The notes under the pieces: generated by a model
What the model was told of the DNA's origin: nothing
What the model saw: the letters and a program-made list of their open reading frames with translations, nothing else
Database searches by the model: none
NCBI RefSeq assembly: GCF_008728965.1
Contig: NZ_VSMC01000001.1
Span: forward strand, 245,511 to 309,510
Reading direction: 5' to 3'
Length of the DNA: 64,000 bases
Source of the DNA: Heminiphilus faecis
GTDB lineage: Bacteria; Bacteroidota; Bacteroidia; Bacteroidales; Muribaculaceae
Made by a program: the position numbers and the translations under genes
Shown here: positions 1 to 64,000 of the stretch, one piece after another
Layout of the letters: each line of letters starts with the position of its first letter
How positions within the stretch are numbered: position 1 is the first letter of the stretch

Positions 1-303
1 ATCGGGGTCGCTTAACGGCGCCAAAGCAATGACAATGTCACATGACAAAGCATCTTCACGGCTTCCGATTTCAGCTCCGGCCTTCACATAAGCTGCATCT
101 GTATAATGTATGACCCGCGCGGCACCTTCCTGTATCCTTACGCCATAACCCGCATCGGTAAGCACGGCTACAGCCTCCGGAGTCAGCGGAAAACGCCGCT
201 CTCCCGCATCGCAGCACGAAGGAAGACCGATGGTAAGCCTACGGAAGTTTGTCATCACGGCCGCGTCCTGCGGCTGAGGAGTATAGGATGTGTCAGACAA
301 CAT
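1..303 (-). CDS. Alanine dehydrogenase/transhydrogenase-type protein, N-terminal part (cut by window edge)
   Basis: Reading leftwards from an ATG at 303, 101 codons stay open to the window edge with no stop. After a short N-terminal extension comes a stretch typical of the AlaDH/PNT N-terminal domain: ERRFPLTPEAV near residues 32-42, a glycine-rich GYGVRIQEGAA, then DAAYVKAGAEI and IVIALAPL. In this family the domain binds pyruvate/alanine and packs against a Rossmann NAD domain, which would lie outside the window. The gene follows aroK by 14 bp in the same direction, so NUDIX-aroK-this gene may be one transcript. It could equally be a relative of alanine dehydrogenase with another substrate, because the catalytic part is not visible. 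Confidence 0.7.
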   Translation of the reverse strand, partial: MLSDTSYTPQPQDAAVMTNFRRLTIGLPSCCDAGERRFPLTPEAVAVLTDAGYGVRIQEGAARVIHYTDAAYVKAGAEIGSREDALSCDIVIALAPLSDPD

Positions 304-317
304 AAACGGTCACATAT

Positions 318-842
318 TTAGTGTATATTCAATTCTTCGACAAATCGGCGCCCTGTGGCGAGCTTTTCCGACTCCATAAGATCCGACTTAAAGACTATGG
401 CCGCCTTGGAGTAATGAGGCATACGCCCGTCGAGAGCCGTGATGATAAACTCACGCAACTCGTCATCGGTTTTGTCAGCAATCAGAGGTCGTTTGTGGCG
501 TCCGCGTTTAAGCCGGGCAAAGAGCTTGTCGGTCGACGTATCAAGAAACACAGTCGTGCCGTGAGCATTCATCCAGTCCATATTGTCAAAGAAGCAGGGA
601 GTACCTCCTCCGCAAGCCACTATGACATCCTCAAATTCACCCACCTCATGAAGCATGGCACGTTCAAGGTCGCGAAATCCATGCTCGCCGCGTTCGGCAA
701 AAAGCTGCGACACCGAAGCATGATAACGCCCCTCTATATAATTGTCGAGGTCTATGAAATCAATTCCGGTCAGTGATGACACCATACGTCCGAGCGTCGA
801 TTTACCACACCCCATGTAGCCTATAAGAAATATCGGTCGCAT
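318..842 (-). CDS. aroK: Shikimate kinase
   Basis: A 174-residue protein, the usual length for bacterial shikimate kinase, which phosphorylates the 3-hydroxyl of shikimate with ATP in chorismate synthesis. Visible motifs are the P-loop GYMGCGKST at residues 8-16, the shikimate-binding DLD at about 32-34, FRDLE at about 57-61, the glycine-rich CGGGTP at about 77-82 and an Arg-containing lid region (KRGRHKRPL). ATG start at 842. It lies 36 bp downstream of the NUDIX gene and 14 bp upstream of the AlaDH-like gene on the same strand, so it is probably transcribed from the NUDIX promoter. Confidence 0.95.
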   Translation of the reverse strand: MRPIFLIGYMGCGKSTLGRMVSSLTGIDFIDLDNYIEGRYHASVSQLFAERGEHGFRDLERAMLHEVGEFEDVIVACGGGTPCFFDNMDWMNAHGTTVFLDTSTDKLFARLKRGRHKRPLIADKTDDELREFIITALDGRMPHYSKAAIVFKSDLMESEKLATGRRFVEELNIH

Positions 843-878
843 AATACTAAAATAAATACATCAATCGGTATATCAAGA

Positions 879-1433
879 CTACAATCCGTGCTTCTCTTTC
901 ATAAACCACCTCCACAGCGGAGCCGCCATGAGCGCCTGTATTATCTCGTTGCGACACAGCATGCCATACACTTCATCGCGCGAAAACAAGTGCACCGTTA
1001 TGCTCTCCGTGCGGTCAAGATGCTGGTCCGCCACATGGCTTACCCTCTCCGCCACGAAGCAGTGGCAGAGATTGGTCGATGTCGACGGGTTGGGCGACAG
1101 CACCATGGCCTCGGTCCACACCCCTCCGGCATAACCTGTCTCCTCAAGAAGTTCACGACGGGCGGCATCAATCGGCGCCTCCCCATCCTCCACCACACCG
1201 GCACACAGTTCGAAGTCGGTACGCTGCAGCCCGTGACGGTACTGACGCACCATCACCATCTCGCCTCGGTCGGTGACGGCTATGACATTGACCCAATCGG
1301 GATATTCAAGCACGTAATACTCGTCGTTAACCACCCCGTCAGGCAGTTTTATACAATCGCGCCGCGCCGTAAGCCACGGGCGCCTGATAAGGTATTCCGA
1401 CGAGAGTATCTCGCATTTTGCATTTTCATCCAT
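879..1433 (-). CDS. NUDIX hydrolase (ADP-ribose pyrophosphatase-like)
   Basis: The protein carries a complete NUDIX box, GVVEDGEAPIDAARRELLEETG (shown here as GxxxxxE...REllEEtG), about 80-100 residues from the N-terminus, followed by a proline/serine segment (LSPNPSTSTN) common in nucleotide-sugar pyrophosphatases. These enzymes cleave X-linked nucleoside diphosphates using Mg2+ held by the REXXEE glutamates. I chose the ATG at 1433. A longer reading from a TTG at 1460 is open, but that TTG is part of the -7 promoter box TATCTTTG (1465-1458), so it would not lie inside the transcript. Substrate is not determinable from sequence. First gene of a likely NUDIX-aroK-AlaDH unit. Confidence 0.88.
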   Translation of the reverse strand: MDENAKCEILSSEYLIRRPWLTARRDCIKLPDGVVNDEYYVLEYPDWVNVIAVTDRGEMVMVRQYRHGLQRTDFELCAGVVEDGEAPIDAARRELLEETGYAGGVWTEAMVLSPNPSTSTNLCHCFVAERVSHVADQHLDRTESITVHLFSRDEVYGMLCRNEIIQALMAAPLWRWFMKEKHGL

Positions 1434-1457
1434 GTCGTAGAACTTGTTGAGTAATTG

Positions 1458-1490
1458 CAAAGATACGAATAAGTCGAGGGCAATGCCAAA
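1458..1490 (-). promoter_or_regulatory. Bacteroidetes-type promoter for the NUDIX-aroK unit
   Basis: On the minus strand TTTG (1490-1487), 21 bp spacer, TATCTTTG (1465-1458) matches the Bacteroidetes -33/-7 consensus TTTG-N19-21-TAnnTTTG. Expected transcription start is near 1451, leaving a leader of roughly 18 nt before the ATG at 1433. Confidence 0.7.
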
Positions 1491-2186
1491 TTTATTTGAA
1501 CGATACTAATCCTATCAGGATTATCGATATGACCGGCCGGAGACATGCGTGCTGCGACTCGTAGAGGCAACGGTTGTGACCTTGTAGATGCGTCTACCTG
1601 CGTTGCATCATGTTTTTCGACAGAATTGATTGTAATATCAGAATTTATATTTAAATTTGTCGATGCAGACCGACTTGCAGAAGCCTCGGGCCGGGGTTAA
1701 GTGGAGCGGTATGTTGTGAACATATATAGAAAGCGTTTATCCGCGCTGATTCTTGATTGTTGGAAATTCTCGCAAAATTTCACTCTCTGTCAAGGGTTGA
1801 GCAACGGTAGATGCCCGTGGATATGTAATATATGCTTTCGGCACGATATTTCGGGAGAAATATTGTCCGGAAGTCCTGATTACATATACAAGCGTGGGCT
1901 TCTGCGTTGCCGTCCAACAGAGAAAGGCAATGCGAGAAGCCTCCAACAGAAGGACGGTAACAGATACAGATTCCTACGCTTTTTTTTGTAAAAAAAGAAT
2001 GCCGACGAGAGGATGACCGAGGCACTGCGGCTATTGATGAAACTAACGAGAGTCCTGCGTTTATCCATTCAATCTCTGCCATTTGTGATTTTGCCAATGA
2101 CCGAAAGAACCCTTTTCTTCCGGAGTTTTCGTCACATCCATGCATCAATATTAAAATCACATAATACTAACCAATCAACACAACCA
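1491..2186. other. Long intergenic stretch with a possible promoter but no convincing gene
   Basis: About 700 bp between the NUDIX promoter and the next gene. Open frames here (plus 1701-1991, minus 1780-2160) have Cys/Arg-rich, signal-less products without recognisable motifs and overlap each other on opposite strands, so I do not call them. There is a good promoter match on the plus strand: TTG at 1630-1632, 19 bp, TAAATTTG at 1652-1659. It would give either a 500-nt leader for the gene at 2187 or an unannotated RNA. A small AT-only hairpin lies at 1980-1997 (T8/A7). Confidence 0.35.
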
Positions 2187-3113
2187 ATGAAAATCAAGTT
2201 ATCTGTACTGTTCATGGCACTGACGGTCATGGCATGTCCGCTATTTTCTCAGGAAGTATTTGTCCCTACTTCAAAGGGAGACATCACTCCTGTGTCCAGA
2301 GCCGTGATAACGGGTACCAAAACTTCCGGCAAAGCTCTGCTGGCGGCTTATGGCGCCAAACTCACCTCAAGTCTTGTCATTGACGGCAAGCAGTCAACCA
2401 CCATCCTTCCAAAGTCATCGGCAATCTTTTATGTGTTCAACCCGAGTAAATTTTCAGTACAGGGCTGGAAGATGGTATCCTTGAAGTCAAAGAAGAAAAA
2501 CCGTGAATTGCCCTACATGAAGACAAGCGCCTATTCGGGTTCGAAGACCGATCTCGACGATGTGCCGATGATGACCACCAAGATTACTGACGAAATCTAT
2601 GAGATGAGGCCTATGGCTGACATCAGGGACGGCGACTATGCCATTGTATATCTGGAGAATGGAGTTCCTACCTTAGTCTATGATTTTCGGGTTGAAGGCA
2701 GCCTTCCACCCTATCCCCGTGTATCGGAGGATGTCATAATGGCGGAATTTAATCCGAGCGCCTATATGACGTCCTATACGGAGGAAAATAAATCAGAGTC
2801 CGACTCTCCCGCAACGATTCTCAGGTGGTATTTTGATTCCGACCCACGCGGGGCACGAATATTCTACCGCGTGATTTCCAATATACCTAAGCAGGTGAAG
2901 AATACCAACGAATCCTACATGACGACCACCCCTCTCGAAGAGACCAAGTCACTTAACATACCGGGCCTGACATACCAGAACTCGGCCGATGTAGTAATCG
3001 AGATAAAAGTCACAAAGCGCGGTTATGAGGAGCAGATAAAGCGCTATAATGTCAGACAGGCGCTCGACCAGCAGGAAATCAGCGGATTTTTTGAACTTGT
3101 AGAAAAGAAGTAA
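2187..3113 (+). CDS. Secreted protein of unknown function sharing its C-terminal domain with the next gene
   Basis: 308 residues from the ATG at 2187, chosen because the product then begins with a clean signal peptide (MKIKLSVLFMALTVMACPLFSQ). The same frame is open back to 2013, but that extension is not signal-like. The N-terminal half (about residues 25-200) contains a run beginning FVPTSKGDITPV and alternating hydrophobic strands, and I do not recognise it. The last ~95 residues, starting ILRWYFDSDPRGARIFYRV, are nearly identical to the end of the downstream protein, including RYNVRQALDQQEISGFFELVEK. The pair are tandem, 29 bp apart, and probably cotranscribed. Likely periplasmic or surface located; function unknown. 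Confidence 0.75.
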   Translation: MKIKLSVLFMALTVMACPLFSQEVFVPTSKGDITPVSRAVITGTKTSGKALLAAYGAKLTSSLVIDGKQSTTILPKSSAIFYVFNPSKFSVQGWKMVSLKSKKKNRELPYMKTSAYSGSKTDLDDVPMMTTKITDEIYEMRPMADIRDGDYAIVYLENGVPTLVYDFRVEGSLPPYPRVSEDVIMAEFNPSAYMTSYTEENKSESDSPATILRWYFDSDPRGARIFYRVISNIPKQVKNTNESYMTTTPLEETKSLNIPGLTYQNSADVVIEIKVTKRGYEEQIKRYNVRQALDQQEISGFFELVEKK

Positions 3114-3142
3114 TTTTATTTTTATTCTAAAACCATATCATT

Positions 3143-3922
3143 ATGAAGATTACAAAGTTATTCAAAACATGGATGGCGGCGTTCACGGTTGTGCTCGCCA
3201 TGTCGCCCGACGCAAATGCGAAAGATTATGAGGCTACCGTTGTCTCAGACCCCGAAGGAGCCACCGTCTATATGAACGGCATGTTGGTGGCCCATACCAC
3301 TCCGGCCATAATAAGCATCGACTCCAAACTCACAAACAAAAACATCATATTCCGCTTCGAGAAAGAGGGTTACGAAAACAAAACGGTCATAATATCGCTT
3401 GATAAGAAAGAAATGAAGAAAGGACCTATAATATACGGCAAACTTGAAAAAGACCAGTTGGCCGCACAGCGGGCACAGGAAGCGATGCAGCGGGTGCAGG
3501 AAGAGGCAGCCGAGCGTGAGGCAAAGCGCAAGATATATCGACAAGACCCCACAATACCCGCAGGTGAAGCCGATGCCAGAGTGAGCCGCGACGAAGCCGG
3601 AAAAACTACAATGGAGCAATCAATCATCAGATGGTATTTCGACTCAGACCCACGTGGCGCACGCATATTCTACCGCGTGATTTCAGCCAATCCCGCAGAG
3701 GTGAAGAACACCAATGAGGTATATCTCACCAATACCCCTTATGAAGAGACCAAAGGCTTCGGCATTCCCGGCCTGACCTATGAGAACTCAAGAAATGTGA
3801 CAATAGAGATAAAGATATCCAAGAAAGGCTATGAAGAACAAATCAAGCGCTACAATGTACGTCAAGCGCTTGACCAGCAAGAAATAAGTGGTTTCTTTGA
3901 ACTGGTTGAAAAGGGAGAATAG
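3143..3922 (+). CDS. PEGA-domain secreted protein, C-terminal paralogue of the preceding gene
   Basis: 259 residues with a signal peptide ending around ANA (residues 25-27). A PEGA domain follows (SDPEGATVYMNGMLVAHTTPA, then a strand ending FEKEGYENKT). PEGA domains are small beta folds found in surface and S-layer-like proteins. A charged Ala/Glu/Gln-rich segment (about 105-140) looks helical and connects to the C-terminal domain starting IRWYFDSDPRGARIFYRV, nearly identical to the end of the previous protein. The two genes therefore share one C-terminal module behind different N-terminal modules. Followed by an intrinsic terminator at 3955. Confidence 0.75.
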   Translation: MKITKLFKTWMAAFTVVLAMSPDANAKDYEATVVSDPEGATVYMNGMLVAHTTPAIISIDSKLTNKNIIFRFEKEGYENKTVIISLDKKEMKKGPIIYGKLEKDQLAAQRAQEAMQRVQEEAAEREAKRKIYRQDPTIPAGEADARVSRDEAGKTTMEQSIIRWYFDSDPRGARIFYRVISANPAEVKNTNEVYLTNTPYEETKGFGIPGLTYENSRNVTIEIKISKKGYEEQIKRYNVRQALDQQEISGFFELVEKGE

Positions 3923-3954
3923 GCCGGGCCGAGCCATCGCCGCCCGATAGCCTG

Positions 3955-3990
3955 ACCGCCGCGCATGCCTCGCATGTAGCGGCGGTTTTT
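3955..3990 (+). terminator. Intrinsic terminator after the PEGA-domain gene
   Basis: ACCGCCGC (3955-3962) pairs with GCGGCGGT (3979-3986), followed by a T run to 3990. The loop contains two copies of GCATG. Confidence 0.85.
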
Positions 3991-4091
3991 CGTCATGACA
4001 AAGCTCGATTAAAAAATAATATTCCGTTATTAAGTCCGAGATAATAACTATTTTTGTAAAATACATCACATTACTCAAAACAGGCTGCCCC

Positions 4092-6674
4092 ATGTTCACA
4101 CTGAATCAATCACAACTCCTGTCGCCGCGCATATGGCTCGCGGCCGCCTTGACACTTTGCTGTATTCCCGCTATGACGGGACAACGAACCGAAAAAACCA
4201 TAAACGACGGTTGGGAATTCCGACTTCCCGACGCGCAGTCATGGCAACATGTCAACCTGCCCCACACCTACAATCATGACGCTTACTCCACCCGCGACTA
4301 TTACCGCGGCAAGGCTCACTATCGCCGCCGACTCGCCATGGACTCCGTGACGCCCGGCATGCGCTACTACCTCAAGTGCGACGCTGCAAGCAAATCGGCC
4401 GTCATAAAAGTCAACGGCCGTGAAGCCGGCTCGCACAACGGCGGCTACTCCGCATTTATAACCGATATAACCGACTTTGTAGGCACAAACAACCTCATCG
4501 AGGTGACCGTCGACAACGACCGCCCCGACATAACCCCGATATCGGCCGACTTCACCTTCTGGGGCGGTATATACCGCGACGTATGGCTTGTCACCGTACC
4601 CGACCGCCACTTCGCCATGAACGACTACGGATCCGACGGCATATTCATATCCACTCCCGAGGTCTGTGACGACTTCGCCACCGTACAGGTGCACGGCAAA
4701 GTCTCCAACGACTCCCGCGCCGACGCCACTCTTGAAGTAAGAAGCGAAATATCCGATCCCGCAGGAAAACTGCTACAGACTCTGACACAAAAGAAAAAGG
4801 TAAAAGCCGGTGAAACCGCCGAATTCACCACACTCTCACGCAAAATCGACTCACCCGCGCTGTGGTCGCCCGAGAGTCCGTTGCTCTACACCGTCAAGAC
4901 CACCCTTGTCGACGCCAAGACCGGCAGCATACTCGACTCGCGCACCCACCACACCGGCTTCCGTTGGTTTGAGTTTGACGGACACAAGGGCTTCTCGCTC
5001 AATGGCAAACCTTACAAACTGCGCGGCGTCAACCGACATCAGGACCAATGGCCCTCTGGCGTAGCGCTTGCCGACGAAGCCCACCGCCGCGACGTAAGGC
5101 TGATGAAAGATATAGGCTGCAACTTCATACGCATATCACACTACCCGCAGGACGACGCCCTGCTTGAAGCCTGCGACCGGCTCGGACTGCTCGCTTGGGA
5201 GGAGATACCCATAGTCAACATAGTGCCCGACACTCCCGGTTATGACGATAACTGCGAGGTCAACCTCATAGAGATGATACGTCAGCACTACAATCACACC
5301 TCCATAATAGCTTGGGGCTACATGAACGAGATACTCCTAACCGCTCCGAATGTCACCGATCCCAAATGGCCCGCATGCCGTGAGCGCACCGTAAAGTTGG
5401 CGCAACGCCTTGAGAAGAAGCTCAAGGACGAGGACCCCTCGCGCGCCAGCGTCATGGCATTCAACATGACCAACCTATACAACGAGATAGGCCTTGACCT
5501 TGAGGATGTAGCAGGATGGAATCTGTACCATGGCTGGTATGTGGGCGAACTCGACGGCTTCAACCGCTGGTGCGAGGACCAGCACACCCGCTATCCCGAC
5601 CATCCGATTATCATCAGCGAGTGGGGAGCCGGCAGCGACCGACGTCTGCACTCTGACCGTTCCAAGGCATTTGACTTCAGCATCGAGTACCAGCAGCGTT
5701 ATATAGAGCATTATCTGCCTTTCATCGAAAACACCGAGTGGATCAACGGCTCCACGTATTGGAACTTCATCGACTTCAATGTGGCCGCACGTCAGGAGTC
5801 GATGCCCCGGGTCAACAACAAAGGGCTGTTTTACAACGACCGCACACCCAAAGACGTGGCCTATTACTTCAAGTCGATGTGGCGCGACGACATACCGGTA
5901 GTGCACATTGCCGTACGCGACATGCCCGCATATATAGCCGAGCCAGGACGATCAGCCACGATAAAAGTGTACGCCAACACACCCGAAGTCACTCTCCGGG
6001 TCAACGGCGCGGAGGTAGCCACCGAAAAGACCGACAACCGACAGGCCCTGTTCAATATCAATCTGCCTGAAGGAACAGCTGTGCTTACCGCCAAGGGCAC
6101 ACTTGACGGCGTAAAGGCCACCGATGCCGCGACGCTCGACGTACTGTCAATGCCCGAAGCCGCAAGCGGCGAACTCGCCGTCAACCTCGGGTCAAACTGC
6201 TACTTCACTTCCGACGTCACCGGCCTTACATGGCTCCCTGACCGTCCGTACACACCCGGCGCATGGAGCTACACCTCGGGCGAGGAACGCAGCACGACCT
6301 CGGAGATCGCCGGCACCGTCGACGGACCTCTGTATCAGACATGGCGGCAAGGCCCTGTGGCTTACCGCATCGACGCCCCGGAGGGACGCTATGAGGTAGA
6401 GCTGCTTATGGCCGACGTCACCCGTCCAGCCCGGCAGCTTGCCAACCTGCTCGACAAGGCCGAGTCTGAACAATCGTCAGACGATACCCGCTTTGACATA
6501 CTCATCGATGATAATCCCGTAGAGACCGACTTCTCGCCCGCCGATGGAGGCCGTTACCGCACGGCTTTCAAACGCCGCTACATAATCGACAACAACAAGG
6601 GCTGCATCTCCGTAAGCCTCCGCCCGATAAAAGGCAATCCCGCTATTGCCGCCATAAAGGTGCGAAAATTATAA
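4092..6674 (+). CDS. Secreted glycoside hydrolase family 2 enzyme (beta-galactosidase-like)
   Basis: 860 residues with an N-terminal export signal (cleavage probably near AMTGQ, about residue 30). GH2 architecture in order: jelly-roll sugar-binding domain (INDGWEFRL to about 170, with the WGGIYRDVWL signature), an Ig-like domain to about 285, and a TIM barrel beginning at FSLNGKPYKLRGVNRHQD. The acid/base is Glu413 in IIAWGYMNE, and the nucleophile is Glu510 in IIISEWG. A C-terminal extension (about 620-860) carries further beta domains. The family includes beta-galactosidases, glucuronidases and mannosidases, so specificity is open. Stands alone between a terminator and the yqeY promoter. 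Confidence 0.9.
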   Translation: MFTLNQSQLLSPRIWLAAALTLCCIPAMTGQRTEKTINDGWEFRLPDAQSWQHVNLPHTYNHDAYSTRDYYRGKAHYRRRLAMDSVTPGMRYYLKCDAASKSAVIKVNGREAGSHNGGYSAFITDITDFVGTNNLIEVTVDNDRPDITPISADFTFWGGIYRDVWLVTVPDRHFAMNDYGSDGIFISTPEVCDDFATVQVHGKVSNDSRADATLEVRSEISDPAGKLLQTLTQKKKVKAGETAEFTTLSRKIDSPALWSPESPLLYTVKTTLVDAKTGSILDSRTHHTGFRWFEFDGHKGFSLNGKPYKLRGVNRHQDQWPSGVALADEAHRRDVRLMKDIGCNFIRISHYPQDDALLEACDRLGLLAWEEIPIVNIVPDTPGYDDNCEVNLIEMIRQHYNHTSIIAWGYMNEILLTAPNVTDPKWPACRERTVKLAQRLEKKLKDEDPSRASVMAFNMTNLYNEIGLDLEDVAGWNLYHGWYVGELDGFNRWCEDQHTRYPDHPIIISEWGAGSDRRLHSDRSKAFDFSIEYQQRYIEHYLPFIENTEWINGSTYWNFIDFNVAARQESMPRVNNKGLFYNDRTPKDVAYYFKSMWRDDIPVVHIAVRDMPAYIAEPGRSATIKVYANTPEVTLRVNGAEVATEKTDNRQALFNINLPEGTAVLTAKGTLDGVKATDAATLDVLSMPEAASGELAVNLGSNCYFTSDVTGLTWLPDRPYTPGAWSYTSGEERSTTSEIAGTVDGPLYQTWRQGPVAYRIDAPEGRYEVELLMADVTRPARQLANLLDKAESEQSSDDTRFDILIDDNPVETDFSPADGGRYRTAFKRRYIIDNNKGCISVSLRPIKGNPAIAAIKVRKL

Positions 6675-6736
6675 AATCATGTAGAAAAACGTCAAGTTAA
6701 ACGCACTGTAGTATCGGCATTAACAGTATTTTTTTG

Positions 6737-6744
6737 TAATTTTG
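6737..6744 (+). promoter_or_regulatory. -7 box upstream of the YqeY-like gene
   Basis: TAATTTTG fits TAnnTTTG and lies 20 bp before the ATG at 6764. No clear -33 TTTG is visible at the expected spacing. Confidence 0.5.
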
Positions 6745-6763
6745 CGTACTAATTAATCACAAA

Positions 6764-7213
6764 ATGGATCTCTTTGACAAAATCAGCGCCGACATCAAAT
6801 CGGCCATGCTTGCAAAAGACCGCGTGCGTCTTGAGACTCTGCGCGGCATTAAGAAAGAGTTTTTGGAGGCCAAGACCGCACCGGGAGCCGACGGCATACT
6901 TAGTGACGACAACGCCCTGAAGATACTTGTTAAAATGGTGAAACAGCGCAAAGAAAGCGCCGAGATATATCAGAGCCAGAACAGAGCCGACCTTGCCGGC
7001 GACGAACTTGCCCAAGCCGCCGTAATCGAAGAGTACCTCCCCAAACAGCTGTCTGACGAAGAGCTCACCGAGGAGTTGCGCAAGATTATAGCGCAGACAG
7101 GCGCCACCTCGCCCAAAGAGATGGGCAAGGTCATGGGCGTAGCCTCAAAAGCGCTTGCAGGACGAGCCGACGGACGCGCCATTTCCGCCAAAGTAAAAGA
7201 ACTGCTGGCTTAA
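6764..7213 (+). CDS. GatB/YqeY domain protein
   Basis: 149 residues, the standard size of stand-alone YqeY-like proteins. It starts MDLFDKISADIKSAMLAKD, has the family's KMVKQRKESAEIYQ region (about 65-80), and ends with the helical tail found at the C-terminus of GatB (YLPKQLSDEEL, SPKEMGKVMG, GRADGRAISAKVKELL). The tail resembles the tRNA-contacting domain of the amidotransferase. The precise role of the free-standing form is not established. It sits 25 bp upstream of serS in the same direction, consistent with a translation-linked operon. Confidence 0.93.
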   Translation: MDLFDKISADIKSAMLAKDRVRLETLRGIKKEFLEAKTAPGADGILSDDNALKILVKMVKQRKESAEIYQSQNRADLAGDELAQAAVIEEYLPKQLSDEELTEELRKIIAQTGATSPKEMGKVMGVASKALAGRADGRAISAKVKELLA

Positions 7214-7238
7214 CGAACCTCTCAAAACCAATAAACCG

Positions 7239-8510
7239 ATGCTTACCATACAGCAAATAAAAGAAGATCCCCGACGCATAGTCGAGCGTCTTGCAGTGAA
7301 AGGCTATGACGGTACTGTGACCATACAACAGGTCATAGACCTCGACTCCCGACGCCGTCAGGCACAGTTGACCAACGACAACAAAGCGGCAGAGCTCAAC
7401 CGTCTCGCCGCATCGATAGGCAAGCTCATGAAGGAAGGCAACAAGGAAGAGGCCGAAAAAGCCAAAGCCGCAGTAGCTGCCCTGAAAGAGGAGCAGAAAG
7501 CCATAGCCGACGAGCTATCAGGCATAGAGGCCGAGATTCGCAACATACTCCTGTCGATACCCAACGTGCCCTGCGACATGGTGCCCGAAGGCAAGACAGC
7601 CGAAGACAACGTTGTGGAAAGTACCGGCGGCCCCATGCCCGACCTTCCCGCCGACGCCCTTCCCCACTGGGATCTCGCCAAGAAGTACAACCTCATCGAC
7701 TTCGACCTCGGTGTAAAGATAACAGGAGCCGGATTCCCCGTATACATCGGCAAGGGCGCACGTCTGCAGCGCGCTCTTATCCAGTTCTTCCTCGACGAAG
7801 CGGGTAAATCCGGATACCTCGAGATACAGCCCCCTTACGTTGTCAACGAAGCTTCGGGCTACGGCACAGGCCAGCTCCCCGACAAAGAGGGTCAGATGTA
7901 CTATATCAACGAAGACAATCTATATCTCATACCCACCGCCGAGGTACCGGTCACCAACCTATACCGCGACGTCATACTCAACGCATCGCAGCTCCCCATA
8001 AAGAACTGCGCTTACTCGGCATGCTTCCGCCGTGAAGCCGGCAGCTACGGCAAAGACGTGCGCGGACTCAACCGCCTGCATCAGTTTGACAAGGTGGAGA
8101 TAGTGCGCATCGAGCGCCCCGAGGACTCCTATGCCGCCCTCGAGGAGATGAAAGCCCATGTACAGGGCCTGCTTGACAAGCTCGGACTCCCGTGGCACAT
8201 ACTGCGGCTGTGCGGAGGCGACATGTCGTTCACCTCGGCCATAACTTTTGACTTCGAGGTGTTCTCGGCCGCGCAGAAACGCTGGCTCGAAGTGTCGTCG
8301 GTATCCAATTTCGAGACATATCAGGCCAATCGCCTGAAGTGCCGTTACCGCGGCGACGACAAGAAAACCCGCCTGTGCCATACCCTCAACGGCTCTGCTC
8401 TCGCACTGCCGCGCATCATGGCCGCTCTTCTTGAAAACAACCAGACCCCCGAGGGCATCATAGTCCCCGAGGTACTGCGCCGCTATACCGGCTTCGATAT
8501 AATCGACTGA
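7239..8510 (+). CDS. serS: Seryl-tRNA synthetase
   Basis: 423 residues, the normal length. The N-terminal part (about 30-100) is the long antiparallel coiled coil that grips the long variable arm of tRNA-Ser (rich in Lys/Glu/Ala). The class II core follows: the motif 2 region ACFRREAGSYGKDVRGLNRLHQFDK (quoted in part: ACFRREAGSYGKD) and motif 3 LNGSALALPRIMAALLE near the C-terminus. ATG at 7239, 25 bp after the YqeY-like gene. An intrinsic terminator follows at 8548. Confidence 0.98.
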   Translation: MLTIQQIKEDPRRIVERLAVKGYDGTVTIQQVIDLDSRRRQAQLTNDNKAAELNRLAASIGKLMKEGNKEEAEKAKAAVAALKEEQKAIADELSGIEAEIRNILLSIPNVPCDMVPEGKTAEDNVVESTGGPMPDLPADALPHWDLAKKYNLIDFDLGVKITGAGFPVYIGKGARLQRALIQFFLDEAGKSGYLEIQPPYVVNEASGYGTGQLPDKEGQMYYINEDNLYLIPTAEVPVTNLYRDVILNASQLPIKNCAYSACFRREAGSYGKDVRGLNRLHQFDKVEIVRIERPEDSYAALEEMKAHVQGLLDKLGLPWHILRLCGGDMSFTSAITFDFEVFSAAQKRWLEVSSVSNFETYQANRLKCRYRGDDKKTRLCHTLNGSALALPRIMAALLENNQTPEGIIVPEVLRRYTGFDIID

Positions 8511-8547
8511 CCGGATATTTTTCACACATTAATATATTAGGATTGGT

Positions 8548-8586
8548 ACGTCCCGGAGCATGTCGATATGTTTCGGGACGTCTTTT
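8548..8586 (+). terminator. Intrinsic terminator of the yqeY-serS unit
   Basis: ACGTCCCG (8548-8555) pairs with CGGGACGT (8574-8581), followed by CTTTTC. Confidence 0.8.
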
Positions 8587-8621
8587 CACATAATAGGTCG
8601 AAGCGCTAAGTGCAGAAGGCG

Positions 8622-8729
8622 GGTAGGGGCGCCAGTAGTACGGCGCCCGCGAAACCGTAGGGCCATACGGGTAGGTGTCTGTGGCCCGTACGGGCCGCAG
8701 CCGGACGCCGTAGTACTGGCGTCCCTACC
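8622..8729. repeat. REP/BIME-type element, single copy
   Basis: A 108-bp element bounded by GGTAGGG and CCCTACC. Each end is itself a hairpin: GGGCGCC/GGCGCCC on the left and GGACGCC/GGCGTCC on the right. The right end is an inverted copy of the left with paired G-to-A and C-to-T changes that keep the stem. The centre holds a perfect 14-bp palindrome GGCCCGTACGGGCC. The same ends recur at 57667-58118 and in degenerate form at 25952. The layout (GTAG head plus imperfect palindrome, two copies head-out) matches REP/BIME elements mobilised by RAYT transposases; no RAYT gene is in the window. Confidence 0.75.
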
Positions 8730-8895
8730 GACATTGTCGCCGGTTGACAACCTCGTTTTTGGTTAATCCGTTTTTGCTGTTTACTTTTTTTGGCGGAAAT
8801 GGCATAACAATTGGTCAATTAGTCCACTATATCAGCTTGATGTTGCAAAAAATAGCATAATATGCCAAATTTGTAATAAAAACAATGTCGCTATA

Positions 8896-9798
8896 ATGAA
8901 CAACAATATCCTCGACATATCAGGTCTTGCCCACATAAAGAGCATAGCCACCGACTTCAGCAACTACGAAAACCGCTACATATACGCCTATATCTCCGCC
9001 CCGGCGCGCGCCACCCATGCCATAACCGACATAGGCAGCATCGACGGCTTCTGCATCATGATCGTAAAGTCAGGACTGGGAGCCATCGAGGTCAATACGG
9101 AGACCTTTGACGTAGCGCCCGAGTCGCTCGTCATCATAGGCCCTAACCACTTCGTAAAAGCCGTCACCAACGAACGCCAGCCCCTTGATGTGGCTCTGCT
9201 GTTAATATCGCGCGAGTTCATGTACGACATAAACCTTGACCTCAACGTCATCAACATGAAAGTGCTTACGTTCAGCCATGCTCCTACAGTACCGGTCGAC
9301 TCTCGGGCATGCCGCATGCTGCGGAGCATGTTTGAGTCGCTCCACCTCGCCGCACTTGAAGCTGACGGAAATCCTTACACCAAGAGCATAGCGCGCAATC
9401 TGCTCGCCGCACTCTTCTATGAGCTGCTCAACATAGGCACCCGCATCACAGCCGGCAGCACCTTGTCTGCCTCACAAAGCCGTCGAGTGGCTTATGTACA
9501 TAAGTTTCTCGACTTGGTGAGCCGTCATCACTGTCAGGAGCGCTCAGTGAAGTACTATGCCGAAAAAATGTTTATCACCCCAAAATACCTGTCGGTGCTC
9601 ATACGCGAGGCCACAGGACACAGCGCCGTGGACTGGATAGACCAGTATGTCATACTCGAGGCAAAAAACATGCTGCGCTACTCCGGCAAAAACATACAGC
9701 AGATAGCCTACGATCTTAACTTCAGCAATCAGTCGGCCTTCGGAAAATACTTCAAAAACATCACCGGAGTATCGCCATCTGAATTTCGTCATTCATAA
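8896..9798 (+). CDS. AraC-family transcriptional regulator
   Basis: 300 residues. The C-terminal ~100 residues form the double helix-turn-helix: first HTH around VKYYAEKMFITPKYLSVLIRE, second around IQQIAYDLNFSNQSAFGKYFK, ending with the family signature ITGVSPSEFR. The N-terminal half has the strand-rich pattern of a cupin-like sensing domain, but no ligand can be named. It stands alone after the REP element. The upstream 70 bp is AT-rich, with no clear -7 box. The next gene starts 101 bp downstream behind its own distinctive promoter. It could regulate either neighbour or a distant locus. Confidence 0.92.
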   Translation: MNNNILDISGLAHIKSIATDFSNYENRYIYAYISAPARATHAITDIGSIDGFCIMIVKSGLGAIEVNTETFDVAPESLVIIGPNHFVKAVTNERQPLDVALLLISREFMYDINLDLNVINMKVLTFSHAPTVPVDSRACRMLRSMFESLHLAALEADGNPYTKSIARNLLAALFYELLNIGTRITAGSTLSASQSRRVAYVHKFLDLVSRHHCQERSVKYYAEKMFITPKYLSVLIREATGHSAVDWIDQYVILEAKNMLRYSGKNIQQIAYDLNFSNQSAFGKYFKNITGVSPSEFRHS

Positions 9799-9830
9799 AT
9801 ACCTGATTGCATGCATTTTACACGCATTCC

Positions 9831-9873
9831 GCCCGATTATACATAAAAACCGCCCTTCCGTGCTGTAACTTTG
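9831..9873 (+). promoter_or_regulatory. Promoter of the phage-like cluster, with a 20-bp element shared with the promoter at 58376
   Basis: GCCCGATTATACATAAAAAC (9831-9850) followed 15 bp later by the -7 box TAACTTTG (9866-9873) and CGG. At 58376-58418 the same element occurs with one mismatch, exactly the same spacing (35 bp start to start), and again TATCTTTGCGG. No ordinary -33 TTTG is present, so the element replaces or overlaps that position. It is probably the site of a specific activator or alternative sigma factor. Confidence 0.65.
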
Positions 9874-9898
9874 CGGCATAACCAACCGCAATCAGCAA

Positions 9899-12229
9899 AT
9901 GAAAAACACCGACATTTCGATAACACCCGCTCTGCCTGAAGCAGGTGACTCCTCGACCATCGTGATAAACATGCGCAACCGCAACGGTCGTCTTGTACCA
10001 GCCATGGACTCCCCGCCGGCAAGCGATGTGGCGGCCGAGTATACGCATACCGACGGCTCCCGGTCGGTATTTACCATTAATGACCGTGAAGTCGTCGTAT
10101 CGCGCGGCGGCTCCGACACATTATTGGGTACTCTGCCCGCCGACTTCAGGTGTGCGGCAGTCACAGCACGCTCAATCCTGTTCATGACCGATGCAGGACC
10201 GTGGCATGTCGATTACAACGAGGCTGCCGACAGTTTCACCGCACTCGGTACGAAACCGGAGTTTCCTCCTGTGGTCATAGAAGCCGCCGATGCCGGCGAG
10301 TATCATGTCATAGCTCCGGCGTGCCGGCTCGACCGGCCCGTGGAACGCTGGCCGGGCACACTCTCCGCCACCGACAGCCGGCGCATAACCTTTGCGCTCT
10401 ATTCGGCATATAACAGGGCGGCTGTCAAAGCTTCGTCGGCCGGTTGCTTTACGGCACCCGTGCTTGTATGGTACCGCATAACCGATGCCTCAGGCAATAC
10501 ACTTCACCGTTCGTCGCCGGTAATGCTTGCTCCTGCCGAAGAATACCGCCCTCCCCGGGCGGTTATAAAACTCTCCTCAGGCGATGGCGGCTATACCCAT
10601 GTCCTTGCCGGTCAGGTAAGCGTCAGAGCCTTCTCGATAGCTATGCGTATAGCCGCAGTGCCCGACTCCTCTTGGGCCCGTAAGGCGGCTGCTGTCGAGG
10701 TGTATGTATCACCGGCACTGGCTGTCGTCGATGCCGGTGCTGACGCGTCATTCGACTTCGGTGACGCCGATGGCTCGTACGGCACGGTCACCGCCACCCT
10801 GCCGCTGAAACACACTCCCGCACTCGCAACACTGCCGGTCATCGACAGGCTCGAAACCGCATGCCGGTGCATAGCCCGTATAAGCGATCCGTTTACGGGC
10901 GGTGTGCCGGTTATGCCGGAAGCCGCGCGCAGACTCGCCTTTATGAATTATGACACCGGTGCCGGTCTCGCCTCAGTCATGCGTAAAGACCCCGGTATGT
11001 ATCCGCCACTCAAGGGCGCCGTTGAAGCGCCCCATTCGTTCGCGGCCCGCACGGCACTCGTCACCGGCGACATGCTTGTGTGGGCCGACATAACACCTGT
11101 AAGGGCACTCCCGCAGTCACCTCTCGTCAGGGCCGTAAAAAGCATACCAGCCATGGCATGGACATCCGTGACAAGAGTGACACTGCGTCATGACGACGGT
11201 ACCGAGGAGATTGTATCGTCCATACACTCCGGAAGCGGCAACGCACCACTCCGGCTCAGCCCTCTGACAGCCTATCCGCATCCGGCGGCAATAAGAATGG
11301 AGCTCGGAGTAAGCTATGCCGACGGCACTCACCGCCACATCGACATACCGCTGTCGCCTTCACCGTGCCGGCGCATGGCCTGTCATCTTTCCGACAACTG
11401 CGCCCATATGGACCTTGAGCCCTGCGAAGAACCCCTCGCGCCCCTCTCTGCAGGACATCCGCCGCGGCTTGCCGGCACAGTGCTCGCGGCCTCGCCCTCA
11501 TCGCCCGTCGACATCGACTCAACGGCCGAAATAACATGCGGGCGCATCACGGCTGTCACTCCGGCCGCCAAGTCGTCAAGCGCATGGGACTTTGCACGGC
11601 GCCATCTTTATGTCTTTTCAGTCAACGGCATCTACGCACTCTCGGTCAACGCCTCGCGCACTCTGTCATCGGCCCACATCATCGACCGGCGGGGAGTCGG
11701 TGACGCCCGGAAAGTGGCCGTGACACCCGACGGAGTATATGCCTCGGCCCTTGACGACACACTGCTGCGCATAACCGCATCCAAGACAGCCGCACTTATG
11801 TCGCGGTGCAGGGCTCGACATCTTGTCTACCGGCCCGGACTGCAGGAATTGTGGTGTCTTATGCCCGACGGCCGCTGGCTTGTGCTTGACAGCGACAGGT
11901 GTGTACGGTACCACGACGGCTCCCGCACGGTCAGCTACGCGACAACGTTTGCCCTGCCCGGACAGAGGCCTCGCTCTGTCGGAGCGGTCACATGGCGTGT
12001 GAGGGCCGATGACTGCCGTCTGCGCGCCGCAGTCGAGAGCGACAACGGTTCTCGACGCCCGGCCCTCATAAACGCACTTAATGCTGCCGAGGCAGTGCAC
12101 GCCCCGCTCCGTGCCCGCATAGTCACCCGGCCTGTGAGGAGTGTCACCCTGCGGCTATCGGGCAGTGCCGACGAGTCTATGCAACTTGAAGAAATCATAT
12201 TGACACTTTTATCATGGACCGGTCACTGA
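9899..12229 (+). CDS. Large unknown protein of the phage-like cluster
   Basis: 776 residues, no signal peptide or membrane segment. The N-terminus holds a short motif NMRNRNGRLVPAMDSPP, followed by many short beta-strand-like repeats; the C-terminal part (about 550-680) contains propeller-like stretches (DFARRHLYVFSVNGIYALSV, KVAVTPDGVYASALDDTLLRI, LVYRPGLQELWCLMPDGRWLVL). I recognise no catalytic motif. Its stop overlaps the terminase start by 16 bp, so the two are translationally coupled. Next to a terminase this could be a neck, tail or DNA-stabilising structural protein, but that is inference from context and predicted beta structure only. Confidence 0.7.
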   Translation: MKNTDISITPALPEAGDSSTIVINMRNRNGRLVPAMDSPPASDVAAEYTHTDGSRSVFTINDREVVVSRGGSDTLLGTLPADFRCAAVTARSILFMTDAGPWHVDYNEAADSFTALGTKPEFPPVVIEAADAGEYHVIAPACRLDRPVERWPGTLSATDSRRITFALYSAYNRAAVKASSAGCFTAPVLVWYRITDASGNTLHRSSPVMLAPAEEYRPPRAVIKLSSGDGGYTHVLAGQVSVRAFSIAMRIAAVPDSSWARKAAAVEVYVSPALAVVDAGADASFDFGDADGSYGTVTATLPLKHTPALATLPVIDRLETACRCIARISDPFTGGVPVMPEAARRLAFMNYDTGAGLASVMRKDPGMYPPLKGAVEAPHSFAARTALVTGDMLVWADITPVRALPQSPLVRAVKSIPAMAWTSVTRVTLRHDDGTEEIVSSIHSGSGNAPLRLSPLTAYPHPAAIRMELGVSYADGTHRHIDIPLSPSPCRRMACHLSDNCAHMDLEPCEEPLAPLSAGHPPRLAGTVLAASPSSPVDIDSTAEITCGRITAVTPAAKSSSAWDFARRHLYVFSVNGIYALSVNASRTLSSAHIIDRRGVGDARKVAVTPDGVYASALDDTLLRITASKTAALMSRCRARHLVYRPGLQELWCLMPDGRWLVLDSDRCVRYHDGSRTVSYATTFALPGQRPRSVGAVTWRVRADDCRLRAAVESDNGSRRPALINALNAAEAVHAPLRARIVTRPVRSVTLRLSGSADESMQLEEIILTLLSWTGH

Positions 12230-14100
12230 CACACATAATCGATGAAAACACCCGCCGCAACACACTCCTTTCTGCTCCCTATGACCAGTTGTCAGGCACA
12301 GGCTGCTGCGGCAGGAGAGTGAAGACTCTTTCACCCGGCGGCGAAACGGTGTGGGTGCCGCAGTCCATGCTCGACGATGCCGACATAGAAGCCGCCTCAC
12401 GCGACGAGCGGCTATGGAGGCTGCTGCGGGTGCGCCATGACTTCGAGTACTGGGCGGCCGCATGCGTCACCGTAAAGGACAAGCTGACGGGACGCGACGT
12501 TAAATTCATGCTCAACCGCCCGCAGCGGCGCGTGGTGGCTCTGCTTGAGGAGCAACGTTGCGCGGGACTCCCCGTAAGGGTTATAATGCTGAAAGCCCGG
12601 CAGTGGGGAGGCTCTACGCTCGTACAGATGTATATGGCGTGGATTCAGTGCTGCCGCGCACGCAACTGGCACTCTCTCATCTGTGCTCATGTCAAGGACG
12701 TGGCAGCCACGATAAGAGGCATATACTCCAAGATGCTCGACGCCTATCCCCCCGAGTTCTGGGACGAGGAGCAGCAGCCGGGCTTCACTGCCTTCGAACG
12801 CTCTATCAACACCCGTCTCATACGTGGACGCGACTGCCGCGTGACAGTGGCGTCGAGCGAGCGTCAGGAGTCGGTGCGAGGTGCTGATGTGGCCATGGCC
12901 CACCTGAGCGAAGTGGCATTCTGGGCCGATACCCCATCACGCACTCCCGAAGGCTTCGTAAGAGCCATCTGTGCCGGCATAGCGAGAGTGCCGGAGAGCC
13001 TTGTGGTGCTCGAAAGCACAGCCAACGGCGTGGGCAATTACTTTCACTCCGAGTGGTTGCGTTCCAAACGTGGCGAGAGCGACAAGACAGCCATCTTCGT
13101 GCCGTGGTATGAGATAGACATTTACTCTGCCGCCGTCAATGACTACGGCAAGTTATGGATGTCGCTCGACTCATATGAAAAGTCACTTTGGGAGCGCGGA
13201 TGCACGCTCGAGCAGATAGCTTGGTACAAAGACAAACGACGCGAGTATCCTACGGCGGCACTTATGGCCGCTGAGTTTCCTACCGACGATATAGAGGCCT
13301 TTGCCAATACCGGTCAAGGTGTGTTCACTCTCGGTCAGGTGGAGCGCATGCGCGGATCGTGTATACCGCCCGCGGCTGTAGGAAGACTCGTTGCACAATC
13401 TGCCAAAGGCTACGGCGCACTGAATATCGACGGCTTCCGCGATGACCCCAACGGCTTGCTGAAAGTATGGCGGTTTCCGGAAAAGTCGCCGGCATGCCGG
13501 AACCGTTATGTGGCGGCTGTCGACATAGGCGGACGCTCAGAAGGCAGCGACTACACTGTCATATCGGTACTTGACGCGCTCGGCACTGAAGGCACCCCCG
13601 AGATAGCGGCTCAATGGCGAGGCCATGGCGACCACGACATAGTGGCATGGACCGCAGCGTCCATAGCCCAGTGGTATTGCGAGGCCCTGCTCGTCATCGA
13701 GAGCAACTCGCTTGAATCATCATCTACGGGAGGCGAACACGGCCTGTACGTGCTCTCCGAGCTGAACCACGTGTACCGCAATCTGTATAGGCGGCGTATA
13801 ACCGACTCCGTGAGCACAGGCTATGAGACACGGGTGGGCTTTCACACCAACCGGGCCACAAAGGCCATGATTATAAACCATCTTATAGCCATGGTCAGGG
13901 ATGACGGCTACATCGAACGTGACTTTGACGCCTGCGACGAGCTCGCCGTATACGAGAGCGACCCGTCGGGACGCTTCGGAGCTAAAGCCGGATATCACGA
14001 CGACATACTCATGACAAGAGCCATAGCCCTCTATGCTGCCTCACAATATCCGCCGGCCATTGTGGAGCATACACGCTTCCGCCGCAAATTCCGTTTTTGA
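12214..14100 (+). CDS. Phage-type terminase large subunit, apparently intact
   Basis: 628 residues with the parts of a packaging motor. The ATPase has a Walker A-like KARQWGGSTL (127-136), and a Walker B region AMAHLSEVAFW (about 227-237) with catalytic Glu233. The RuvC-like nuclease has Asp437 in AVDIGG, Glu496 in LVIESNSL and Asp596/Asp597 in GYHDDILMTRA. In phages this enzyme cuts concatemeric DNA and pumps it into the prohead. No small terminase subunit, portal, protease or capsid gene lies nearby. The start overlaps the preceding gene. All catalytic positions are present, arguing against simple decay; the cluster may be a domesticated or satellite-type remnant. Confidence 0.85.
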   Translation: MDRSLTHIIDENTRRNTLLSAPYDQLSGTGCCGRRVKTLSPGGETVWVPQSMLDDADIEAASRDERLWRLLRVRHDFEYWAAACVTVKDKLTGRDVKFMLNRPQRRVVALLEEQRCAGLPVRVIMLKARQWGGSTLVQMYMAWIQCCRARNWHSLICAHVKDVAATIRGIYSKMLDAYPPEFWDEEQQPGFTAFERSINTRLIRGRDCRVTVASSERQESVRGADVAMAHLSEVAFWADTPSRTPEGFVRAICAGIARVPESLVVLESTANGVGNYFHSEWLRSKRGESDKTAIFVPWYEIDIYSAAVNDYGKLWMSLDSYEKSLWERGCTLEQIAWYKDKRREYPTAALMAAEFPTDDIEAFANTGQGVFTLGQVERMRGSCIPPAAVGRLVAQSAKGYGALNIDGFRDDPNGLLKVWRFPEKSPACRNRYVAAVDIGGRSEGSDYTVISVLDALGTEGTPEIAAQWRGHGDHDIVAWTAASIAQWYCEALLVIESNSLESSSTGGEHGLYVLSELNHVYRNLYRRRITDSVSTGYETRVGFHTNRATKAMIINHLIAMVRDDGYIERDFDACDELAVYESDPSGRFGAKAGYHDDILMTRAIALYAASQYPPAIVEHTRFRRKFRF

Positions 14101-14185
14101 CCATAAGCTCCTCACAACAGACTCTTAACTCCTCCGTTAACCATATTTAACAGTCGTGTGCTTGTATTACGCCCATACTATGTTG

Positions 14186-14193
14186 TATATTTG
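14186..14193 (+). promoter_or_regulatory. -7 box upstream of the 14228 gene
   Basis: TATATTTG matches TAnnTTTG, 35 bp before the ATG. The 127-bp gap after the terminase therefore seems to hold a second promoter for the two small genes. Confidence 0.5.
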
Positions 14194-14227
14194 CATTGTA
14201 TTTTAACCACAAATATTTATCGATACA

Positions 14228-14704
14228 ATGAGAACACACATTTTTTACAGTACCCGCGACCACGATTTTTTAGAAGCATGTCAATCGGTACTTAAACAGA
14301 ATCCTGACAGGCAATTTGACTCGCTGCTGGCTCTGTCGATTGCCGTGTCGCGTAGTCAGGCTCCCTCTTACTATGTCGAACCTGACTACGCATACAGGAT
14401 CGTTCTCGCCATAAGGCGTAACGGCGGCATAAAAGGTACGGGCACGACACAGATGAAATGGGCCGAATTTTACCGCAAAGTCATGACACGAATGAAGCGC
14501 CGTAAGGGAGAGTCGCTTCGCGATGCCGTCATACATGTGGCCGCTTTCGAGCCGGCTGGCTCATTCTTCATATCACCGGAGTGCGGAGCCAAAATCCTGC
14601 GCACCCATCTTCGCCGCCGCACATGCGCCCTTACCACGCTCTTGTCCCCGGCTCTGGTCATCCGCAGCACACGCCGTAGATTTCGTCACAACATAAAACA
14701 TTAA
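14228..14704 (+). CDS. Small basic protein of unknown function with an internal repeat (phage-like cluster)
   Basis: 158 residues, strongly basic at the C-terminus (Arg/His-rich after residue 125). Two similar segments are visible. The first, near residue 40, reads SLLALSIAV then PSYYVEPDYAYRIV; the second, near residue 95, reads SLRDAVIHV then GSFFISPECGAKIL. The shared pattern is SL-x5-V then a short gap, aromatic-aromatic-(V/I)-x-P-(D/E). This looks like an internal duplication. No signal peptide and no family recognised. Preceded by its own -7 box and followed 19 bp later by another small unknown gene. Codon use is like its neighbours. Confidence 0.65.
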   Translation: MRTHIFYSTRDHDFLEACQSVLKQNPDRQFDSLLALSIAVSRSQAPSYYVEPDYAYRIVLAIRRNGGIKGTGTTQMKWAEFYRKVMTRMKRRKGESLRDAVIHVAAFEPAGSFFISPECGAKILRTHLRRRTCALTTLLSPALVIRSTRRRFRHNIKH

Positions 14705-14723
14705 CAGTAAAGCCATAACCATC

Positions 14724-15185
14724 ATGAATTCATCACATCAGGAAGTAGCAATAGTGCTCGACTACTCCGACATGGCCCGTGACATATATGCGGCCTCGGC
14801 ATTGCACAGCTATCTTTCACCCGAAGACAAGCCGCTTCCCCCTATGATTGTGCCCGACAACGAGCAGGCTCTCGTTCCTGCCTTGAAAAGCGCGTTCATA
14901 TTCACATCACTGAATATGCTGCCTCTCATAGCCGACATAGACCTGAACGACGACCACGGCATAAACCTGACGCTGAAGGTAAACACCGATACGGCCCGGC
15001 GCAAACTCGACCTGCTGCGCCATACCCTGCGCGATGCGGTAGTGGCATATGCCATGCACACATGTTGCCTCGGCATCGACGACACCATGTCGCAGCGATA
15101 CCGCGCCACGGCTCTGTCGGCCGTAGCCGCACTCAACATGCTATGCTCCACTCCGGCGGTCATACGCATAAATCCTCATCGGTGA
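14724..15185 (+). CDS. Small protein of unknown function (phage-like cluster)
   Basis: 153 residues, acidic in the N-terminal half and mostly helical by composition. A charged segment DTARRKLDLLRHTLRDAVVAYAMH lies near residues 90-113 (quote shortened: RRKLDLLRHTLRDAVV). No signal peptide, no obvious motif. It starts 19 bp after the 14228 gene in the same direction, so the two are probably coexpressed. Its position after a terminase suggests a phage-derived structural or accessory protein, but the sequence alone does not show this. Confidence 0.6.
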   Translation: MNSSHQEVAIVLDYSDMARDIYAASALHSYLSPEDKPLPPMIVPDNEQALVPALKSAFIFTSLNMLPLIADIDLNDDHGINLTLKVNTDTARRKLDLLRHTLRDAVVAYAMHTCCLGIDDTMSQRYRATALSAVAALNMLCSTPAVIRINPHR

Positions 15186-15200
15186 CCCGCGAAACCATAA

Positions 15201-15220
15201 ATTTTAATGGACGTTAAAAT
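15201..15220. promoter_or_regulatory. Inverted repeat between the phage-like cluster and thioredoxin
   Basis: ATTTTAA (15201-15207), 6-nt spacer, TTAAAAT (15214-15220). It could be a small operator or part of a weak terminator; no T run follows. Confidence 0.3.
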
Positions 15221-15291
15221 AACCGCAGTCAGTCAACCATAAATGCCCGTCGGCGTTTTCACTTTACGATAACCAAATTAATGTATATATT

Positions 15292-15585
15292 ATGGACTAC
15301 AACGAAATTATCAACGGAAACGACGTGGTACTCGTCGAGTTTTACGCATCGTGGTGCCCCCACTGCCGCCGCATGATGCCCGTGATCGAGCAAGTAAAAA
15401 AGCAGCTTGACGGTAAAGCGCAGGTACATCAGTTTGACATCGACGAAAACAAATCTCTCGCAAGTCAGCAAGAGGTTGATACCATACCGACGCTCATCAT
15501 ATACAAAGACGGTCGCGAAGTATGGCGTCATGCCGGTGAGACGGATGTAGACACACTGTTGCATCAGGTAGAGTCATACATCTGA
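15292..15585 (+). CDS. Thioredoxin-family protein with a CPHC active site
   Basis: 97 residues, slightly shorter than classical thioredoxin, with the fold complete: FYASWCPHCRRMMP (active site about residues 20-27), FDIDEN, and the cis-Pro loop DTIPTLIIYKDG near residue 65. No signal peptide, so cytoplasmic. The dipeptide between the cysteines is Pro-His, as in oxidising DsbA, rather than the Gly-Pro of reducing thioredoxin. In a thioredoxin fold, His at this position is known to raise redox potential. Physiological role is therefore uncertain. Monocistronic; a terminator follows. Confidence 0.92.
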   Translation: MDYNEIINGNDVVLVEFYASWCPHCRRMMPVIEQVKKQLDGKAQVHQFDIDENKSLASQQEVDTIPTLIIYKDGREVWRHAGETDVDTLLHQVESYI

Positions 15586-15630
15586 CTCCTGCGTCATTTA
15601 TTGGATACCGCGGCGTATATAACGCCGGTT

Positions 15631-15665
15631 AAATAGGCTGATTAGTCCGATTAGCCTATTTTTTA
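15631..15665 (+). terminator. Intrinsic terminator after the thioredoxin gene
   Basis: AATAGGCT (15632-15639) pairs with AGCCTATT (15653-15660), followed by six T's. Confidence 0.8.
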
Positions 15666-15666
15666 T

Positions 15667-15674
15667 TACCTTTG
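15667..15674 (+). promoter_or_regulatory. -7 box for the antiporter gene
   Basis: TACCTTTG directly downstream of the thioredoxin terminator, 39 bp before the ATG at 15713. Confidence 0.6.
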
Positions 15675-15712
15675 CGCAGCCGAAAACATTTAATGGTAAC
15701 ATCTTAATTATT

Positions 15713-16690
15713 ATGCTGCTCGACATTATATTTTTAATCTTGGGATTGGTGCTGATTTTGGTCGGCGCCAACGCTCTTACCGACGGCGCTTCAGCCATAG
15801 CACGACGCTGGGGAGTATCGGACCTCGTCATAGGACTCACCGTAGTGGCCTTCGGCACCTCCGCACCGGAGCTTGTCATCAGCATGGTGTCGGCATTTCA
15901 TGGAAGCGCCGAACTTGCCATAGGCAATGTGGTCGGAAGCAACATATTCAACATACTCGTCATAATCGGCGTCACGGCCATGGTGGTACCGATAAAGATA
16001 CAACGAAGCATAATGACCAACGAGATACCGCTCGTGATACTTTCATCACTCGTGCTGCTGGTCATCGGCAACACCCCTCTGCTTGATGCAGACGCGGCTC
16101 CTGTCGTGACTCGTGCCGACGGCATACTGCTGCTCTTGTTTTTCACCATATTCATGCGATACACCTTCTCGCAGGCCACTTCGGCAGGAGCCACGGGCAA
16201 TGAGGCTGTAGACAACCCTACGACAACGGCCATGCCCGTGTGGAAATCGACGCTTTGGGTCATAGGAGGCCTCGCGGGACTTATATACGGAGGCGACCGC
16301 TTCGTGGCAGGAGCCTCCGGCATAGCTGCCGGGCTTGGCGTCAGCGATGCCGTGATAGGTCTTACCATCGTGGCCGCGGGCACATCGCTTCCCGAACTTG
16401 CCACCTCCGTCACCGCGGCGCTAAAGGGCAAGACAGGCATAGCGCTTGGCAACGTCATAGGCAGCAATATCTTCAATATATTTCTCGTACTCGGCTGCAC
16501 GGCCACGATAAGGCCGCTGCCGTTCGGCTCCATAGGCAACGCGGACCTGCTCACGCTCACCGGCGCGAGTCTGCTCTTCTGGGTGTTTGGCTGGTTTTTC
16601 CGTAAGCGCACCATCACACGCGCCGAGGGCGCGGTGCTGACACTGTGCTACGTAGGCTATGTGGCGTGGTTGCTGGCCCACACGGCCTGA
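15713..16690 (+). CDS. Calcium/sodium antiporter of the CaCA superfamily (YrbG-like)
   Basis: 325 residues, about ten hydrophobic segments, inner membrane. The two inverted alpha repeats that define the family are plain: GLTVVAFGTSAPEL with GNVVGSNIFN in the first half, and GLTIVAAGTSLPEL with GNVIGSNIFN in the second. The Glu in each (S/T)xPEL and the Asn in GSNIFN line the cation site in characterised exchangers. Such proteins exchange Ca2+ for Na+ or H+. Monocistronic, with a terminator-promoter pair immediately upstream; it converges on the GH2 gene at 16706 with only 15 bp between stops. Confidence 0.93.
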   Translation: MLLDIIFLILGLVLILVGANALTDGASAIARRWGVSDLVIGLTVVAFGTSAPELVISMVSAFHGSAELAIGNVVGSNIFNILVIIGVTAMVVPIKIQRSIMTNEIPLVILSSLVLLVIGNTPLLDADAAPVVTRADGILLLLFFTIFMRYTFSQATSAGATGNEAVDNPTTTAMPVWKSTLWVIGGLAGLIYGGDRFVAGASGIAAGLGVSDAVIGLTIVAAGTSLPELATSVTAALKGKTGIALGNVIGSNIFNIFLVLGCTATIRPLPFGSIGNADLLTLTGASLLFWVFGWFFRKRTITRAEGAVLTLCYVGYVAWLLAHTA

Positions 16691-16705
16691 ACGCCGGCCG
16701 TGGCG

Positions 16706-19114
16706 TCAGCGGACCGTTATGATTGTCTTGATAGTGGCCGTGGCGTCGGTAAGTCCCGGCGATGTTACGCGAAGTGCTATGTCACCGGCGCCCGTACCCG
16801 AATTCAGCACGCACAGTGCACGCCCTTTCCAAGCATCGCACACATTGTCGGTATACACATGACCGCTCGTCATGTCGGCGCTTCCGGTAGCGAGTATGTG
16901 TCCGGCCTCGTTGACTTCAAACGTAAGGCGGTTGGACGCATCGGGCACGACATTACCCCGGGCATCGACTATCTCGGCGAGCACGTAGGCCACATCTTTG
17001 TACTTTAGCCCGGTGCGGTCGAGCGTAAGCCTTATGGCGAAGGGTTCTCCGGCAGTATGCAGGGTGTCTGACACCACATCGGTCTCCTTGCCGGCGGCAT
17101 CCAGCCCCACGGCCCTTATGCTTCCCGGCTCGTATGGCACCTTGAACACGGCCCGGTAGCCATTGTCGCGGTTCATGGCAGCCTCGCCCGCCGCTTGGCC
17201 ATTGACATACAGCCTCACTTTGTCACAACGCGACACGACCTCTATATCCACCGGCTTGCCCTCGTGTCCCGGCCATGTCCATGACTCCCAAGTAGGATAC
17301 ACACCCCACATAGTCTCCTTTATCTTGCCGCGGTAGCCGTCAGGCTCACGCACGGCTATGTATACTCTTGCGGAGTCTGTGTCGTAAAGCGCCTGACGGT
17401 AGTGCGACACAGGCTTGCGGGTACCGATGAGGTCGATGTCGCCGCAGTACGAGCCATGCCACGGCCATTGGTCGCGCTCGAAGTGCTCGCCCTCGGTCTG
17501 CCCTTCATAAAAATATCGTCCTATGCCCGACTCCCCGAGATAGTCTATGCCTGTCCACACGAAGTCACCTATTATGTAAGGATTGTCGTTGACCTTGACC
17601 CAATTGGAGAAGGCGTCGCGCGGATAAGACTCCGTCTGCCACATGACGCGCGACGGCACACGTTCATGGTCGCTCTCCGACTTATGTATCATATAGTTGT
17701 AGCCCACTATGTCATGTTCGGCGGCCAGCGGGTCATAGATTTCCCAGTCGCTGTCCCATGATGCGAGCGCCGACGTCACCGGGCGTGTCGGGTCATACTT
17801 GCGGCAGGTCTCGGCAAGCAGCCGTGCGGTCCTGACCGCCTCGGGCGACTTGCGCTCTATGATCTCGTTGCCTATGCTCCATGCCAGTATGGACGGATGA
17901 TTGCGGTCGCGCATCACCATTGCCTTCACATCCTCGACAGCCCACTCGTCGAAAAGCTCAGCGTAATCATGGGCGGTCTTCGACGAGCGCCATCCGTCAA
18001 ATGCCTCGTCGATCACTATGAGTCCCAGAGCGTCGCATGCGTCGAGAAAAGCTGCGGCGGGAGGATTGTGGCTCGTGCGCACGGCGTTGAATCCTGCCTC
18101 TTTGAGCAGGCGCGCCTTGCGTATTTCGGCGCCACTGTAGCTGCGCGCTCCGAGTATGCCGTTGTCATGGTGCACGCATGCGCCCGACAGCACTATGGGC
18201 TTTCCGTTAAGCAGGAGTCCCTTGTCGGCCGAGTACTCAAACCGGCGTAGCCCGTAAATGCTATGGCTCACGTCTATATCATTATCGTTTTGGCTTAAAT
18301 AGGTCAACATAAGGTAAATCGTCGGCGAGTCGGGCGACCACAGCGCGGGGTCATCGACGGTAAACGACACTCTGACCTCGGTGGTGTCGCGGGGCGCTGC
18401 GGTGAAGCTCTTTTCAATCGTGGGCATGTCGCGATGGCGGCACAGCGAGCTGAACGAGGCTTTGAGCGAGGCCACGGTGTCGGTGCGGTTCTCGACAAGC
18501 ATCCTTACGTCGACGCGTGCGCTGTCGGCCGTTACCACAGGAGTGGTGATGACCATCGACTCCGGTATTATCTCCACTCTCGGAGCCTGCGTATAGTACA
18601 CGCTGCGGTATATGCCCGAACCGGAGTACCAACGGCAGTTTTTCTGCGCCGAATTATCGACCTTGACGGCTATGACGTTGTCTGGACCCGGCTTCAGGTA
18701 GGGCGCTATGTCTATGTAAAACGGCGAGTATCCGTAGGGGCGGCCGCCGGCACGGTGTCCGTTGACCCACACCTCGGAGTTCATGTAGACCCCTTCGAAA
18801 TACAGAAGCACACGGTCGCACTCCTCATCAGGCTTGTAGTCAAAACCATGGCGGTACCAACCTATGCCTGTAGGCAGATAGCCGCCGTCGTTGCCGGCCG
18901 GAGCATTGCGGTCGAAGTCGCCCTCAACGCTCCAGTCATGCGGCAGGTCGACAATGCGCCACGACGAGTCGTCATAGCCGGGAGCGAGAGCGGTTGAATC
19001 TGCGTCAAGCGAGAATCTCCAGCCCTCATCAAGAGAGCGGTTGGTAAGATAAGCCCCTTGCGATGAAATAACAAACGACAGCAACACAGCCGCCAAAGCA
19101 ATAAATCGGTACAT
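16706..19114 (-). CDS. Secreted glycoside hydrolase family 2 enzyme (beta-galactosidase type)
   Basis: 802 residues with a signal peptide ending about residue 20 (SSQGA). Sugar-binding domain (WRIVDLPHDW, FEGVYMNSEVWVNG, SGIYRSV), Ig-like domain, then a TIM barrel from LLLNGKPIVLSGACVHHDNG. Acid/base Glu417 in LAWSIGNE; nucleophile Glu495 in MWQTESYP. After the barrel come a domain of the DUF4982 type (EVVSRCDKVRLYVNG) and a C-terminal Ig-like domain (LAEIVDARGNVVPDA). This architecture is common in Bacteroidales beta-galactosidases. Divergent from the GH97 gene, each with its own -7 box in the 131-bp gap; together they could act on galactose- and glucose-containing glycans. Confidence 0.92.
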   Translation of the reverse strand: MYRFIALAAVLLSFVISSQGAYLTNRSLDEGWRFSLDADSTALAPGYDDSSWRIVDLPHDWSVEGDFDRNAPAGNDGGYLPTGIGWYRHGFDYKPDEECDRVLLYFEGVYMNSEVWVNGHRAGGRPYGYSPFYIDIAPYLKPGPDNVIAVKVDNSAQKNCRWYSGSGIYRSVYYTQAPRVEIIPESMVITTPVVTADSARVDVRMLVENRTDTVASLKASFSSLCRHRDMPTIEKSFTAAPRDTTEVRVSFTVDDPALWSPDSPTIYLMLTYLSQNDNDIDVSHSIYGLRRFEYSADKGLLLNGKPIVLSGACVHHDNGILGARSYSGAEIRKARLLKEAGFNAVRTSHNPPAAAFLDACDALGLIVIDEAFDGWRSSKTAHDYAELFDEWAVEDVKAMVMRDRNHPSILAWSIGNEIIERKSPEAVRTARLLAETCRKYDPTRPVTSALASWDSDWEIYDPLAAEHDIVGYNYMIHKSESDHERVPSRVMWQTESYPRDAFSNWVKVNDNPYIIGDFVWTGIDYLGESGIGRYFYEGQTEGEHFERDQWPWHGSYCGDIDLIGTRKPVSHYRQALYDTDSARVYIAVREPDGYRGKIKETMWGVYPTWESWTWPGHEGKPVDIEVVSRCDKVRLYVNGQAAGEAAMNRDNGYRAVFKVPYEPGSIRAVGLDAAGKETDVVSDTLHTAGEPFAIRLTLDRTGLKYKDVAYVLAEIVDARGNVVPDASNRLTFEVNEAGHILATGSADMTSGHVYTDNVCDAWKGRALCVLNSGTGAGDIALRVTSPGLTDATATIKTIITVR

Positions 19115-19142
19115 AATGATCGGATTATATTTGTAATTAAAA

Positions 19143-19150
19143 CAAAGTTA
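19143..19150 (-). promoter_or_regulatory. -7 box for the GH2 gene
   Basis: TAACTTTG on the minus strand, 28 bp before the ATG at 19114. Confidence 0.6.
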
Positions 19151-19155
19151 CATAA

Positions 19156-21351
<2,196 letters not shown>

Positions 21352-21388
21352 GCGCCTATTACCCACACAATTATACAAAACATAACCT

Positions 21389-22669
21389 ATGTCAGCAAAA
21401 CTGAAACCCGAAACCCTGTGCGTACAGGCCGGATGGACACCCGGCAAAGGAGAGCCGCGTGTCCTCCCCATATATCAGAGCACCACATTCAAGTATGATA
21501 CAAGCGAACAGATGGCTCGCCTCTTCGACTTGGAGGATACCGGCTACTTCTACACACGCCTGCAGAATCCGACCAACGACGCCGTGGCCGCAAAGATAGC
21601 GGCACTCGAAGGCGGCGTAGGCGCCATGCTTACCTCCAGCGGTCAGGCGGCCAACTTCTACGCGCTGTTCAACATATGTCAGGCCGGCGATCACTTCGTA
21701 TGCTCATCGGCCATATACGGAGGCACATTCAATCTCTTCGCCGTGACTATGAAGAAGCTCGGCATCGAAGTGACATTTGTCAATCCCGACGCATCGGAAG
21801 AGGATATAGCGGCGGCTTTCCGACCCAACACCAAAGCACTCTTCGGCGAAACCATATCAAACCCCTCGCTTGAGGTGCTTGATATAGAGAAATTTGCCCG
21901 CATAGCCCACAGCCACGGTGTGCCGCTGATTGTCGACAACACCTTCCCGACTCCGATCAACTGCCGCCCCTTTGAATGGGGCGCCGACATAGTCGTCCAC
22001 TCCACGACAAAGTACATGGACGGTCATGCCACAAGTGTGGGCGGCGCTATCGTAGACAGCGGCAACTTTGACTGGGACGCCCATGCCGACAAATTTCCCG
22101 GGCTATGCACTCCCGACGAGTCATACCACGGCCTCACCTACACCAAGGCTTTCGGCAAGATGGCCTACATAACCAAAGCCACCGCCCAGCTCATGCGCGA
22201 CCTCGGCAGCATACAGTCGCCCCAGAATGCGTTTCTGCTCAACCTCGGACTCGAAACACTGCACCTGCGTGTGCCGCAACACTGCCGCAACGCTCAGGCC
22301 GTAGCCGAATACCTGTCAACGAACGACAAAGTGGCTTGGGTCAATTACTGCGGCCTGTCCGATAACAAATATAACGCCTTGGCCCGTAAATACATGCCCG
22401 AAGGCTCCTGCGGAGTTGTGTCGTTCGGCCTGAAAGGAGGGCGCGACGTAGCCATCAGGTTCATGGACAATCTGAGGCTTGCCGCGATAGTGACCCATGT
22501 GGCCGACGCCCGCACCTGTGTGCTTCATCCCGCAAGCCACACCCATCGTCAGCTTACCGACGAACAGCTTCTCGAAGCCGGTGTGCGTCCCGACCTCATA
22601 CGCTTCTCTGTCGGCATAGAAAACGCCGATGACATTATCGCCGATATAGCTCAGGCTCTCGACAAATAA
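21389..22669 (+). CDS. metY: O-acetylhomoserine sulfhydrylase (aminocarboxypropyltransferase)
   Basis: 426 residues, typical for the long MetY branch of the Cys/Met PLP enzymes (cystathionine gamma-synthase types are about 380-400). Visible: YTRLQNPTND, TSSGQAANFYAL (phosphate-binding region), LIVDNTFPTP, and the PLP lysine in VHSTTKYMDGHA. It makes homocysteine from O-acetylhomoserine and sulfide in the cytoplasm. No T-box, S-box or other leader is visible; the 37-bp gap after GH97 has no -7 box, so readthrough is possible. A strong terminator follows. Confidence 0.93.
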   Translation: MSAKLKPETLCVQAGWTPGKGEPRVLPIYQSTTFKYDTSEQMARLFDLEDTGYFYTRLQNPTNDAVAAKIAALEGGVGAMLTSSGQAANFYALFNICQAGDHFVCSSAIYGGTFNLFAVTMKKLGIEVTFVNPDASEEDIAAAFRPNTKALFGETISNPSLEVLDIEKFARIAHSHGVPLIVDNTFPTPINCRPFEWGADIVVHSTTKYMDGHATSVGGAIVDSGNFDWDAHADKFPGLCTPDESYHGLTYTKAFGKMAYITKATAQLMRDLGSIQSPQNAFLLNLGLETLHLRVPQHCRNAQAVAEYLSTNDKVAWVNYCGLSDNKYNALARKYMPEGSCGVVSFGLKGGRDVAIRFMDNLRLAAIVTHVADARTCVLHPASHTHRQLTDEQLLEAGVRPDLIRFSVGIENADDIIADIAQALDK

Positions 22670-22744
22670 AATAAATCACAAAAGTATACTCACAGAAGTA
22701 AGAGTTGGGATATACTTCTGAACTACAGCGGTGCAAAACACATC

Positions 22745-22782
22745 AAGAGCCGCGCCTGTTTTAACGGCGCGGCTCTTTGTTT
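22745..22782 (+). terminator. Strong intrinsic terminator after metY
   Basis: A 12-bp perfect stem, AAGAGCCGCGCC (22745-22756) with GGCGCGGCTCTT (22766-22777), then TGTTT. Just before it, CAGAAGTA (22693-22700) and TACTTCTG (22713-22720) form a second inverted repeat. Confidence 0.88.
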
Positions 22783-23767
22783 ACGTTCGGTTTATCTTAA
22801 GGCGTCCAAGGGCTTTGGCCACACATGGATGAGCGGATAGCAGAGAGGCCTTTACGCTTTCAGTATCGGCAAGAAAGCGGTCGCGCAGCTGCTGCGACTG
22901 CGTCATGGGACGGTGGCGTAGCCGCCTGACGAGTTTAGCGCTTTCGACGGCAAGTTCAAGTGTCGTATAGTCCATAAACGACTGCTTGAAGATGTCATAG
23001 ATGTAGTCGACGGCCGTGTCAGACGGATGCACCATATCGGCGGTATAAAAACGGTAATCGCGCAGATCGTCGAGCATAATCTCATATGAGGGAAAATACA
23101 GCGCCGTATCGGGATACTCTGCAATCAGCCGGTCAACGGCAAGAAGCAGGGCCGCCTTGCTTACCTGATTCTCATGCGCTCCGTCGGCAAGATGACGTAT
23201 AGGGCTTACAGTGAAGATGACTTTCATATGCGGGAAGCGGGCCGATAGCTCACGGAGCATCTTCTTCCACAGTCCTACGGTCTGTGTGGCCGTAAGCATC
23301 TCGCGGTTAAAGGTGCCGGCAGGCATCTTGTGGCAGTTTGCCACCACCCTGTTGCCCTCTTTCAAGCGATATATATAAGATGTGCCGAAAGTTATTATAA
23401 GTGCCGAAGCTGATGCTAACGCCTCACGAGCTTCAGCGGCGGCACTATTCATGGCCGAAAGCACCGACTCGATGTCAGTGCCCGAGAAGCGCGAATGATG
23501 CGAGTAGCTGTGCCACAGCCCGTCGTGCATGAACAGGTCGTCCTCGGTGTAGTCGCGGCCGTAGAGCAGGTCGAGCAGGACCGATGCTATACTTGCGGGA
23601 TTATACAGAGTGCCTGACGGATTGATGATAGTGTAAAACAGCTCGTTTTCCAACCGTGAGCCAATATTTTCGGTAAAACAGGAGCCGAGCATCACTATAG
23701 GCCGGCTGTGGCTGACAAGCCCCTGACAGTCCTCCAGAGGCTTTATCGGTGTACGAAATTGTATCAT
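22781..23767 (-). CDS. GSCFA domain protein
   Basis: 328 residues. The family name motif is present as LGSCFTENIGSRLE near residues 27-40, followed by NPSGTLYNPASI, ITFGTSYIY and, near the C-terminus, ADMVHPSDTAVDYI (the DxxH pair). Together these resemble the Ser, Asp and His positions of SGNH-type esterases, to which GSCFA is related. Substrate unknown. No signal peptide. It lies 2 bp downstream of the PorE-like gene on the same strand, so it is cotranscribed with an outer-membrane secretion component; its role there is not evident. Confidence 0.9.
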   Translation of the reverse strand: MIQFRTPIKPLEDCQGLVSHSRPIVMLGSCFTENIGSRLENELFYTIINPSGTLYNPASIASVLLDLLYGRDYTEDDLFMHDGLWHSYSHHSRFSGTDIESVLSAMNSAAAEAREALASASALIITFGTSYIYRLKEGNRVVANCHKMPAGTFNREMLTATQTVGLWKKMLRELSARFPHMKVIFTVSPIRHLADGAHENQVSKAALLLAVDRLIAEYPDTALYFPSYEIMLDDLRDYRFYTADMVHPSDTAVDYIYDIFKQSFMDYTTLELAVESAKLVRRLRHRPMTQSQQLRDRFLADTESVKASLLSAHPCVAKALGRLKINRT

Positions 23768-23769
23768 AT

Positions 23770-25758
23770 TCAGTATATATTATAATCGATCGACAGTACC
23801 TTAAACTCGGTACGACGGTTTATCTGGTCGGCAATTTCGCGGTCGGCATCAGGCAGCTGTTCTATGAACTCCTCGTCAAGCACAGTGCCCTCGGCAAACT
23901 GCGGATACTCCTTGGCAAGGCGTGGCGTCACTGTCTTCGGGCGCGACTTCCCGTAACCGTGAGGTGTAAGGCGCACAGAGTCTATGCCTGCCGCCACAAG
24001 ATAGTCTATGACCGACCGGGCCCTCCGCATAGAAAGGTCTATATTATAAGCCTCCGTGCCTTTACGGTCAGTATGGGCCGAGAGTTCTATGCTGACGCGG
24101 GGATTATCACGGAGCACCTGCGCCATTGAATCAAGCGCCGCACGCGACTCGGGACGCAAAGTGGCTTTATCGAAATCATAGAATATGTTGTCGATGACAT
24201 TGGGCTTGTCTATCGATGCGAGCGTGAAGTTTACCTCATAGCGGGCGTCCTCTTCCTCGACTCCTGACATGAACTCCTGCTTAGCGTTGAGATATCCTGC
24301 GGCGCCGGCCATCATCACATAGCTCACTCCCCGCTGAAGAGGAAACGAGAATGTGCCGTCAGGCTTACTCCGTGACTTGCGGATCGAACCGTCATCACCG
24401 ACTATGCGTATCAGCGCACCGTCCACAGGATAACCGTCAAGGTCCTCCACAATGCCCCCTATCTCTATTTTAAGGTCGGGCAGCATAAACGAGTAGAGAT
24501 GATCGTAGCCCCTGCTGTCGCCGCGGTTGGAGCTGAAGAATCCGCTCTCGCCGTAACCGAATGTTATGCCGAAGTCGTCGGCCGATGAATTTACAGGCAC
24601 ACCCATATTGGTCACGAGCCAAGAGCCCGACGGTTGCATCTCGGCACGAAATATGTCGAGACCGCCGAGACCGGCATGACCGTTGCTTGCAAAGTACAGC
24701 ACACTGTCATCGCGCACGTAAGGAAACATCTCGTCACCGGGGGTATTTATAAAGTCGCCGAGATTTTCAGGCACCGACGCACGTTCTTTAAGGCTGACAC
24801 GCCACAGATCCTTGCCTCCATATCCTCCCGGACGGTCAGAGGTGAAGTATAGCCATGTACCGTCAGGCGACACCGCCGGATGTCCGTAGCTCGAAAGCGT
24901 ATCGGCGCTTACATCAAGCCGCACGGGCGCACTCCAGCGAGCGTCGGAACGCTGCGACGTGCATATCTCCACTCCGGTATCGGCATCCTGTTCACGCCGG
25001 GCACGCGTGAGATACATGGTGTGGCCGTCGGGCGAAAACGACACTATGCCCTCGTCGTGGGCGGTAGTTATGTCGCCCTCCGCCGGCTCGGCCCGCATCC
25101 ACTCACCGCGCTCGTTTTTGCGGGCCATCCACAGATCGCTCCTTTTCATTCCGGTAATCTCGCTACGCAATGTACCGGTGACCCGTTCGTTGGTGGTGGT
25201 AAAGTACAGAACATCGCCGCTGCGGTCAAGAAACATCGGAGCGAATTCACTTCGACGCGAGTTGAAAATCTTGGCATTCCTAACCACATACCGCGTAGGA
25301 TGCTCCTTCAGCGATGCTGCAAGACGACAACCGGCAAGTCCGTTGAGAGCACAGACAGAGTCGGCCGGCGACAATGCAAGATATGACGAATAAGCATCGG
25401 CGGCAAGAGCGTATTTGCCCTCGGCATGGAGCGAGCGTCCGAGATAAAGTAGGGTTGTAGAATCAGGATAGTCGTAGCGCAAGGCATTGCGATAGGCGAC
25501 CGAAGCACGCGCGCTCATACCGAGACTGCTGTAACAGCGGCCCATCTTGAATGCGACCTCGCCCCGAAGCGGACGCTCCGACTTTTTCTTCAGCCGGTTA
25601 TATATCTTACGGTAGGTGCGCGATGCGTCGTAATACTCGCCGCGCGCCATCTGTCCGTCGGCCACCGATAGCTTCGCGGTCGAGCACGAACACAACAGCG
25701 ACAGCATCAGCAGTGTCCCGGCAAGCAACCTTAATGATGTCGATCCACACATGCGCAT
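23770..25758 (-). CDS. OmpA-family lipoprotein with TPR and PD40 repeats (PorE-like)
   Basis: 662 residues. Signal peptide with lipobox LLCSC (Cys about 23-25), so an outer-membrane lipoprotein. TPR repeats follow (about 30-150), then a PD40/WD40-like propeller (ISFSPDGHTMYLTRA, HPAVSPDGTWLYFTSDRPGGYGG, YFASNGHAGLGGLDIF), a carboxypeptidase-regulatory-like domain (VDGALIRIVGDDG), and a C-terminal OmpA peptidoglycan-binding domain (DFDKATLRPESRAALDSMA, ELSAHTDRKGTEAYN, RRARSVIDYLVAAGI). That order is the one described for PorE of the type IX secretion system; PorZ elsewhere in the window supports a functional system. Many Bacteroidota have several such paralogues, so the exact identity is uncertain. 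Confidence 0.8.
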   Translation of the reverse strand: MRMCGSTSLRLLAGTLLMLSLLCSCSTAKLSVADGQMARGEYYDASRTYRKIYNRLKKKSERPLRGEVAFKMGRCYSSLGMSARASVAYRNALRYDYPDSTTLLYLGRSLHAEGKYALAADAYSSYLALSPADSVCALNGLAGCRLAASLKEHPTRYVVRNAKIFNSRRSEFAPMFLDRSGDVLYFTTTNERVTGTLRSEITGMKRSDLWMARKNERGEWMRAEPAEGDITTAHDEGIVSFSPDGHTMYLTRARREQDADTGVEICTSQRSDARWSAPVRLDVSADTLSSYGHPAVSPDGTWLYFTSDRPGGYGGKDLWRVSLKERASVPENLGDFINTPGDEMFPYVRDDSVLYFASNGHAGLGGLDIFRAEMQPSGSWLVTNMGVPVNSSADDFGITFGYGESGFFSSNRGDSRGYDHLYSFMLPDLKIEIGGIVEDLDGYPVDGALIRIVGDDGSIRKSRSKPDGTFSFPLQRGVSYVMMAGAAGYLNAKQEFMSGVEEEDARYEVNFTLASIDKPNVIDNIFYDFDKATLRPESRAALDSMAQVLRDNPRVSIELSAHTDRKGTEAYNIDLSMRRARSVIDYLVAAGIDSVRLTPHGYGKSRPKTVTPRLAKEYPQFAEGTVLDEEFIEQLPDADREIADQINRRTEFKVLSIDYNIY

Positions 25759-25951
25759 ACAATATTAACGGATTTACCTGTCTATTTATTGAATCACCGG
25801 ATTACTGTAAAAATCGGCTGAAGGCATAACCACCGTTACCGGCAAGGGCTGTTTTAGCATCACGACAGAAGAAATGCAGCTGACATGACAGGATAACGGG
25901 TATTCGCGGATCAATGTAAAAATGCGGTTGTTAGACAACGACTATGTCTGT

Positions 25952-25985
25952 GGTAAGGACGCCGGTAGTATGGCGTCAGGCTGCA
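25952..25985. repeat. Degenerate single REP arm
   Basis: GGTAAGGACGCCGGTAGT followed by ATGGCGTCAGGCT. This matches, with a few substitutions, one arm of the BIME elements at 8622 and 57836 (GGTAGGGACGCCAGTA...GGCGTCC). Stem GGACGCC/GGCGTC partly retained. Solo copy. Confidence 0.55.
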
Positions 25986-26109
25986 TGCCTGTTGCATTTT
26001 ACACTTCAACCCGGTTTTGCGAGCTGATGCCTTTTTGTCCGTTATGTTACGGCCGGTCAAACAGTGGCGGACTGGATGATGCGGCACGTACTAAAACGAC
26101 ATAATCAAA

Positions 26110-26154
26110 CTCATGTTTCCCGAAAAGTGTATATAACACTTCGATAAACATGAG
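26110..26154. other. Two-stage hairpin between secG and the PorE-like gene
   Basis: Outer stem CTCATGTTT (26110-26118) with AAACATGAG (26146-26154), inner stem AAGTGT (26125-26130) with ACACTT (26136-26141), asymmetric internal loops. No T run on either side, so it is not a standard terminator; it could be a transcript end, an RNA element or a protein-binding site. Confidence 0.4.
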
Positions 26155-26240
26155 CTTGATCAATACGTTAACGTCGATATCAACCGATAACGACGGCTAC
26201 AAAATAAAATTAAACAGCTTTATGCCGTACCCACTGCGAT

Positions 26241-26591
26241 TTATTCAGCGGGAGTGCTTTCAGGCGCCACGGGAAGAGTGGCGGCAGGAGCTACATCGGT
26301 ATTGAAGTCGGCAGGCTGAGTCTGCTCAACGGCCTGCGGCACCACACGCGAAGTACTCTGTATGATATTGCGGGGCATGAAAAATACGCCCAATATAGCA
26401 AGGATACCTATTGCTGCAGCAAGCCACCAAGTAACCTTTTCGATAAAATCATTTGTACGACGTACGCCCATAACCTGATTGGCGCCTCCGAACTGCGAAG
26501 ACAGACCGCCGCCTTTGGACTTCTGGATAAGCACGACACCGATCATCAGGATGGATGCTATGACAGTAAGAGTAATTACTACTATGTACAT
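26241..26591 (-). CDS. secG: Preprotein translocase subunit SecG
   Basis: 116 residues with two membrane segments (about 4-22 and 52-72) joined by the conserved cytoplasmic loop VLIQKSKGGGLSSQFGG. The tail after residue 80 is Ala/Pro/Thr-rich, as often in Bacteroidetes SecG. Part of the SecYEG channel. Last gene of the minus-strand set sigma-54 activator, lptE, TPR protein, secG; 12 bp separate it from the TPR gene. Confidence 0.95.
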   Translation of the reverse strand: MYIVVITLTVIASILMIGVVLIQKSKGGGLSSQFGGANQVMGVRRTNDFIEKVTWWLAAAIGILAILGVFFMPRNIIQSTSRVVPQAVEQTQPADFNTDVAPAATLPVAPESTPAE

Positions 26592-26603
26592 TGTTTTTTA
26601 TGT

Positions 26604-27380
26604 TTATTTTTGTTTTAAATACTGCTGATTTATGATAAGTTTCTGTAAGAAACGCAATTGGTCTGCAAAGTAAATACTTTTTTCCGGATATTTCAAACTT
26701 AAATTGCTTATAATTTCAAAAGCCTTGCTGTAACGACGCTGTTTTATATAAATTTTAGCAAGACTCTCGCTTAACAGGCTCTCATCCTGCTGCACGGGGG
26801 GCTGTATCGACTCCTCGTGCACCTCTTCGGCATGCTCCGTAACGGCTTCCTCCTCATCAGTCATCGGGAAGTGGCCGTTATTGTCGCGGCTTTTAAGAAT
26901 AAAAGCATTGATGAGGCTGTCCTGACCGCCGGCGCCGGCTTCGTCAGCCGACGGCAGGCTGCGCTCTTCCTCCTCGGCAAGTATCTGCGCATAATCGGGC
27001 GTAGGGTTGAATATGAGACGTTCGAGTATCTCCTCCTCACGATCGGCCGAGCCGCCGTAATTGTCGATAAACATGGATATGGCCTCATCGGTCGTAGGGG
27101 CCGGCTTATCGTCAGACGGAGGATAGAAATCGGCCTGAAGCGATCCGAGCGGCTCGGTAAGCCGATAAAGCATGTCGGGACACGCGCTTCTCAGAGCCAC
27201 ACGCTGCATGAGCATATGCCGCCGCTCCTCTGACAGGTCATGGGCCCGCTCAAGCTGCATGGTTGCAGGCAGTGTAAAGTAAGGACAAGCCGCCATCATA
27301 TCGTCGACCCAACGGTCATCGACCGGCAGCGATCTGTCGGCAAGCAGTTCTTTCAGTTTATCGAGGAGGTCGCGGTCCAT
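26604..27380 (-). CDS. TPR-like protein of unknown function between lptE and secG
   Basis: 258 residues from the ATG at 27380; a GTG at 27395 overlapping the lptE stop (GTGA) is an alternative start giving five more residues. The N-terminal part is helical (LLDKLKELLADRS), the middle is long and acidic, low in complexity, and the C-terminal ~45 residues read like one TPR unit (SESLAKIYIKQRRYSKAFEIISNLSLKYPEKS). No signal peptide, so cytoplasmic. The place between lptE and secG is conserved in Bacteroidales as I recall, but the role is unknown. Confidence 0.8.
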   Translation of the reverse strand: MDRDLLDKLKELLADRSLPVDDRWVDDMMAACPYFTLPATMQLERAHDLSEERRHMLMQRVALRSACPDMLYRLTEPLGSLQADFYPPSDDKPAPTTDEAISMFIDNYGGSADREEEILERLIFNPTPDYAQILAEEEERSLPSADEAGAGGQDSLINAFILKSRDNNGHFPMTDEEEAVTEHAEEVHEESIQPPVQQDESLLSESLAKIYIKQRRYSKAFEIISNLSLKYPEKSIYFADQLRFLQKLIINQQYLKQK

Positions 27381-27391
27381 AGCTGTATGTA

Positions 27392-27928
27392 TCACCAGTT
27401 ACCGAGTGTGGCGTTGAATATAAGGTCGACAAGCTGTTCGGTAATCTCCTCACACAACTGGTCCTGTACGTCGGTAAGCATTTCGGAACTGTCAAAATCC
27501 TGATATGCCGAGAAAGTCTGGTCCACGTCGTTCTTGTCATTCTTATTATCGGTATACTTTACACGTACCGATATGGTGAGGCGTGTTTTTGACGCGAAAG
27601 CGTTTTCAGTAACAGCCTGAGGCGACAATGTATAGCCGGTGATCTCGCCCTCCATCTCAAGGTCGCTTGACGTGTCGACCACCTGAAGGCGCGTATTGCG
27701 TGATATATAATCGAGCAGAGCGTTCTCAAAAGTCTGCTGAAGCGGCGGATATACAAGCGCGGCACGTATAGGAAACTGCGATACCCTTATGGTCTTGTAT
27801 ACATTGTAGTCAATGGCCGTACCGTTGAACTTATAGCTTATCGTACAGCTCTGTACGATAAGCATTACCGTCATCAGCAGCACACACAGTGTGGGCAGAT
27901 GCTTTTTATACTTTGGCGAAACAGTCAT
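27392..27928 (-). CDS. lptE: LPS-assembly lipoprotein LptE
   Basis: 178 residues with a signal peptide and lipobox IVQSC (Cys about 28), followed by the Bacteroidetes LptE-type start TISYKFNGTAIDY and an alternating strand/helix layout ending in a long helix (DVQDQLCEEITEQLVDLIF). LptE plugs the LptD barrel that places LPS in the outer leaflet. Immediately downstream of the sigma-54 activator (42 bp) and upstream of the TPR-secG pair, matching the known Bacteroidales gene order. Confidence 0.88.
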   Translation of the reverse strand: MTVSPKYKKHLPTLCVLLMTVMLIVQSCTISYKFNGTAIDYNVYKTIRVSQFPIRAALVYPPLQQTFENALLDYISRNTRLQVVDTSSDLEMEGEITGYTLSPQAVTENAFASKTRLTISVRVKYTDNKNDKNDVDQTFSAYQDFDSSEMLTDVQDQLCEEITEQLVDLIFNATLGNW

Positions 27929-27970
27929 AATATCCGTTCGTATTTATAGATTCTTAGTTTGTCAGTAGGC

Positions 27971-29200
27971 TTATTCAAGCCCGTACTCCTTTATTTTTCT
28001 GTAGAGAGTGCGCTCCGATATGTTCAGTTCGGCGGCAGTGGCCTTGCGGCGTCCCTCGTTTCGTTCAAGCGCACGCATTATGGTCTCGCGCTCGGTGTCC
28101 TCAAGGGTCTTTCCGGTGTCGGACAAAGACGGTTCTATGCTTAAGTTTACCGGAGCCGCGTCGCTTATTATGTCGCGTACGGGCGAATATTTTACAAGCG
28201 AATGCGGCACATGCAGATCCTCTACCGGCACAGCCTCGTTGAACGTAGCGGTGCGTCCTTTGTTTTCAAGGGTCTCTATCGTGGCGCGTAGCGAGTCTAT
28301 CTCGTTGCGCATACGAAATATCATATTGAACAGCAACTCCCGTTCAGCGCCGTAAGAGTGCGCTCCGTCGGCGGGAAGTACCGGAGCAAATACCGTGGCA
28401 CCCTCGGGAATGTAGCCTTTCAGCATGTCGGAGGTCACTTCGTTGCCGGCCTCGAACAGGGCTATCTGTTCTATAACGTTTTTAAGCTGCCTTACGTTGC
28501 CGGGCCATGAATAGTGCATCAGGGCGCGTTGTGCGTTATCGTCAAAAGACACTGCCGGCATACGGTATTTCTCGGCGAAACCGGCGGCAAACTTACGCAT
28601 GAGCAGAAGTATGTCGCTGCCTCTGTCGCGCAACGCCGGCACGTTTATAAGCACGGTCGAAAGGCGGTAGTACAGATCCTCGCGGAACTTGCCTGTATCT
28701 ATGGCCCGCTTCATGTCGACATTGGTAGCGGCCACAATCCTTATATTGGTCTTCTGTACTGTCGACGAGCCTACTTTAATGAACTCGCCGCTCTCCAGCA
28801 CTCTCAGCAGACGGGCCTGCGTGGTAAGAGGCAGTTCGGCCACCTCGTCGAGAAATATAGTGCCGCCGTCGGCCTCCTCGAAATAACCTTTTCGCGAGGC
28901 CACAGCCCCGGTAAACGCTCCTTTTTCATGTCCGAAAAGTTCAGAGTCGATGGTTCCCTCAGGTATGGCTCCACAGTTTACGGCAATGTACTTGGAGTGC
29001 TTGCGCGAGCCGTATTGGTGTATTATCTGCGGAAAGAATTCCTTACCGGTACCGCTCTCACCTGTTATCAGTACCGACAGGTCGATGGGAGCCACACGCA
29101 GAGCACGCTGCACCGCCTCAAGAAGCGACGGGGCATTGCCCACAATGCCAAAGCGGGCCTTTGCCTGCCGTATTTCGGCAGATGTATCGGTTCGGTTCAT
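27971..29200 (-). CDS. Sigma-54-dependent transcriptional activator without a receiver domain
   Basis: 409 residues. The AAA+ domain starts almost at the N-terminus: Walker A GESGTGKE (about 45-52), the sigma-54-contacting loop EKGAFTGA, Walker B TIFLDEVAEL, and the arginine-finger region. The C-terminus is a Fis-type helix-turn-helix (ALERNEGRRKATAAELNISERTLYRKIKEYGL). There is no receiver or other sensory domain, so activity must be controlled by a partner or constitutively, as in PspF. Start overlaps the acyltransferase stop by 4 bp (ATGA), so translation is coupled. Position directly before lptE suggests an envelope role. Confidence 0.92.
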   Translation of the reverse strand: MNRTDTSAEIRQAKARFGIVGNAPSLLEAVQRALRVAPIDLSVLITGESGTGKEFFPQIIHQYGSRKHSKYIAVNCGAIPEGTIDSELFGHEKGAFTGAVASRKGYFEEADGGTIFLDEVAELPLTTQARLLRVLESGEFIKVGSSTVQKTNIRIVAATNVDMKRAIDTGKFREDLYYRLSTVLINVPALRDRGSDILLLMRKFAAGFAEKYRMPAVSFDDNAQRALMHYSWPGNVRQLKNVIEQIALFEAGNEVTSDMLKGYIPEGATVFAPVLPADGAHSYGAERELLFNMIFRMRNEIDSLRATIETLENKGRTATFNEAVPVEDLHVPHSLVKYSPVRDIISDAAPVNLSIEPSLSDTGKTLEDTERETIMRALERNEGRRKATAAELNISERTLYRKIKEYGLE

Positions 29201-30030
29201 TTTCTGTCGCGCAATTGATAGGTTTTACGTTTTAAAAACTCTCCGAGTTCTTTTATGTCGTTATATTTATCAAGTTCATCAGGCATTATAGGCTCTCCTA
29301 CCGATATTCTGATAGTGGTGTGACACTTTCTCCACACCTCGGCCGGCAGACGCAGTGTGCGCAGCCGCCAGTCAATGACTCCGAGAGTATTGAACCAAGC
29401 ACTGTTGCCGCCATGGAAGTATATGGGTATGACAGGCTTGCCGAACTGCTTGATAAGCCTTATTATAGAGGGCTGCCACTCGCGGTCTTCAAGACGCAGA
29501 CGCCGGTTGAGCTTGCTTACCGCTCCCGCGGGGAAGAACCCGATGGGTTTGCCGGAACGTACATGCATTATGGCCTCCTTGATGCCCTTCATCGACACGG
29601 CTTTCTTGGCCGGGTCATCGGAAGCAAGAGCGTCGACGGCTATGAAATTGGGGCGCATGGCCGATATGTGGTTGAGGACCATGTTGACCATGACCTTGAA
29701 CTCGGGCCTTATAGTGCCCAAAAGAGCTATCAGCGATATGCCGTCGAGCGCCCCGAAAGGATGATTGCTCACGGTGACAAATGATCCTTCAGGGAGGCTG
29801 TCAAGTATGTCACGACCATCTATGTCGAGAGTTATATCGAAATCTTTCAGCAGGTTGCAGGCAAACTCCGGACCCGGATTGTCGCAGTATTTATCGTGAA
29901 CGGCGTTTACCTTGTCGACCGACAGCAGATGAAGCACACGGTTCACCAGCTTCTCGTGGCCGCGCAACTTGGGCGCCATCTCCACGATGTCGTTGTAATC
30001 AAGGACGCTACGTTTTATAGGGGTTTCCAT
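29197..30030 (-). CDS. Lysophospholipid acyltransferase-like protein (PlsC/hemolysin type)
   Basis: 277 residues. The PlsC-type motifs are visible: SNHPFGALDG near residue 88 (catalytic His and Asp), then GFFPAGAVSKL near residue 170 with the substrate-phosphate region, and PVIPIYFHG further on. No signal peptide; probably bound to the inner face of the cytoplasmic membrane. It would transfer acyl groups to lysolipids, or to amino-acid lipids as in OlsA/GlsA-type relatives; sequence does not separate these. First gene of the acyltransferase-sigma-54 activator-lptE-TPR-secG run; a TAATTTTG -7 box lies upstream near 30060. Confidence 0.87.
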   Translation of the reverse strand: METPIKRSVLDYNDIVEMAPKLRGHEKLVNRVLHLLSVDKVNAVHDKYCDNPGPEFACNLLKDFDITLDIDGRDILDSLPEGSFVTVSNHPFGALDGISLIALLGTIRPEFKVMVNMVLNHISAMRPNFIAVDALASDDPAKKAVSMKGIKEAIMHVRSGKPIGFFPAGAVSKLNRRLRLEDREWQPSIIRLIKQFGKPVIPIYFHGGNSAWFNTLGVIDWRLRTLRLPAEVWRKCHTTIRISVGEPIMPDELDKYNDIKELGEFLKRKTYQLRDRK

Positions 30031-30078
30031 AATTCGGTATCAATGTATTAAATACAAAATTACAAAAACTCCCCAATA

Positions 30079-30201
30079 TCACAAAATCACGTTACTTCCA
30101 CGGTCATATTCAAATACACATAAGCGGTTGTCGGGCGTCAGCGATATCGTGCCGACATCCCGGTCATGGTATTTCACAGATAACTTGTCAATATTCTTCA
30201 T
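30079..30201 (-). pseudogene. Truncated hipA toxin remnant (N-terminal 40 residues only)
   Basis: From an ATG at 30201, overlapping the end of hipB by 14 bp, the frame encodes MKNIDKLSVKYHDRDVGTIS then LTPDNRLCVFEYDRG and stops a few residues later. The V-G-T-(I/L)-(S/A)-L-(T)-P-D-x-R-L-C-x-FEYD pattern is the N-terminal beta domain of HipA kinases, which are normally about 400 residues. The kinase domain is missing entirely, and the next sequence is the promoter of the acyltransferase gene. The toxin is therefore non-functional as a kinase. Confidence 0.7.
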
Positions 30202-30556
30202 AGGAGTGAGGCTTTCGTGGATATGCTCTCTTCTTGCTTGAATTTCTGCGGATTTGTTCAAGCTCATCCATAGTGGAGTACTTGGGAGTAGAAAAAATGT
30301 CGCGCACCTCTTGCAGATAATTCATCGAGATAGCGAGAAGTACAAGATTTTTCAGCGATATGAGACCCTTTTGTTCAAAACGTGTGATATTGGCAAGAGC
30401 CACACCCGATTTCTCAGCCACAGCCTCTCTTGTCAGTCCACGCTCCACACGCCGGTGACGGAAATCCTCCGCCAATTTGCGCGATATATCGTCAGCATCA
30501 GTTAGAGTATAACCATCCAAAACTGATAACATATTATCTGAAACTCCCATATACAA
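30188..30556 (-). CDS. XRE-family HTH protein, HipB-type antitoxin
   Basis: 122 residues. A standard Cro/C1 helix-turn-helix occupies about residues 28-85 (FRHRRVERGLTREAVAEKSGV, then ANITRFEQKGLISLKNLVLLA), followed by a charged C-terminal tail. The overlapping HipA fragment identifies it as the antitoxin of a former HipBA pair. HipB proteins repress their own operon; the inverted sequences AACTGATAA (30521-30529) and TTATCAGTT (30575-30583) around the start are candidate operators. With the kinase lost, it remains as an orphan regulator. Confidence 0.85.
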   Translation of the reverse strand: MYMGVSDNMLSVLDGYTLTDADDISRKLAEDFRHRRVERGLTREAVAEKSGVALANITRFEQKGLISLKNLVLLAISMNYLQEVRDIFSTPKYSTMDELEQIRRNSSKKRAYPRKPHSYEEY

Positions 30557-30583
30557 CCAAATAATAATTAAATATTATCAGTT
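30521..30583 (-). promoter_or_regulatory. Candidate autoregulatory operators of the hipB-like gene
   Basis: AACTGATAA (30521-30529) and its exact inverse TTATCAGTT (30575-30583), 45 bp apart, flank the start codon. The first overlaps a GATAA-CATA-TTATC palindrome. A TATATTTG -7 box on the minus strand lies just upstream, near 30586-30593. Confidence 0.45.
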
Positions 30584-30671
30584 ACAAATATAGTCATTTT
30601 ATTGAATACTCGCAAAAAATGTCCATGCAACATTAACTTCAAAGCTTCACAACAGACGACCGCCTACTTCC

Positions 30672-31811
30672 CTACTTCAACGGGTGGCTGTTGGTGATGT
30701 CGTTGAAGGTGTTTTCGACAGCCTGCTTCTCTGACTGAGGCTCGTCGCCGCGGTTTATTATGTACTCCTCGTAGTAAGCAAGCAGCAGTGTGGTAAGCGG
30801 GAGGGCTATTATCATGCCTATAAGTCCGAGCAAGGTTCCCCATACCGACAGCGACAGCAGTATTATGGCAGGATTAAGTCCCAGAGCCTTACCCATTATT
30901 TTGGGTGTCAGAATATAGTCGCATATGGACTGGCTGACTACATAAACCAGCAGGCACTTGCCGAGTTCGGGCCAGAAAGCCACTTCGCCGCTCATCGACG
31001 ATATAAGACAGATCAGTGCCACCGGTATAAGTGTGATGTACTGAAAATAGGGTATCAGATACAGTATGCCTACCACGATGCCGAGCACTATGGCCAGCGG
31101 AAGCCCTATGATGGAGAAGCCGATGCAGTAAAATATGGCCGCACAGAAAGCTATCAGCGCCTGACCGCGGAAGTAGCGGTTCATGCTGTTCTTGATATCG
31201 TCGCCCACCTTATAGGCGATAGGGCGTAGTTTAGGCGGCACAAGAAGCCTGAACCCTTTCATAAGCCGTTTGTAGTCTATGAGCACAAATATGACATAAA
31301 CGAATGTCAGAAACCATTCGAGCACATGAAGCACAAAGTCGATCGACTCCGATATGAACGTAGTGCTTTTATCTATTATCGTATCGAAGTGTTCCCCCTC
31401 AAGAGCATCTATCAGCCGGTCGAGATTGACGTTATTGCGTATATAATCATGCAGGCGTTCGGGTATAAGCGGTACAGAAGTATTGGTATCGGAGGAGTAG
31501 TCACGGAGCATCTGTGCCAGCTGGTGAGTCTCGTCAATGACCGACGGCACAAATATGTAACACAATATGCCCGATATGACAGTGACCTCAAACAGAGTGA
31601 CAAAAGTAGCTATCACCCTACCTTTCAGATGCAGGAGCCTACAGTTGAATTCGAGTATGGGATCAAGGATGTAGGCTATAAGACATGCGAGGCAGAACGG
31701 GAGAAGTACGTTTTTAAGTATGTTGACAAACCATACCAGCCCCACGACCAATGCTACCGTAATAAGTATACGGACTACACGGTCAAAAGTAAAAGGGCGT
31801 GAAGATGACAT
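30672..31811 (-). CDS. AI-2E family transporter (TqsA/YdiK type)
   Basis: 379 residues with about eight hydrophobic segments, arranged as in the family: two at the N-terminus, a soluble section (about 100-170), then a cluster of membrane helices ending with the signature region LTPKIMGKALGLNPAIILLSLSVWG. Members have been linked to autoinducer-2 export and to Na+/H+ exchange; the substrate here is unknown. Monocistronic. Confidence 0.92.
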   Translation of the reverse strand: MSSSRPFTFDRVVRILITVALVVGLVWFVNILKNVLLPFCLACLIAYILDPILEFNCRLLHLKGRVIATFVTLFEVTVISGILCYIFVPSVIDETHQLAQMLRDYSSDTNTSVPLIPERLHDYIRNNVNLDRLIDALEGEHFDTIIDKSTTFISESIDFVLHVLEWFLTFVYVIFVLIDYKRLMKGFRLLVPPKLRPIAYKVGDDIKNSMNRYFRGQALIAFCAAIFYCIGFSIIGLPLAIVLGIVVGILYLIPYFQYITLIPVALICLISSMSGEVAFWPELGKCLLVYVVSQSICDYILTPKIMGKALGLNPAIILLSLSVWGTLLGLIGMIIALPLTTLLLAYYEEYIINRGDEPQSEKQAVENTFNDITNSHPLK

Positions 31812-31907
31812 GACTGCAAGTTTGTAAAGTTCCTCATTCTCAAAGTTGATACTTTAATAATGGTTAACCCTTACAAAAAGTTCTTGCACCGGTGCGGCCG
31901 CTTCAAT

Positions 31908-34253
31908 CTAAATAGTGAACACCAATTTCTTTTCTTTATTTTTATTCAACTTCACTTCGCGCACATCAGAGCCGCAGCGCACTTTTATATTACAGTCGGT
32001 CACGGCGTTGAGCGTAACCTCGGCGTGTGAAGCGGCACGGTTCCACGAAAGCTTCCGCACAGTAACTCCACAGCGTGTAAGCACCCCGCTTATCGACCCT
32101 TTGTCGAGCCCTTCGGCAAGTGCCGGCAGCAGGTCGATGGTTTCTTCATCGGACCCTACCAGCATCTCTATTATTATGCCGGGCAGTGCATGACACACAT
32201 CAGTGCAGAACACCCCGAAGTCAGGATAGTGCGACGTGGCAAGTCCCGTATAATAGAAGTCACTGCCGGCAAGCCTGACGAGCTTGTCGCCCAACGACCC
32301 GGCATCATGCAGTCCGGCGGCTATCAGCGCACCGTGCAGCAATCCATGACCGGCATTTTCGTAAGGATGCCGGTCACGCATCTTCAAGGCATTGCGAGCC
32401 GCTTCGTAATACTCGGGGGCAGTGAATTCAGACACTTCCCTATAAGGCCACACCATCATCAGATGACTCGAATGACGGTGATTGTAACTGTCGTCCAGAC
32501 CGGGCCAGCCCCATTCTTTTATGGCCCCGTCACCGTTTATGCGGTAAGGAGGCAATGACGCAAGCATGTCGCGCCAATGTTCTCGACATGAAGCATCTTC
32601 GCCAAGTATATCGCTTGCCTTGATCAATGAGGACATTATAAACCTTGCACCGGCCACATCAAAAGCGGAGTTGTTAAGCAACGACACTTTCAGATTGGAG
32701 GGTTGGTTTTCAGGCGATATGGAACCTGCGAATACGAAGTATCCGTCCTCGTCGCGGTATTTCAGATAATCTTCATAAAAATCACCCATCTCTTTAAGCA
32801 CAGGATAAAGACGCGTACGTAAAAACTCCTTATCGCGGGTCACAAGATAATGTTCCCAGAAAGGATAAAGCAGCCATGCCTCCTCGCCCGTAGCATAGTG
32901 ATATGGATAAAATGTATTGATTGAAGCCATAAGCCCCGATGACAGTCCGGGGGTGTTGCCACACGCAAGGAGCCCGCGGCAACCAAGCAGTTTACGCGCG
33001 TTTGTGCGGAAATCATCATACCATGCCTCATTCAGATTGAAGTATCCCTCCATGACTTCGGGCATGGCACCCACATTACCTCCGCTTACCTGAAGGTTAA
33101 GATTGGCGTCAAGATGATAGTATCCTCCCCACCCTACATTGCAGTCACCGGTCCATATACCGAGCAGGTCGGGCGGCGTAAGCCCGTTGCCAGAGGCAAG
33201 AAAGTGATAGCGTCCGGCGGTAAAAAGACGTTCGACAAGAGCCGGCACAATAGTCGCACTGCGTTTTTGAAGGCCCAGCAATTCTTCATTAGACATGGCC
33301 CGCTCACGCGGCGACGCTCCGAGATCGAGAGTGACGCGTGTCATTATGTCGCTGTGCAAAGGAGCATGACGTGACATAAGCGTGCAATAATCGGGAGCAA
33401 CGGACTCAAGTCTTGACTTAATACTGCCGGAAAAATATGACGGCCGGTCGTTGTACTTCTCGGTCATGGCTACAACAAGCAACGATGACGCCCCTTTGAC
33501 ATCAATCGTATCGCCTCTCATATCGACCACACCGTCAGAAGCATAAACCTTGATGCCGCCGCAATAACCCGAATTATCAGCCGGAGCCGGATAATTGATA
33601 TCGATACCGGTATAGCCCGACGCGGTATTATGACTTACCCCCATGCCTGCGGGGAAATGCATGTCTTCAAGAAGCGCCAGATCAAGCGAGCAGTCAAGCA
33701 CACCGTGCCGCGGAGCCACAATCTCCATCACCGCCACATCATCAACACGCGATACAAACGCGCGACGCATCCAATCGCCCTGTGCATCGGTCCATTGTAC
33801 TTTTATTTCTCCCGTATTGTAATCGGTACTTCTGCTATAACCGGTTATATCGCCTGTGGCCGGCATGTCAATCTCAAGAGCAAAACCCGGATGACGGCCG
33901 CCCTCACCGCCGTCGCTCCACTGCGCCGAACGCACGGCGAGGTAATTGGCTTCCTGAAAACGCCCTTCGGCACAATAACGTTTTATAAGCATTATCGTAT
34001 CTTGCGGGACGTCGGCAAATTCTCGCGGCTTTATACCGGGAAAATTAAACTGACGCCCTGTAAACACCACCGTTTCATGCTGCGGGTCGCCGAATACCAT
34101 TATTCCCGTGGTGCCGTTTCCGGCAAGAAGTGCATCCTGCCATTTACCGTACTCTCTGGGATATGTAACTGAATAACCTTGGGCATACGCACCGGCCGAT
34201 ACAGCCAGCACGGCCGCAATGACATAAAGAAACTTTCTCATAATCCGGCTCAT
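31908..34253 (-). CDS. Secreted GH95-type glycoside hydrolase (alpha-fucosidase/galactosidase family)
   Basis: 781 residues with a signal peptide (cleavage near GAYAQ, residue ~25). The N-terminal beta-sandwich carries LLAGNGTTGIMVFGDPQHETVVF, the GH95 opening. The (alpha/alpha)6 barrel has GIWTGDCNVGWGGYYHLDANLNLQ, GSISPENQPSN and YNHRHSSHLMMVWP, the regions that in GH95 hold the catalytic Asn/Asp/Glu residues. GH95 members hydrolyse alpha-1,2-L-fucosides or alpha-L-galactosides. The start overlaps the upstream GH2 stop by 4 bp (ATGA), so the two enzymes are made together, plausibly to dismantle one fucose-capped glycan. The family boundary with GH95-like relatives is not certain. Confidence 0.83.
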   Translation of the reverse strand: MSRIMRKFLYVIAAVLAVSAGAYAQGYSVTYPREYGKWQDALLAGNGTTGIMVFGDPQHETVVFTGRQFNFPGIKPREFADVPQDTIMLIKRYCAEGRFQEANYLAVRSAQWSDGGEGGRHPGFALEIDMPATGDITGYSRSTDYNTGEIKVQWTDAQGDWMRRAFVSRVDDVAVMEIVAPRHGVLDCSLDLALLEDMHFPAGMGVSHNTASGYTGIDINYPAPADNSGYCGGIKVYASDGVVDMRGDTIDVKGASSLLVVAMTEKYNDRPSYFSGSIKSRLESVAPDYCTLMSRHAPLHSDIMTRVTLDLGASPRERAMSNEELLGLQKRSATIVPALVERLFTAGRYHFLASGNGLTPPDLLGIWTGDCNVGWGGYYHLDANLNLQVSGGNVGAMPEVMEGYFNLNEAWYDDFRTNARKLLGCRGLLACGNTPGLSSGLMASINTFYPYHYATGEEAWLLYPFWEHYLVTRDKEFLRTRLYPVLKEMGDFYEDYLKYRDEDGYFVFAGSISPENQPSNLKVSLLNNSAFDVAGARFIMSSLIKASDILGEDASCREHWRDMLASLPPYRINGDGAIKEWGWPGLDDSYNHRHSSHLMMVWPYREVSEFTAPEYYEAARNALKMRDRHPYENAGHGLLHGALIAAGLHDAGSLGDKLVRLAGSDFYYTGLATSHYPDFGVFCTDVCHALPGIIIEMLVGSDEETIDLLPALAEGLDKGSISGVLTRCGVTVRKLSWNRAASHAEVTLNAVTDCNIKVRCGSDVREVKLNKNKEKKLVFTI

Positions 34254-37087
34254 TTAACGTTCAACAATGTAGTGCGAGGCATATTATATCCCTCGGCGGA
34301 AACAGCCACATCCTTGCGTGGCGAATACTCAACAGTGACGACACGACGTTCGCCGGGAAGCAGATTGAAGTATCCGTCAGAAATGTAAGCCGGTAAAATA
34401 CGCTCGCCTGTGGCGCCATCACGCAGATTCAGTTTGACAGCTACGGCGGTAACCTTACCTGTGTTTCTGATCTCAACTGCAAATGCGCCATTCTTATAAT
34501 CGGTCATGCGTGCGTTTATTTCGGGTACTTCAAGTGAGTTGAACTCCTTGAAATCGCCATTTCCGCCGGGGAGCCAGTAGTCGTTGACAGAAAGTATGCG
34601 GCCTTTGCGGTCACGCAGTGTCAAACGCTCAAGACGCACATTATCGGCCGCTTCAGTACTCTCTACATAAAAACACTCCGTAAGCCTGTCGGCCGACAGA
34701 TCGGCTTTTGCCTCACGGCGTGAAAGACAACGCCCCGACATGTCATACAATTCATATACCGCGCGCGCACCCTTTATATCTTTAAGCGTGGTATTGACCG
34801 CCACGACCTTGTTGTCGTCAAGATTTTTCTGTATATGAACAGGCTCGCATGCTTTGCGGCAACCGTAGAAGGAGCCAAACGGTTCATAATCCCATGAATA
34901 TATCTGCCACACCATACTTGGCCATGCCGGATGGCTCATCCACAGGAGCATTCCGCTCGTGGACTGCCACATATTGCTGTTCCAAGCCTCAAACATGGCT
35001 CGGAAACTGTCATAATTGAGCATCTGAGCCTTACGGCTGAAATCGGCAAGATTGTCGGCTTCACCGAACTTTTCGCGCAAGTCATCCATAAATTCACCCT
35101 GTCCTCCGTGCAGGTCATGATAATACCATGTGTCACTTATAGGCCAAGCATCGCTGACATCCATCATGGCGAGAACGGACTCTTCGGTAGGTATCGACGT
35201 GGAACCCTGCTCGGTGTTGAAGCCGTGGGCCCGCTCAGTGAAGTATCGGGCCGGTTCCTTGAAATAATTCCACGGACCGCTGGGCCGCAGATTACAGTGA
35301 GTGGAATTAGGACTGTAAAGACGTGTACCGTCATCGGAAGCAATCATTGATGCAAGTTTTCGCTCTATGTATTCGGGAGCAAACCCCTCGTTACGAGGAT
35401 TCCATACGGCTATCGACGGGTGATTTCGGAAGCGACGCACCACATCGCCGGCATTTTTGAGAAACAGATCATCGTCGTTCACTTCAAGATTATAACCGGC
35501 GGTACTGAGCCAGAAGTCATTGAATACCAACATGCCGTATTCGTCGCACAGCTGATAAAACACTTCTTCCGTACTCTCGCCGGTCCAATTACGTATCATA
35601 TTGAAATTAGCATCTTTATGCAAGCGGAAGTATGGCTCAAGACGCTCCCTCGACACCCGCTTCATAGCGTCATCCATGCCCCAGTTGCCGCCACGGCAGA
35701 ATATACGCTGGCCGTTGACCTTTATGACCAGATAATGACGCATCAGGCTGTCAGGCGCCGGCATCAGCACATCACATCCCGGATCTTTCACAACGCGGGG
35801 CATGCACATGCCCTCTTCCACGTACTTTCTGTTTATGTTATCAAACACCGGCTTTCCGTCGGTAACCGCTGACGGACGATATTCCACCCTCTTTACTGAT
35901 TCATCAGGATAACAGACTTCCATTTCATAAGACATCTCCCTGATGCCGAAACGTACACGCTCCGAATCACTGACACGGTTCTTTTCCTCTACCGACAAGT
36001 CAAGATCATAAAGCTTCTGAGCTCCGTAGCCGTTAGGCCACCACAATTCGGGATTATCAAGTTTGAGTTCAGAATAATCGGCCGGAGAAAATTCCACCGT
36101 ACGCTTTTCGAGTGGGGCGAGCATGACACGACGTTCCATACGCTTGCCGTCAAACGACATTTTTACATTGGCCTCATTTGCTTCGGGCAATATATTTTCC
36201 ACATCTACCCTGACGGTTATCTCAGCCTTTGTGGTATCATGAAGATTAAGGCGTGTCATCACCTGACTGTCACCTATTTTGACTCCGCCCGTAAACCGTA
36301 GTCTTACATCCTGCCATATGCCTATATTACGGTCACGTATACCGGGCACCCAGTCCCAGCCTTCCGATGATATGAATGTAGGTCCGTCCAGACATAGCTG
36401 GCCTCCGTTCATGCCGTTGCCGGCACTTGGCGACTGTTCATGAGGTATACCGGGATTAGGAGGCGGCAGTATATGCACTGCAAGCACATTGTCGTTCTTG
36501 CGTAAAATGTCGGTTACATTAAATTGGCCACGCATGAAAGCACCCTTTATATCACCCACACGTGTACCGTTAAGCCATATGTCGGCAGCATAGTTGATAC
36601 CGTTTAAAATCAGCCAAGCCTGACGTCCTGCCGACGTATCGGGAGCATCGAATTGCAGACGATACCACCAGTCCTTGCGGCACAGTGTGTCGGGAATAGC
36701 AAGATTATTAAGTCCGAAGTAAGGATCAGGATATACATTCATGTCCACAAGTGTGGTCAACACCGTGCCGGGCACTGTGGCATTGTACCATCCTTCAAGA
36801 TTGTACTCATGGCTGAAAACTGATTGTCGGGCGCCAAGCACACAGTCATTATCGGCGAGCATCCAGCCGCCGGAAAGAACAAACTCGGAACTCCCTGAAG
36901 GCGTAAGCACCGCTTCAGGCGCTTTGACAGACACGGGCACCGGCATGACTGTTTCGGCTTTGCTGCGCGGCAATGTGGACGAATCCTGATGATGGGTAAG
37001 ACCGCGGTTGGCAATGCTCTGCGCCGACATGCCCACCGATGAAAACAAAAAGATAAATTTTAATACTTGCAGTGATGTCATATTCAT
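34250..37087 (-). CDS. Secreted GH2 enzyme of the beta-mannosidase/exo-glucosaminidase branch
   Basis: 945 residues with a signal peptide ending near MSAQS. The sugar-binding domain contains GWYNATVPGTVLTTL, LNGINYAADIWLNG and SSEGWDWVPGIRDRNIGIW, typical of the beta-mannosidase and exo-beta-glucosaminidase subgroups. The TIM barrel has WGMDDAMKR, FNMIRNWTGESTE, acid/base Glu567 in AVWNPRNE and nucleophile Glu626 in FNTEQGS. C-terminal beta domains follow. ATG at 37087, or the third codon. First gene of a two-gene operon with GH95. A TATTTTTG -7 box lies at 37115-37108 and a paired CCAATTAG site upstream. Confidence 0.85.
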   Translation of the reverse strand: MNMTSLQVLKFIFLFSSVGMSAQSIANRGLTHHQDSSTLPRSKAETVMPVPVSVKAPEAVLTPSGSSEFVLSGGWMLADNDCVLGARQSVFSHEYNLEGWYNATVPGTVLTTLVDMNVYPDPYFGLNNLAIPDTLCRKDWWYRLQFDAPDTSAGRQAWLILNGINYAADIWLNGTRVGDIKGAFMRGQFNVTDILRKNDNVLAVHILPPPNPGIPHEQSPSAGNGMNGGQLCLDGPTFISSEGWDWVPGIRDRNIGIWQDVRLRFTGGVKIGDSQVMTRLNLHDTTKAEITVRVDVENILPEANEANVKMSFDGKRMERRVMLAPLEKRTVEFSPADYSELKLDNPELWWPNGYGAQKLYDLDLSVEEKNRVSDSERVRFGIREMSYEMEVCYPDESVKRVEYRPSAVTDGKPVFDNINRKYVEEGMCMPRVVKDPGCDVLMPAPDSLMRHYLVIKVNGQRIFCRGGNWGMDDAMKRVSRERLEPYFRLHKDANFNMIRNWTGESTEEVFYQLCDEYGMLVFNDFWLSTAGYNLEVNDDDLFLKNAGDVVRRFRNHPSIAVWNPRNEGFAPEYIERKLASMIASDDGTRLYSPNSTHCNLRPSGPWNYFKEPARYFTERAHGFNTEQGSTSIPTEESVLAMMDVSDAWPISDTWYYHDLHGGQGEFMDDLREKFGEADNLADFSRKAQMLNYDSFRAMFEAWNSNMWQSTSGMLLWMSHPAWPSMVWQIYSWDYEPFGSFYGCRKACEPVHIQKNLDDNKVVAVNTTLKDIKGARAVYELYDMSGRCLSRREAKADLSADRLTECFYVESTEAADNVRLERLTLRDRKGRILSVNDYWLPGGNGDFKEFNSLEVPEINARMTDYKNGAFAVEIRNTGKVTAVAVKLNLRDGATGERILPAYISDGYFNLLPGERRVVTVEYSPRKDVAVSAEGYNMPRTTLLNVK

Positions 37088-37107
37088 GGTTTAAGTCTTT
37101 AACACTG

Positions 37108-37115
37108 CAAAAATA
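37108..37115 (-). promoter_or_regulatory. -7 box of the GH2-GH95 operon
   Basis: TATTTTTG on the minus strand, 21 bp before the ATG at 37087. Confidence 0.6.
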
Positions 37116-37182
37116 GCCCTGCTATATTAACAATTCATGTAATATTGTATTAACATGACATTTTAATACCAAACCTATTGTA

Positions 37183-37202
37183 CCAATTAGTCCTCCAATT
37201 AG
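37183..37202 (-). promoter_or_regulatory. Direct repeat CCAATTAG upstream of the GH2-GH95 promoter
   Basis: CCAATTAG at 37183-37190 and 37195-37202, spaced 12 bp start to start, about 68-87 bp upstream of the -7 box. The position suits an activator such as a hybrid two-component or AraC protein. The subsequence CAATTAGTCC also occurs before the araC gene (about 8815-8824). Confidence 0.4.
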
Positions 37203-37211
37203 ACCTATCAT

Positions 37212-37283
37212 TTAAATCAGGCATAAAAAAAAATTACCCGTCGTCACGACGAATAATCTTCTTAACCTTAAATCTAATACCAT
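37212..37283 (-). CDS. 23-codon leader peptide overlapping an intrinsic terminator
   Basis: ATG at 37283 to TAA at 37214-37212; the product begins MVLDL and continues RLRRLFVVTTGNFF before its last residues. A -7 box TACCTTTG lies at 37304-37297, so transcription would start only about 7 nt before the ATG. The codons for VVTTGNFF are at the same time a hairpin (CGTCG-TGA-CGACG) followed by nine T's, so ribosome position could decide whether the terminator forms. This is the layout of a translation-controlled attenuator. Which amino acid or signal is sensed is unknown; Leu and Arg codons are enriched. Downstream is the GH2-GH95 operon, which also has its own promoter. Confidence 0.5.
   Translation of the reverse strand: MVLDLRLRRLFVVTTGNFFLCLI
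37222..37253 (-). terminator. Terminator inside the leader peptide frame
   Basis: On the minus strand CGTCG/CGACG with a 3-nt loop, then GGTAA and a run of nine T's (37232-37224). Confidence 0.6.
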
Positions 37284-37296
37284 GAAAAACACAATG

Positions 37297-37304
37297 CAAA
37301 GGTA
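37297..37304 (-). promoter_or_regulatory. -7 box of the leader peptide transcript
   Basis: TACCTTTG on the minus strand, 13 bp before the leader ATG. Confidence 0.55.
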
Positions 37305-37363
37305 GCGCATTTTATGTTATAAAACATAATTTTTTAATAGATATTATTATATTTAACATATTT

Positions 37364-37636
37364 TTACGCAATAAGCCACCATGCACAAGCAATATATGAC
37401 AGCATCAGCAATGATAAAATAATAATACTCAATTCTTTACGCGCCACATATGTCTTATAGGCACAATATACGCTTAAAAGAGCATATATCGGAAACAAAT
37501 ATATCAATACCAAGTACTCGTCCTTGCCTTCGGGATAATCCGATACTACAAACGGCCAAGAAAAAAGCGGCAAAAGCATCACAATCATAATTACAGTCAT
37601 CCACATGGGAGGACGCCGGTTGTCATTGCTGCCCAT
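37364..37636 (-). CDS. Small membrane protein of unknown function
   Basis: 90 residues with three hydrophobic segments (about 12-30, 41-60 and 70-88) and a short charged N-terminus (GSNDNRRPP). No family recognised. It starts 6 bp after the SDR gene and is probably the last gene of the DUF1846-SDR unit. Inner-membrane location is inferred from hydrophobicity. Confidence 0.7.
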   Translation of the reverse strand: MGSNDNRRPPMWMTVIMIVMLLPLFSWPFVVSDYPEGKDEYLVLIYLFPIYALLSVYCAYKTYVARKELSIIILSLLMLSYIACAWWLIA

Positions 37637-37642
37637 AATACT

Positions 37643-38656
37643 TCAATTTTTATTGTCAACTGATTTTTTATACTCGGCCACGGTTATCTTTATACCCTCT
37701 TCAAGTGAAAATCGCGGGTTGAAACCGAAATTGGCCTTTGCTTCCGATATGTCGGCGCTCCAATTGCGCTGTTTCATTATCTTGTACTTGTCGGAGTTGA
37801 GTGTCGAAGGCTTCAGTTTGGCCACCCCATACTTTTCGGCGACAAAAGAAGCTATTTTGGTGACCCACAGGGGTAGCCGTACCGGAATGACAAATTTCTT
37901 GCCAAGGGCGCGGGCCACGATGGAGCGAAACTCCTTTTGCGTATAAGCCCTGTCCTCACTTATTATATATTTTTTATGCACCGTGCCCTTTTCAAGCGCT
38001 TCAAACACGGCATCGACAAGATCATCCACATAAATAAATGTAAGCAACTGCTTGCGGAAGCCAACTCCGAAGTCCCAATGGCGGTCTATGCACTTTATCA
38101 TCATAAGATAGTCCTGCTCATGCGGACCGTATACGCCCGTAGGCCTGAAGATAATCCAAGGAAATCCTGATGTCATCTCAAGAAGCGTCTCGGCCTTTAT
38201 CTTTGACACTCCGTAGCGGGTGTTGGGATCAGGTATCATAGAGGCTGTATAAGGAGTATACCCCTTTTCGTCGCCGGGTCCGAGAGCACTCAGGCTGCTC
38301 ATGTATAGAAAACGTTCAGGAACTTTGTCACAAGACTTCAGAGCCTCTACGGTATTCTTAAGATAGCCGTAGTTTATGCGGTTAAAGTCAGAATAATTGG
38401 TGACTTTCGTTGCCCCGAGATTATACACTATCCAATCCCACTTGTCGCCATGCGGCAATGCCGAGTCAAAAGCTTCGGCAAGCGCTTGCGGCGAGTCATA
38501 GTCAAGTATCAGAAACTTAATACGTGCATCGTCAAGATATCTGCGCGATGTGCTCTCCCTGACACCGACCCATGTCTCGTAACCGAGATCGAGGCTTTTA
38601 CGGGCCATAAAACCGCCTATAAATCCGCCGGCACCTATGATAAGTACGCGTTTCAT
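37643..38656 (-). CDS. NAD-dependent epimerase/dehydratase (extended SDR)
   Basis: 337 residues. Rossmann start VLIIGAGGFIGGFMA (Gly-rich motif at residues 8-14), a catalytic YGVSKIKAE (YxxxK) near residue 168 preceded by MSSLSALG (Ser), and IIFRPTGVYGP. This is an extended SDR acting on a nucleotide sugar or a related hydroxy/carbonyl substrate; the specific one cannot be read. Located between DUF1846 (9 bp upstream) and a small membrane protein (6 bp downstream), all on one strand. Confidence 0.9.
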   Translation of the reverse strand: MKRVLIIGAGGFIGGFMARKSLDLGYETWVGVRESTSRRYLDDARIKFLILDYDSPQALAEAFDSALPHGDKWDWIVYNLGATKVTNYSDFNRINYGYLKNTVEALKSCDKVPERFLYMSSLSALGPGDEKGYTPYTASMIPDPNTRYGVSKIKAETLLEMTSGFPWIIFRPTGVYGPHEQDYLMMIKCIDRHWDFGVGFRKQLLTFIYVDDLVDAVFEALEKGTVHKKYIISEDRAYTQKEFRSIVARALGKKFVIPVRLPLWVTKIASFVAEKYGVAKLKPSTLNSDKYKIMKQRNWSADISEAKANFGFNPRFSLEEGIKITVAEYKKSVDNKN

Positions 38657-38665
38657 AGCTCCGTG

Positions 38666-40129
38666 TCAGTTTTTCTTGACCGGGTCACAGGTAAGTCCTA
38701 CCCCGAGTTTTTTGAATATCTTGTGATCCACCTCACCAAGCATAACAGTAGAATGCACCTGACATCCGGCAAGCTCCGGAAGTTTTTCAAGCGCATGGCG
38801 GCAGTTGTCGTCATGAGTGCTCAACACCGACAGAGCCACAAGCACCTCATCGGTATGCAGACGCGGATTGCGGCTGCGCAGATAATTTATCTTGGTATGC
38901 TGAATAGGCTCTATCATGTATTGCGGTATAAGCTTGACGGCGTGATCTATACCCGCCAGATGCTTTATGGCGTTAAGAATAAGCGCGGCACTCGGACCGA
39001 GCAGAGCGCTCGTCTCGGCGGTAATAATAGTACCGTCGGATAGTTCTATAGCCGAACACGGCACCCCTGAGCGTTCGGCACGTTCTTTTGCCGCAACCGT
39101 AGTCTTGCGGTAGGCAGTAGTAATCTTGGACTGCTTCAGCAACAGGGCTATCTTGTTGACCTCGCTGTCATTGCCGTCGCCGAGAGCCAAACGGTTGAGA
39201 GCCGTATAGTAACGGCGTATTATCTCGTTCTTTGAAGCCTCGCGGCATACTTCGTCATCATCTATGCAGAAGCCCACCATATTGACACCCATGTCAGTCG
39301 GCGACTTGTAGGGATTCTCACCGTAGATACCCTCGAAAAGAGAGTTAAGCACCGGAAAGATCTCTATATCGCGGTTATAGTTTATGGCAGTCTTTCCGTA
39401 GGCCTCAAGATGAAACGGATCTATCATGTTGACGTCGTTCAGGTCGGCGGTAGCGGCTTCATAAGCTATGTTTACCGGATGCTTGAGCGGAAGGCTCCAC
39501 ACGGGGAAAGTCTCGAACTTGGCATATCCCGCTTCTATACCGCGTTTGTGCTCGTTGTACAGCTGGCTCAGGCATACGGCCATCTTGCCGCTTCCCGGAC
39601 CGGGAGCGGTCACTATGACAAGCGGACGCGTGGTCTCAACATAATCGTTGCGGCCAAATCCATCCTCCGAGGCTATAAGATCTACATTGGTCGGATAACC
39701 GTCTATTGTATAATGATAATAGGTAGTTATGTCCATACGCTCGAGCCGACGGCGGAAAGCGTCGGCACTGCTCTGCCCGTTATAATGGGTAATGACTACC
39801 GAACTCACGAGAAAACCGCGGTTCTGAAATTCCGTACGCAGACGCAGCACGTCCATATCATAAGTTATGCCGAGATCACTGCGCACCTTGTTTTTTTCGA
39901 TGTCAAGCGCGCTGATCACTATCACGATCTCTGCATGGTCACACAGTTGAGACAGCATGCGCAATTTACTGTCGGGCTGAAAACCCGGCAAAACCCTGCT
40001 CGCGTGATGGTCGTCAAATAACTTTCCTCCAAGCTCAAGATAAAGCTTATTGCCAAATTTGGCAATTCGTTCCCTGATGTGTCGGGATTGTATTTCGAGA
40101 TATTTCTCGTTGTCAAAGCCGTATTTCAT
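38666..40129 (-). CDS. DUF1846 family protein
   Basis: 487 residues, the standard length. The N-terminal signature KLYLELGGKLFDDHHASRVLPGF (quoted in part: GGKLFDDHHASRVLPGF) is diagnostic. A P-loop-like VTAPGPGSGKMAVCLSQLY lies near residue 173, consistent with a nucleotide-binding, kinase-like fold. The biochemical function is not established as far as I know. First gene of an operon with the SDR and the membrane protein; the -7 box TAACTTTG is at 40146-40139, only about 9 bp before the ATG, giving a nearly leaderless mRNA. Confidence 0.93.
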   Translation of the reverse strand: MKYGFDNEKYLEIQSRHIRERIAKFGNKLYLELGGKLFDDHHASRVLPGFQPDSKLRMLSQLCDHAEIVIVISALDIEKNKVRSDLGITYDMDVLRLRTEFQNRGFLVSSVVITHYNGQSSADAFRRRLERMDITTYYHYTIDGYPTNVDLIASEDGFGRNDYVETTRPLVIVTAPGPGSGKMAVCLSQLYNEHKRGIEAGYAKFETFPVWSLPLKHPVNIAYEAATADLNDVNMIDPFHLEAYGKTAINYNRDIEIFPVLNSLFEGIYGENPYKSPTDMGVNMVGFCIDDDEVCREASKNEIIRRYYTALNRLALGDGNDSEVNKIALLLKQSKITTAYRKTTVAAKERAERSGVPCSAIELSDGTIITAETSALLGPSAALILNAIKHLAGIDHAVKLIPQYMIEPIQHTKINYLRSRNPRLHTDEVLVALSVLSTHDDNCRHALEKLPELAGCQVHSTVMLGEVDHKIFKKLGVGLTCDPVKKN

Positions 40130-40138
40130 AACGGATTA

Positions 40139-40146
40139 CAAAGTTA
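40139..40146 (-). promoter_or_regulatory. -7 box of the DUF1846-SDR operon
   Basis: TAACTTTG on the minus strand, nine bases before the ATG. Confidence 0.55.
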
Positions 40147-40199
40147 CAAGTTTTTGGCTTTAATCCAACCCTGTCCGGTATATTTTTTCTTAGATTATT

Positions 40200-41684
40200 C
40201 TAAAGAGTGACTCCTGACTTAAAAATGGCAATATCCTTTGCGCCATTGAGTTCGTGACGCAATGCGGCACCGTTTGCCACAGCCGTTATTTTGTCTATAA
40301 GCCTCGCCAAAGCGGAGTCCCATGACTCTCCGTTGACTACTTCTCCGGCATTGAAGTCAATCCAGTTGGCTTTATGTTCTGATAAAGGAGTGTTGGTCGA
40401 TATCTTAAGTGTAGGCACAAAAGTACCGAAAGGCGTACCCCGTCCTGTCGTGAACAGCACCATATGGCATCCTGAAAGAGCCAACGCCGTCGACGCCACA
40501 AGATCGTTACCCGGAGCTTGTATGACATTAAGTCCGGGTTTTGTCACTGCATGTGCATATGAAAGCACATCCACTACAGGTGAAGAGCCTCCTTTCTGCA
40601 CGCATCCCAGTGATTTTTCCTCCAGAGTGGTAATTCCGCCAGTCTTATTTCCGGGAGAAGGATTTTCATATATAGGCTGCCCGTAAGAGCGAAAATAATC
40701 CTTGAAGCCGTTTATAAGATTTACCATGCGGTCAAACACAACGCAGTCTACGGCTCTATCCATAAGTATGGTTTCGGCCCCAAACATTTCCGGAACTTCG
40801 GTCAGCACAGTAGTACCTCCCCACTCCACAAGCCTGTCTGAAAAACGGCCTACAAGAGGATTGGCCGTTATACCCGACAATCCGTCGCTGCCGCCGCATT
40901 TCAATCCTACTTTAAGCATACTGACAGGAAGCGGTTGCCGCCTGTCACCGTTCATTACGCATGCAAGTTCCTTACATATTTCAAAACCTGCCGACACTTC
41001 ATCCTCAACATCCTGAGCGTTAAGAAACCGTATGCGCGATGTATCAAAATCGCCCATTTCACCGCGTAATGCCGATATGCCGTTGTTCTCGCACCCCAGA
41101 CCGAGCACGAGCACTCCGCCGGCATTAGGATGCTTTGCCAATGCCGCAAGGGCCTTGCGTGTGTTGACATGATCCTCGCCAAGCTGTGAACAACCGTAAT
41201 TATGTGTAAATGCACGTACATCATCTATGTTGACCAGCTCACACTCTTTTCTGACACGTTCGGCTATGGCACATGCAGCTCCGTTGACACACCCAACAGT
41301 CGGTACAATCCATAATTCGTTGCGTATACCCATATTGCCGCTCGTACGCAGATAACCGTTTATAACGGGTATATCGCCGTCAACCTTCCATGACCTGTGT
41401 GATGTACCCGCATGATACCCATACTTTACATCAGGGCCGAGCGAAGTGACAAGATTATGACTGTGAACCCATTGACCGACAGCTATCGAAACCGTGGCAT
41501 GACCTATAGGATAACCGTATTTGATTACTTCTTCACCTTTGCCTATAGGCTTCAATGCAAATTTATGACCTTGCGGAATATCTTCCGACAAGGTTATTCC
41601 ATCAAATGTATCGCCTTTGCCTATATCATCCGAAAGAGCTACCGCCACATTGTCGGAATCATGTATTTTCAATATTCTTTTCAT
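40200..41684 (-). CDS. uxaA: Altronate dehydratase
   Basis: 494 residues, the full-length UxaA: N-terminal SAF-like domain (KIGD-type start, IPQGHKFAL, YGYPIGHA), then the dehydratase part with the conserved Cys/His regions GCVNGAACAIAE, HNYGCSQLGEDH, GLGCENN, GLKCGGSDG and the C-terminal FTTGRGTPFG. It converts D-altronate to 2-keto-3-deoxygluconate in galacturonate catabolism. It overlaps the end of uxaB by 26 bp, so the pair is coupled. Transcription starts upstream of uxaB. Confidence 0.96.
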   Translation of the reverse strand: MKRILKIHDSDNVAVALSDDIGKGDTFDGITLSEDIPQGHKFALKPIGKGEEVIKYGYPIGHATVSIAVGQWVHSHNLVTSLGPDVKYGYHAGTSHRSWKVDGDIPVINGYLRTSGNMGIRNELWIVPTVGCVNGAACAIAERVRKECELVNIDDVRAFTHNYGCSQLGEDHVNTRKALAALAKHPNAGGVLVLGLGCENNGISALRGEMGDFDTSRIRFLNAQDVEDEVSAGFEICKELACVMNGDRRQPLPVSMLKVGLKCGGSDGLSGITANPLVGRFSDRLVEWGGTTVLTEVPEMFGAETILMDRAVDCVVFDRMVNLINGFKDYFRSYGQPIYENPSPGNKTGGITTLEEKSLGCVQKGGSSPVVDVLSYAHAVTKPGLNVIQAPGNDLVASTALALSGCHMVLFTTGRGTPFGTFVPTLKISTNTPLSEHKANWIDFNAGEVVNGESWDSALARLIDKITAVANGAALRHELNGAKDIAIFKSGVTL

Positions 41685-43116
41685 TACAACGGGTATTCAA
41701 AAACAGCGTCAACGATCTATCCATACCGTCGGTCATTATTGACCGGAGGTATTCCCCGGCTCTCTGTGAGAAACCCGGAACAGCCTCTTCAAAATTATCT
41801 GTAAATATACCGCTTCCTGTTATCTTTCTTACAATATCAATATAGTCACCGCCATCAGCCCATATACCTTGTATGACGTCAATATTAGCGGCATCATCCT
41901 CCGCTATAAAGCCGGAGTAAGGTGAATATAAAGCCATAAGTGCGGCAAAAGTAAAAATCTCGAAATCGGCTATAAGACCTTTCTTATTGTAAAAGTCGCG
42001 GACAGTAGGAAAATTGCGTGTCTCCCACTTTGACAGCGAGTTAAGCGCTATAGATTTTAGCATGTGGCGCATGAACGGATTATGGAAACGTTCAAGAATA
42101 TCTCTTGAAAAACTCCTTAGCTCCGATATGTCACCATCCATAACAGAAAGTACCTCGCGTTCTGTCATGTCATTTATGAACCGATTTATATCGGGAGTTT
42201 CAAATGCGTCAAGTACAGTGTCACAGCCTGAAAGCAAAGCTATGGGCGCCATACCCGTATGAGAACCGTTAAGAATACGCACTTTCTTTTCACGGAAAGA
42301 TTTTATGTCGGGCATGAAAAGCACATTGAGTCCGGCTTTGTCAAGAGGCAGTTCTTTCTGCACTTCGGCATACTTCTCACATCCTATGGCCCATATGTGA
42401 AACAGTTCTCCCTTAACCACCAGCCTGTCATCAAATCCGAGCTCATCTCTCACCTCATCTATAGTGTCATGGGGAAAACCCGATACAATACGGTCCACAA
42501 GAGTATTGCAAAATATACACGAGTCTTTTATCCATTCTGAAAACTCAGGTTCAAGGTGTGTTGCTGCGGCATGTCGAAGTACATACTCACGCAGTGCCGA
42601 CCCGTTGTTTTCTATTAGCTCACAGCACAAAAATATGAGGCCTTTGGTTTTATCGCCGTTAAAGTGCCTGAACCGACGATACAGAAGAGAAGTTATTTTA
42701 CCGGGAAAGGTAACGGGTGTTTCAGAAAGAATGTCATCATCCTCATAACGGATGCCGGCTTCAGTGGTATTGGAAACCACAAACCGCAGTTCAGGCGACA
42801 GAATATAGCGTTCATAACGTTTAAAATCAACAGCCGGAGAAAATGCGTCGGTCACACATTTTACAAGACGTTTTTCCGATTTGGGCCGACCTTTTTCTAT
42901 TCCTTCAAGCCATACATGATAAATGCAATCCTGTGACTGCATATTTTTTATGGTAGAGTTTTCCTTAAATCTGGGAGACACAACTGCTACGGAAGTATCG
43001 GTAAGCCCTTTTTCGTTGGCGATATCGAACATCCAGTCGACAAACCCGCGAATAAAATTGCCTTCGCCAAACTGCAGTACCCTTACGGGGCGTACGGATT
43101 TCTTTATATATGACAT
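41659..43116 (-). CDS. uxaB: Tagaturonate reductase (altronate oxidoreductase)
   Basis: 485 residues of the mannitol dehydrogenase superfamily. It begins with the N-terminal Rossmann region VLQFGEGNFIRGFVDWMFD and has VVSNTTEAGI, the catalytic-lysine region (VKGELFHIWAIGC) and LNGSHTGMAPIALLSG. It reduces D-tagaturonate to D-altronate with NADH, the step before UxaA. No uxaC, kduI or transporter lies adjacent, so the rest of the uronate pathway must be elsewhere. Its promoter carries an inverted repeat at the expected start site. Confidence 0.95.
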   Translation of the reverse strand: MSYIKKSVRPVRVLQFGEGNFIRGFVDWMFDIANEKGLTDTSVAVVSPRFKENSTIKNMQSQDCIYHVWLEGIEKGRPKSEKRLVKCVTDAFSPAVDFKRYERYILSPELRFVVSNTTEAGIRYEDDDILSETPVTFPGKITSLLYRRFRHFNGDKTKGLIFLCCELIENNGSALREYVLRHAAATHLEPEFSEWIKDSCIFCNTLVDRIVSGFPHDTIDEVRDELGFDDRLVVKGELFHIWAIGCEKYAEVQKELPLDKAGLNVLFMPDIKSFREKKVRILNGSHTGMAPIALLSGCDTVLDAFETPDINRFINDMTEREVLSVMDGDISELRSFSRDILERFHNPFMRHMLKSIALNSLSKWETRNFPTVRDFYNKKGLIADFEIFTFAALMALYSPYSGFIAEDDAANIDVIQGIWADGGDYIDIVRKITGSGIFTDNFEEAVPGFSQRAGEYLRSIMTDGMDRSLTLFLNTRCNEKNIENT

Positions 43117-43129
43117 ATCAATATGACAG

Positions 43130-43154
43130 TGTATCGTTTACGTACACAAATTTA
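43130..43154 (-). promoter_or_regulatory. uxaBA promoter with an inverted repeat at the start site
   Basis: TAAATTTG -7 box at 43154-43147 (minus strand). GTGTA (43130-43134) and TACAC (43144-43148) form an inverted repeat around CGTTTACG that overlaps the predicted transcription start. This is a natural place for a repressor, for example a LacI- or GntR-type uronate regulator. Confidence 0.5.
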
Positions 43155-43285
43155 TTCATAAACCCGGAGAAAATAAAATCTATTATCAGCAAGAACATAT
43201 AAATTTTATAAACCTATCGGCATTATCAATTGTTGAAATATATTACATAATAATTATTACCAAACCAAACAAAAATTACGTAATT

Positions 43286-44299
43286 ATGGAATTTCTAACC
43301 AATGACAAATTTACAATTGTAGGTGCGGCCGGTATGATAGGCTCCAATATGGCCCAGACCGCACTAATGATGCACCTAACTCCCAACATATGTCTGTATG
43401 ACCCATATGCCCCCGCTCTTGAAGGAGTGGCGGAGGAGATGTTTCATTGCGGTTTTGAAGGAGTGAATATCACTTATACTTCCGACATCAAAGAAGCCCT
43501 CACCGGTGCTAAATATATAGTGTCGTCAGGCGGTGCGGCGCGTAAGGCAGGCATGACCCGTGAGGATCTTCTAAAAGGTAATGCAGAGATAGCGGAGCAA
43601 TTCGGCAAGGATGTACGCAAATACTGTCCTGATGTAAAACACATCGTAGTGGTTTTCAATCCGGCCGACATCACCGGACTTATCACCCTTATATATTCGG
43701 GAGTAAAACCGTCATGTGTAACTACACTTGCAGCGCTTGACAGCACACGCCTGCAGAGCGAACTCGCTAAATATTTCAAAATTCCCGCTTCGGAAATAAA
43801 CAATTCACGTACTTACGGCGGCCATGGCGAACAGATGGCAGTCTTTGAATCGACAACTACCGTAAAGGGCAAACCTCTCAAAGAACTTATAGATGAAGGC
43901 ATACTGCCGGCAGCCGACTGGGAAGCATTGAAAACAAGAGTCATCCAAGGCGGTAAAAATATCATAGAACTCCGCGGACGTTCATCATTCCAAAGCCCCG
44001 CCTATCTGTCGATAGAAATGATAGCCGCAGCTATGGGAGGCAAGCCGTTCCGCTGGCCGGCCGGCACATATGTAAACGACGATAAATTCAAACATATAAT
44101 GATGGCTATGGAGACCTCCATAACAAAAGACGGTGTCACATACAAAGAAGTCAGCGGTACTCCCGAGGAGAACAAAGAACTTGAAAAGAGTTACGAACAC
44201 CTGTGCAAACTTCGTGATGAGGTTATAGATATGGGTGTACTGCCGCGCATCGAAGAATGGCATAAGCTCAATCAGTATATCGACAATCCTACCATATAG
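43286..44299 (+). CDS. mdh: Malate dehydrogenase
   Basis: 337 residues of the lactate/malate dehydrogenase superfamily. NAD-binding start FTIVGAAGMIGSNMA, the Asp that selects NAD in CLYDPYA, the substrate-loop Arg region AARKAGMTREDLL, VVVFNPADITG, and the catalytic His in NSRTYGGHGEQM. Known Bacteroidales malate dehydrogenases have this form. It interconverts malate and oxaloacetate. It is the only plus-strand gene immediately left of the candidate origin. A 17-bp hairpin follows the stop. Confidence 0.92.
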   Translation: MEFLTNDKFTIVGAAGMIGSNMAQTALMMHLTPNICLYDPYAPALEGVAEEMFHCGFEGVNITYTSDIKEALTGAKYIVSSGGAARKAGMTREDLLKGNAEIAEQFGKDVRKYCPDVKHIVVVFNPADITGLITLIYSGVKPSCVTTLAALDSTRLQSELAKYFKIPASEINNSRTYGGHGEQMAVFESTTTVKGKPLKELIDEGILPAADWEALKTRVIQGGKNIIELRGRSSFQSPAYLSIEMIAAAMGGKPFRWPAGTYVNDDKFKHIMMAMETSITKDGVTYKEVSGTPEENKELEKSYEHLCKLRDEVIDMGVLPRIEEWHKLNQYIDNPTI

Positions 44300-44322
44300 A
44301 GTTTATTAAAGTACAATCAAAG

Positions 44323-44362
44323 CATCCGTTATACATTTGCATTATCAAATGTATAACGGATG
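44323..44362 (+). terminator. Long perfect hairpin after mdh
   Basis: A 17-bp perfect stem, 44323-44339 with 44346-44362, and a 6-nt loop CATTAT. The tail is T-rich but not a clean T run. It probably protects or terminates the mdh transcript, and it forms the left border of the AT-rich region. Confidence 0.7.
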
Positions 44363-44399
44363 TTCATTTATATAGACCTATCATTCACCATGATAAATC

Positions 44400-44820
44400 A
44401 GTTTTTAATAAATGTCAAAATACTATGTCAATAAAGTTGTAGATAACCCTTGATAAGTTTTAAGCAATTTTTGACAACTTGATTTGCATTTCATATGAAA
44501 ATAAACAATACAATGCATCTATGACATAATCAAAATAAGTTTTACAATAAATGTGACCCTCTTATAAACCATGAAATCTACACTTATAAACCTTCCCAAC
44601 CTAAGTTTTTTATCTACACACAGCGTTATCAACAGTATGTAAATAAACAGTTCAAGTATTTAATTATAAGTCATTTGACATGTAGATAACAGTATGATAA
44701 CCTTAATTCTTCGAGTAATAACTTATTATACAACAAAACACCTATAATTTTATCTTTACTATCAACATCAATAACTACTACCCTAAAAGAAAATCTTTAA
44801 AAGAAAATTTTCATAAAAAT
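44400..44820. other. oriC: Candidate chromosomal replication origin (oriC)
   Basis: About 420 bp without a gene, clearly more AT-rich than its surroundings. It holds DnaA-box-like 9-mers differing from TTATCCACA at one position: TTATCTACA at 44610-44618 (plus), at 44446-44438 and at 44689-44681 (minus), and TTATCAACA at 44626-44634 (plus). CTTATAAACC is repeated directly at 44561 and 44583, 22 bp apart. To the right nearly all genes run on the plus strand; immediately to the left (22.8-43.1 kb) all run on the minus strand. Sampled lines show G over C on the right and C over G on the left. dnaA itself is not in the window. Confidence 0.55.
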
Positions 44821-44856
44821 AAAAAGTGATGTTGATGACAACAGCCGGGCGCTGCT

Positions 44857-44892
44857 ACTTATATATAAGTAAGAAAAAATGTCGTATCTTTG
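44857..44892 (+). promoter_or_regulatory. nadA promoter with a 14-bp palindrome
   Basis: -7 box TATCTTTG at 44885-44892. The perfect palindrome ACTTATATATAAGT (44857-44870) sits at the -33 position, 14 bp upstream, where a bound protein would block or replace RNA polymerase contacts. An NAD-responsive regulator is one possibility. Confidence 0.5.
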
Positions 44893-44921
44893 CAATCAGG
44901 AGATTAATAAAATATTCAATA

Positions 44922-45917
44922 ATGGAATCAAGTACTGAAAAAGGCTATGTGTCCATGGCGGTGTCAGATGAATCTGATATTAAAAATATCAGAGAGGAAA
45001 TACTCCGGCTTAAGGAAGAAAAGAATGCGGTAATACTCGCCCACTACTATCAGAAGGGCGAAATTCAGGATATAGCCGACTATATAGGCGACAGCCTTGC
45101 TTTGGCCCAGATAGCTTCAAAACTCACTCAGCCTGTTATAGTATTGTGTGGAGTCAACTTTATGGGTGAAACGGCGAAGATACTTTGTCCGGATAAGACT
45201 GTACTGATTCCCGACATGGATGCCGGATGTTCGTTGGCCGACAGTTGCGATGCCGAAGAGTTCAAGAAGTTCATTGACGATAATCCGGATCATACAGTAA
45301 TCAGCTATGTCAATACATCGGCCGGAGTAAAGGCTCTTACCGACGTGCTTGTCACATCATCAAACGCACGGCAGATAGTAGAGAGTTTTCCGGAGGACAC
45401 ACCTATTATATTCGGTCCCGACCGTAATCTCGGCAACTATATAAATTCGGTGACCGGTCGCAATATGAAGCTGTGGAACGGAGCCTGTCATGTACATGAA
45501 CAATTCTCGATAGAAAAGATAGCCGGGCTGAAGCGTCAGTATCCGTCGGCAAAGGTGCTCGCACATCCCGAGTGCAAGAAGCAGCTGCTTATCCTCGCTG
45601 ACAAGATAGGATCCACTGCCGCTCTTTTAAATTATGCCGTGAACAGTGATGCCAATGAGTTCATAGTGGCCACGGAGAGCGGTATAATACACGAGATGCA
45701 GAAGCGTTGTCCTGACAAGACCTTCATTCCCGCTCCTCCCAATGACTCCACCTGTGCGTGCAACGACTGCTCGTACATGAAGCTCAACACTATGCAGAAG
45801 CTGTATGACTGTCTTAAAAACGAGAGCCCGAAAGTGGAGGTCGACTCTGAAATAGCGGAGAAGGCACGCCGTCCTATCGAGCGTATGCTTGAGATAAGCG
45901 AAAAATTAGGAATATAA
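44922..45917 (+). CDS. nadA: Quinolinate synthase NadA
   Basis: 331 residues from the ATG at 44922. The frame is open back to 44826, but that part contains the -7 box TATCTTTG, so it cannot be translated. Visible: ILAHYYQKGEIQDIADYIGDSLALA (quoted in part: HYYQKGEIQDIADYIGDS), the three [4Fe-4S] cysteines in VLCGVNF, WNGACHVHE and DSTCACNDC, and PDRNLG. It condenses iminoaspartate with dihydroxyacetone phosphate to quinolinate in NAD synthesis. nadB lies 8 kb away on the other strand; nadC is not in the window. Likely cotranscribed with leuS (19 bp gap). Confidence 0.96.
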   Translation: MESSTEKGYVSMAVSDESDIKNIREEILRLKEEKNAVILAHYYQKGEIQDIADYIGDSLALAQIASKLTQPVIVLCGVNFMGETAKILCPDKTVLIPDMDAGCSLADSCDAEEFKKFIDDNPDHTVISYVNTSAGVKALTDVLVTSSNARQIVESFPEDTPIIFGPDRNLGNYINSVTGRNMKLWNGACHVHEQFSIEKIAGLKRQYPSAKVLAHPECKKQLLILADKIGSTAALLNYAVNSDANEFIVATESGIIHEMQKRCPDKTFIPAPPNDSTCACNDCSYMKLNTMQKLYDCLKNESPKVEVDSEIAEKARRPIERMLEISEKLGI

Positions 45918-45936
45918 ATAAAACTACCGTATAAAA

Positions 45937-48708
45937 ATGGAATACAATCACAGAGACATAGAGAGCCGCTGGCAGAAATATTGGAAAGAAAACAATGTGT
46001 ATAAAGCCGAAATAGATAAGTCGAGACCCAAATTTTATGTTCTTGACATGTTTCCTTATCCATCGGGTGCGGGACTTCATGTAGGCCATCCGCTCGGATA
46101 TATAGCAAGCGATATCTTTTCGCGCTATAAACGTCTGCAGGGCTTTAATGTATTGCATCCTATGGGTTACGATGCCTACGGACTTCCCGCCGAGCAGTAT
46201 GCCATACAGACCGGTCAGCATCCTGAGGTAACCACCCGTCAGAACATAGACCGTTACCGCAGTCAGCTTGACAAGATAGGTTTCTGCTATGACTGGGACC
46301 GCGAGATCAAGACTTGTGATCCGGAGTATTATAAATGGACACAGTGGGCTTTCATGCAGATGTTCAACAGCTACTATGACAGGAATGCCGACAAGGCTAT
46401 GCCTATAGCTGATCTTGTGGTCGAGTTTGAGAAAAACGGTACAAAAGAAGTGAATGCCGCCTGTGGAAAAGAGCTTCAGTTTACAGCAGACGAGTGGAAG
46501 GCTTACTCCGATAAGGAGAAAAACGATGTGTTGATGAATTACCGTATAGCCTACCTCGGCAATACGATGGTGAACTGGTGTCCGAAGCTCGGCACCGTGC
46601 TTGCCAATGACGAGGTGAGCGAGGGATTGTCGATAAGAGGCGGCTATCCGGTAGAGCAGAAACTCATGTATCAGTGGTGTCTTCGTGTGTCGGCTTATGC
46701 GCAGCGGTTGCTCGACGGTCTTGACAGCATAGACTGGACCGACTCTCTTAAAGAGACCCAACGCAACTGGATAGGACGCTCCGAAGGTGCCGAGATGCGC
46801 TTCCGGATTGCTGACAGCGACGTGGAACTTGAGATATTCACTACACGTGCCGATACTGTATTCGGTGTCACTTTCATGGTACTTGCTCCCGAAAGCGCAT
46901 ATGTGAACATGATTACAACTCCTGACCGAAAGGAAGCAGTGGAGGCTTATATAAACGAAGTCAAGCACAAGACCGAGCGCGAGCGTATGATCGAGAAGAA
47001 TGTATCGGGTGTGTTTACCGGAGCTTATGCCATAAATCCTCTTACGGGTAAGAATATACCGGTATGGGTTAGCGACTATGTTCTTGCCGGATACGGCACG
47101 GGAGCCATCATGGCCGTACCTGCCCATGACAGCCGCGACTATGCCTTTGCCAAGCATTTCGACCTGCCTGTCATTCCGCTTATCGAGGGTTGCGACGTAA
47201 GTGAAGAGAGTTTTGATGCCAAGTCGGGTAAAATGATAAACTCCGCCGGCGAGGAACTCAATCTTAACGGCATGGAGGTAAAGGACGCCATAGCCGCTAC
47301 AAAACGCTTTATAGAACAGAAAGGCATAGGCAAGGTGAAGGTCAATTACCGTTTGCGCGATGCCATATTCAGCCGTCAGCGTTACTGGGGCGAGCCGTTC
47401 CCTGTATATTACAAGGACGGCATACCTCATCTGCTTGACGAGAGCAAGCTGCCGCTGCTTCTGCCTGAAGTGGATAAATTTCTGCCTACCGAGACCGGAG
47501 AGCCTCCGCTGGGACGTGCCAAAGAGTGGCATACCGAGGACGGATATCAGCTTGAACTCAATACTATGCCCGGTTTCGCAGGTTCATCAGCCTATTATTT
47601 GCGATATATGGACCCCCGCAATGACAAGGCGCTCGTGTCGGAAGAAGCCAACGGTTACTGGCAGGATGTGGATCTTTACATAGGCGGTACGGAGCATGCT
47701 ACAGGACATCTTATATACAGCCGTTTCTGGAATAAGTTTCTTTATGACCTCGGTAAGGTGGTTAAGGACGAACCTTTCAAGAAACTCATAAATCAGGGTA
47801 TGATACAGGGTCGCTCAAACTTTGTATACCGTATTAAGGACACCAATACTTTTGTGTCGTCGGGTCTGAAAAAGGATTATGACGTGACTCCCATACATGT
47901 TGATGTCAATATAGTGAGCAATGACATACTTGATATGGACAAATTCCGCGCATGGCGTCCGGAATTCAATGATGCTGAGTTCATACTCGAGGACGGCAGA
48001 TATGTATGCGGCTATGCGGTGGAGAAAATGTCCAAGTCCATGTTCAACGTAGTCAATCCCGACGACATAGTGGAGCGTTACGGAGCCGATACGCTGCGTC
48101 TGTACGAGATGTTCCTCGGTCCGCTGGAGCAGAGCAAGCCTTGGGATACTAACGGCATAGACGGTGTTAATCGTTTCCTGAAGCGTCTGTGGGCTCTTTT
48201 CTATAAAGGCGATACAATGCTTGTAAACGATGACAAACCTTCGAAAGAGGCTCTTAAAGCGCTTCACAAGCTCATAAAAAAGGTGACTTGGGATATAGAG
48301 AACTTCTCTTACAATACCTCTATAGCCGCATTCATGATATGTGTCAACGATCTTACCTCGATGAAATGTCACAGCAAGGAGGTACTTGAACAACTGCTTG
48401 TAGTACTTGCTCCATTTGCTCCGCATATCACGGAGGAACTATGGCACGCCATAGGCAATTCAGGCAGCATATGCGATGCCGAATGGCCTGAATGCAATGA
48501 AGACTATCTTAAGGAGGATACGGTAACTATGGCGGTGTCGTTCAACGGTAAGGCGCGTTTCAATATTGAAGTGGCTGCCGATACTCCTCGCGAAGAGGTA
48601 GAGAAGATAGCTCTCGAACACGAAGGTGCGGCCAAGTGGCTTGAAGGGAAGTCGGTTAAGAAGATTATCGTAGTTCCCGGAAAGATAGTAAACATAGTCA
48701 TAGGATAA
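45937..48708 (+). CDS. leuS: Leucyl-tRNA synthetase
   Basis: 923 residues, class I. HIGH motif in [15 protein letters not shown] (about 40-54), an editing domain in the middle ([18 protein letters not shown], then [15 protein letters not shown]), KMSKS in [18 protein letters not shown] near residue 695, and a C-terminal tRNA-binding part. The segment with the long insert before KMSKS ([24 protein letters not shown]) is usual in Bacteroidetes. Part of the nadA-leuS-rdgB-porZ run. Confidence 0.98.
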
Positions 48709-48742
48709 CATCGCTAAACAATAATTACAAAATATATCGCTC

Positions 48743-49321
48743 ATGACGAGAAAAATAGTGTTTGCCACCAATAACGCTCATAAACTTGAAGAGATAAGAG
48801 CCATACTCGGTAAAGATTTTCAGGTACTCGGACTGGGCGATATAGGCTGTAAAGAGGATATACCCGAAACCGCCGATACGCTTGAGGGAAATGCCGAGAT
48901 AAAGGCAAGATATGTAAAAGAGCATTACGGCTATGACTGTTTTGCCGATGACACCGGTCTTGAAGTCGAAGCGCTTGACGGCGCTCCCGGTGTGTATTCG
49001 GCGCGTTATGCCGGTCCGGGACATGATTCTGCGGCAAATGTGGCTCTTCTTATGAAGAACCTTCAGAAAGAGAGCAATCGAGCCGCGCGTTTCCGCACCG
49101 TCATAGCACTTGTGGAGGGCGATAAGGCAACTCTTGTCGACGGTATAGTAAAAGGCCGTATTATAGACGAATTGCGCGGTGACAACGGTTTCGGCTATGA
49201 CCCCGTGTTCGTTCCGGATGGTTACGACAAGACGTTTGCCGAGATGGACTCAAAAGAGAAAAACTCAATAAGCCACAGAGCGCGTGCCACCGCCAAACTT
49301 AAGAATATACTCGTCAGTTGA
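48743..49321 (+). CDS. rdgB: Non-canonical purine NTP pyrophosphatase (RdgB/HAM1)
   Basis: 192 residues, the normal size. It starts [18 protein letters not shown] and has the catalytic [26 protein letters not shown], the FGYDPVF region and the C-terminal [11 protein letters not shown]. It hydrolyses dITP/XTP to keep them out of DNA. Its stop overlaps the porZ start by 4 bp (TTGA). Confidence 0.97.
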
Positions 49322-51735
49322 CAGTCGTGGCATTGGGTAAAAGGTCCGTCGTATCGGCTATTGGATTTTTTGTACTGTCATTGTGTATCATGATGACAGG
49401 TACAATGCCGTTATACGGTGATGTGCCGGTAGGGGAGTGGCGTTACTACAACAATTACGGTCCTGACACTTATAAGGTGATCGACTGTAAAGACAAGGTA
49501 TATTATGTTTGTGACCGTAATCTGTACGGTTATGATAAAAAAAGCGGTGAGACTTACGGTTATAACCTTGTAAACGGCCTTAATGATGTGGTCGTCGACA
49601 ATATATTTTACAATAATGCGTCAGGACTGCTTGTCGTGCTATATGACAACGGCAATATAGATGTTATCACGGATGCCGGTGACATAGTCAATGTAGGTGA
49701 TATAAAAGATGCCTCGAATATAGGTGACCGTTCGCTTAATGACGTGGCTTTTTCTGGCAGTGACTGCTATGTGGCGGGTAATTTCGGCATAGTGAGGATA
49801 GACCTTAAGAATTTTCTTGTCAAAGAGTCGGCTGTGTTTAACCGGCCGGTTTCTGCCGTTACCGTTGCCGATGGAAAGCTTGTAGTGTCTATTGACGGGT
49901 GCCTTATGTATAAACCCTTCGATGTGCGTCTTTCCGATATTGACAGGTATGTTGTCTTGGATCAGTCCGGTGCCGTGTCGATGGAGGCTGTGTCTGACAG
50001 GCTTATGATTGCCACCGACGGTAAGGATTCATATTCGGTGGAATTGGATTTTGCAGAGGGCAGAGCGGTCAAGAAGAGAATAGCCGGGGCATCGGACTAT
50101 GTAATGATATGTGACGGCAAGGCTCTTCTGGCAAACCGCGACGAATATGGTATTGTAGACGCATCAGGCACGGTAAAGACATATAAGATACCTGAAAACG
50201 TTAGAAAACAGGGCAATACACGTTGTCATTCGATAACATCCGACGGAAGCATGTGGTATATAAACACATGCGGTCTCGGACACTTTACGGCTGAGGGTGT
50301 TGTAGACGTTTTGCCTGCAAGACCTCAGGCTACATTTCTTGACACCGGCGCTTGGTATATTGCCGCCGATCCGTTAAATGACAAAATTTATGTGTCAAAC
50401 CGCAGTTCGCGTAATGACCTCCGTTTTTATAACGAAAACGGCCCTATGACGCTGACAGAGATCGAAGCCGGATTTACACGCGATGTAACACCTGCTTCCG
50501 ATGAGGTGACCTTGCGTAACCATAATTCAGGCGGTAGACTGAAAACCGGCTTTAATATAGCGGTTGACCGCAAAGAGGAGGGAGTCATTTATATAGGCAC
50601 ATGGTATGAAGGCATATTCAGATTCAAGGACGGCAGGCAGACCGACAAATATGACTGGACCAATATGCCCGCGGAGCTCGATTATATATTGGCTTTTCCG
50701 GCCGTTGCCATAGACTTGCAGAACAATCTTTGGTGTTACGGATACAATGCCAAGGGCGATATTACAATTGCCGTATTGCCTGACTCGCGGCGTACTCCGG
50801 GAAGTGTCGCCGCCACCGACTGGATAGTGCTCGACATAGACGGCTTCGGCTCATTCGATGCCAGAAATACCATAATACTTCCGTGTATGTCGCCTCAGAA
50901 TAAAGATATAGTACTGATATCAGACGGTTACCGCGACCGTAATCTGGTTACTTATCATACTGGCGCTAATGTGGAGAGTACTTCCGATGACCGGTACAAC
51001 GTGAGAAATATGTTTTATGACCAAGACGGTAAACCGTTTGGCCCGGTATGTATTTTCGCTATGGCGGAAGACAAGTCGGGAGCCGTATGGGTAGGCACAG
51101 ACAATGGTGTGTTTGTTATAAAACATCCTGCCGATATGCTTGACGTCAGTTGCCCTATAGAGCGTGTGAAAGTGCCGAGAAACGACGGTACGTCATATGC
51201 CGACTATCTGCTCGGCAATATGAGCGTGACGGCCGTGTCGGTCGACGGAAGCAATCGCAAATGGTTAGGTACAAACACCTCTGGTGTATATGTGGTAAGC
51301 GCCGACGGCAAGGAGATACTTTACAACTTCAATACCGATAACGGATTTCTTCCTTCTGATGAGGTGCTGTCGCTTCTCTGTGACCCTCGCGGCAACTCCG
51401 TTTATATAGGCACACGTGCCGGAGTGGTGGAGTATGGCTGCGATGCTCTTCCCGCCGCCGAAGATTACTCGGAAATATCCGCTTACCCCAATCCGGTACG
51501 TACCGGCTATAGCGGTGACGTAGTTATAAAAGGACTTAAAGAAGGCTCTCTCGTCAAGATAGCCGATGCGGCCGGAAATGTGTTTTATCAGACCCGTTCG
51601 CAAGGTGGAATGGCTCGCTGGAATGTAACCTCGGCATCGGGCAGACGTGTGGCTACGGGAGTGTATTATGTACTTGTGTCCTCGGCCGGAAGCGGTCATG
51701 AGAGCGTGGTGACAAAAATACTGGTTGTGAATTAA
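49318..51735 (+). CDS. porZ: PorZ-like type IX secretion protein
   Basis: 805 residues. A hydrophobic export signal is followed by [13 protein letters not shown] and a long series of propeller repeats ([73 protein letters not shown]), enough for two seven-bladed propellers. It ends in a T9SS-type C-terminal domain ([21 protein letters not shown], then [12 protein letters not shown] and VTKILVVN). This matches Porphyromonas PorZ, which hands A-LPS to the sortase attachment complex at the cell surface. The frame opens at a TTG overlapping rdgB; a GTG at 49327 is an alternative start. Confidence 0.88.
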
Positions 51736-51773
51736 AAAAGTAAAAAATATGTATTTATTTCCGTCCAAATAGC

Positions 51774-51781
51774 TATATTTG
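51774..51781 (+). promoter_or_regulatory. -7 box for the 51818 gene
   Basis: TATATTTG, 36 bp before the ATG. Confidence 0.5.
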
Positions 51782-51817
51782 GCGTTAATAAACTGACCCT
51801 ATAATAGTACGTCGATT

Positions 51818-52339
51818 ATGAAACTGAAATATATTGATGAAAACGATAAATGTTATGGCATAACAGGTATGGCCATAAGTATGGTGGTATGGGATGCCGA
51901 AAATGTGCTTGCGGCCGTATCTCTTGATGCTCCCGCCGATGAAACGGTCGAGTTTACTCCCGATTTCTATTACAACGGCAATCCGGGACTGTCAGCCAAA
52001 GTATCGTGGAATCATATATTGCAGCATTATCAGGTGACTATGGGCATGCTTTTGGGCAATATACTCTGTCGCAGTTATGTGCTGCATCACAACGATGTCA
52101 CCGCCGACATGCGCAAGGAGCTTCTTGAGCTTTTCGATAACGAAGGACGCGAGACATGTTCTCTTGAAAGCGACGAGATAGAGCGCCTGTTCAATAAGAG
52201 TTACAATTATCTTTACAGAGTGTTCAATCACACGGGTGTTCAGGAGCTGGCCCATGATTTTGCCCGTGAACTGAAAAAACAGCGTAGGCTTACACGCGGC
52301 GAGGTTATCGAGCAGCTTCGGTCACTCAATATGCTTTAG
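51818..52339 (+). CDS. Unknown cytoplasmic protein
   Basis: 173 residues, no signal peptide or membrane segment. The first 60 residues look strand-rich (KLKYIDENDKCYGITGMAISMVVWDAENVLAAVSLD); the rest is helical and charged, with the C-terminal section LKKQRRLTRGEVIEQLRSLNML. I recognise no family. Own promoter. It converges on the DUF4294 gene with a 4-bp overlap of stops. The good codon structure and promoter support it being real. Confidence 0.75.
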   Translation: MKLKYIDENDKCYGITGMAISMVVWDAENVLAAVSLDAPADETVEFTPDFYYNGNPGLSAKVSWNHILQHYQVTMGMLLGNILCRSYVLHHNDVTADMRKELLELFDNEGRETCSLESDEIERLFNKSYNYLYRVFNHTGVQELAHDFARELKKQRRLTRGEVIEQLRSLNML

Positions 52340-52968
52340 AGCTGTCCTTGCTCCACCATGACGCATACACGTTCTATTATGGCGTCATCTTTGTTTTTAT
52401 CGGGGCTATAGGAACTTTTCAGGTTTACGCCGAAGAAGCGTCCGAATGTCTGCCAGAAACCGGCGCGAAATGTGCCTAAAAAGGCTTTCAGTATAGAATA
52501 ACTGTTTTGGTTGGTCTCACGGTTTATCAGTTTTACGAGCATTTTGCCCTGCGACTTGGTAAACTTTTTCAGTTCGGGTTTATATTGGGCAAATATTTCT
52601 TTCTCCATCTGTGACAGATACTCCTCACGCTCTTTCTGAGTCGGGAAAGTCTCTATGTACTCATATGTCTCAAGCAGTGTTTCGGCTATGAGTTTGGCAT
52701 AGGGTAGGGTGCGTTTGACATCACGTACCGTACGCCAGTAAAACTGTTCTTGCTTCTTGTTTTTGAATTTAAGCTGCGGAAATACTGTTATATTGTTGAG
52801 CACGACCATCATCAGGGTGTCGCCATGTTCGTCGACAAAATGATAACGGCCTTTGGCCTCTTTCTGCTTCGGATCGGGAGGTACCGGCACACCGTTGGCG
52901 TCGGTTTTTTGAGCACCGGCTCCAAGCATTCCAGCTATCATTATAAGCAGAAAGAAGTATATTCTCAT
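52336..52968 (-). CDS. DUF4294 family secreted protein
   Basis: 210 residues with a signal peptide (cleaved near GAGAQ, about residue 20). The DUF4294 core is clear: VFPQLKFKNKKQEQFYWRTVRDVKRTLPYAKL (shown in part: KFKNKKQEQFYWRTVRDVK), followed by a helical C-terminal half with many Lys/Glu. Function unknown; periplasmic by signal. It lies 45 bp downstream of nadB on the same strand. Confidence 0.85.
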   Translation of the reverse strand: MRIYFFLLIMIAGMLGAGAQKTDANGVPVPPDPKQKEAKGRYHFVDEHGDTLMMVVLNNITVFPQLKFKNKKQEQFYWRTVRDVKRTLPYAKLIAETLLETYEYIETFPTQKEREEYLSQMEKEIFAQYKPELKKFTKSQGKMLVKLINRETNQNSYSILKAFLGTFRAGFWQTFGRFFGVNLKSSYSPDKNKDDAIIERVCVMVEQGQL

Positions 52969-53013
52969 ATGTTATATAACGCTGTGTGTTCCCTGAATCG
53001 TATATTGTGAATG

Positions 53014-54585
53014 TTAATGACTTACATGAGGATAATCGACGGTGTAGTGCAGTCCTCGCGACTCTTTGCGTTCCATAGCCTGACGCATTATGAGGTATCC
53101 TACGTTGATTATGTTGCGCAGTTCGCATATCTCGCGGCTTGCTTTGGAGCGCTTAAACAGACGTTCGGTCTCCTCGTAGAGTATGTCGAGCCGGTTCCAA
53201 GCACGTTTTAGTCGCAGATCACTCCTTACTATGCCTACGTAGGTTGACATTATCTGTCCTACTTCCTTTATGCTTTGTGTTATAAGCACCATCTCCTCGG
53301 GGTGTCGTGTTCCTTCGTCGTTCCATTCGGGCACGTCATGACGGTATGTATAGTGATCCTTGACCTCCATTGCGTGTTTTGCGGCTGCATCGGCATAGAC
53401 TACTGCTTCTATCAATGAGTTAGATGCCAGTCTGTTGCCTCCGTGGAGTCCGGTGCACGAACACTCGCCCACTGCGTACAGACGCTTGATTGATGACTCT
53501 CCGTTTGCGTCCACTTTTATGCCTCCGCACAGATAGTGGGCTGCCGGTGCTACGGGTATGTAGTCTTTCGTTATGTCGATGCCGAGCGAAAGGCACTTCT
53601 GATATATGTTGGGGAAGTGCTTTTTTGTCTCTTCCGGATCTTTGTGGGTCACGTCGAGATATACATGGTCGTCGCCGTACAGCTTCATTTCCGAGTCTAT
53701 GGCGCGGGCCACTATGTCGCGCGGAGCAAGCGACAGACGTGGGTCGTACTTTTGCATGAACTCCTCGCCGCGCAGATTGCGCAGTACCGCTCCGTATCCT
53801 CTCATGGCTTCGGTTATCAGGAATGACGGCCGGTCGCCGGGATGATACAGCGCTGTGGGGTGAAACTGGATGAACTCCATGTCTTTTACCGTACCTTTGG
53901 CTCTGTATACCATAGCTATGCCGTCGCCTGTCGCTACAAGCGGGTTGGTGGTAGTGGTGTATACCGCGCCTACACCTCCTGTGGCCATAAGAGTGACTTT
54001 GGCGAGAAATGTGTCGACTTTTCCTGTCTTGGGGTCGAGTACGTAGGCGCCGTAGCATGTGGTGTCGGGAGTGCGGCGTGTCACTATCTTGCCCAGATGA
54101 TGCTGTGTTATTATCTCGATAGCGAAGTGTCCTTCATATATGTCGATGTTCTTGTCGGCTTTCACGGCCTTTATGAGGCTCTCCTGTATTTCGGCACCGG
54201 TATTGTCTTTATGATGCAGAATACGAAATTCGGAGTGGCCCCCTTCGCGATGCAGATCAAAGTCGCCGTTTTCGTTTTTGTCGAAGTTTACACCCCAGTC
54301 AATAAGAGCTTTTATCTGCTCCGGCGCGCCTTTGACCACCTTTTCCACAGCCTCTCTGTCGCTAAGGAAGTCGCCCGCTATCATGGTGTCTTCGATATGC
54401 TTGTCAAAATTGTCTACTTCGAGATTGGTCACGGAAGCCACGCCACCTTGCGCGAAGTAAGTGTTGGCGTCTTCAAGGTCGGTCTTGCATATGAGCGCCA
54501 CTCTGCCTGTGCGGGCTACTTTGAGGGCAAAGCTCATGCCGGCTATACCCGATCCTACAACGAGATAATCATATTCGTAAGTCAT
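53014..54585 (-). CDS. nadB: L-aspartate oxidase NadB
   Basis: 523 residues, FAD enzyme of the succinate dehydrogenase/fumarate reductase flavoprotein family. FAD-binding VVGSGIAGMSFALKVA, NTYFAQGGVASV, HREGGHSEFRILHHKDNTG, FIQFHPTALYHPG, the catalytic-Arg region LSLAPRDIVARAID and AAHYLCGGIKVD. NadB rather than SdhA/FrdA is indicated by length and by GECSCTGLHGGNRLASNSLIEA. It oxidises L-aspartate to iminoaspartate, the substrate of NadA, encoded 8 kb away and divergent in orientation. Confidence 0.95.
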   Translation of the reverse strand: MTYEYDYLVVGSGIAGMSFALKVARTGRVALICKTDLEDANTYFAQGGVASVTNLEVDNFDKHIEDTMIAGDFLSDREAVEKVVKGAPEQIKALIDWGVNFDKNENGDFDLHREGGHSEFRILHHKDNTGAEIQESLIKAVKADKNIDIYEGHFAIEIITQHHLGKIVTRRTPDTTCYGAYVLDPKTGKVDTFLAKVTLMATGGVGAVYTTTTNPLVATGDGIAMVYRAKGTVKDMEFIQFHPTALYHPGDRPSFLITEAMRGYGAVLRNLRGEEFMQKYDPRLSLAPRDIVARAIDSEMKLYGDDHVYLDVTHKDPEETKKHFPNIYQKCLSLGIDITKDYIPVAPAAHYLCGGIKVDANGESSIKRLYAVGECSCTGLHGGNRLASNSLIEAVVYADAAAKHAMEVKDHYTYRHDVPEWNDEGTRHPEEMVLITQSIKEVGQIMSTYVGIVRSDLRLKRAWNRLDILYEETERLFKRSKASREICELRNIINVGYLIMRQAMERKESRGLHYTVDYPHVSH

Positions 54586-54733
54586 AGCTCAATGATTAAT
54601 TATCAAGCGCAAAGGTAATAAATTTTGAGTAATTAGCATCAAGTGTGTTTTAATAGTACATTATTTTGGCATTATGGCATGATTTTTGTCTAAGTATAGG
54701 TAAAGGCTGTTTTTTCAATAGCGATAAAATAAG

Positions 54734-54741
54734 TATCTTTG
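54734..54741 (+). promoter_or_regulatory. -7 box for argS
   Basis: TATCTTTG, 27 bp before the ATG at 54769. Confidence 0.6.
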
Positions 54742-54768
54742 TACACTGAAACATAAAAAGATAAAGAG

Positions 54769-56553
54769 ATGTCGATTGATAATATCATAGCGCAAGCGGT
54801 GGCCCGGGCCGTCAACGCGCTTTACGGAGTTGAGACTGACCCGTCGTCAATAGTGCCCCAGACTACCAAGAAAGAGTTTGAAGGCAATCTTACGGTAGTG
54901 GTATTTCCGTGGGTGAAAGCCGCACGCAAAGCCCCTGAAGCCGTTGGCAAGGAGATAGGTGACTGGCTTGTGGACAACGAGCCGGCAGTAAACCGCTACA
55001 ACGTCATAAAGGGCTTCCTCAACATAGTCATTGAGCCTACTTACTTCATGTCGATGCTGCGCCACATAAGCGAGACTCCCGACTATGGCACAGTGCCCGT
55101 GACTCCCGAAAGTCCGCTGGTCATGGTGGAATACTCGTCGCCCAACACTAACAAGCCGCTCCATCTCGGACACATGCGCAACAATCTGCTCGGCTACAGC
55201 CTGTCGCAGATACTCAAGGCATGCGGCAACCGTGTCGTAAAGACCAATATAGTCAACGACCGCGGCATACACATATGCAAGTCTATGCTTGCTTGGCGCA
55301 AGTGGGGCGAGGGAGCTACTCCCGAGTCGACCGGCAAAAAGGGCGACCATCTCATAGGTGACTTTTATGTACTCTTTGACAAGCACTATAAAGCCGAGAT
55401 AAAAAAGCTGATGGATGAAGGCATGTCGCAGGAAGAGGCTGAAAAGGCGTCGCCGCTCATGCTTGAGGCCCGCGAGATGCTGCGCAGCTGGGAGAACAAA
55501 GACCCTGAGGTGCGCGGATTGTGGGAAATGATGAATAATTGGGTCTATGCAGGCTTCGATGCTACCTACAAGCGTCTCGGCGTGGACTTCGACAAGATAT
55601 ACTACGAGAGCGATACCTATCTCGAGGGCAAGGAGAAAGTGCTCGAAGGACTTGACAAGGGCATCATGTACAGGAAGGATGACGGCTCGGTATGGGCCGA
55701 CCTTACCGATGCCGGTCTTGACCACAAGTTGCTTCTGCGCAGCGACGGCACTTCTGTATATATGACACAGGATATCGGTACCGCCAAACTCCGTTATCAG
55801 GATTTTCCCATCGACAAGATGATTTATGTCGTAGGCAATGAGCAGAACTATCACTTTCAAGTACTGTCACTGCTTCTTGACCGTCTCGGCTTCAAGTGGG
55901 GTAAGGATCTCGTGCACTTCTCCTACGGCATGGTCGAACTTCCTGAAGGCAAGATGAAGAGCCGAGAGGGTACGGTAGTTGATGCCGACGACCTTATGGA
56001 CGAGATGATCGAGGGTGCCCGCGAGGTATCGGCAGAGCGCGGCAAGGGCGACTTCACTACCGAAGAGGCCGCGGAGATAGCACGTATAGTTGGTCTCGGA
56101 GCTCTGAAATACTTCCTGCTTAAGGTCGACCCGCGCAAAAACATGACTTTCAATCCCAAGGAGTCGATAGACTTCAACGGTAACACGGGACCCTTCATCC
56201 AATACACCTACGCCCGTATACGTTCGGTTCTCCGCAAGGCCGCCGATGCCGGTTACAAGCCTGAAGGATACGACACCGTTGTGCCCAACGACAAGGAGAT
56301 ATCGCTCATACAGCATCTTGCCGATTATCCGTCGGTGGTAGCCGAAGCCGGACGCAGCTATTCGCCTGCGCTCATAGCCAATTACGTCTATGACCTTGTA
56401 AAGGAGTACAACCAGTTCTACCACGACTATTCCATACTTAACGAGACCGACGACGCTGTGAGGTCGATGCGTCTTGCTCTGAGCGCCGAGGTGGCCGAGG
56501 TTGTGAAGAGCGGTATGGGACTGCTTGGCATAGAGGTGCCCGAGCGCATGTAA
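54769..56553 (+). CDS. argS: Arginyl-tRNA synthetase
   Basis: 594 residues, class I. An N-terminal Add-1 domain precedes the HIGH-type motif VEYSSPNTNKPLHLGHMRNN (about residues 120-139). Then come VVKTNIVNDRGIHICKSM, the KMSKS-equivalent region KMKSREGTVVDADDL, and a C-terminal DALR anticodon-binding domain (FIQYTYARIRSVL, EYNQFYHDYSIL). As in most ArgRS, the canonical KMSKS lysine pattern is altered. Own promoter. Confidence 0.98.
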   Translation: MSIDNIIAQAVARAVNALYGVETDPSSIVPQTTKKEFEGNLTVVVFPWVKAARKAPEAVGKEIGDWLVDNEPAVNRYNVIKGFLNIVIEPTYFMSMLRHISETPDYGTVPVTPESPLVMVEYSSPNTNKPLHLGHMRNNLLGYSLSQILKACGNRVVKTNIVNDRGIHICKSMLAWRKWGEGATPESTGKKGDHLIGDFYVLFDKHYKAEIKKLMDEGMSQEEAEKASPLMLEAREMLRSWENKDPEVRGLWEMMNNWVYAGFDATYKRLGVDFDKIYYESDTYLEGKEKVLEGLDKGIMYRKDDGSVWADLTDAGLDHKLLLRSDGTSVYMTQDIGTAKLRYQDFPIDKMIYVVGNEQNYHFQVLSLLLDRLGFKWGKDLVHFSYGMVELPEGKMKSREGTVVDADDLMDEMIEGAREVSAERGKGDFTTEEAAEIARIVGLGALKYFLLKVDPRKNMTFNPKESIDFNGNTGPFIQYTYARIRSVLRKAADAGYKPEGYDTVVPNDKEISLIQHLADYPSVVAEAGRSYSPALIANYVYDLVKEYNQFYHDYSILNETDDAVRSMRLALSAEVAEVVKSGMGLLGIEVPERM

Positions 56554-56624
56554 TAAATAAAATTAACATTTATAACGATATATTTGACCTATATAAAACG
56601 TTATCTCTCTAAAGATTTATCATT

Positions 56625-57323
56625 ATGAATAACTACAACATGGATTCTTATGGATCGCAGGCGCTTGACACAAGAGTGTCTCAGGTGATGAAGCGCGTTT
56701 ATGTAAAGATGTTTCTTGCTCTGATCGTGACCGGCGGAGCCGCGTGGGTATGTGCCGGCATTCCCGATCTCATGTACTTTCTTGCCTCACACCGTTGGGT
56801 ATATTGGGGATTGCTTATAGTGGAACTGTTGATGGTGTTCGGCATCAGTGGAGCAGTCAATAAAATCAGTTCGCCTATGGCTACCGTATTGTTTTATGCC
56901 TACTCGTTGCTGAATGGTGTCACGTTTGCTCTGATATTTGCCGCTTATACTCCGGTGTCTATTTTCAAGACATTCCTTATTACTGCCGGTGTATTCGGCG
57001 CCATGAGTGTGTACGGCTATTTTACCAATCGCGACCTTACCAAAATAGGCTCGTTTCTGTTCATGGCTCTGATTGGCCTTATAATAGCAAGTGTGATAAA
57101 CATATTCTGGGCCAACAGTACACTTGAATGGATTGTATCTATAGCCGGTGTGCTCATATTCATCGGTCTTACAGCTTGGGATACACAAAAAATCAAGCAG
57201 ATGGCACAGTACAATGCCATAGAACCGTCGCGTCTGGCTACGATAGGTGCATTGAGTCTATATCTTGATTTCATCAACCTGTTCTTGTACCTGCTTCGTT
57301 TCTTCGGTTCATCAAGAGACTAA
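56625..57323 (+). CDS. Bax inhibitor-1/YccA family membrane protein
   Basis: 232 residues with seven hydrophobic segments. Family hallmarks: the N-terminal MKRVYVKMFLALIVTGGAAW, GVFGAMSVYGYFTNRDL, and the C-terminal AWDTQKIKQM and LYLDFINLFLYLLRFFG, the last two holding the Asp pair proposed as a pH-sensitive Ca2+ latch. Inner membrane; relatives form Ca2+ leak channels or modulate FtsH. Own terminator. Confidence 0.94.
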   Translation: MNNYNMDSYGSQALDTRVSQVMKRVYVKMFLALIVTGGAAWVCAGIPDLMYFLASHRWVYWGLLIVELLMVFGISGAVNKISSPMATVLFYAYSLLNGVTFALIFAAYTPVSIFKTFLITAGVFGAMSVYGYFTNRDLTKIGSFLFMALIGLIIASVINIFWANSTLEWIVSIAGVLIFIGLTAWDTQKIKQMAQYNAIEPSRLATIGALSLYLDFINLFLYLLRFFGSSRD

Positions 57324-57341
57324 GTCTTGTTTTTTAGATAT

Positions 57342-57387
57342 AATCTCGGCAAAATGGTGAAAAATGCTGTTTTGCCGAGATTTTTTT
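57342..57387 (+). terminator. Intrinsic terminator after the BI-1 gene
   Basis: 13-bp stem: AATCTCGGCAAAA (57342-57354) with TTTTGCCGAGATT (57370-57382), then T's to 57387. Confidence 0.9.
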
Positions 57388-57480
57388 GAAAAAACAGTCT
57401 GAAAATTTTGGAGAATTAAAAATTATACATAACTTTGCACTCGCTAAACGACAGAGGTCGCTTGCTAAACTCTAAAAAAT

Positions 57481-57554
57481 GGTGCGTTAGTTCAGTTGGT
57501 TAGAATACATGCCTGTCACGCATGGGGTCACGGGTTCGAGTCCCGTACGCACCG
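57481..57554 (+). tRNA. tRNA-Asp (GTC)
   Basis: 74 nt with a full cloverleaf. Acceptor GGTGCGT/ACGCACC; anticodon stem CATGC/GCATG around the loop CTGTCAC with anticodon GTC at 57515-57517; T arm ACGGG-TTCGAGT-CCCGT; discriminator G. The CCA end is not encoded. Confidence 0.96.
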
Positions 57555-57570
57555 CTGAGGAGAGAGGAAG

Positions 57571-57616
57571 AATGAGTAATTGTAATGCTTCGGCTTACTT
57601 TTACTCATTCTTTTTT
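57571..57616 (+). terminator. Intrinsic terminator after tRNA-Asp
   Basis: AATGAGTAA (57571-57579) with TTACTCATT (57601-57609), an inner GTAA/TTAC and GC-TTCG-GC stem-loop, then CTTTTTT. Confidence 0.85.
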
Positions 57617-57666
57617 GTACCCTCCGAATCCTCGTAACCCGTGTAAACATTAAAATGCAGCAGGCA

Positions 57667-58170
57667 GGTAGGGGCGCCAGTATTACGGCGCCCGCGAATC
57701 CGTATGGCCATATGCAATATTGTAATCCAAAGAATTACCCGAACCTGACAATTGTGTATTGCCATTCGTGTCGTGTTTATGCAATCCTATTTCCGTCGTC
57801 GCAATTATCCGGTTAAAGATTGAATGCAGCAAATTGGTAGGGGCGCCAGTATTACGGCGCCCGCAAAACCGTATGGCCATATGCAATATTGTAATTCAAA
57901 GAATTATCCGAACCTGACAATTGTGGATTGCCATGCGTGTCGTATCCGGACGCCGTGGTACTGGCGTCCCTACCATGAACGTGGTTGGTGATCAGTGAGT
58001 TGGCCCGCGAATCCGTGTGGCCATATGCAATATTGTAATCCAAAGAATTATCTGAACGGTACAATTGTGGATTGCCATGCGTGTCGTATGCGGACGCCGT
58101 GGTACTGGCGTCCCTACCACAAACATGGTTGGTTATCAGTGAATTGGTCCGCGAATCCGTATGGCGGGGC
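57667..58170. repeat. Tandem array of REP/BIME-type elements
   Basis: Three partial or complete units and a fragment. Unit B (57836-57974, 139 bp) is complete, with ends GGTAGGGGCGCC and GGCGTCCCTACC. Unit A (57667 to about 57777) keeps the left end but loses the right. Unit C (58004-58118) lacks the left arm but keeps the right end, and a fragment follows at 58149. Between the arms all share CCGTATGGCCATATGCAATA and ACAATTGTGGATTGCCATGC, with small differences. Units A and B are both preceded by ATGCAGCA; B and C are followed by similar sequence (TGGTTGGT-ATCAGTGA-TTGG). The ends match the elements at 8622 and 25952. Confidence 0.75.
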
Positions 58171-58375
58171 TGTAGTTTACCGGAGGCTGCAGGATACTGC
58201 AGATGCCTTGTCTCCGGCTTACGTTTTACATTAGCCGCAAAAGGCTCTCGCTATACCGTCGCTCTTTTTCATAAATAGATGTGTTAACATATTGTGCGTT
58301 TTCGCATTAACCAACATTAAATCGCGGATTAAATCGCATAATACCAGTACTTTATTCTGAAAATAAACTGTTAAT

Positions 58376-58418
58376 GCCCGATTATGCATAAAAACGGTGG
58401 CCTGTCATATTATCTTTG
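58376..58418 (+). promoter_or_regulatory. Promoter with the 20-bp element shared with the terminase cluster
   Basis: GCCCGATTATGCATAAAAAC (58376-58395), 15 bp, then the -7 box TATCTTTG (58411-58418) and CGG. One mismatch and no spacing change compared with 9831-9873. The lack of a -33 TTTG is also shared. Confidence 0.65.
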
Positions 58419-58451
58419 CGGGAAAACAACCCTTTAACCAATCATCATATT

Positions 58452-58934
58452 ATGAAACGCACGCCTAAATTTGATAGGGCATGGATCGAGTCCATAGCCA
58501 TGCTTCCCGCAGAACTTCAGCAGCCGCTTACCGATGCCATCAGGGAGTATCAGAAGACCGGTGCCGGTCCTGCCGGGCTGCATCCGATAGCACAATGCGT
58601 GTTCAATCTTCTTAAACCTGTGATAGACCGCCGGGCCAAGGCCGCGTCCTATCAGCGCCGTCGCCGCGAGGCCGCTGCTGGGGTGTACCGGGCACCCTCC
58701 GTCGTCGAAGCAGGTCGTCGTGTGAAGCAGGACCGTAAGTACATACGCCATCTTGCCAAACGCTGCAGCCTTACGCACGGTCAGCTCAAGTCGGAGGTCG
58801 ACCGTGTGTCGTCGCTGCTTGCCTGCAACGGCATAGACCGCATACCGCTCTTCCTGTACAAGGAGTACCTCGAACAGTACATAGCCGGCAATACGGCGCC
58901 CATGGTACCCGATGTGGGTAACTGTGCTACATAA
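58452..58934 (+). CDS. DUF6291-like phage-type protein
   Basis: 160 residues from the ATG at 58452; a longer reading from 58416 starts inside the -7 box and is rejected. The N-terminal 75 residues (WIESIAMLPAELQQPLTDAI then LHPIAQCVFNLLKPVIDRRAKA and an Arg-rich stretch) follow the pattern of DUF6291 proteins, found mostly in phages and mobile elements: a helical domain ending in IFxLIKPxID. The rest is basic, with GRRVKQDRKYIRHLAKRCSLTHGQLKSEVD, which may be a helix-turn-helix. A DNA-binding role is likely but unproven. Monocistronic, and sharing a promoter element with the terminase cluster. Confidence 0.7.
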   Translation: MKRTPKFDRAWIESIAMLPAELQQPLTDAIREYQKTGAGPAGLHPIAQCVFNLLKPVIDRRAKAASYQRRRREAAAGVYRAPSVVEAGRRVKQDRKYIRHLAKRCSLTHGQLKSEVDRVSSLLACNGIDRIPLFLYKEYLEQYIAGNTAPMVPDVGNCAT

Positions 58935-59079
58935 TACGGCGATGTATATCTGTGCCGCCTGCATGTTATGCCGAGGTCAGAAGGGCCATCGAATCGAATA
59001 AAACCGCCGTGATGATTGTAGATGTATGGTTATTTTTGCTGTTTTATAACATTTTGCTTGAAATATTAAAAATAATGCG

Positions 59080-59087
59080 TACATTTG
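59080..59087 (+). promoter_or_regulatory. -7 box for the Lrp-family gene
   Basis: TACATTTG, 37 bp before the ATG at 59125. Confidence 0.5.
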
Positions 59088-59124
59088 CTAAAAAATTGGT
59101 AGGAATTTGTAATCATGCAATTTT

Positions 59125-59586
59125 ATGGAGAAAATTGACAACCTTGATCGTAAAATACTCGAAATAGTTATGCGCAACGCCCGTATACCCTCCAAGGATG
59201 TGGCTATGGAGTGCGGTGTGTCGCGTGCCGCCATACACCAGCGTCTGCAGCGTATGATCGATCTTAAGGTCATCACCGGCTCGGGTTACCATGTCAATCC
59301 AAAAGTACTGGGTTACCGCACATGTACTTACATCGGTGTTAATCTTGACCGCGGGGCCATGTATCGCGATGTAGTGCCGGAGCTTGAGAAAATACCGGAA
59401 ATTGTGGAGTGTCATTTCACTACCGGCCCATATACCATGCTTATTAAATTGTATGCCCGTGATAACGAGCATCTTATGGAGTTGTTAAATGACCGTATAC
59501 AGACTATACACGGCGTCAACGGCACAGAGACTCTCATCTCGCTCGACAGCAGTATCGATCGTGAGATACCCATTAACTACGAATAA
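59125..59586 (+). CDS. Lrp/AsnC family transcriptional regulator
   Basis: 153 residues, normal for the family. N-terminal HTH (IDNLDRKILEIVMRNARIPSKDVA, then VSRAAIHQRLQRMIDLKVITG) and a C-terminal RAM ligand-binding domain (GAMYRDVVPELEKIPEIVECHFTTGPYTMLIKLYA). Members respond to amino acids as octamers. Ligand and targets cannot be read. Monocistronic. Confidence 0.95.
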   Translation: MEKIDNLDRKILEIVMRNARIPSKDVAMECGVSRAAIHQRLQRMIDLKVITGSGYHVNPKVLGYRTCTYIGVNLDRGAMYRDVVPELEKIPEIVECHFTTGPYTMLIKLYARDNEHLMELLNDRIQTIHGVNGTETLISLDSSIDREIPINYE

Positions 59587-59631
59587 TACAATCTTATAGC
59601 CGTACAAAGGCGGCAATTCAAAAAAAATCGT

Positions 59632-59639
59632 TATTTTTG
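59632..59639 (+). promoter_or_regulatory. -7 box for dtd
   Basis: TATTTTTG, 20 bp before the ATG at 59660. Confidence 0.55.
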
Positions 59640-59659
59640 TGTCATAAGATACGAAAATA

Positions 59660-60112
59660 ATGCGACTTGTTATACAACGTGTGTCATCGGCTTCAGTAAG
59701 CGTCGACGGTAAACTTCATTCAGCCGTCGACCGCGGTATGCTTGTACTTGTAGGTGTCGAAAACGGCGACACCGAGGCCGATATGCAATGGCTTGCGGCC
59801 AAGACGGTGTCATTGCGGATATTTGACGATGAAAATGGCGTGATGAACCGCTCTGTGGCAGATGTAGGAGGAGATATACTTGCCGTAAGTCAGTTCACTC
59901 TCACGGCATCGACGCGTAAAGGCAACAGACCGAGTTATATAAGGGCTGCCGGTCATGAACTGGCTGTGCCGCTTTATGAGAATTTCTGTATGGAATTGTC
60001 GAGGCTTCTCGGCAGGGAAGTGAAGCGAGGCATATTCGGAGCCGACATGAAAGTAAGCCTTGTAAATGACGGGCCGGTAACGATAGTAATCGATTCAAGG
60101 CTTAAAGAATGA
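59660..60112 (+). CDS. dtd: D-aminoacyl-tRNA deacylase
   Basis: 150 residues. Start [16 protein letters not shown], the catalytic-site motif SQFTLTAST near residue 77, and the chirality-sensing GPVT in [10 protein letters not shown] near the C-terminus. It removes D-amino acids (and glycine mischarged on tRNA-Ala). The stop overlaps the MazG-like start by 4 bp (ATGA). Confidence 0.97.
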
Positions 60113-60453
60113 GCGATATGGAGCACAAGGAGCTTTCTGTAAGCGAGGCTCAGCAGATGGTGGACCGCTGGATAACGACGGTAGGAGTACGATATTTCTC
60201 GCCTCTTACCAATATGGCCATACTTGCCGAAGAGGTGGGGGAGGTAGCACGTATAATGGCCCGTCGATTCGGTGACCAGTCGTTTAAATCAGGGGAAGCC
60301 GACACTTTAGGCGATGAACTCGCCGACGTGATGTGGGTGGTGATGGCTATCGCCAACCAGACAGGTGTGGACCTTACTGAGGCCTTTTACAAAAATCTTG
60401 ACAAGAAGACCGAACGAGACGCCTTGCGACACCGTTTAAATGAGAAACTGTAA
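60109..60453 (+). CDS. MazG-type nucleotide pyrophosphohydrolase
   Basis: 114 residues. A single MazG domain with [19 protein letters not shown] (EExxE, metal-binding glutamates) and [20 protein letters not shown] (ExxD). This fits short dCTPase/MazG-like enzymes that hydrolyse (d)NTPs to monophosphates. Translationally coupled to dtd; deoC follows 24 bp later, so the three may form a tRNA/nucleotide-maintenance operon. Confidence 0.92.
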
Positions 60454-60477
60454 ATAAACAATAAAACCCATTTAGTT

Positions 60478-61362
60478 ATGAGCGATAAATATCATGACAC
60501 CGTAGCCGCATCAAAGGTTACTGCCGATGACGCTGTAGTTAAAGCCGAAGTCGAAAAGATACTTTCGGAGCACTTGGCTGAAAATATGAATAAGGATGTC
60601 TACAAGGCTATCCTTAACTGTATAGACCTCACCACACTCTCTACAACCGACTCGCCGATGTCGGTGGCTGACTTCACGGAGAGGGTCAATGCTTTTGACA
60701 ACGAGCATCCCGAATTGAAAAACGTGGCCGCGATATGTGTTTATCCTAACTTCGCCCAGCTGGTGCGTACGGTACTCGATGTGTCGGACGTAAAGGTAGC
60801 CTGTGTGTCGGGAGCTTTTCCCTCGGCCCAGTCGTTTCTCGAAGTCAAGATAGCCGAAACCGCGCTGGCTGTCGAAGGCGGTGCTGACGAAATCGACATT
60901 GTGTTTAATGTAGGCAACTATCTTGACGGTGACTGGGAAGAGGTGGCTGACGAAATTATCGAACAGAAGCATGCCTGCCGCGAGGCTCATCTAAAGGTAA
61001 TACTCGAGACTGGTGCCCTTAAGACGGCCGAGAACATACGCAACGCTTCGGTACTGTCGATGTATTCGGGCGCCGACTTCATCAAGACCTCTACAGGCAA
61101 GGTATATGAAGGAGCGTCGCTCGAGGCAGCTTACGTTATGGCCCAGTGTATAAAAGAATACTACGAGAATACTGGCAACAAGGTCGGATTCAAGGCTGCC
61201 GGAGGTATATCGACGACTGTCGATGCTGTCAAGTACTATACGGTCATAAAGGAAGTGCTTGGTGAGGAATGGCTTGACAATACGCTGTTCCGCATAGGTG
61301 CGAGTCGTCTTGCCAACAATCTGCTTGGCGACATCTTGGGTGAAAACGTCAAGTGTTTTTAG
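60478..61362 (+). CDS. deoC: Deoxyribose-phosphate aldolase
   Basis: 294 residues. TIM barrel with IAICVYPNFAQ, KVACVSGAFPSAQ, GADEIDIVFNVG, KVILETGAL and the Schiff-base lysine in DFIKTSTGK near residue 208; GFKAAGGIST holds the second catalytic lysine. It splits 2-deoxyribose-5-phosphate into glyceraldehyde-3-phosphate and acetaldehyde. The N-terminus is about 40 residues longer than in short DeoC forms, similar to the E. coli-type class. Confidence 0.96.
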   Translation: MSDKYHDTVAASKVTADDAVVKAEVEKILSEHLAENMNKDVYKAILNCIDLTTLSTTDSPMSVADFTERVNAFDNEHPELKNVAAICVYPNFAQLVRTVLDVSDVKVACVSGAFPSAQSFLEVKIAETALAVEGGADEIDIVFNVGNYLDGDWEEVADEIIEQKHACREAHLKVILETGALKTAENIRNASVLSMYSGADFIKTSTGKVYEGASLEAAYVMAQCIKEYYENTGNKVGFKAAGGISTTVDAVKYYTVIKEVLGEEWLDNTLFRIGASRLANNLLGDILGENVKCF

Positions 61363-61373
61363 ATATAGATGTC

Positions 61374-61796
61374 ATGCAGTATTGGGCATTGATCAATAAC
61401 GTAAAAGTGGGTCCGCTTTACTTCGACCAGTTATGTGCTATAGGAGTAAAGCGTGACACTCTTGTATGGCGCGAAGGACTTCGGCAATGGATGCCGGCGG
61501 ATAGGGTGCCGGAGCTGATGCAGCTTTTTCCTCAGCATGTGTCGCGATTGGTGCAGTGCCCGCCCACTTATCTGGCGTGGGCAGTGGTGCTGACTCTGCT
61601 TTGTTGTCTTCCTGCGGGAATAGTGGCCATAGTATATTCTTCGAATGTTGAGTCAAAGTATGCTCAGGGCGACCTTGCCGGAGCACAGAGGGCATCGCAG
61701 AATGCCCAGATATGGTGTATACTCTCGTTTGTATTGGGTATCATAGGGCTTCCGTTTGCATTTATCACCGGAATGCCGTTTAACTGGCTCGTTTAG
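61374..61796 (+). CDS. GYF_2 plus CD225-type membrane protein
   Basis: 140 residues from the ATG at 61374. The frame opens at a GTG inside deoC (61353), but the ATG gives a product that starts directly with the GYF_2 domain (YWALINNVKVGPLYFDQL, LVWREGLRQWMPADRV). Two membrane segments follow in a CD225/dispanin arrangement (TYLAWAVVLTLLCCLPAGIVAIVYSSNVESKYAQGDLAGA, shown only in outline, and a final hydrophobic stretch). A common Bacteroidetes domain pair of unknown role. It lies 5 bp upstream of a DUF2752 gene. Confidence 0.85.
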   Translation: MQYWALINNVKVGPLYFDQLCAIGVKRDTLVWREGLRQWMPADRVPELMQLFPQHVSRLVQCPPTYLAWAVVLTLLCCLPAGIVAIVYSSNVESKYAQGDLAGAQRASQNAQIWCILSFVLGIIGLPFAFITGMPFNWLV

Positions 61797-61801
61797 AAGC
61801 T

Positions 61802-62179
61802 ATGACTGCGGGTCGTAATTATAGTATAGCGCTGCTTGTGTGCATTGCGGCGGCATTGTTGTGTTGTGTCTATTTTTATTTCGATCCCGGTGACAGCGCG
61901 TTTTTCCCGAAGTGTCCGTTTCTTGTCCTGACCGGATGGCAGTGTCCGGGCTGTGGCAGTCAGCGGGCCATACATGCCCTGCTACACGGTGACATAGCCG
62001 GTGCGTGGAGCTACAATGCTCTGCTTGTTCTGGCCATAGTGCCGGTAGCCGTTTTGCTTACAGCGGAGATGCTCCGCTGCCGTTATCCGCGCTTTTACCA
62101 TGCCGTCAACTCGCAGTGGTCCATCTGGGGGTGTTTTGCCGTCATTACGGCATGGTGGATAGGCCGCAATATATTTTGA
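61802..62179 (+). CDS. DUF2752 membrane protein
   Basis: 125 residues, three hydrophobic segments. The family motif is present: CPFLVLTGWQCPGCGSQRAIHALLHGD (quoted in part: WQCPGCGSQRAIHALLHGD), where the CPxCG region suggests metal or thiol chemistry at the membrane. Function unknown. Five bases after the GYF/CD225 gene; the two families often occur side by side, so they probably act together. Confidence 0.88.
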   Translation: MTAGRNYSIALLVCIAAALLCCVYFYFDPGDSAFFPKCPFLVLTGWQCPGCGSQRAIHALLHGDIAGAWSYNALLVLAIVPVAVLLTAEMLRCRYPRFYHAVNSQWSIWGCFAVITAWWIGRNIF

Positions 62180-62201
62180 TATATGCGAGGCTGTGAATGG
62201 C

Positions 62202-63038
62202 CTAAAATTCGCTGAAAAATACGGGTTTGATAACAAAGCCGACACGCAGTTGCGAGCGAAATTTATTATAATCGAGCAGCCCCTCTCCGTAACCGTTGTA
62301 AAACTGTAGAAACAGATATTGGTTTTCGTTGTTTGAGAGCTTGTAACTCAGTTCGACTACGGTATTGTAGTTGAGGTTCCAGCCCTTGCGTTTGGTAAGT
62401 ATAATTGACGCTCCGAAGCGTTTTGACAGAGTGTTGTAGCTCATGCCGAACTGGTATAGGCCGTAGTAGTCGAGGAGGTCACGGTTGTTTTCACCGTCGA
62501 CAATAGGTATCCAGTACTTACCGTAGATCATCATCGTTGGGTCAATGAATATGTTGGCCGCGAGCGATATGCGGTTCCATGAACGGCTCGCCTTGTGTGA
62601 TTTGCCGTTGCTCTCGTGTTCGAGAATAAGCGATACCTTTCCGATAAAGCGGTTTTTTACGAAAAGCGGCTTTGTAAGACCTATACCGGGATTGAAGTTC
62701 AGGTCGGTCATCGGGAATGACTTCTGGAGCACGTTCCAAAAACATTTCTGCGTGTAGAAAAGATATAGGTATGTGTGCCAAGGAAGCACGCTCTTGGTTA
62801 ACCGCTGCGCTATTGATATCTGAAATTTAACGTTTGTATTGGCTTTTGTGGCTTTAGGACCTACCGATGGACCGAAAATAAAATAATTGTCCTTGTACAG
62901 CCCGAAGAACGGACTGTTGTCGAAGGCTTTGCGCACGCTGTCGGTGTCAATCACCTCACTCGGCGAAGGACTTATTATCTGTCCGCGGGCGGCAATAGCA
63001 ATTAATGTTATAACACTTATAAGCAATAATCGTCGCAT
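62202..63038 (-). CDS. pldA: Outer-membrane phospholipase A1 (OMPLA)
   Basis: 278 residues with a signal peptide (cleavage near ARGQI, about 20). A beta-barrel pattern of alternating strands follows, ending in a terminal aromatic-type strand. The OMPLA motif is visible: LEHESNGKSHKASRSWNRI, containing the catalytic His and Ser and the downstream Asn, with the family YTQKCFWN segment before it. It hydrolyses phospholipids that reach the outer leaflet. Monocistronic, with TAACTTTG at 63081-63074. Confidence 0.92.
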   Translation of the reverse strand: MRRLLLISVITLIAIAARGQIISPSPSEVIDTDSVRKAFDNSPFFGLYKDNYFIFGPSVGPKATKANTNVKFQISIAQRLTKSVLPWHTYLYLFYTQKCFWNVLQKSFPMTDLNFNPGIGLTKPLFVKNRFIGKVSLILEHESNGKSHKASRSWNRISLAANIFIDPTMMIYGKYWIPIVDGENNRDLLDYYGLYQFGMSYNTLSKRFGASIILTKRKGWNLNYNTVVELSYKLSNNENQYLFLQFYNGYGEGLLDYNKFRSQLRVGFVIKPVFFSEF

Positions 63039-63073
63039 AGCTGTTGGTTGTCGATTGCAATTATAATGCTTTA

Positions 63074-63081
63074 CAAAGTTA
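63074..63081 (-). promoter_or_regulatory. -7 box for pldA
   Basis: TAACTTTG on the minus strand, 35 bp before the ATG at 63038. Confidence 0.55.
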
Positions 63082-63169
63082 AAAAGTTTAAACTGACTTC
63101 AATTATTTCAAAAGTATAATTTTATCGTCTATAATTCCGTTTTTTCTTTGAGGGGTGACGGGTTATGAC

Positions 63170-63177
63170 TACCTTTG
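63170..63177 (+). promoter_or_regulatory. -7 box for the 63206 gene
   Basis: TACCTTTG on the plus strand, 28 bp before the GTG start. Confidence 0.55.
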
Positions 63178-63205
63178 TACTACACAATATAAATGTGAGT
63201 TAGCT

Positions 63206-64000
63206 GTGAAAATATTAAAGACTTTATACATTCTTGCTTTGGCTGTTCTGGCTGTGGCGTGCGGCGATGACACCGAGTTTCGCATTGCTGGTGAAGTGCA
63301 GGGGCTCGGCACACGTGCTATCAATATGCTTTATGTGGCTGACGGTTCGGTGCGTTCGGTGTCTACGGCGGCTATAGACGGCAAGTTTGATTTGCGCGGC
63401 AATTCGTCGGATTATACAATGGTGGAGCTGTTTGTCGGAGCCAAAGGCAATGTGCCCTTGGCACGTATGCTTGTCAAGAACGGACAAACACTTCATTGCA
63501 AGCTCGACATTGAGAACCCTTCGGAAAACGAGATAAAAGGCAACAAGCCTTCAGAGCAGTGGTGCAGGTTTGTCAGAGATAATGCGGCGGTGCTTTATGA
63601 CGGTACTCCCGGCATGGTGAACTCTGCCGTGAAGAAATATGTGGAGAGCAATCCTGACAACATAGTGTCGTCGCTTCTTATGCTTACATCTTACAACTCG
63701 GTCAATAACGAATCGCGGGCCGACTCGCTTTTTGCGGTGATAGCGCCCGAGGCGCGTCCTGCCAAATTGGTTGATGACTACCGTTTGTTGCTGTCATATA
63801 ATAACAGTGCGGCATTGAATGCCAAAGTAAGGTCGTTTACTTTGTATTCGGCCGGTGACTCCTTGGAGCGTTATTCACCTTATAAATCGGCGTATTCTCT
63901 GCTCTATTTTACTGACGGTACGAAACGGTCCGATACTATTGTACGTCAGATAAAGCGTCCTTACGACGATTATACACGCAGGCGGTTCAGAGTGGTGGAG
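63206..64000 (+). CDS. Lipoprotein, DUF4369-like, cut by the window edge
   Basis: From a GTG at 63206 the frame is open for 265 codons to the edge with no stop. The product starts VKILKTLYILALAVLAVACGDD, a lipoprotein signal with lipobox AVAC. Then comes a strand-rich domain (FRIAGEVQGLGTRAINMLYVADGSVRS, AIDGKFDLRGNSSDYTMVEL) of the DUF4369 type, which in Bacteroidetes usually precedes a thioredoxin-like domain. The thioredoxin domain would be further on and is not seen. No ATG is available near the start. Confidence 0.75.
   Translation, partial: MKILKTLYILALAVLAVACGDDTEFRIAGEVQGLGTRAINMLYVADGSVRSVSTAAIDGKFDLRGNSSDYTMVELFVGAKGNVPLARMLVKNGQTLHCKLDIENPSENEIKGNKPSEQWCRFVRDNAAVLYDGTPGMVNSAVKKYVESNPDNIVSSLLMLTSYNSVNNESRADSLFAVIAPEARPAKLVDDYRLLLSYNNSAALNAKVRSFTLYSAGDSLERYSPYKSAYSLLYFTDGTKRSDTIVRQIKRPYDDYTRRRFRVVE

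Follow-up and report, generated by a model that had tools for sequence, protein, structure and literature searches.

In this study, we analysed a 64,000-nt stretch of the Heminiphilus faecis genome (hereafter the window) around a gene for the large subunit of a phage terminase (TerL). Four forward-strand ORFs lie there, at the coordinates that an initial annotation of the sequence had given them: a 776-aa predicted tail hub/nozzle protein of podovirus type related to gp26 of phage BS-TP4 (9899..12229), the 628-aa TerL (12214..14100), whose ORF overlaps the preceding one by 16 nt, and ORFs of 158 aa (14228..14704) and 153 aa (14724..15185). A putative late promoter element, consisting of GCCCGATTATACATAAA, 18 nt and a TAACTTTG box (9831..9873, forward strand), is situated upstream of the tail hub/terminase operon. 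The second promoter proposed by the initial annotation for the two small genes was recovered as a separate promoter-like element, TTGTATTACGCCCATACTATGTTGTATATTTGCA (14162..14195, forward strand), which differs from the late element. The yqeY and serS genes flank the locus at 6764–8510, and an AraC gene lies upstream of the module at 8896–9798; the latter was considered as a dedicated regulator and rejected, as it is not conserved beside the module in relatives. No integrase or tRNA is present at the locus or its edges, as had been noted, the sole tRNA in the window being at 57481, and no RNA family was found in the locus. None of the four proteins scored above the cut-offs of Pfam, NCBIfam or PADLOC, and a defence system was rejected on the PADLOC result. 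The normal composition ascribed to the region holds for the neighbouring genes but not for the block itself, whose GC content is 60–62% over 10–13 kb versus 52–55% just upstream.

TerL is matched by terminase profiles, the best being that of the terminase large subunit (phrog_2, 3.8e-18). Its ATPase and nuclease residues are all present, in agreement with the initial annotation: the ATPase motifs are a Walker A-type LKARQWGGST (residue 126), LSEVAFW (231) and ESTANG (from 267), and the nuclease motifs are VDIGG (436), VIESN (494) and HDD (595). Most of these are identical or near-identical in the TerL of a Bacteroides phage. The 776-aa gene is present in nearly the same genomes as TerL and evolves faster, with mostly 23–36% identity; its product gave an HMM match to phage BS-TP4 (1.8e-20). 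Structure prediction, which had been suggested for this protein, yielded from 34 sequences a model (pLDDT 88, pTM 0.81) with the beta-rich hub/nozzle fold of podovirus tail hubs. The best matches were tail proteins of SU10, crAss001, Pan3, Pam1, Sf6, P22 (gp10) and T7, and the top seven PDB matches were all phage tail proteins, with E-values down to 3e-10; DDB1-type beta-propellers occur lower in the list, and a propeller by itself is therefore not diagnostic. Judged by its modelled fold, that of SU10, crAss001 and P22 gp10, the 776-aa partner of TerL is a podovirus tail hub. Although the predicted fold resembles those of SU10 (7z4b), crAss001 (7qol), Pam1, Sf6 gp8 and P22 gp10, sequence identity to these proteins is 7–10% and TM-scores are 0.2–0.4 over multi-domain alignments, and it is therefore a relative rather than a member of any single known tail hub.

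The initial annotation described a terminase without capsid, portal or small subunit. This is true of the window locus but not of the genome: searches ruled out that the capsid, the portal and the small proteins are truly absent or orphan. An SU10-type capsid family has one match in the H. faecis genome, on contig C14, as well as in every TerL-bearing relative of that sample, and the portal was located beside it when that of Bacteroides phage BF1-TP2 served as the query. The C14 cluster encodes, in order, a scaffold-like protein (137 aa), the capsid (432 aa), an adaptor-like protein (176 aa), the portal (459 aa) and a lipoprotein-like protein (125 aa). Profiles of these proteins matched Bacteroides phages at about 1e-99 (capsid), 1e-118 to 1e-125 (portal), 1e-9 to 1e-4 (adaptor) and, weakly, 6e-7 (scaffold). 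Compared with its phage counterpart, the portal of the host is missing about 180 residues, mostly at the C end. In addition, a solitary phage-type endolysin of the M15 family with the late element is encoded about 11.6 kb beyond the window end (C23:321134; gene at C23:321140-321634, L314 11630-12124; PF08291, 1.1e-18). The related genome G012 has a lipoprotein similar to the 125-aa gene product behind its late element; in G248, a single-contig genome of a sister family, a holin (PF05105, 9.8e-8) and an endolysin (phrog_894, 2.5e-23) are encoded within the capsid module. In Muribaculaceae, where components were sought by query, neither a receptor-binding protein nor a fibre was identified, and fibre, holin and ejection proteins may have been missed. 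Two irregular capsid regions were observed: in G001 (L102 6966-9387) two opposite-strand genes, perhaps an insertion sequence, lie between the adaptor and capsid genes, and in one metagenome-assembled genome (G009; L105 4399-5620) the capsid gene is split by a frameshift, which may be an assembly error or mark a pseudogene. The picture of an isolated enzyme was thus too small, the remaining virion genes being kept elsewhere in the genome and apparently co-regulated.

Almost all complete Muribaculaceae genomes that were sampled have the gene set, as do genomes of six further families of Bacteroidales, and its genes usually occupy several distinct places on the chromosome. TerL was found in 21 of the 41 genomes searched, all of the family itself, at about 40–65% identity and mostly in one copy; none of the copies found has internal stops. 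Among 247 genomes of the order that were at least 90% complete, 18 have a TerL of this clade, and those outside Muribaculaceae belong to six families, most with two or three positive members. When good-quality genomes were then checked, the capsid was found in 22 of 22 and the portal in 21 of 22. One 99% complete genome (G018; L271) has the capsid and portal with no TerL detected, a possible loss of the system in that lineage.

The positions of the modules vary widely. On the 3.3-Mb contig of G012, TerL and the 158/153 pair lie at 2.73 and 2.83 Mb, and the capsid is far from both at 0.18 Mb. Even the tail hub and TerL pair is not fixed, since the two genes are 730 kb apart in G020 (TerL 1.56 Mb, tail hub 0.83 Mb, capsid 0.60 Mb) and on different contigs in G015 and G017. 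The genes flanking the module differ between most relatives, and the conserved synteny that the initial annotation had named as a sign of domestication was not seen within the family. In G016, from another genus, TerL with the tail hub, the capsid with the portal, and the 158/153 pair all lie within 14 kb, beside the same yqeY-serS genes as in the window, and most of the set is in one place at L172 and L198 as well; these compact sets point to one ancestral cluster that was dispersed later. In G248, G107, G051 and G233, about three modules are spread over 36–53 kb between other bacterial genes, with the same neighbour of 546–548 aa beside the capsid module. An additional phage-like copy is present in G149 and G230, its TerL, portal and capsid being within 7 kb in G149. 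Genuine prophages of the kin type exist separately, outside the host TerL clade. The block as the leftover end of a complete prophage, an origin that would have overturned the idea of domestication, was rejected because no relative examined shows it and the kin-type prophages fall outside the clade.

A TerL tree of 74 rows places the Muribaculaceae in a single clade (support 100) and the sister families in a second (99). These two clades are united (85) to the exclusion of the phages, and the rows of the genus itself cluster with one another (99). The tree was built by a quick method and includes some long phage branches, which leaves its root unsure. Pairwise distances of TerL, capsid and portal are correlated (r 0.85–0.92, Mantel p 0.0002), and in most of the genomes used for this test TerL is unlinked from the capsid and portal. 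Values of dN/dS (Nei-Gojobori, close pairs) are 0.03–0.21 for TerL, capsid, portal, adaptor, tail hub and the 158-aa gene. For TerL, for which the initial annotation had proposed a test of purifying selection, they are 0.06–0.18, and the gene is conserved family-wide. Together with the tail-hub fold of the 776-aa protein and the absence of prophage-end copies in the relatives examined, these data support the suggestion that the terminase has been selected for something other than prophage growth. The lack of an integrase at the window locus, the scattering of the genes and the low dN/dS are not those of a complete or remnant prophage.

In the H. faecis genome, the element GCCCGATTnTnCATAAA stands exactly 35 nt before a TAnnTTTG box ahead of both the tail hub (window 9831) and the C14 capsid operon, which share it with 14 other sites. 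These 16 sites have the fixed 35-nt spacing, and a reversed control gave 0. A different element, GACATTATGGGGTGAAATCCG, is common to both operons in G012 (20 sites, control 0, 35-nt spacing in 20 of 20), and further ones are common to the sister species G007/G010 and G006/G011. In six genomes the upstream regions of the two operons match each other with scores of 15–33, versus a mean of 10 for mismatched pairs, among which the high scores come mostly from these two sister-species pairs. A shared element was not seen in five of the 11 genomes tested, in some perhaps owing to an uncertain start of the capsid operon. The canonical Bacteroidales -33 TTTG box was not found at canonical spacing upstream of the H. 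faecis modules. Behind the element in both H. faecis and G012 are the tail hub (-TerL) operon, the capsid operon, the M15 endolysin and 11–13 copies of the DUF6291 family. The virion and lysis modules thus appear to be co-regulated through one species-specific element.

DUF6291-family members are small basic proteins. The genome-wide element search located a second copy of the element inside the window (58376..58418, forward strand), followed by a 160-aa DUF6291 protein (58452..58934, forward strand; PF19808, 3.2e-12). About 11 dispersed copies (the window copy and about 10 others, L299-L312) lie behind the late element in H. faecis, and 13 in G012, two of which, when tested, were below the PF19808 cut-off or gave no match. 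No DUF6291 relatives were found near phage or sister-family modules, and we infer the connection of this family with the virion gene set from the promoter only. A few weaker sites (e.g., L310, L313 and L297) may be due to chance; that at L310 (C45:36059), with one mismatch, lies about 270 nt upstream of a gene for a ribosomal protein S1-like protein and may reflect chance or host input.

The 158-aa and 153-aa genes travel together as a further movable module, the latter always beside the former in relatives, and the TTGTATTACGCCCATACTATGTTGTATATTTGCA promoter occurs once per genome in seven of the 10 species searched, each time at the 158-aa gene. The 158-aa protein is a homologue of the phage gene directly preceding TerL (HMM 4e-14 to 2e-5; hhalign E 2.9e-4, but with a probability of only 40). 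The position immediately upstream of TerL is the usual one of the small terminase in phages. In most hosts the 158-aa gene is not beside TerL, and the structure model of its product, which is helical but of low confidence (pLDDT 69), matched nothing in the PDB. The protein is a candidate small terminase or regulator. The pair would be a master regulator if judged by its own constant promoter and fast evolution only; the position of the gene in phages argues equally for a small terminase. In the sister families only, a conserved 83-aa gene just upstream of TerL (L260 2438-2689; L191 3397-3648) is another small-terminase candidate.

A near-complete virion set (terminase, portal, major capsid protein, scaffold, tail adaptor and tail hub), together with an endolysin and a spanin-like lipoprotein, is therefore intact, under selection and split over several loci. 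The locus is probably one module of a scattered, vertically inherited element resembling a gene transfer agent (GTA), domesticated from a short-tailed temperate Bacteroidales phage. A regulator recognizing the late element would switch on all modules together in some cells; small particles would assemble from the virion proteins, the terminase would fill them with cell DNA by a headful mechanism and with little preference for sequence, the endolysin would free the particles, and the short tail would hand the DNA to relatives. Particle formation, packaging of host DNA and its transfer are inferred from the gene set. Six published criteria define a GTA, including packaging of mostly random host DNA (PMC9662315). 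Two are experimental, and on the other four the genomic data agree with a GTA. TerL, portal, capsid, scaffold, adaptor and tail hub resemble proteins of Bacteroides phages, as expected of derivation from a tailed phage. The genes are fully endogenized at several loci, the modules being on separate contigs or divided by hundreds of kb. Judged by geometry, the element's own genes would lie too far apart to be packaged together in G012 and G020, where the loci are 0.2–1 Mb or more apart. Vertical inheritance and co-diversification with the hosts are indicated indirectly, by the family and genus clades of TerL and the agreement of unlinked genes rather than by a host marker tree. Counting against a GTA are the failure to identify a receptor-binding or fibre protein in Muribaculaceae, the portal, which is short by about 180 residues so that its function might be altered, the genome without a detected TerL, the one frameshifted capsid and the lack of promoter sharing in five of the 11 genomes.

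Some of these observations could be taken as marks of an old prophage in decay, its parts kept by chance: the genes are dispersed, the portal is shortened, TerL is missing from G018 and one capsid gene is frameshifted. Such decay is largely refuted by dN/dS of 0.03–0.21 across lineages, by the retention of the set in at least seven families and by a shared promoter element with fixed spacing, and we give it hardly any weight. It is also very unlikely that the modules are still parasitic and are carried about by phages that supply the missing functions, whether as a fragmented satellite or multipartite prophage or as a mobile family linked to DUF6291. Related phages do infect these bacteria, with prophage-like copies in G149, G230, G015 and G007, and the DUF6291 copies are dispersed, multicopy and behind the same promoter; however, no integrase or replication gene was seen with the modules read, there is one virion copy per genome, and the gene histories track each other and the family boundaries, as vertical inheritance predicts.

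More serious, though still unlikely, is exaptation of the virion genes for another host role, in which DNA-free or lytic particles would act against competitors or liberate cell contents, as a capsid-bearing bacteriocin or an altruistic lysis system, and TerL would be kept for particle maturation. The signs of selection and co-regulation speak for this as well, lysis genes are in the regulon, and no gene for DNA uptake or delivery was identified beyond the tail hub. Nevertheless, if no DNA were packaged it would be difficult to account for an intact TerL, complete with ATPase and nuclease motifs, and for the retention of the portal, and PADLOC gave no match for the four window proteins. We therefore favour the domesticated GTA. 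A wider form of this reading, which we put forward tentatively and as rather more doubtful than the GTA itself, is of an ancient GTA shared by Muribaculaceae, Barnesiella-type bacteria and other families of the order, which in Muribaculaceae was broken into small modules and held together as a regulon by a promoter element changing between species in step at 16–20 sites; the fast-evolving 158/153 pair, alone in having a constant promoter at a single site, would be its master switch and the multicopy DUF6291 proteins a new class of GTA accessory factor.

The closest viral relatives are the Bacteroides temperate phages BF1-TP2, BS-TP4 and BKO1-TP3 (PQ571263, PQ571277 and PQ571269), with TerL about 40% identical and matching capsid, portal, scaffold, adaptor and 158-aa-type genes, and a tail hub in BS-TP4. 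They differ in being complete phages of 64–68 kb that carry these genes in one genome along with much else, such as a giant protein of 3633–5391 aa, and their portal exceeds that of the host by about 180 residues. The TerL genes of BF1-TP2 (L072 20034-22061) and BS-TP4 (L073 20340-22436) are publicly annotated as 'tail spike protein', whereas the notes attached to them point to terminase. As in RcGTA of Rhodobacter capsulatus, the alphaproteobacterial type I GTA (PMC9662315), phage-derived virion and lysis genes are vertically inherited at several chromosomal loci and TerL forms a clade apart from phages. However, RcGTA descends from an unrelated phage ancestor, whereas the Bacteroidales set combines an SU10-type capsid with a podovirus tail hub and is arranged in smaller modules sharing a promoter element; RcGTA is proven to form particles and to transfer DNA, while the Bacteroidales set is known from genes alone. 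FpGTA of Faecalibacterium (PMC12946183), compared by description rather than sequence, is likewise from a gut commensal and has podovirus-like structural genes, two separate loci and lysis genes, but its host belongs to Bacillota, its two operons are compact (10.5 and 5.5 kb), and its particles, with about 9 kb of DNA, have been observed. That study of gut GTAs reports GTA-like packaging mainly in Bacillota (PMC12946183). Our literature search, with preprints and most subscription papers outside its scope, found no Bacteroidales GTA, so that priority is uncertain; the present one is possibly the first of its kind to be recognized in this order.

In summary, the promoter element allows the regulon to be read off the sequence by itself, and the function of the gene set is thus directly testable in cultured isolates. 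If the GTA reading is true, the set would be an independent case of phage domestication in which to test how GTAs arise, disperse and stay co-regulated. Muribaculaceae and Barnesiella-type bacteria are major gut residents, and a heritable particle system under common regulation, present in seven or more Bacteroidales families, would provide them with a standing route for chromosomal gene exchange.
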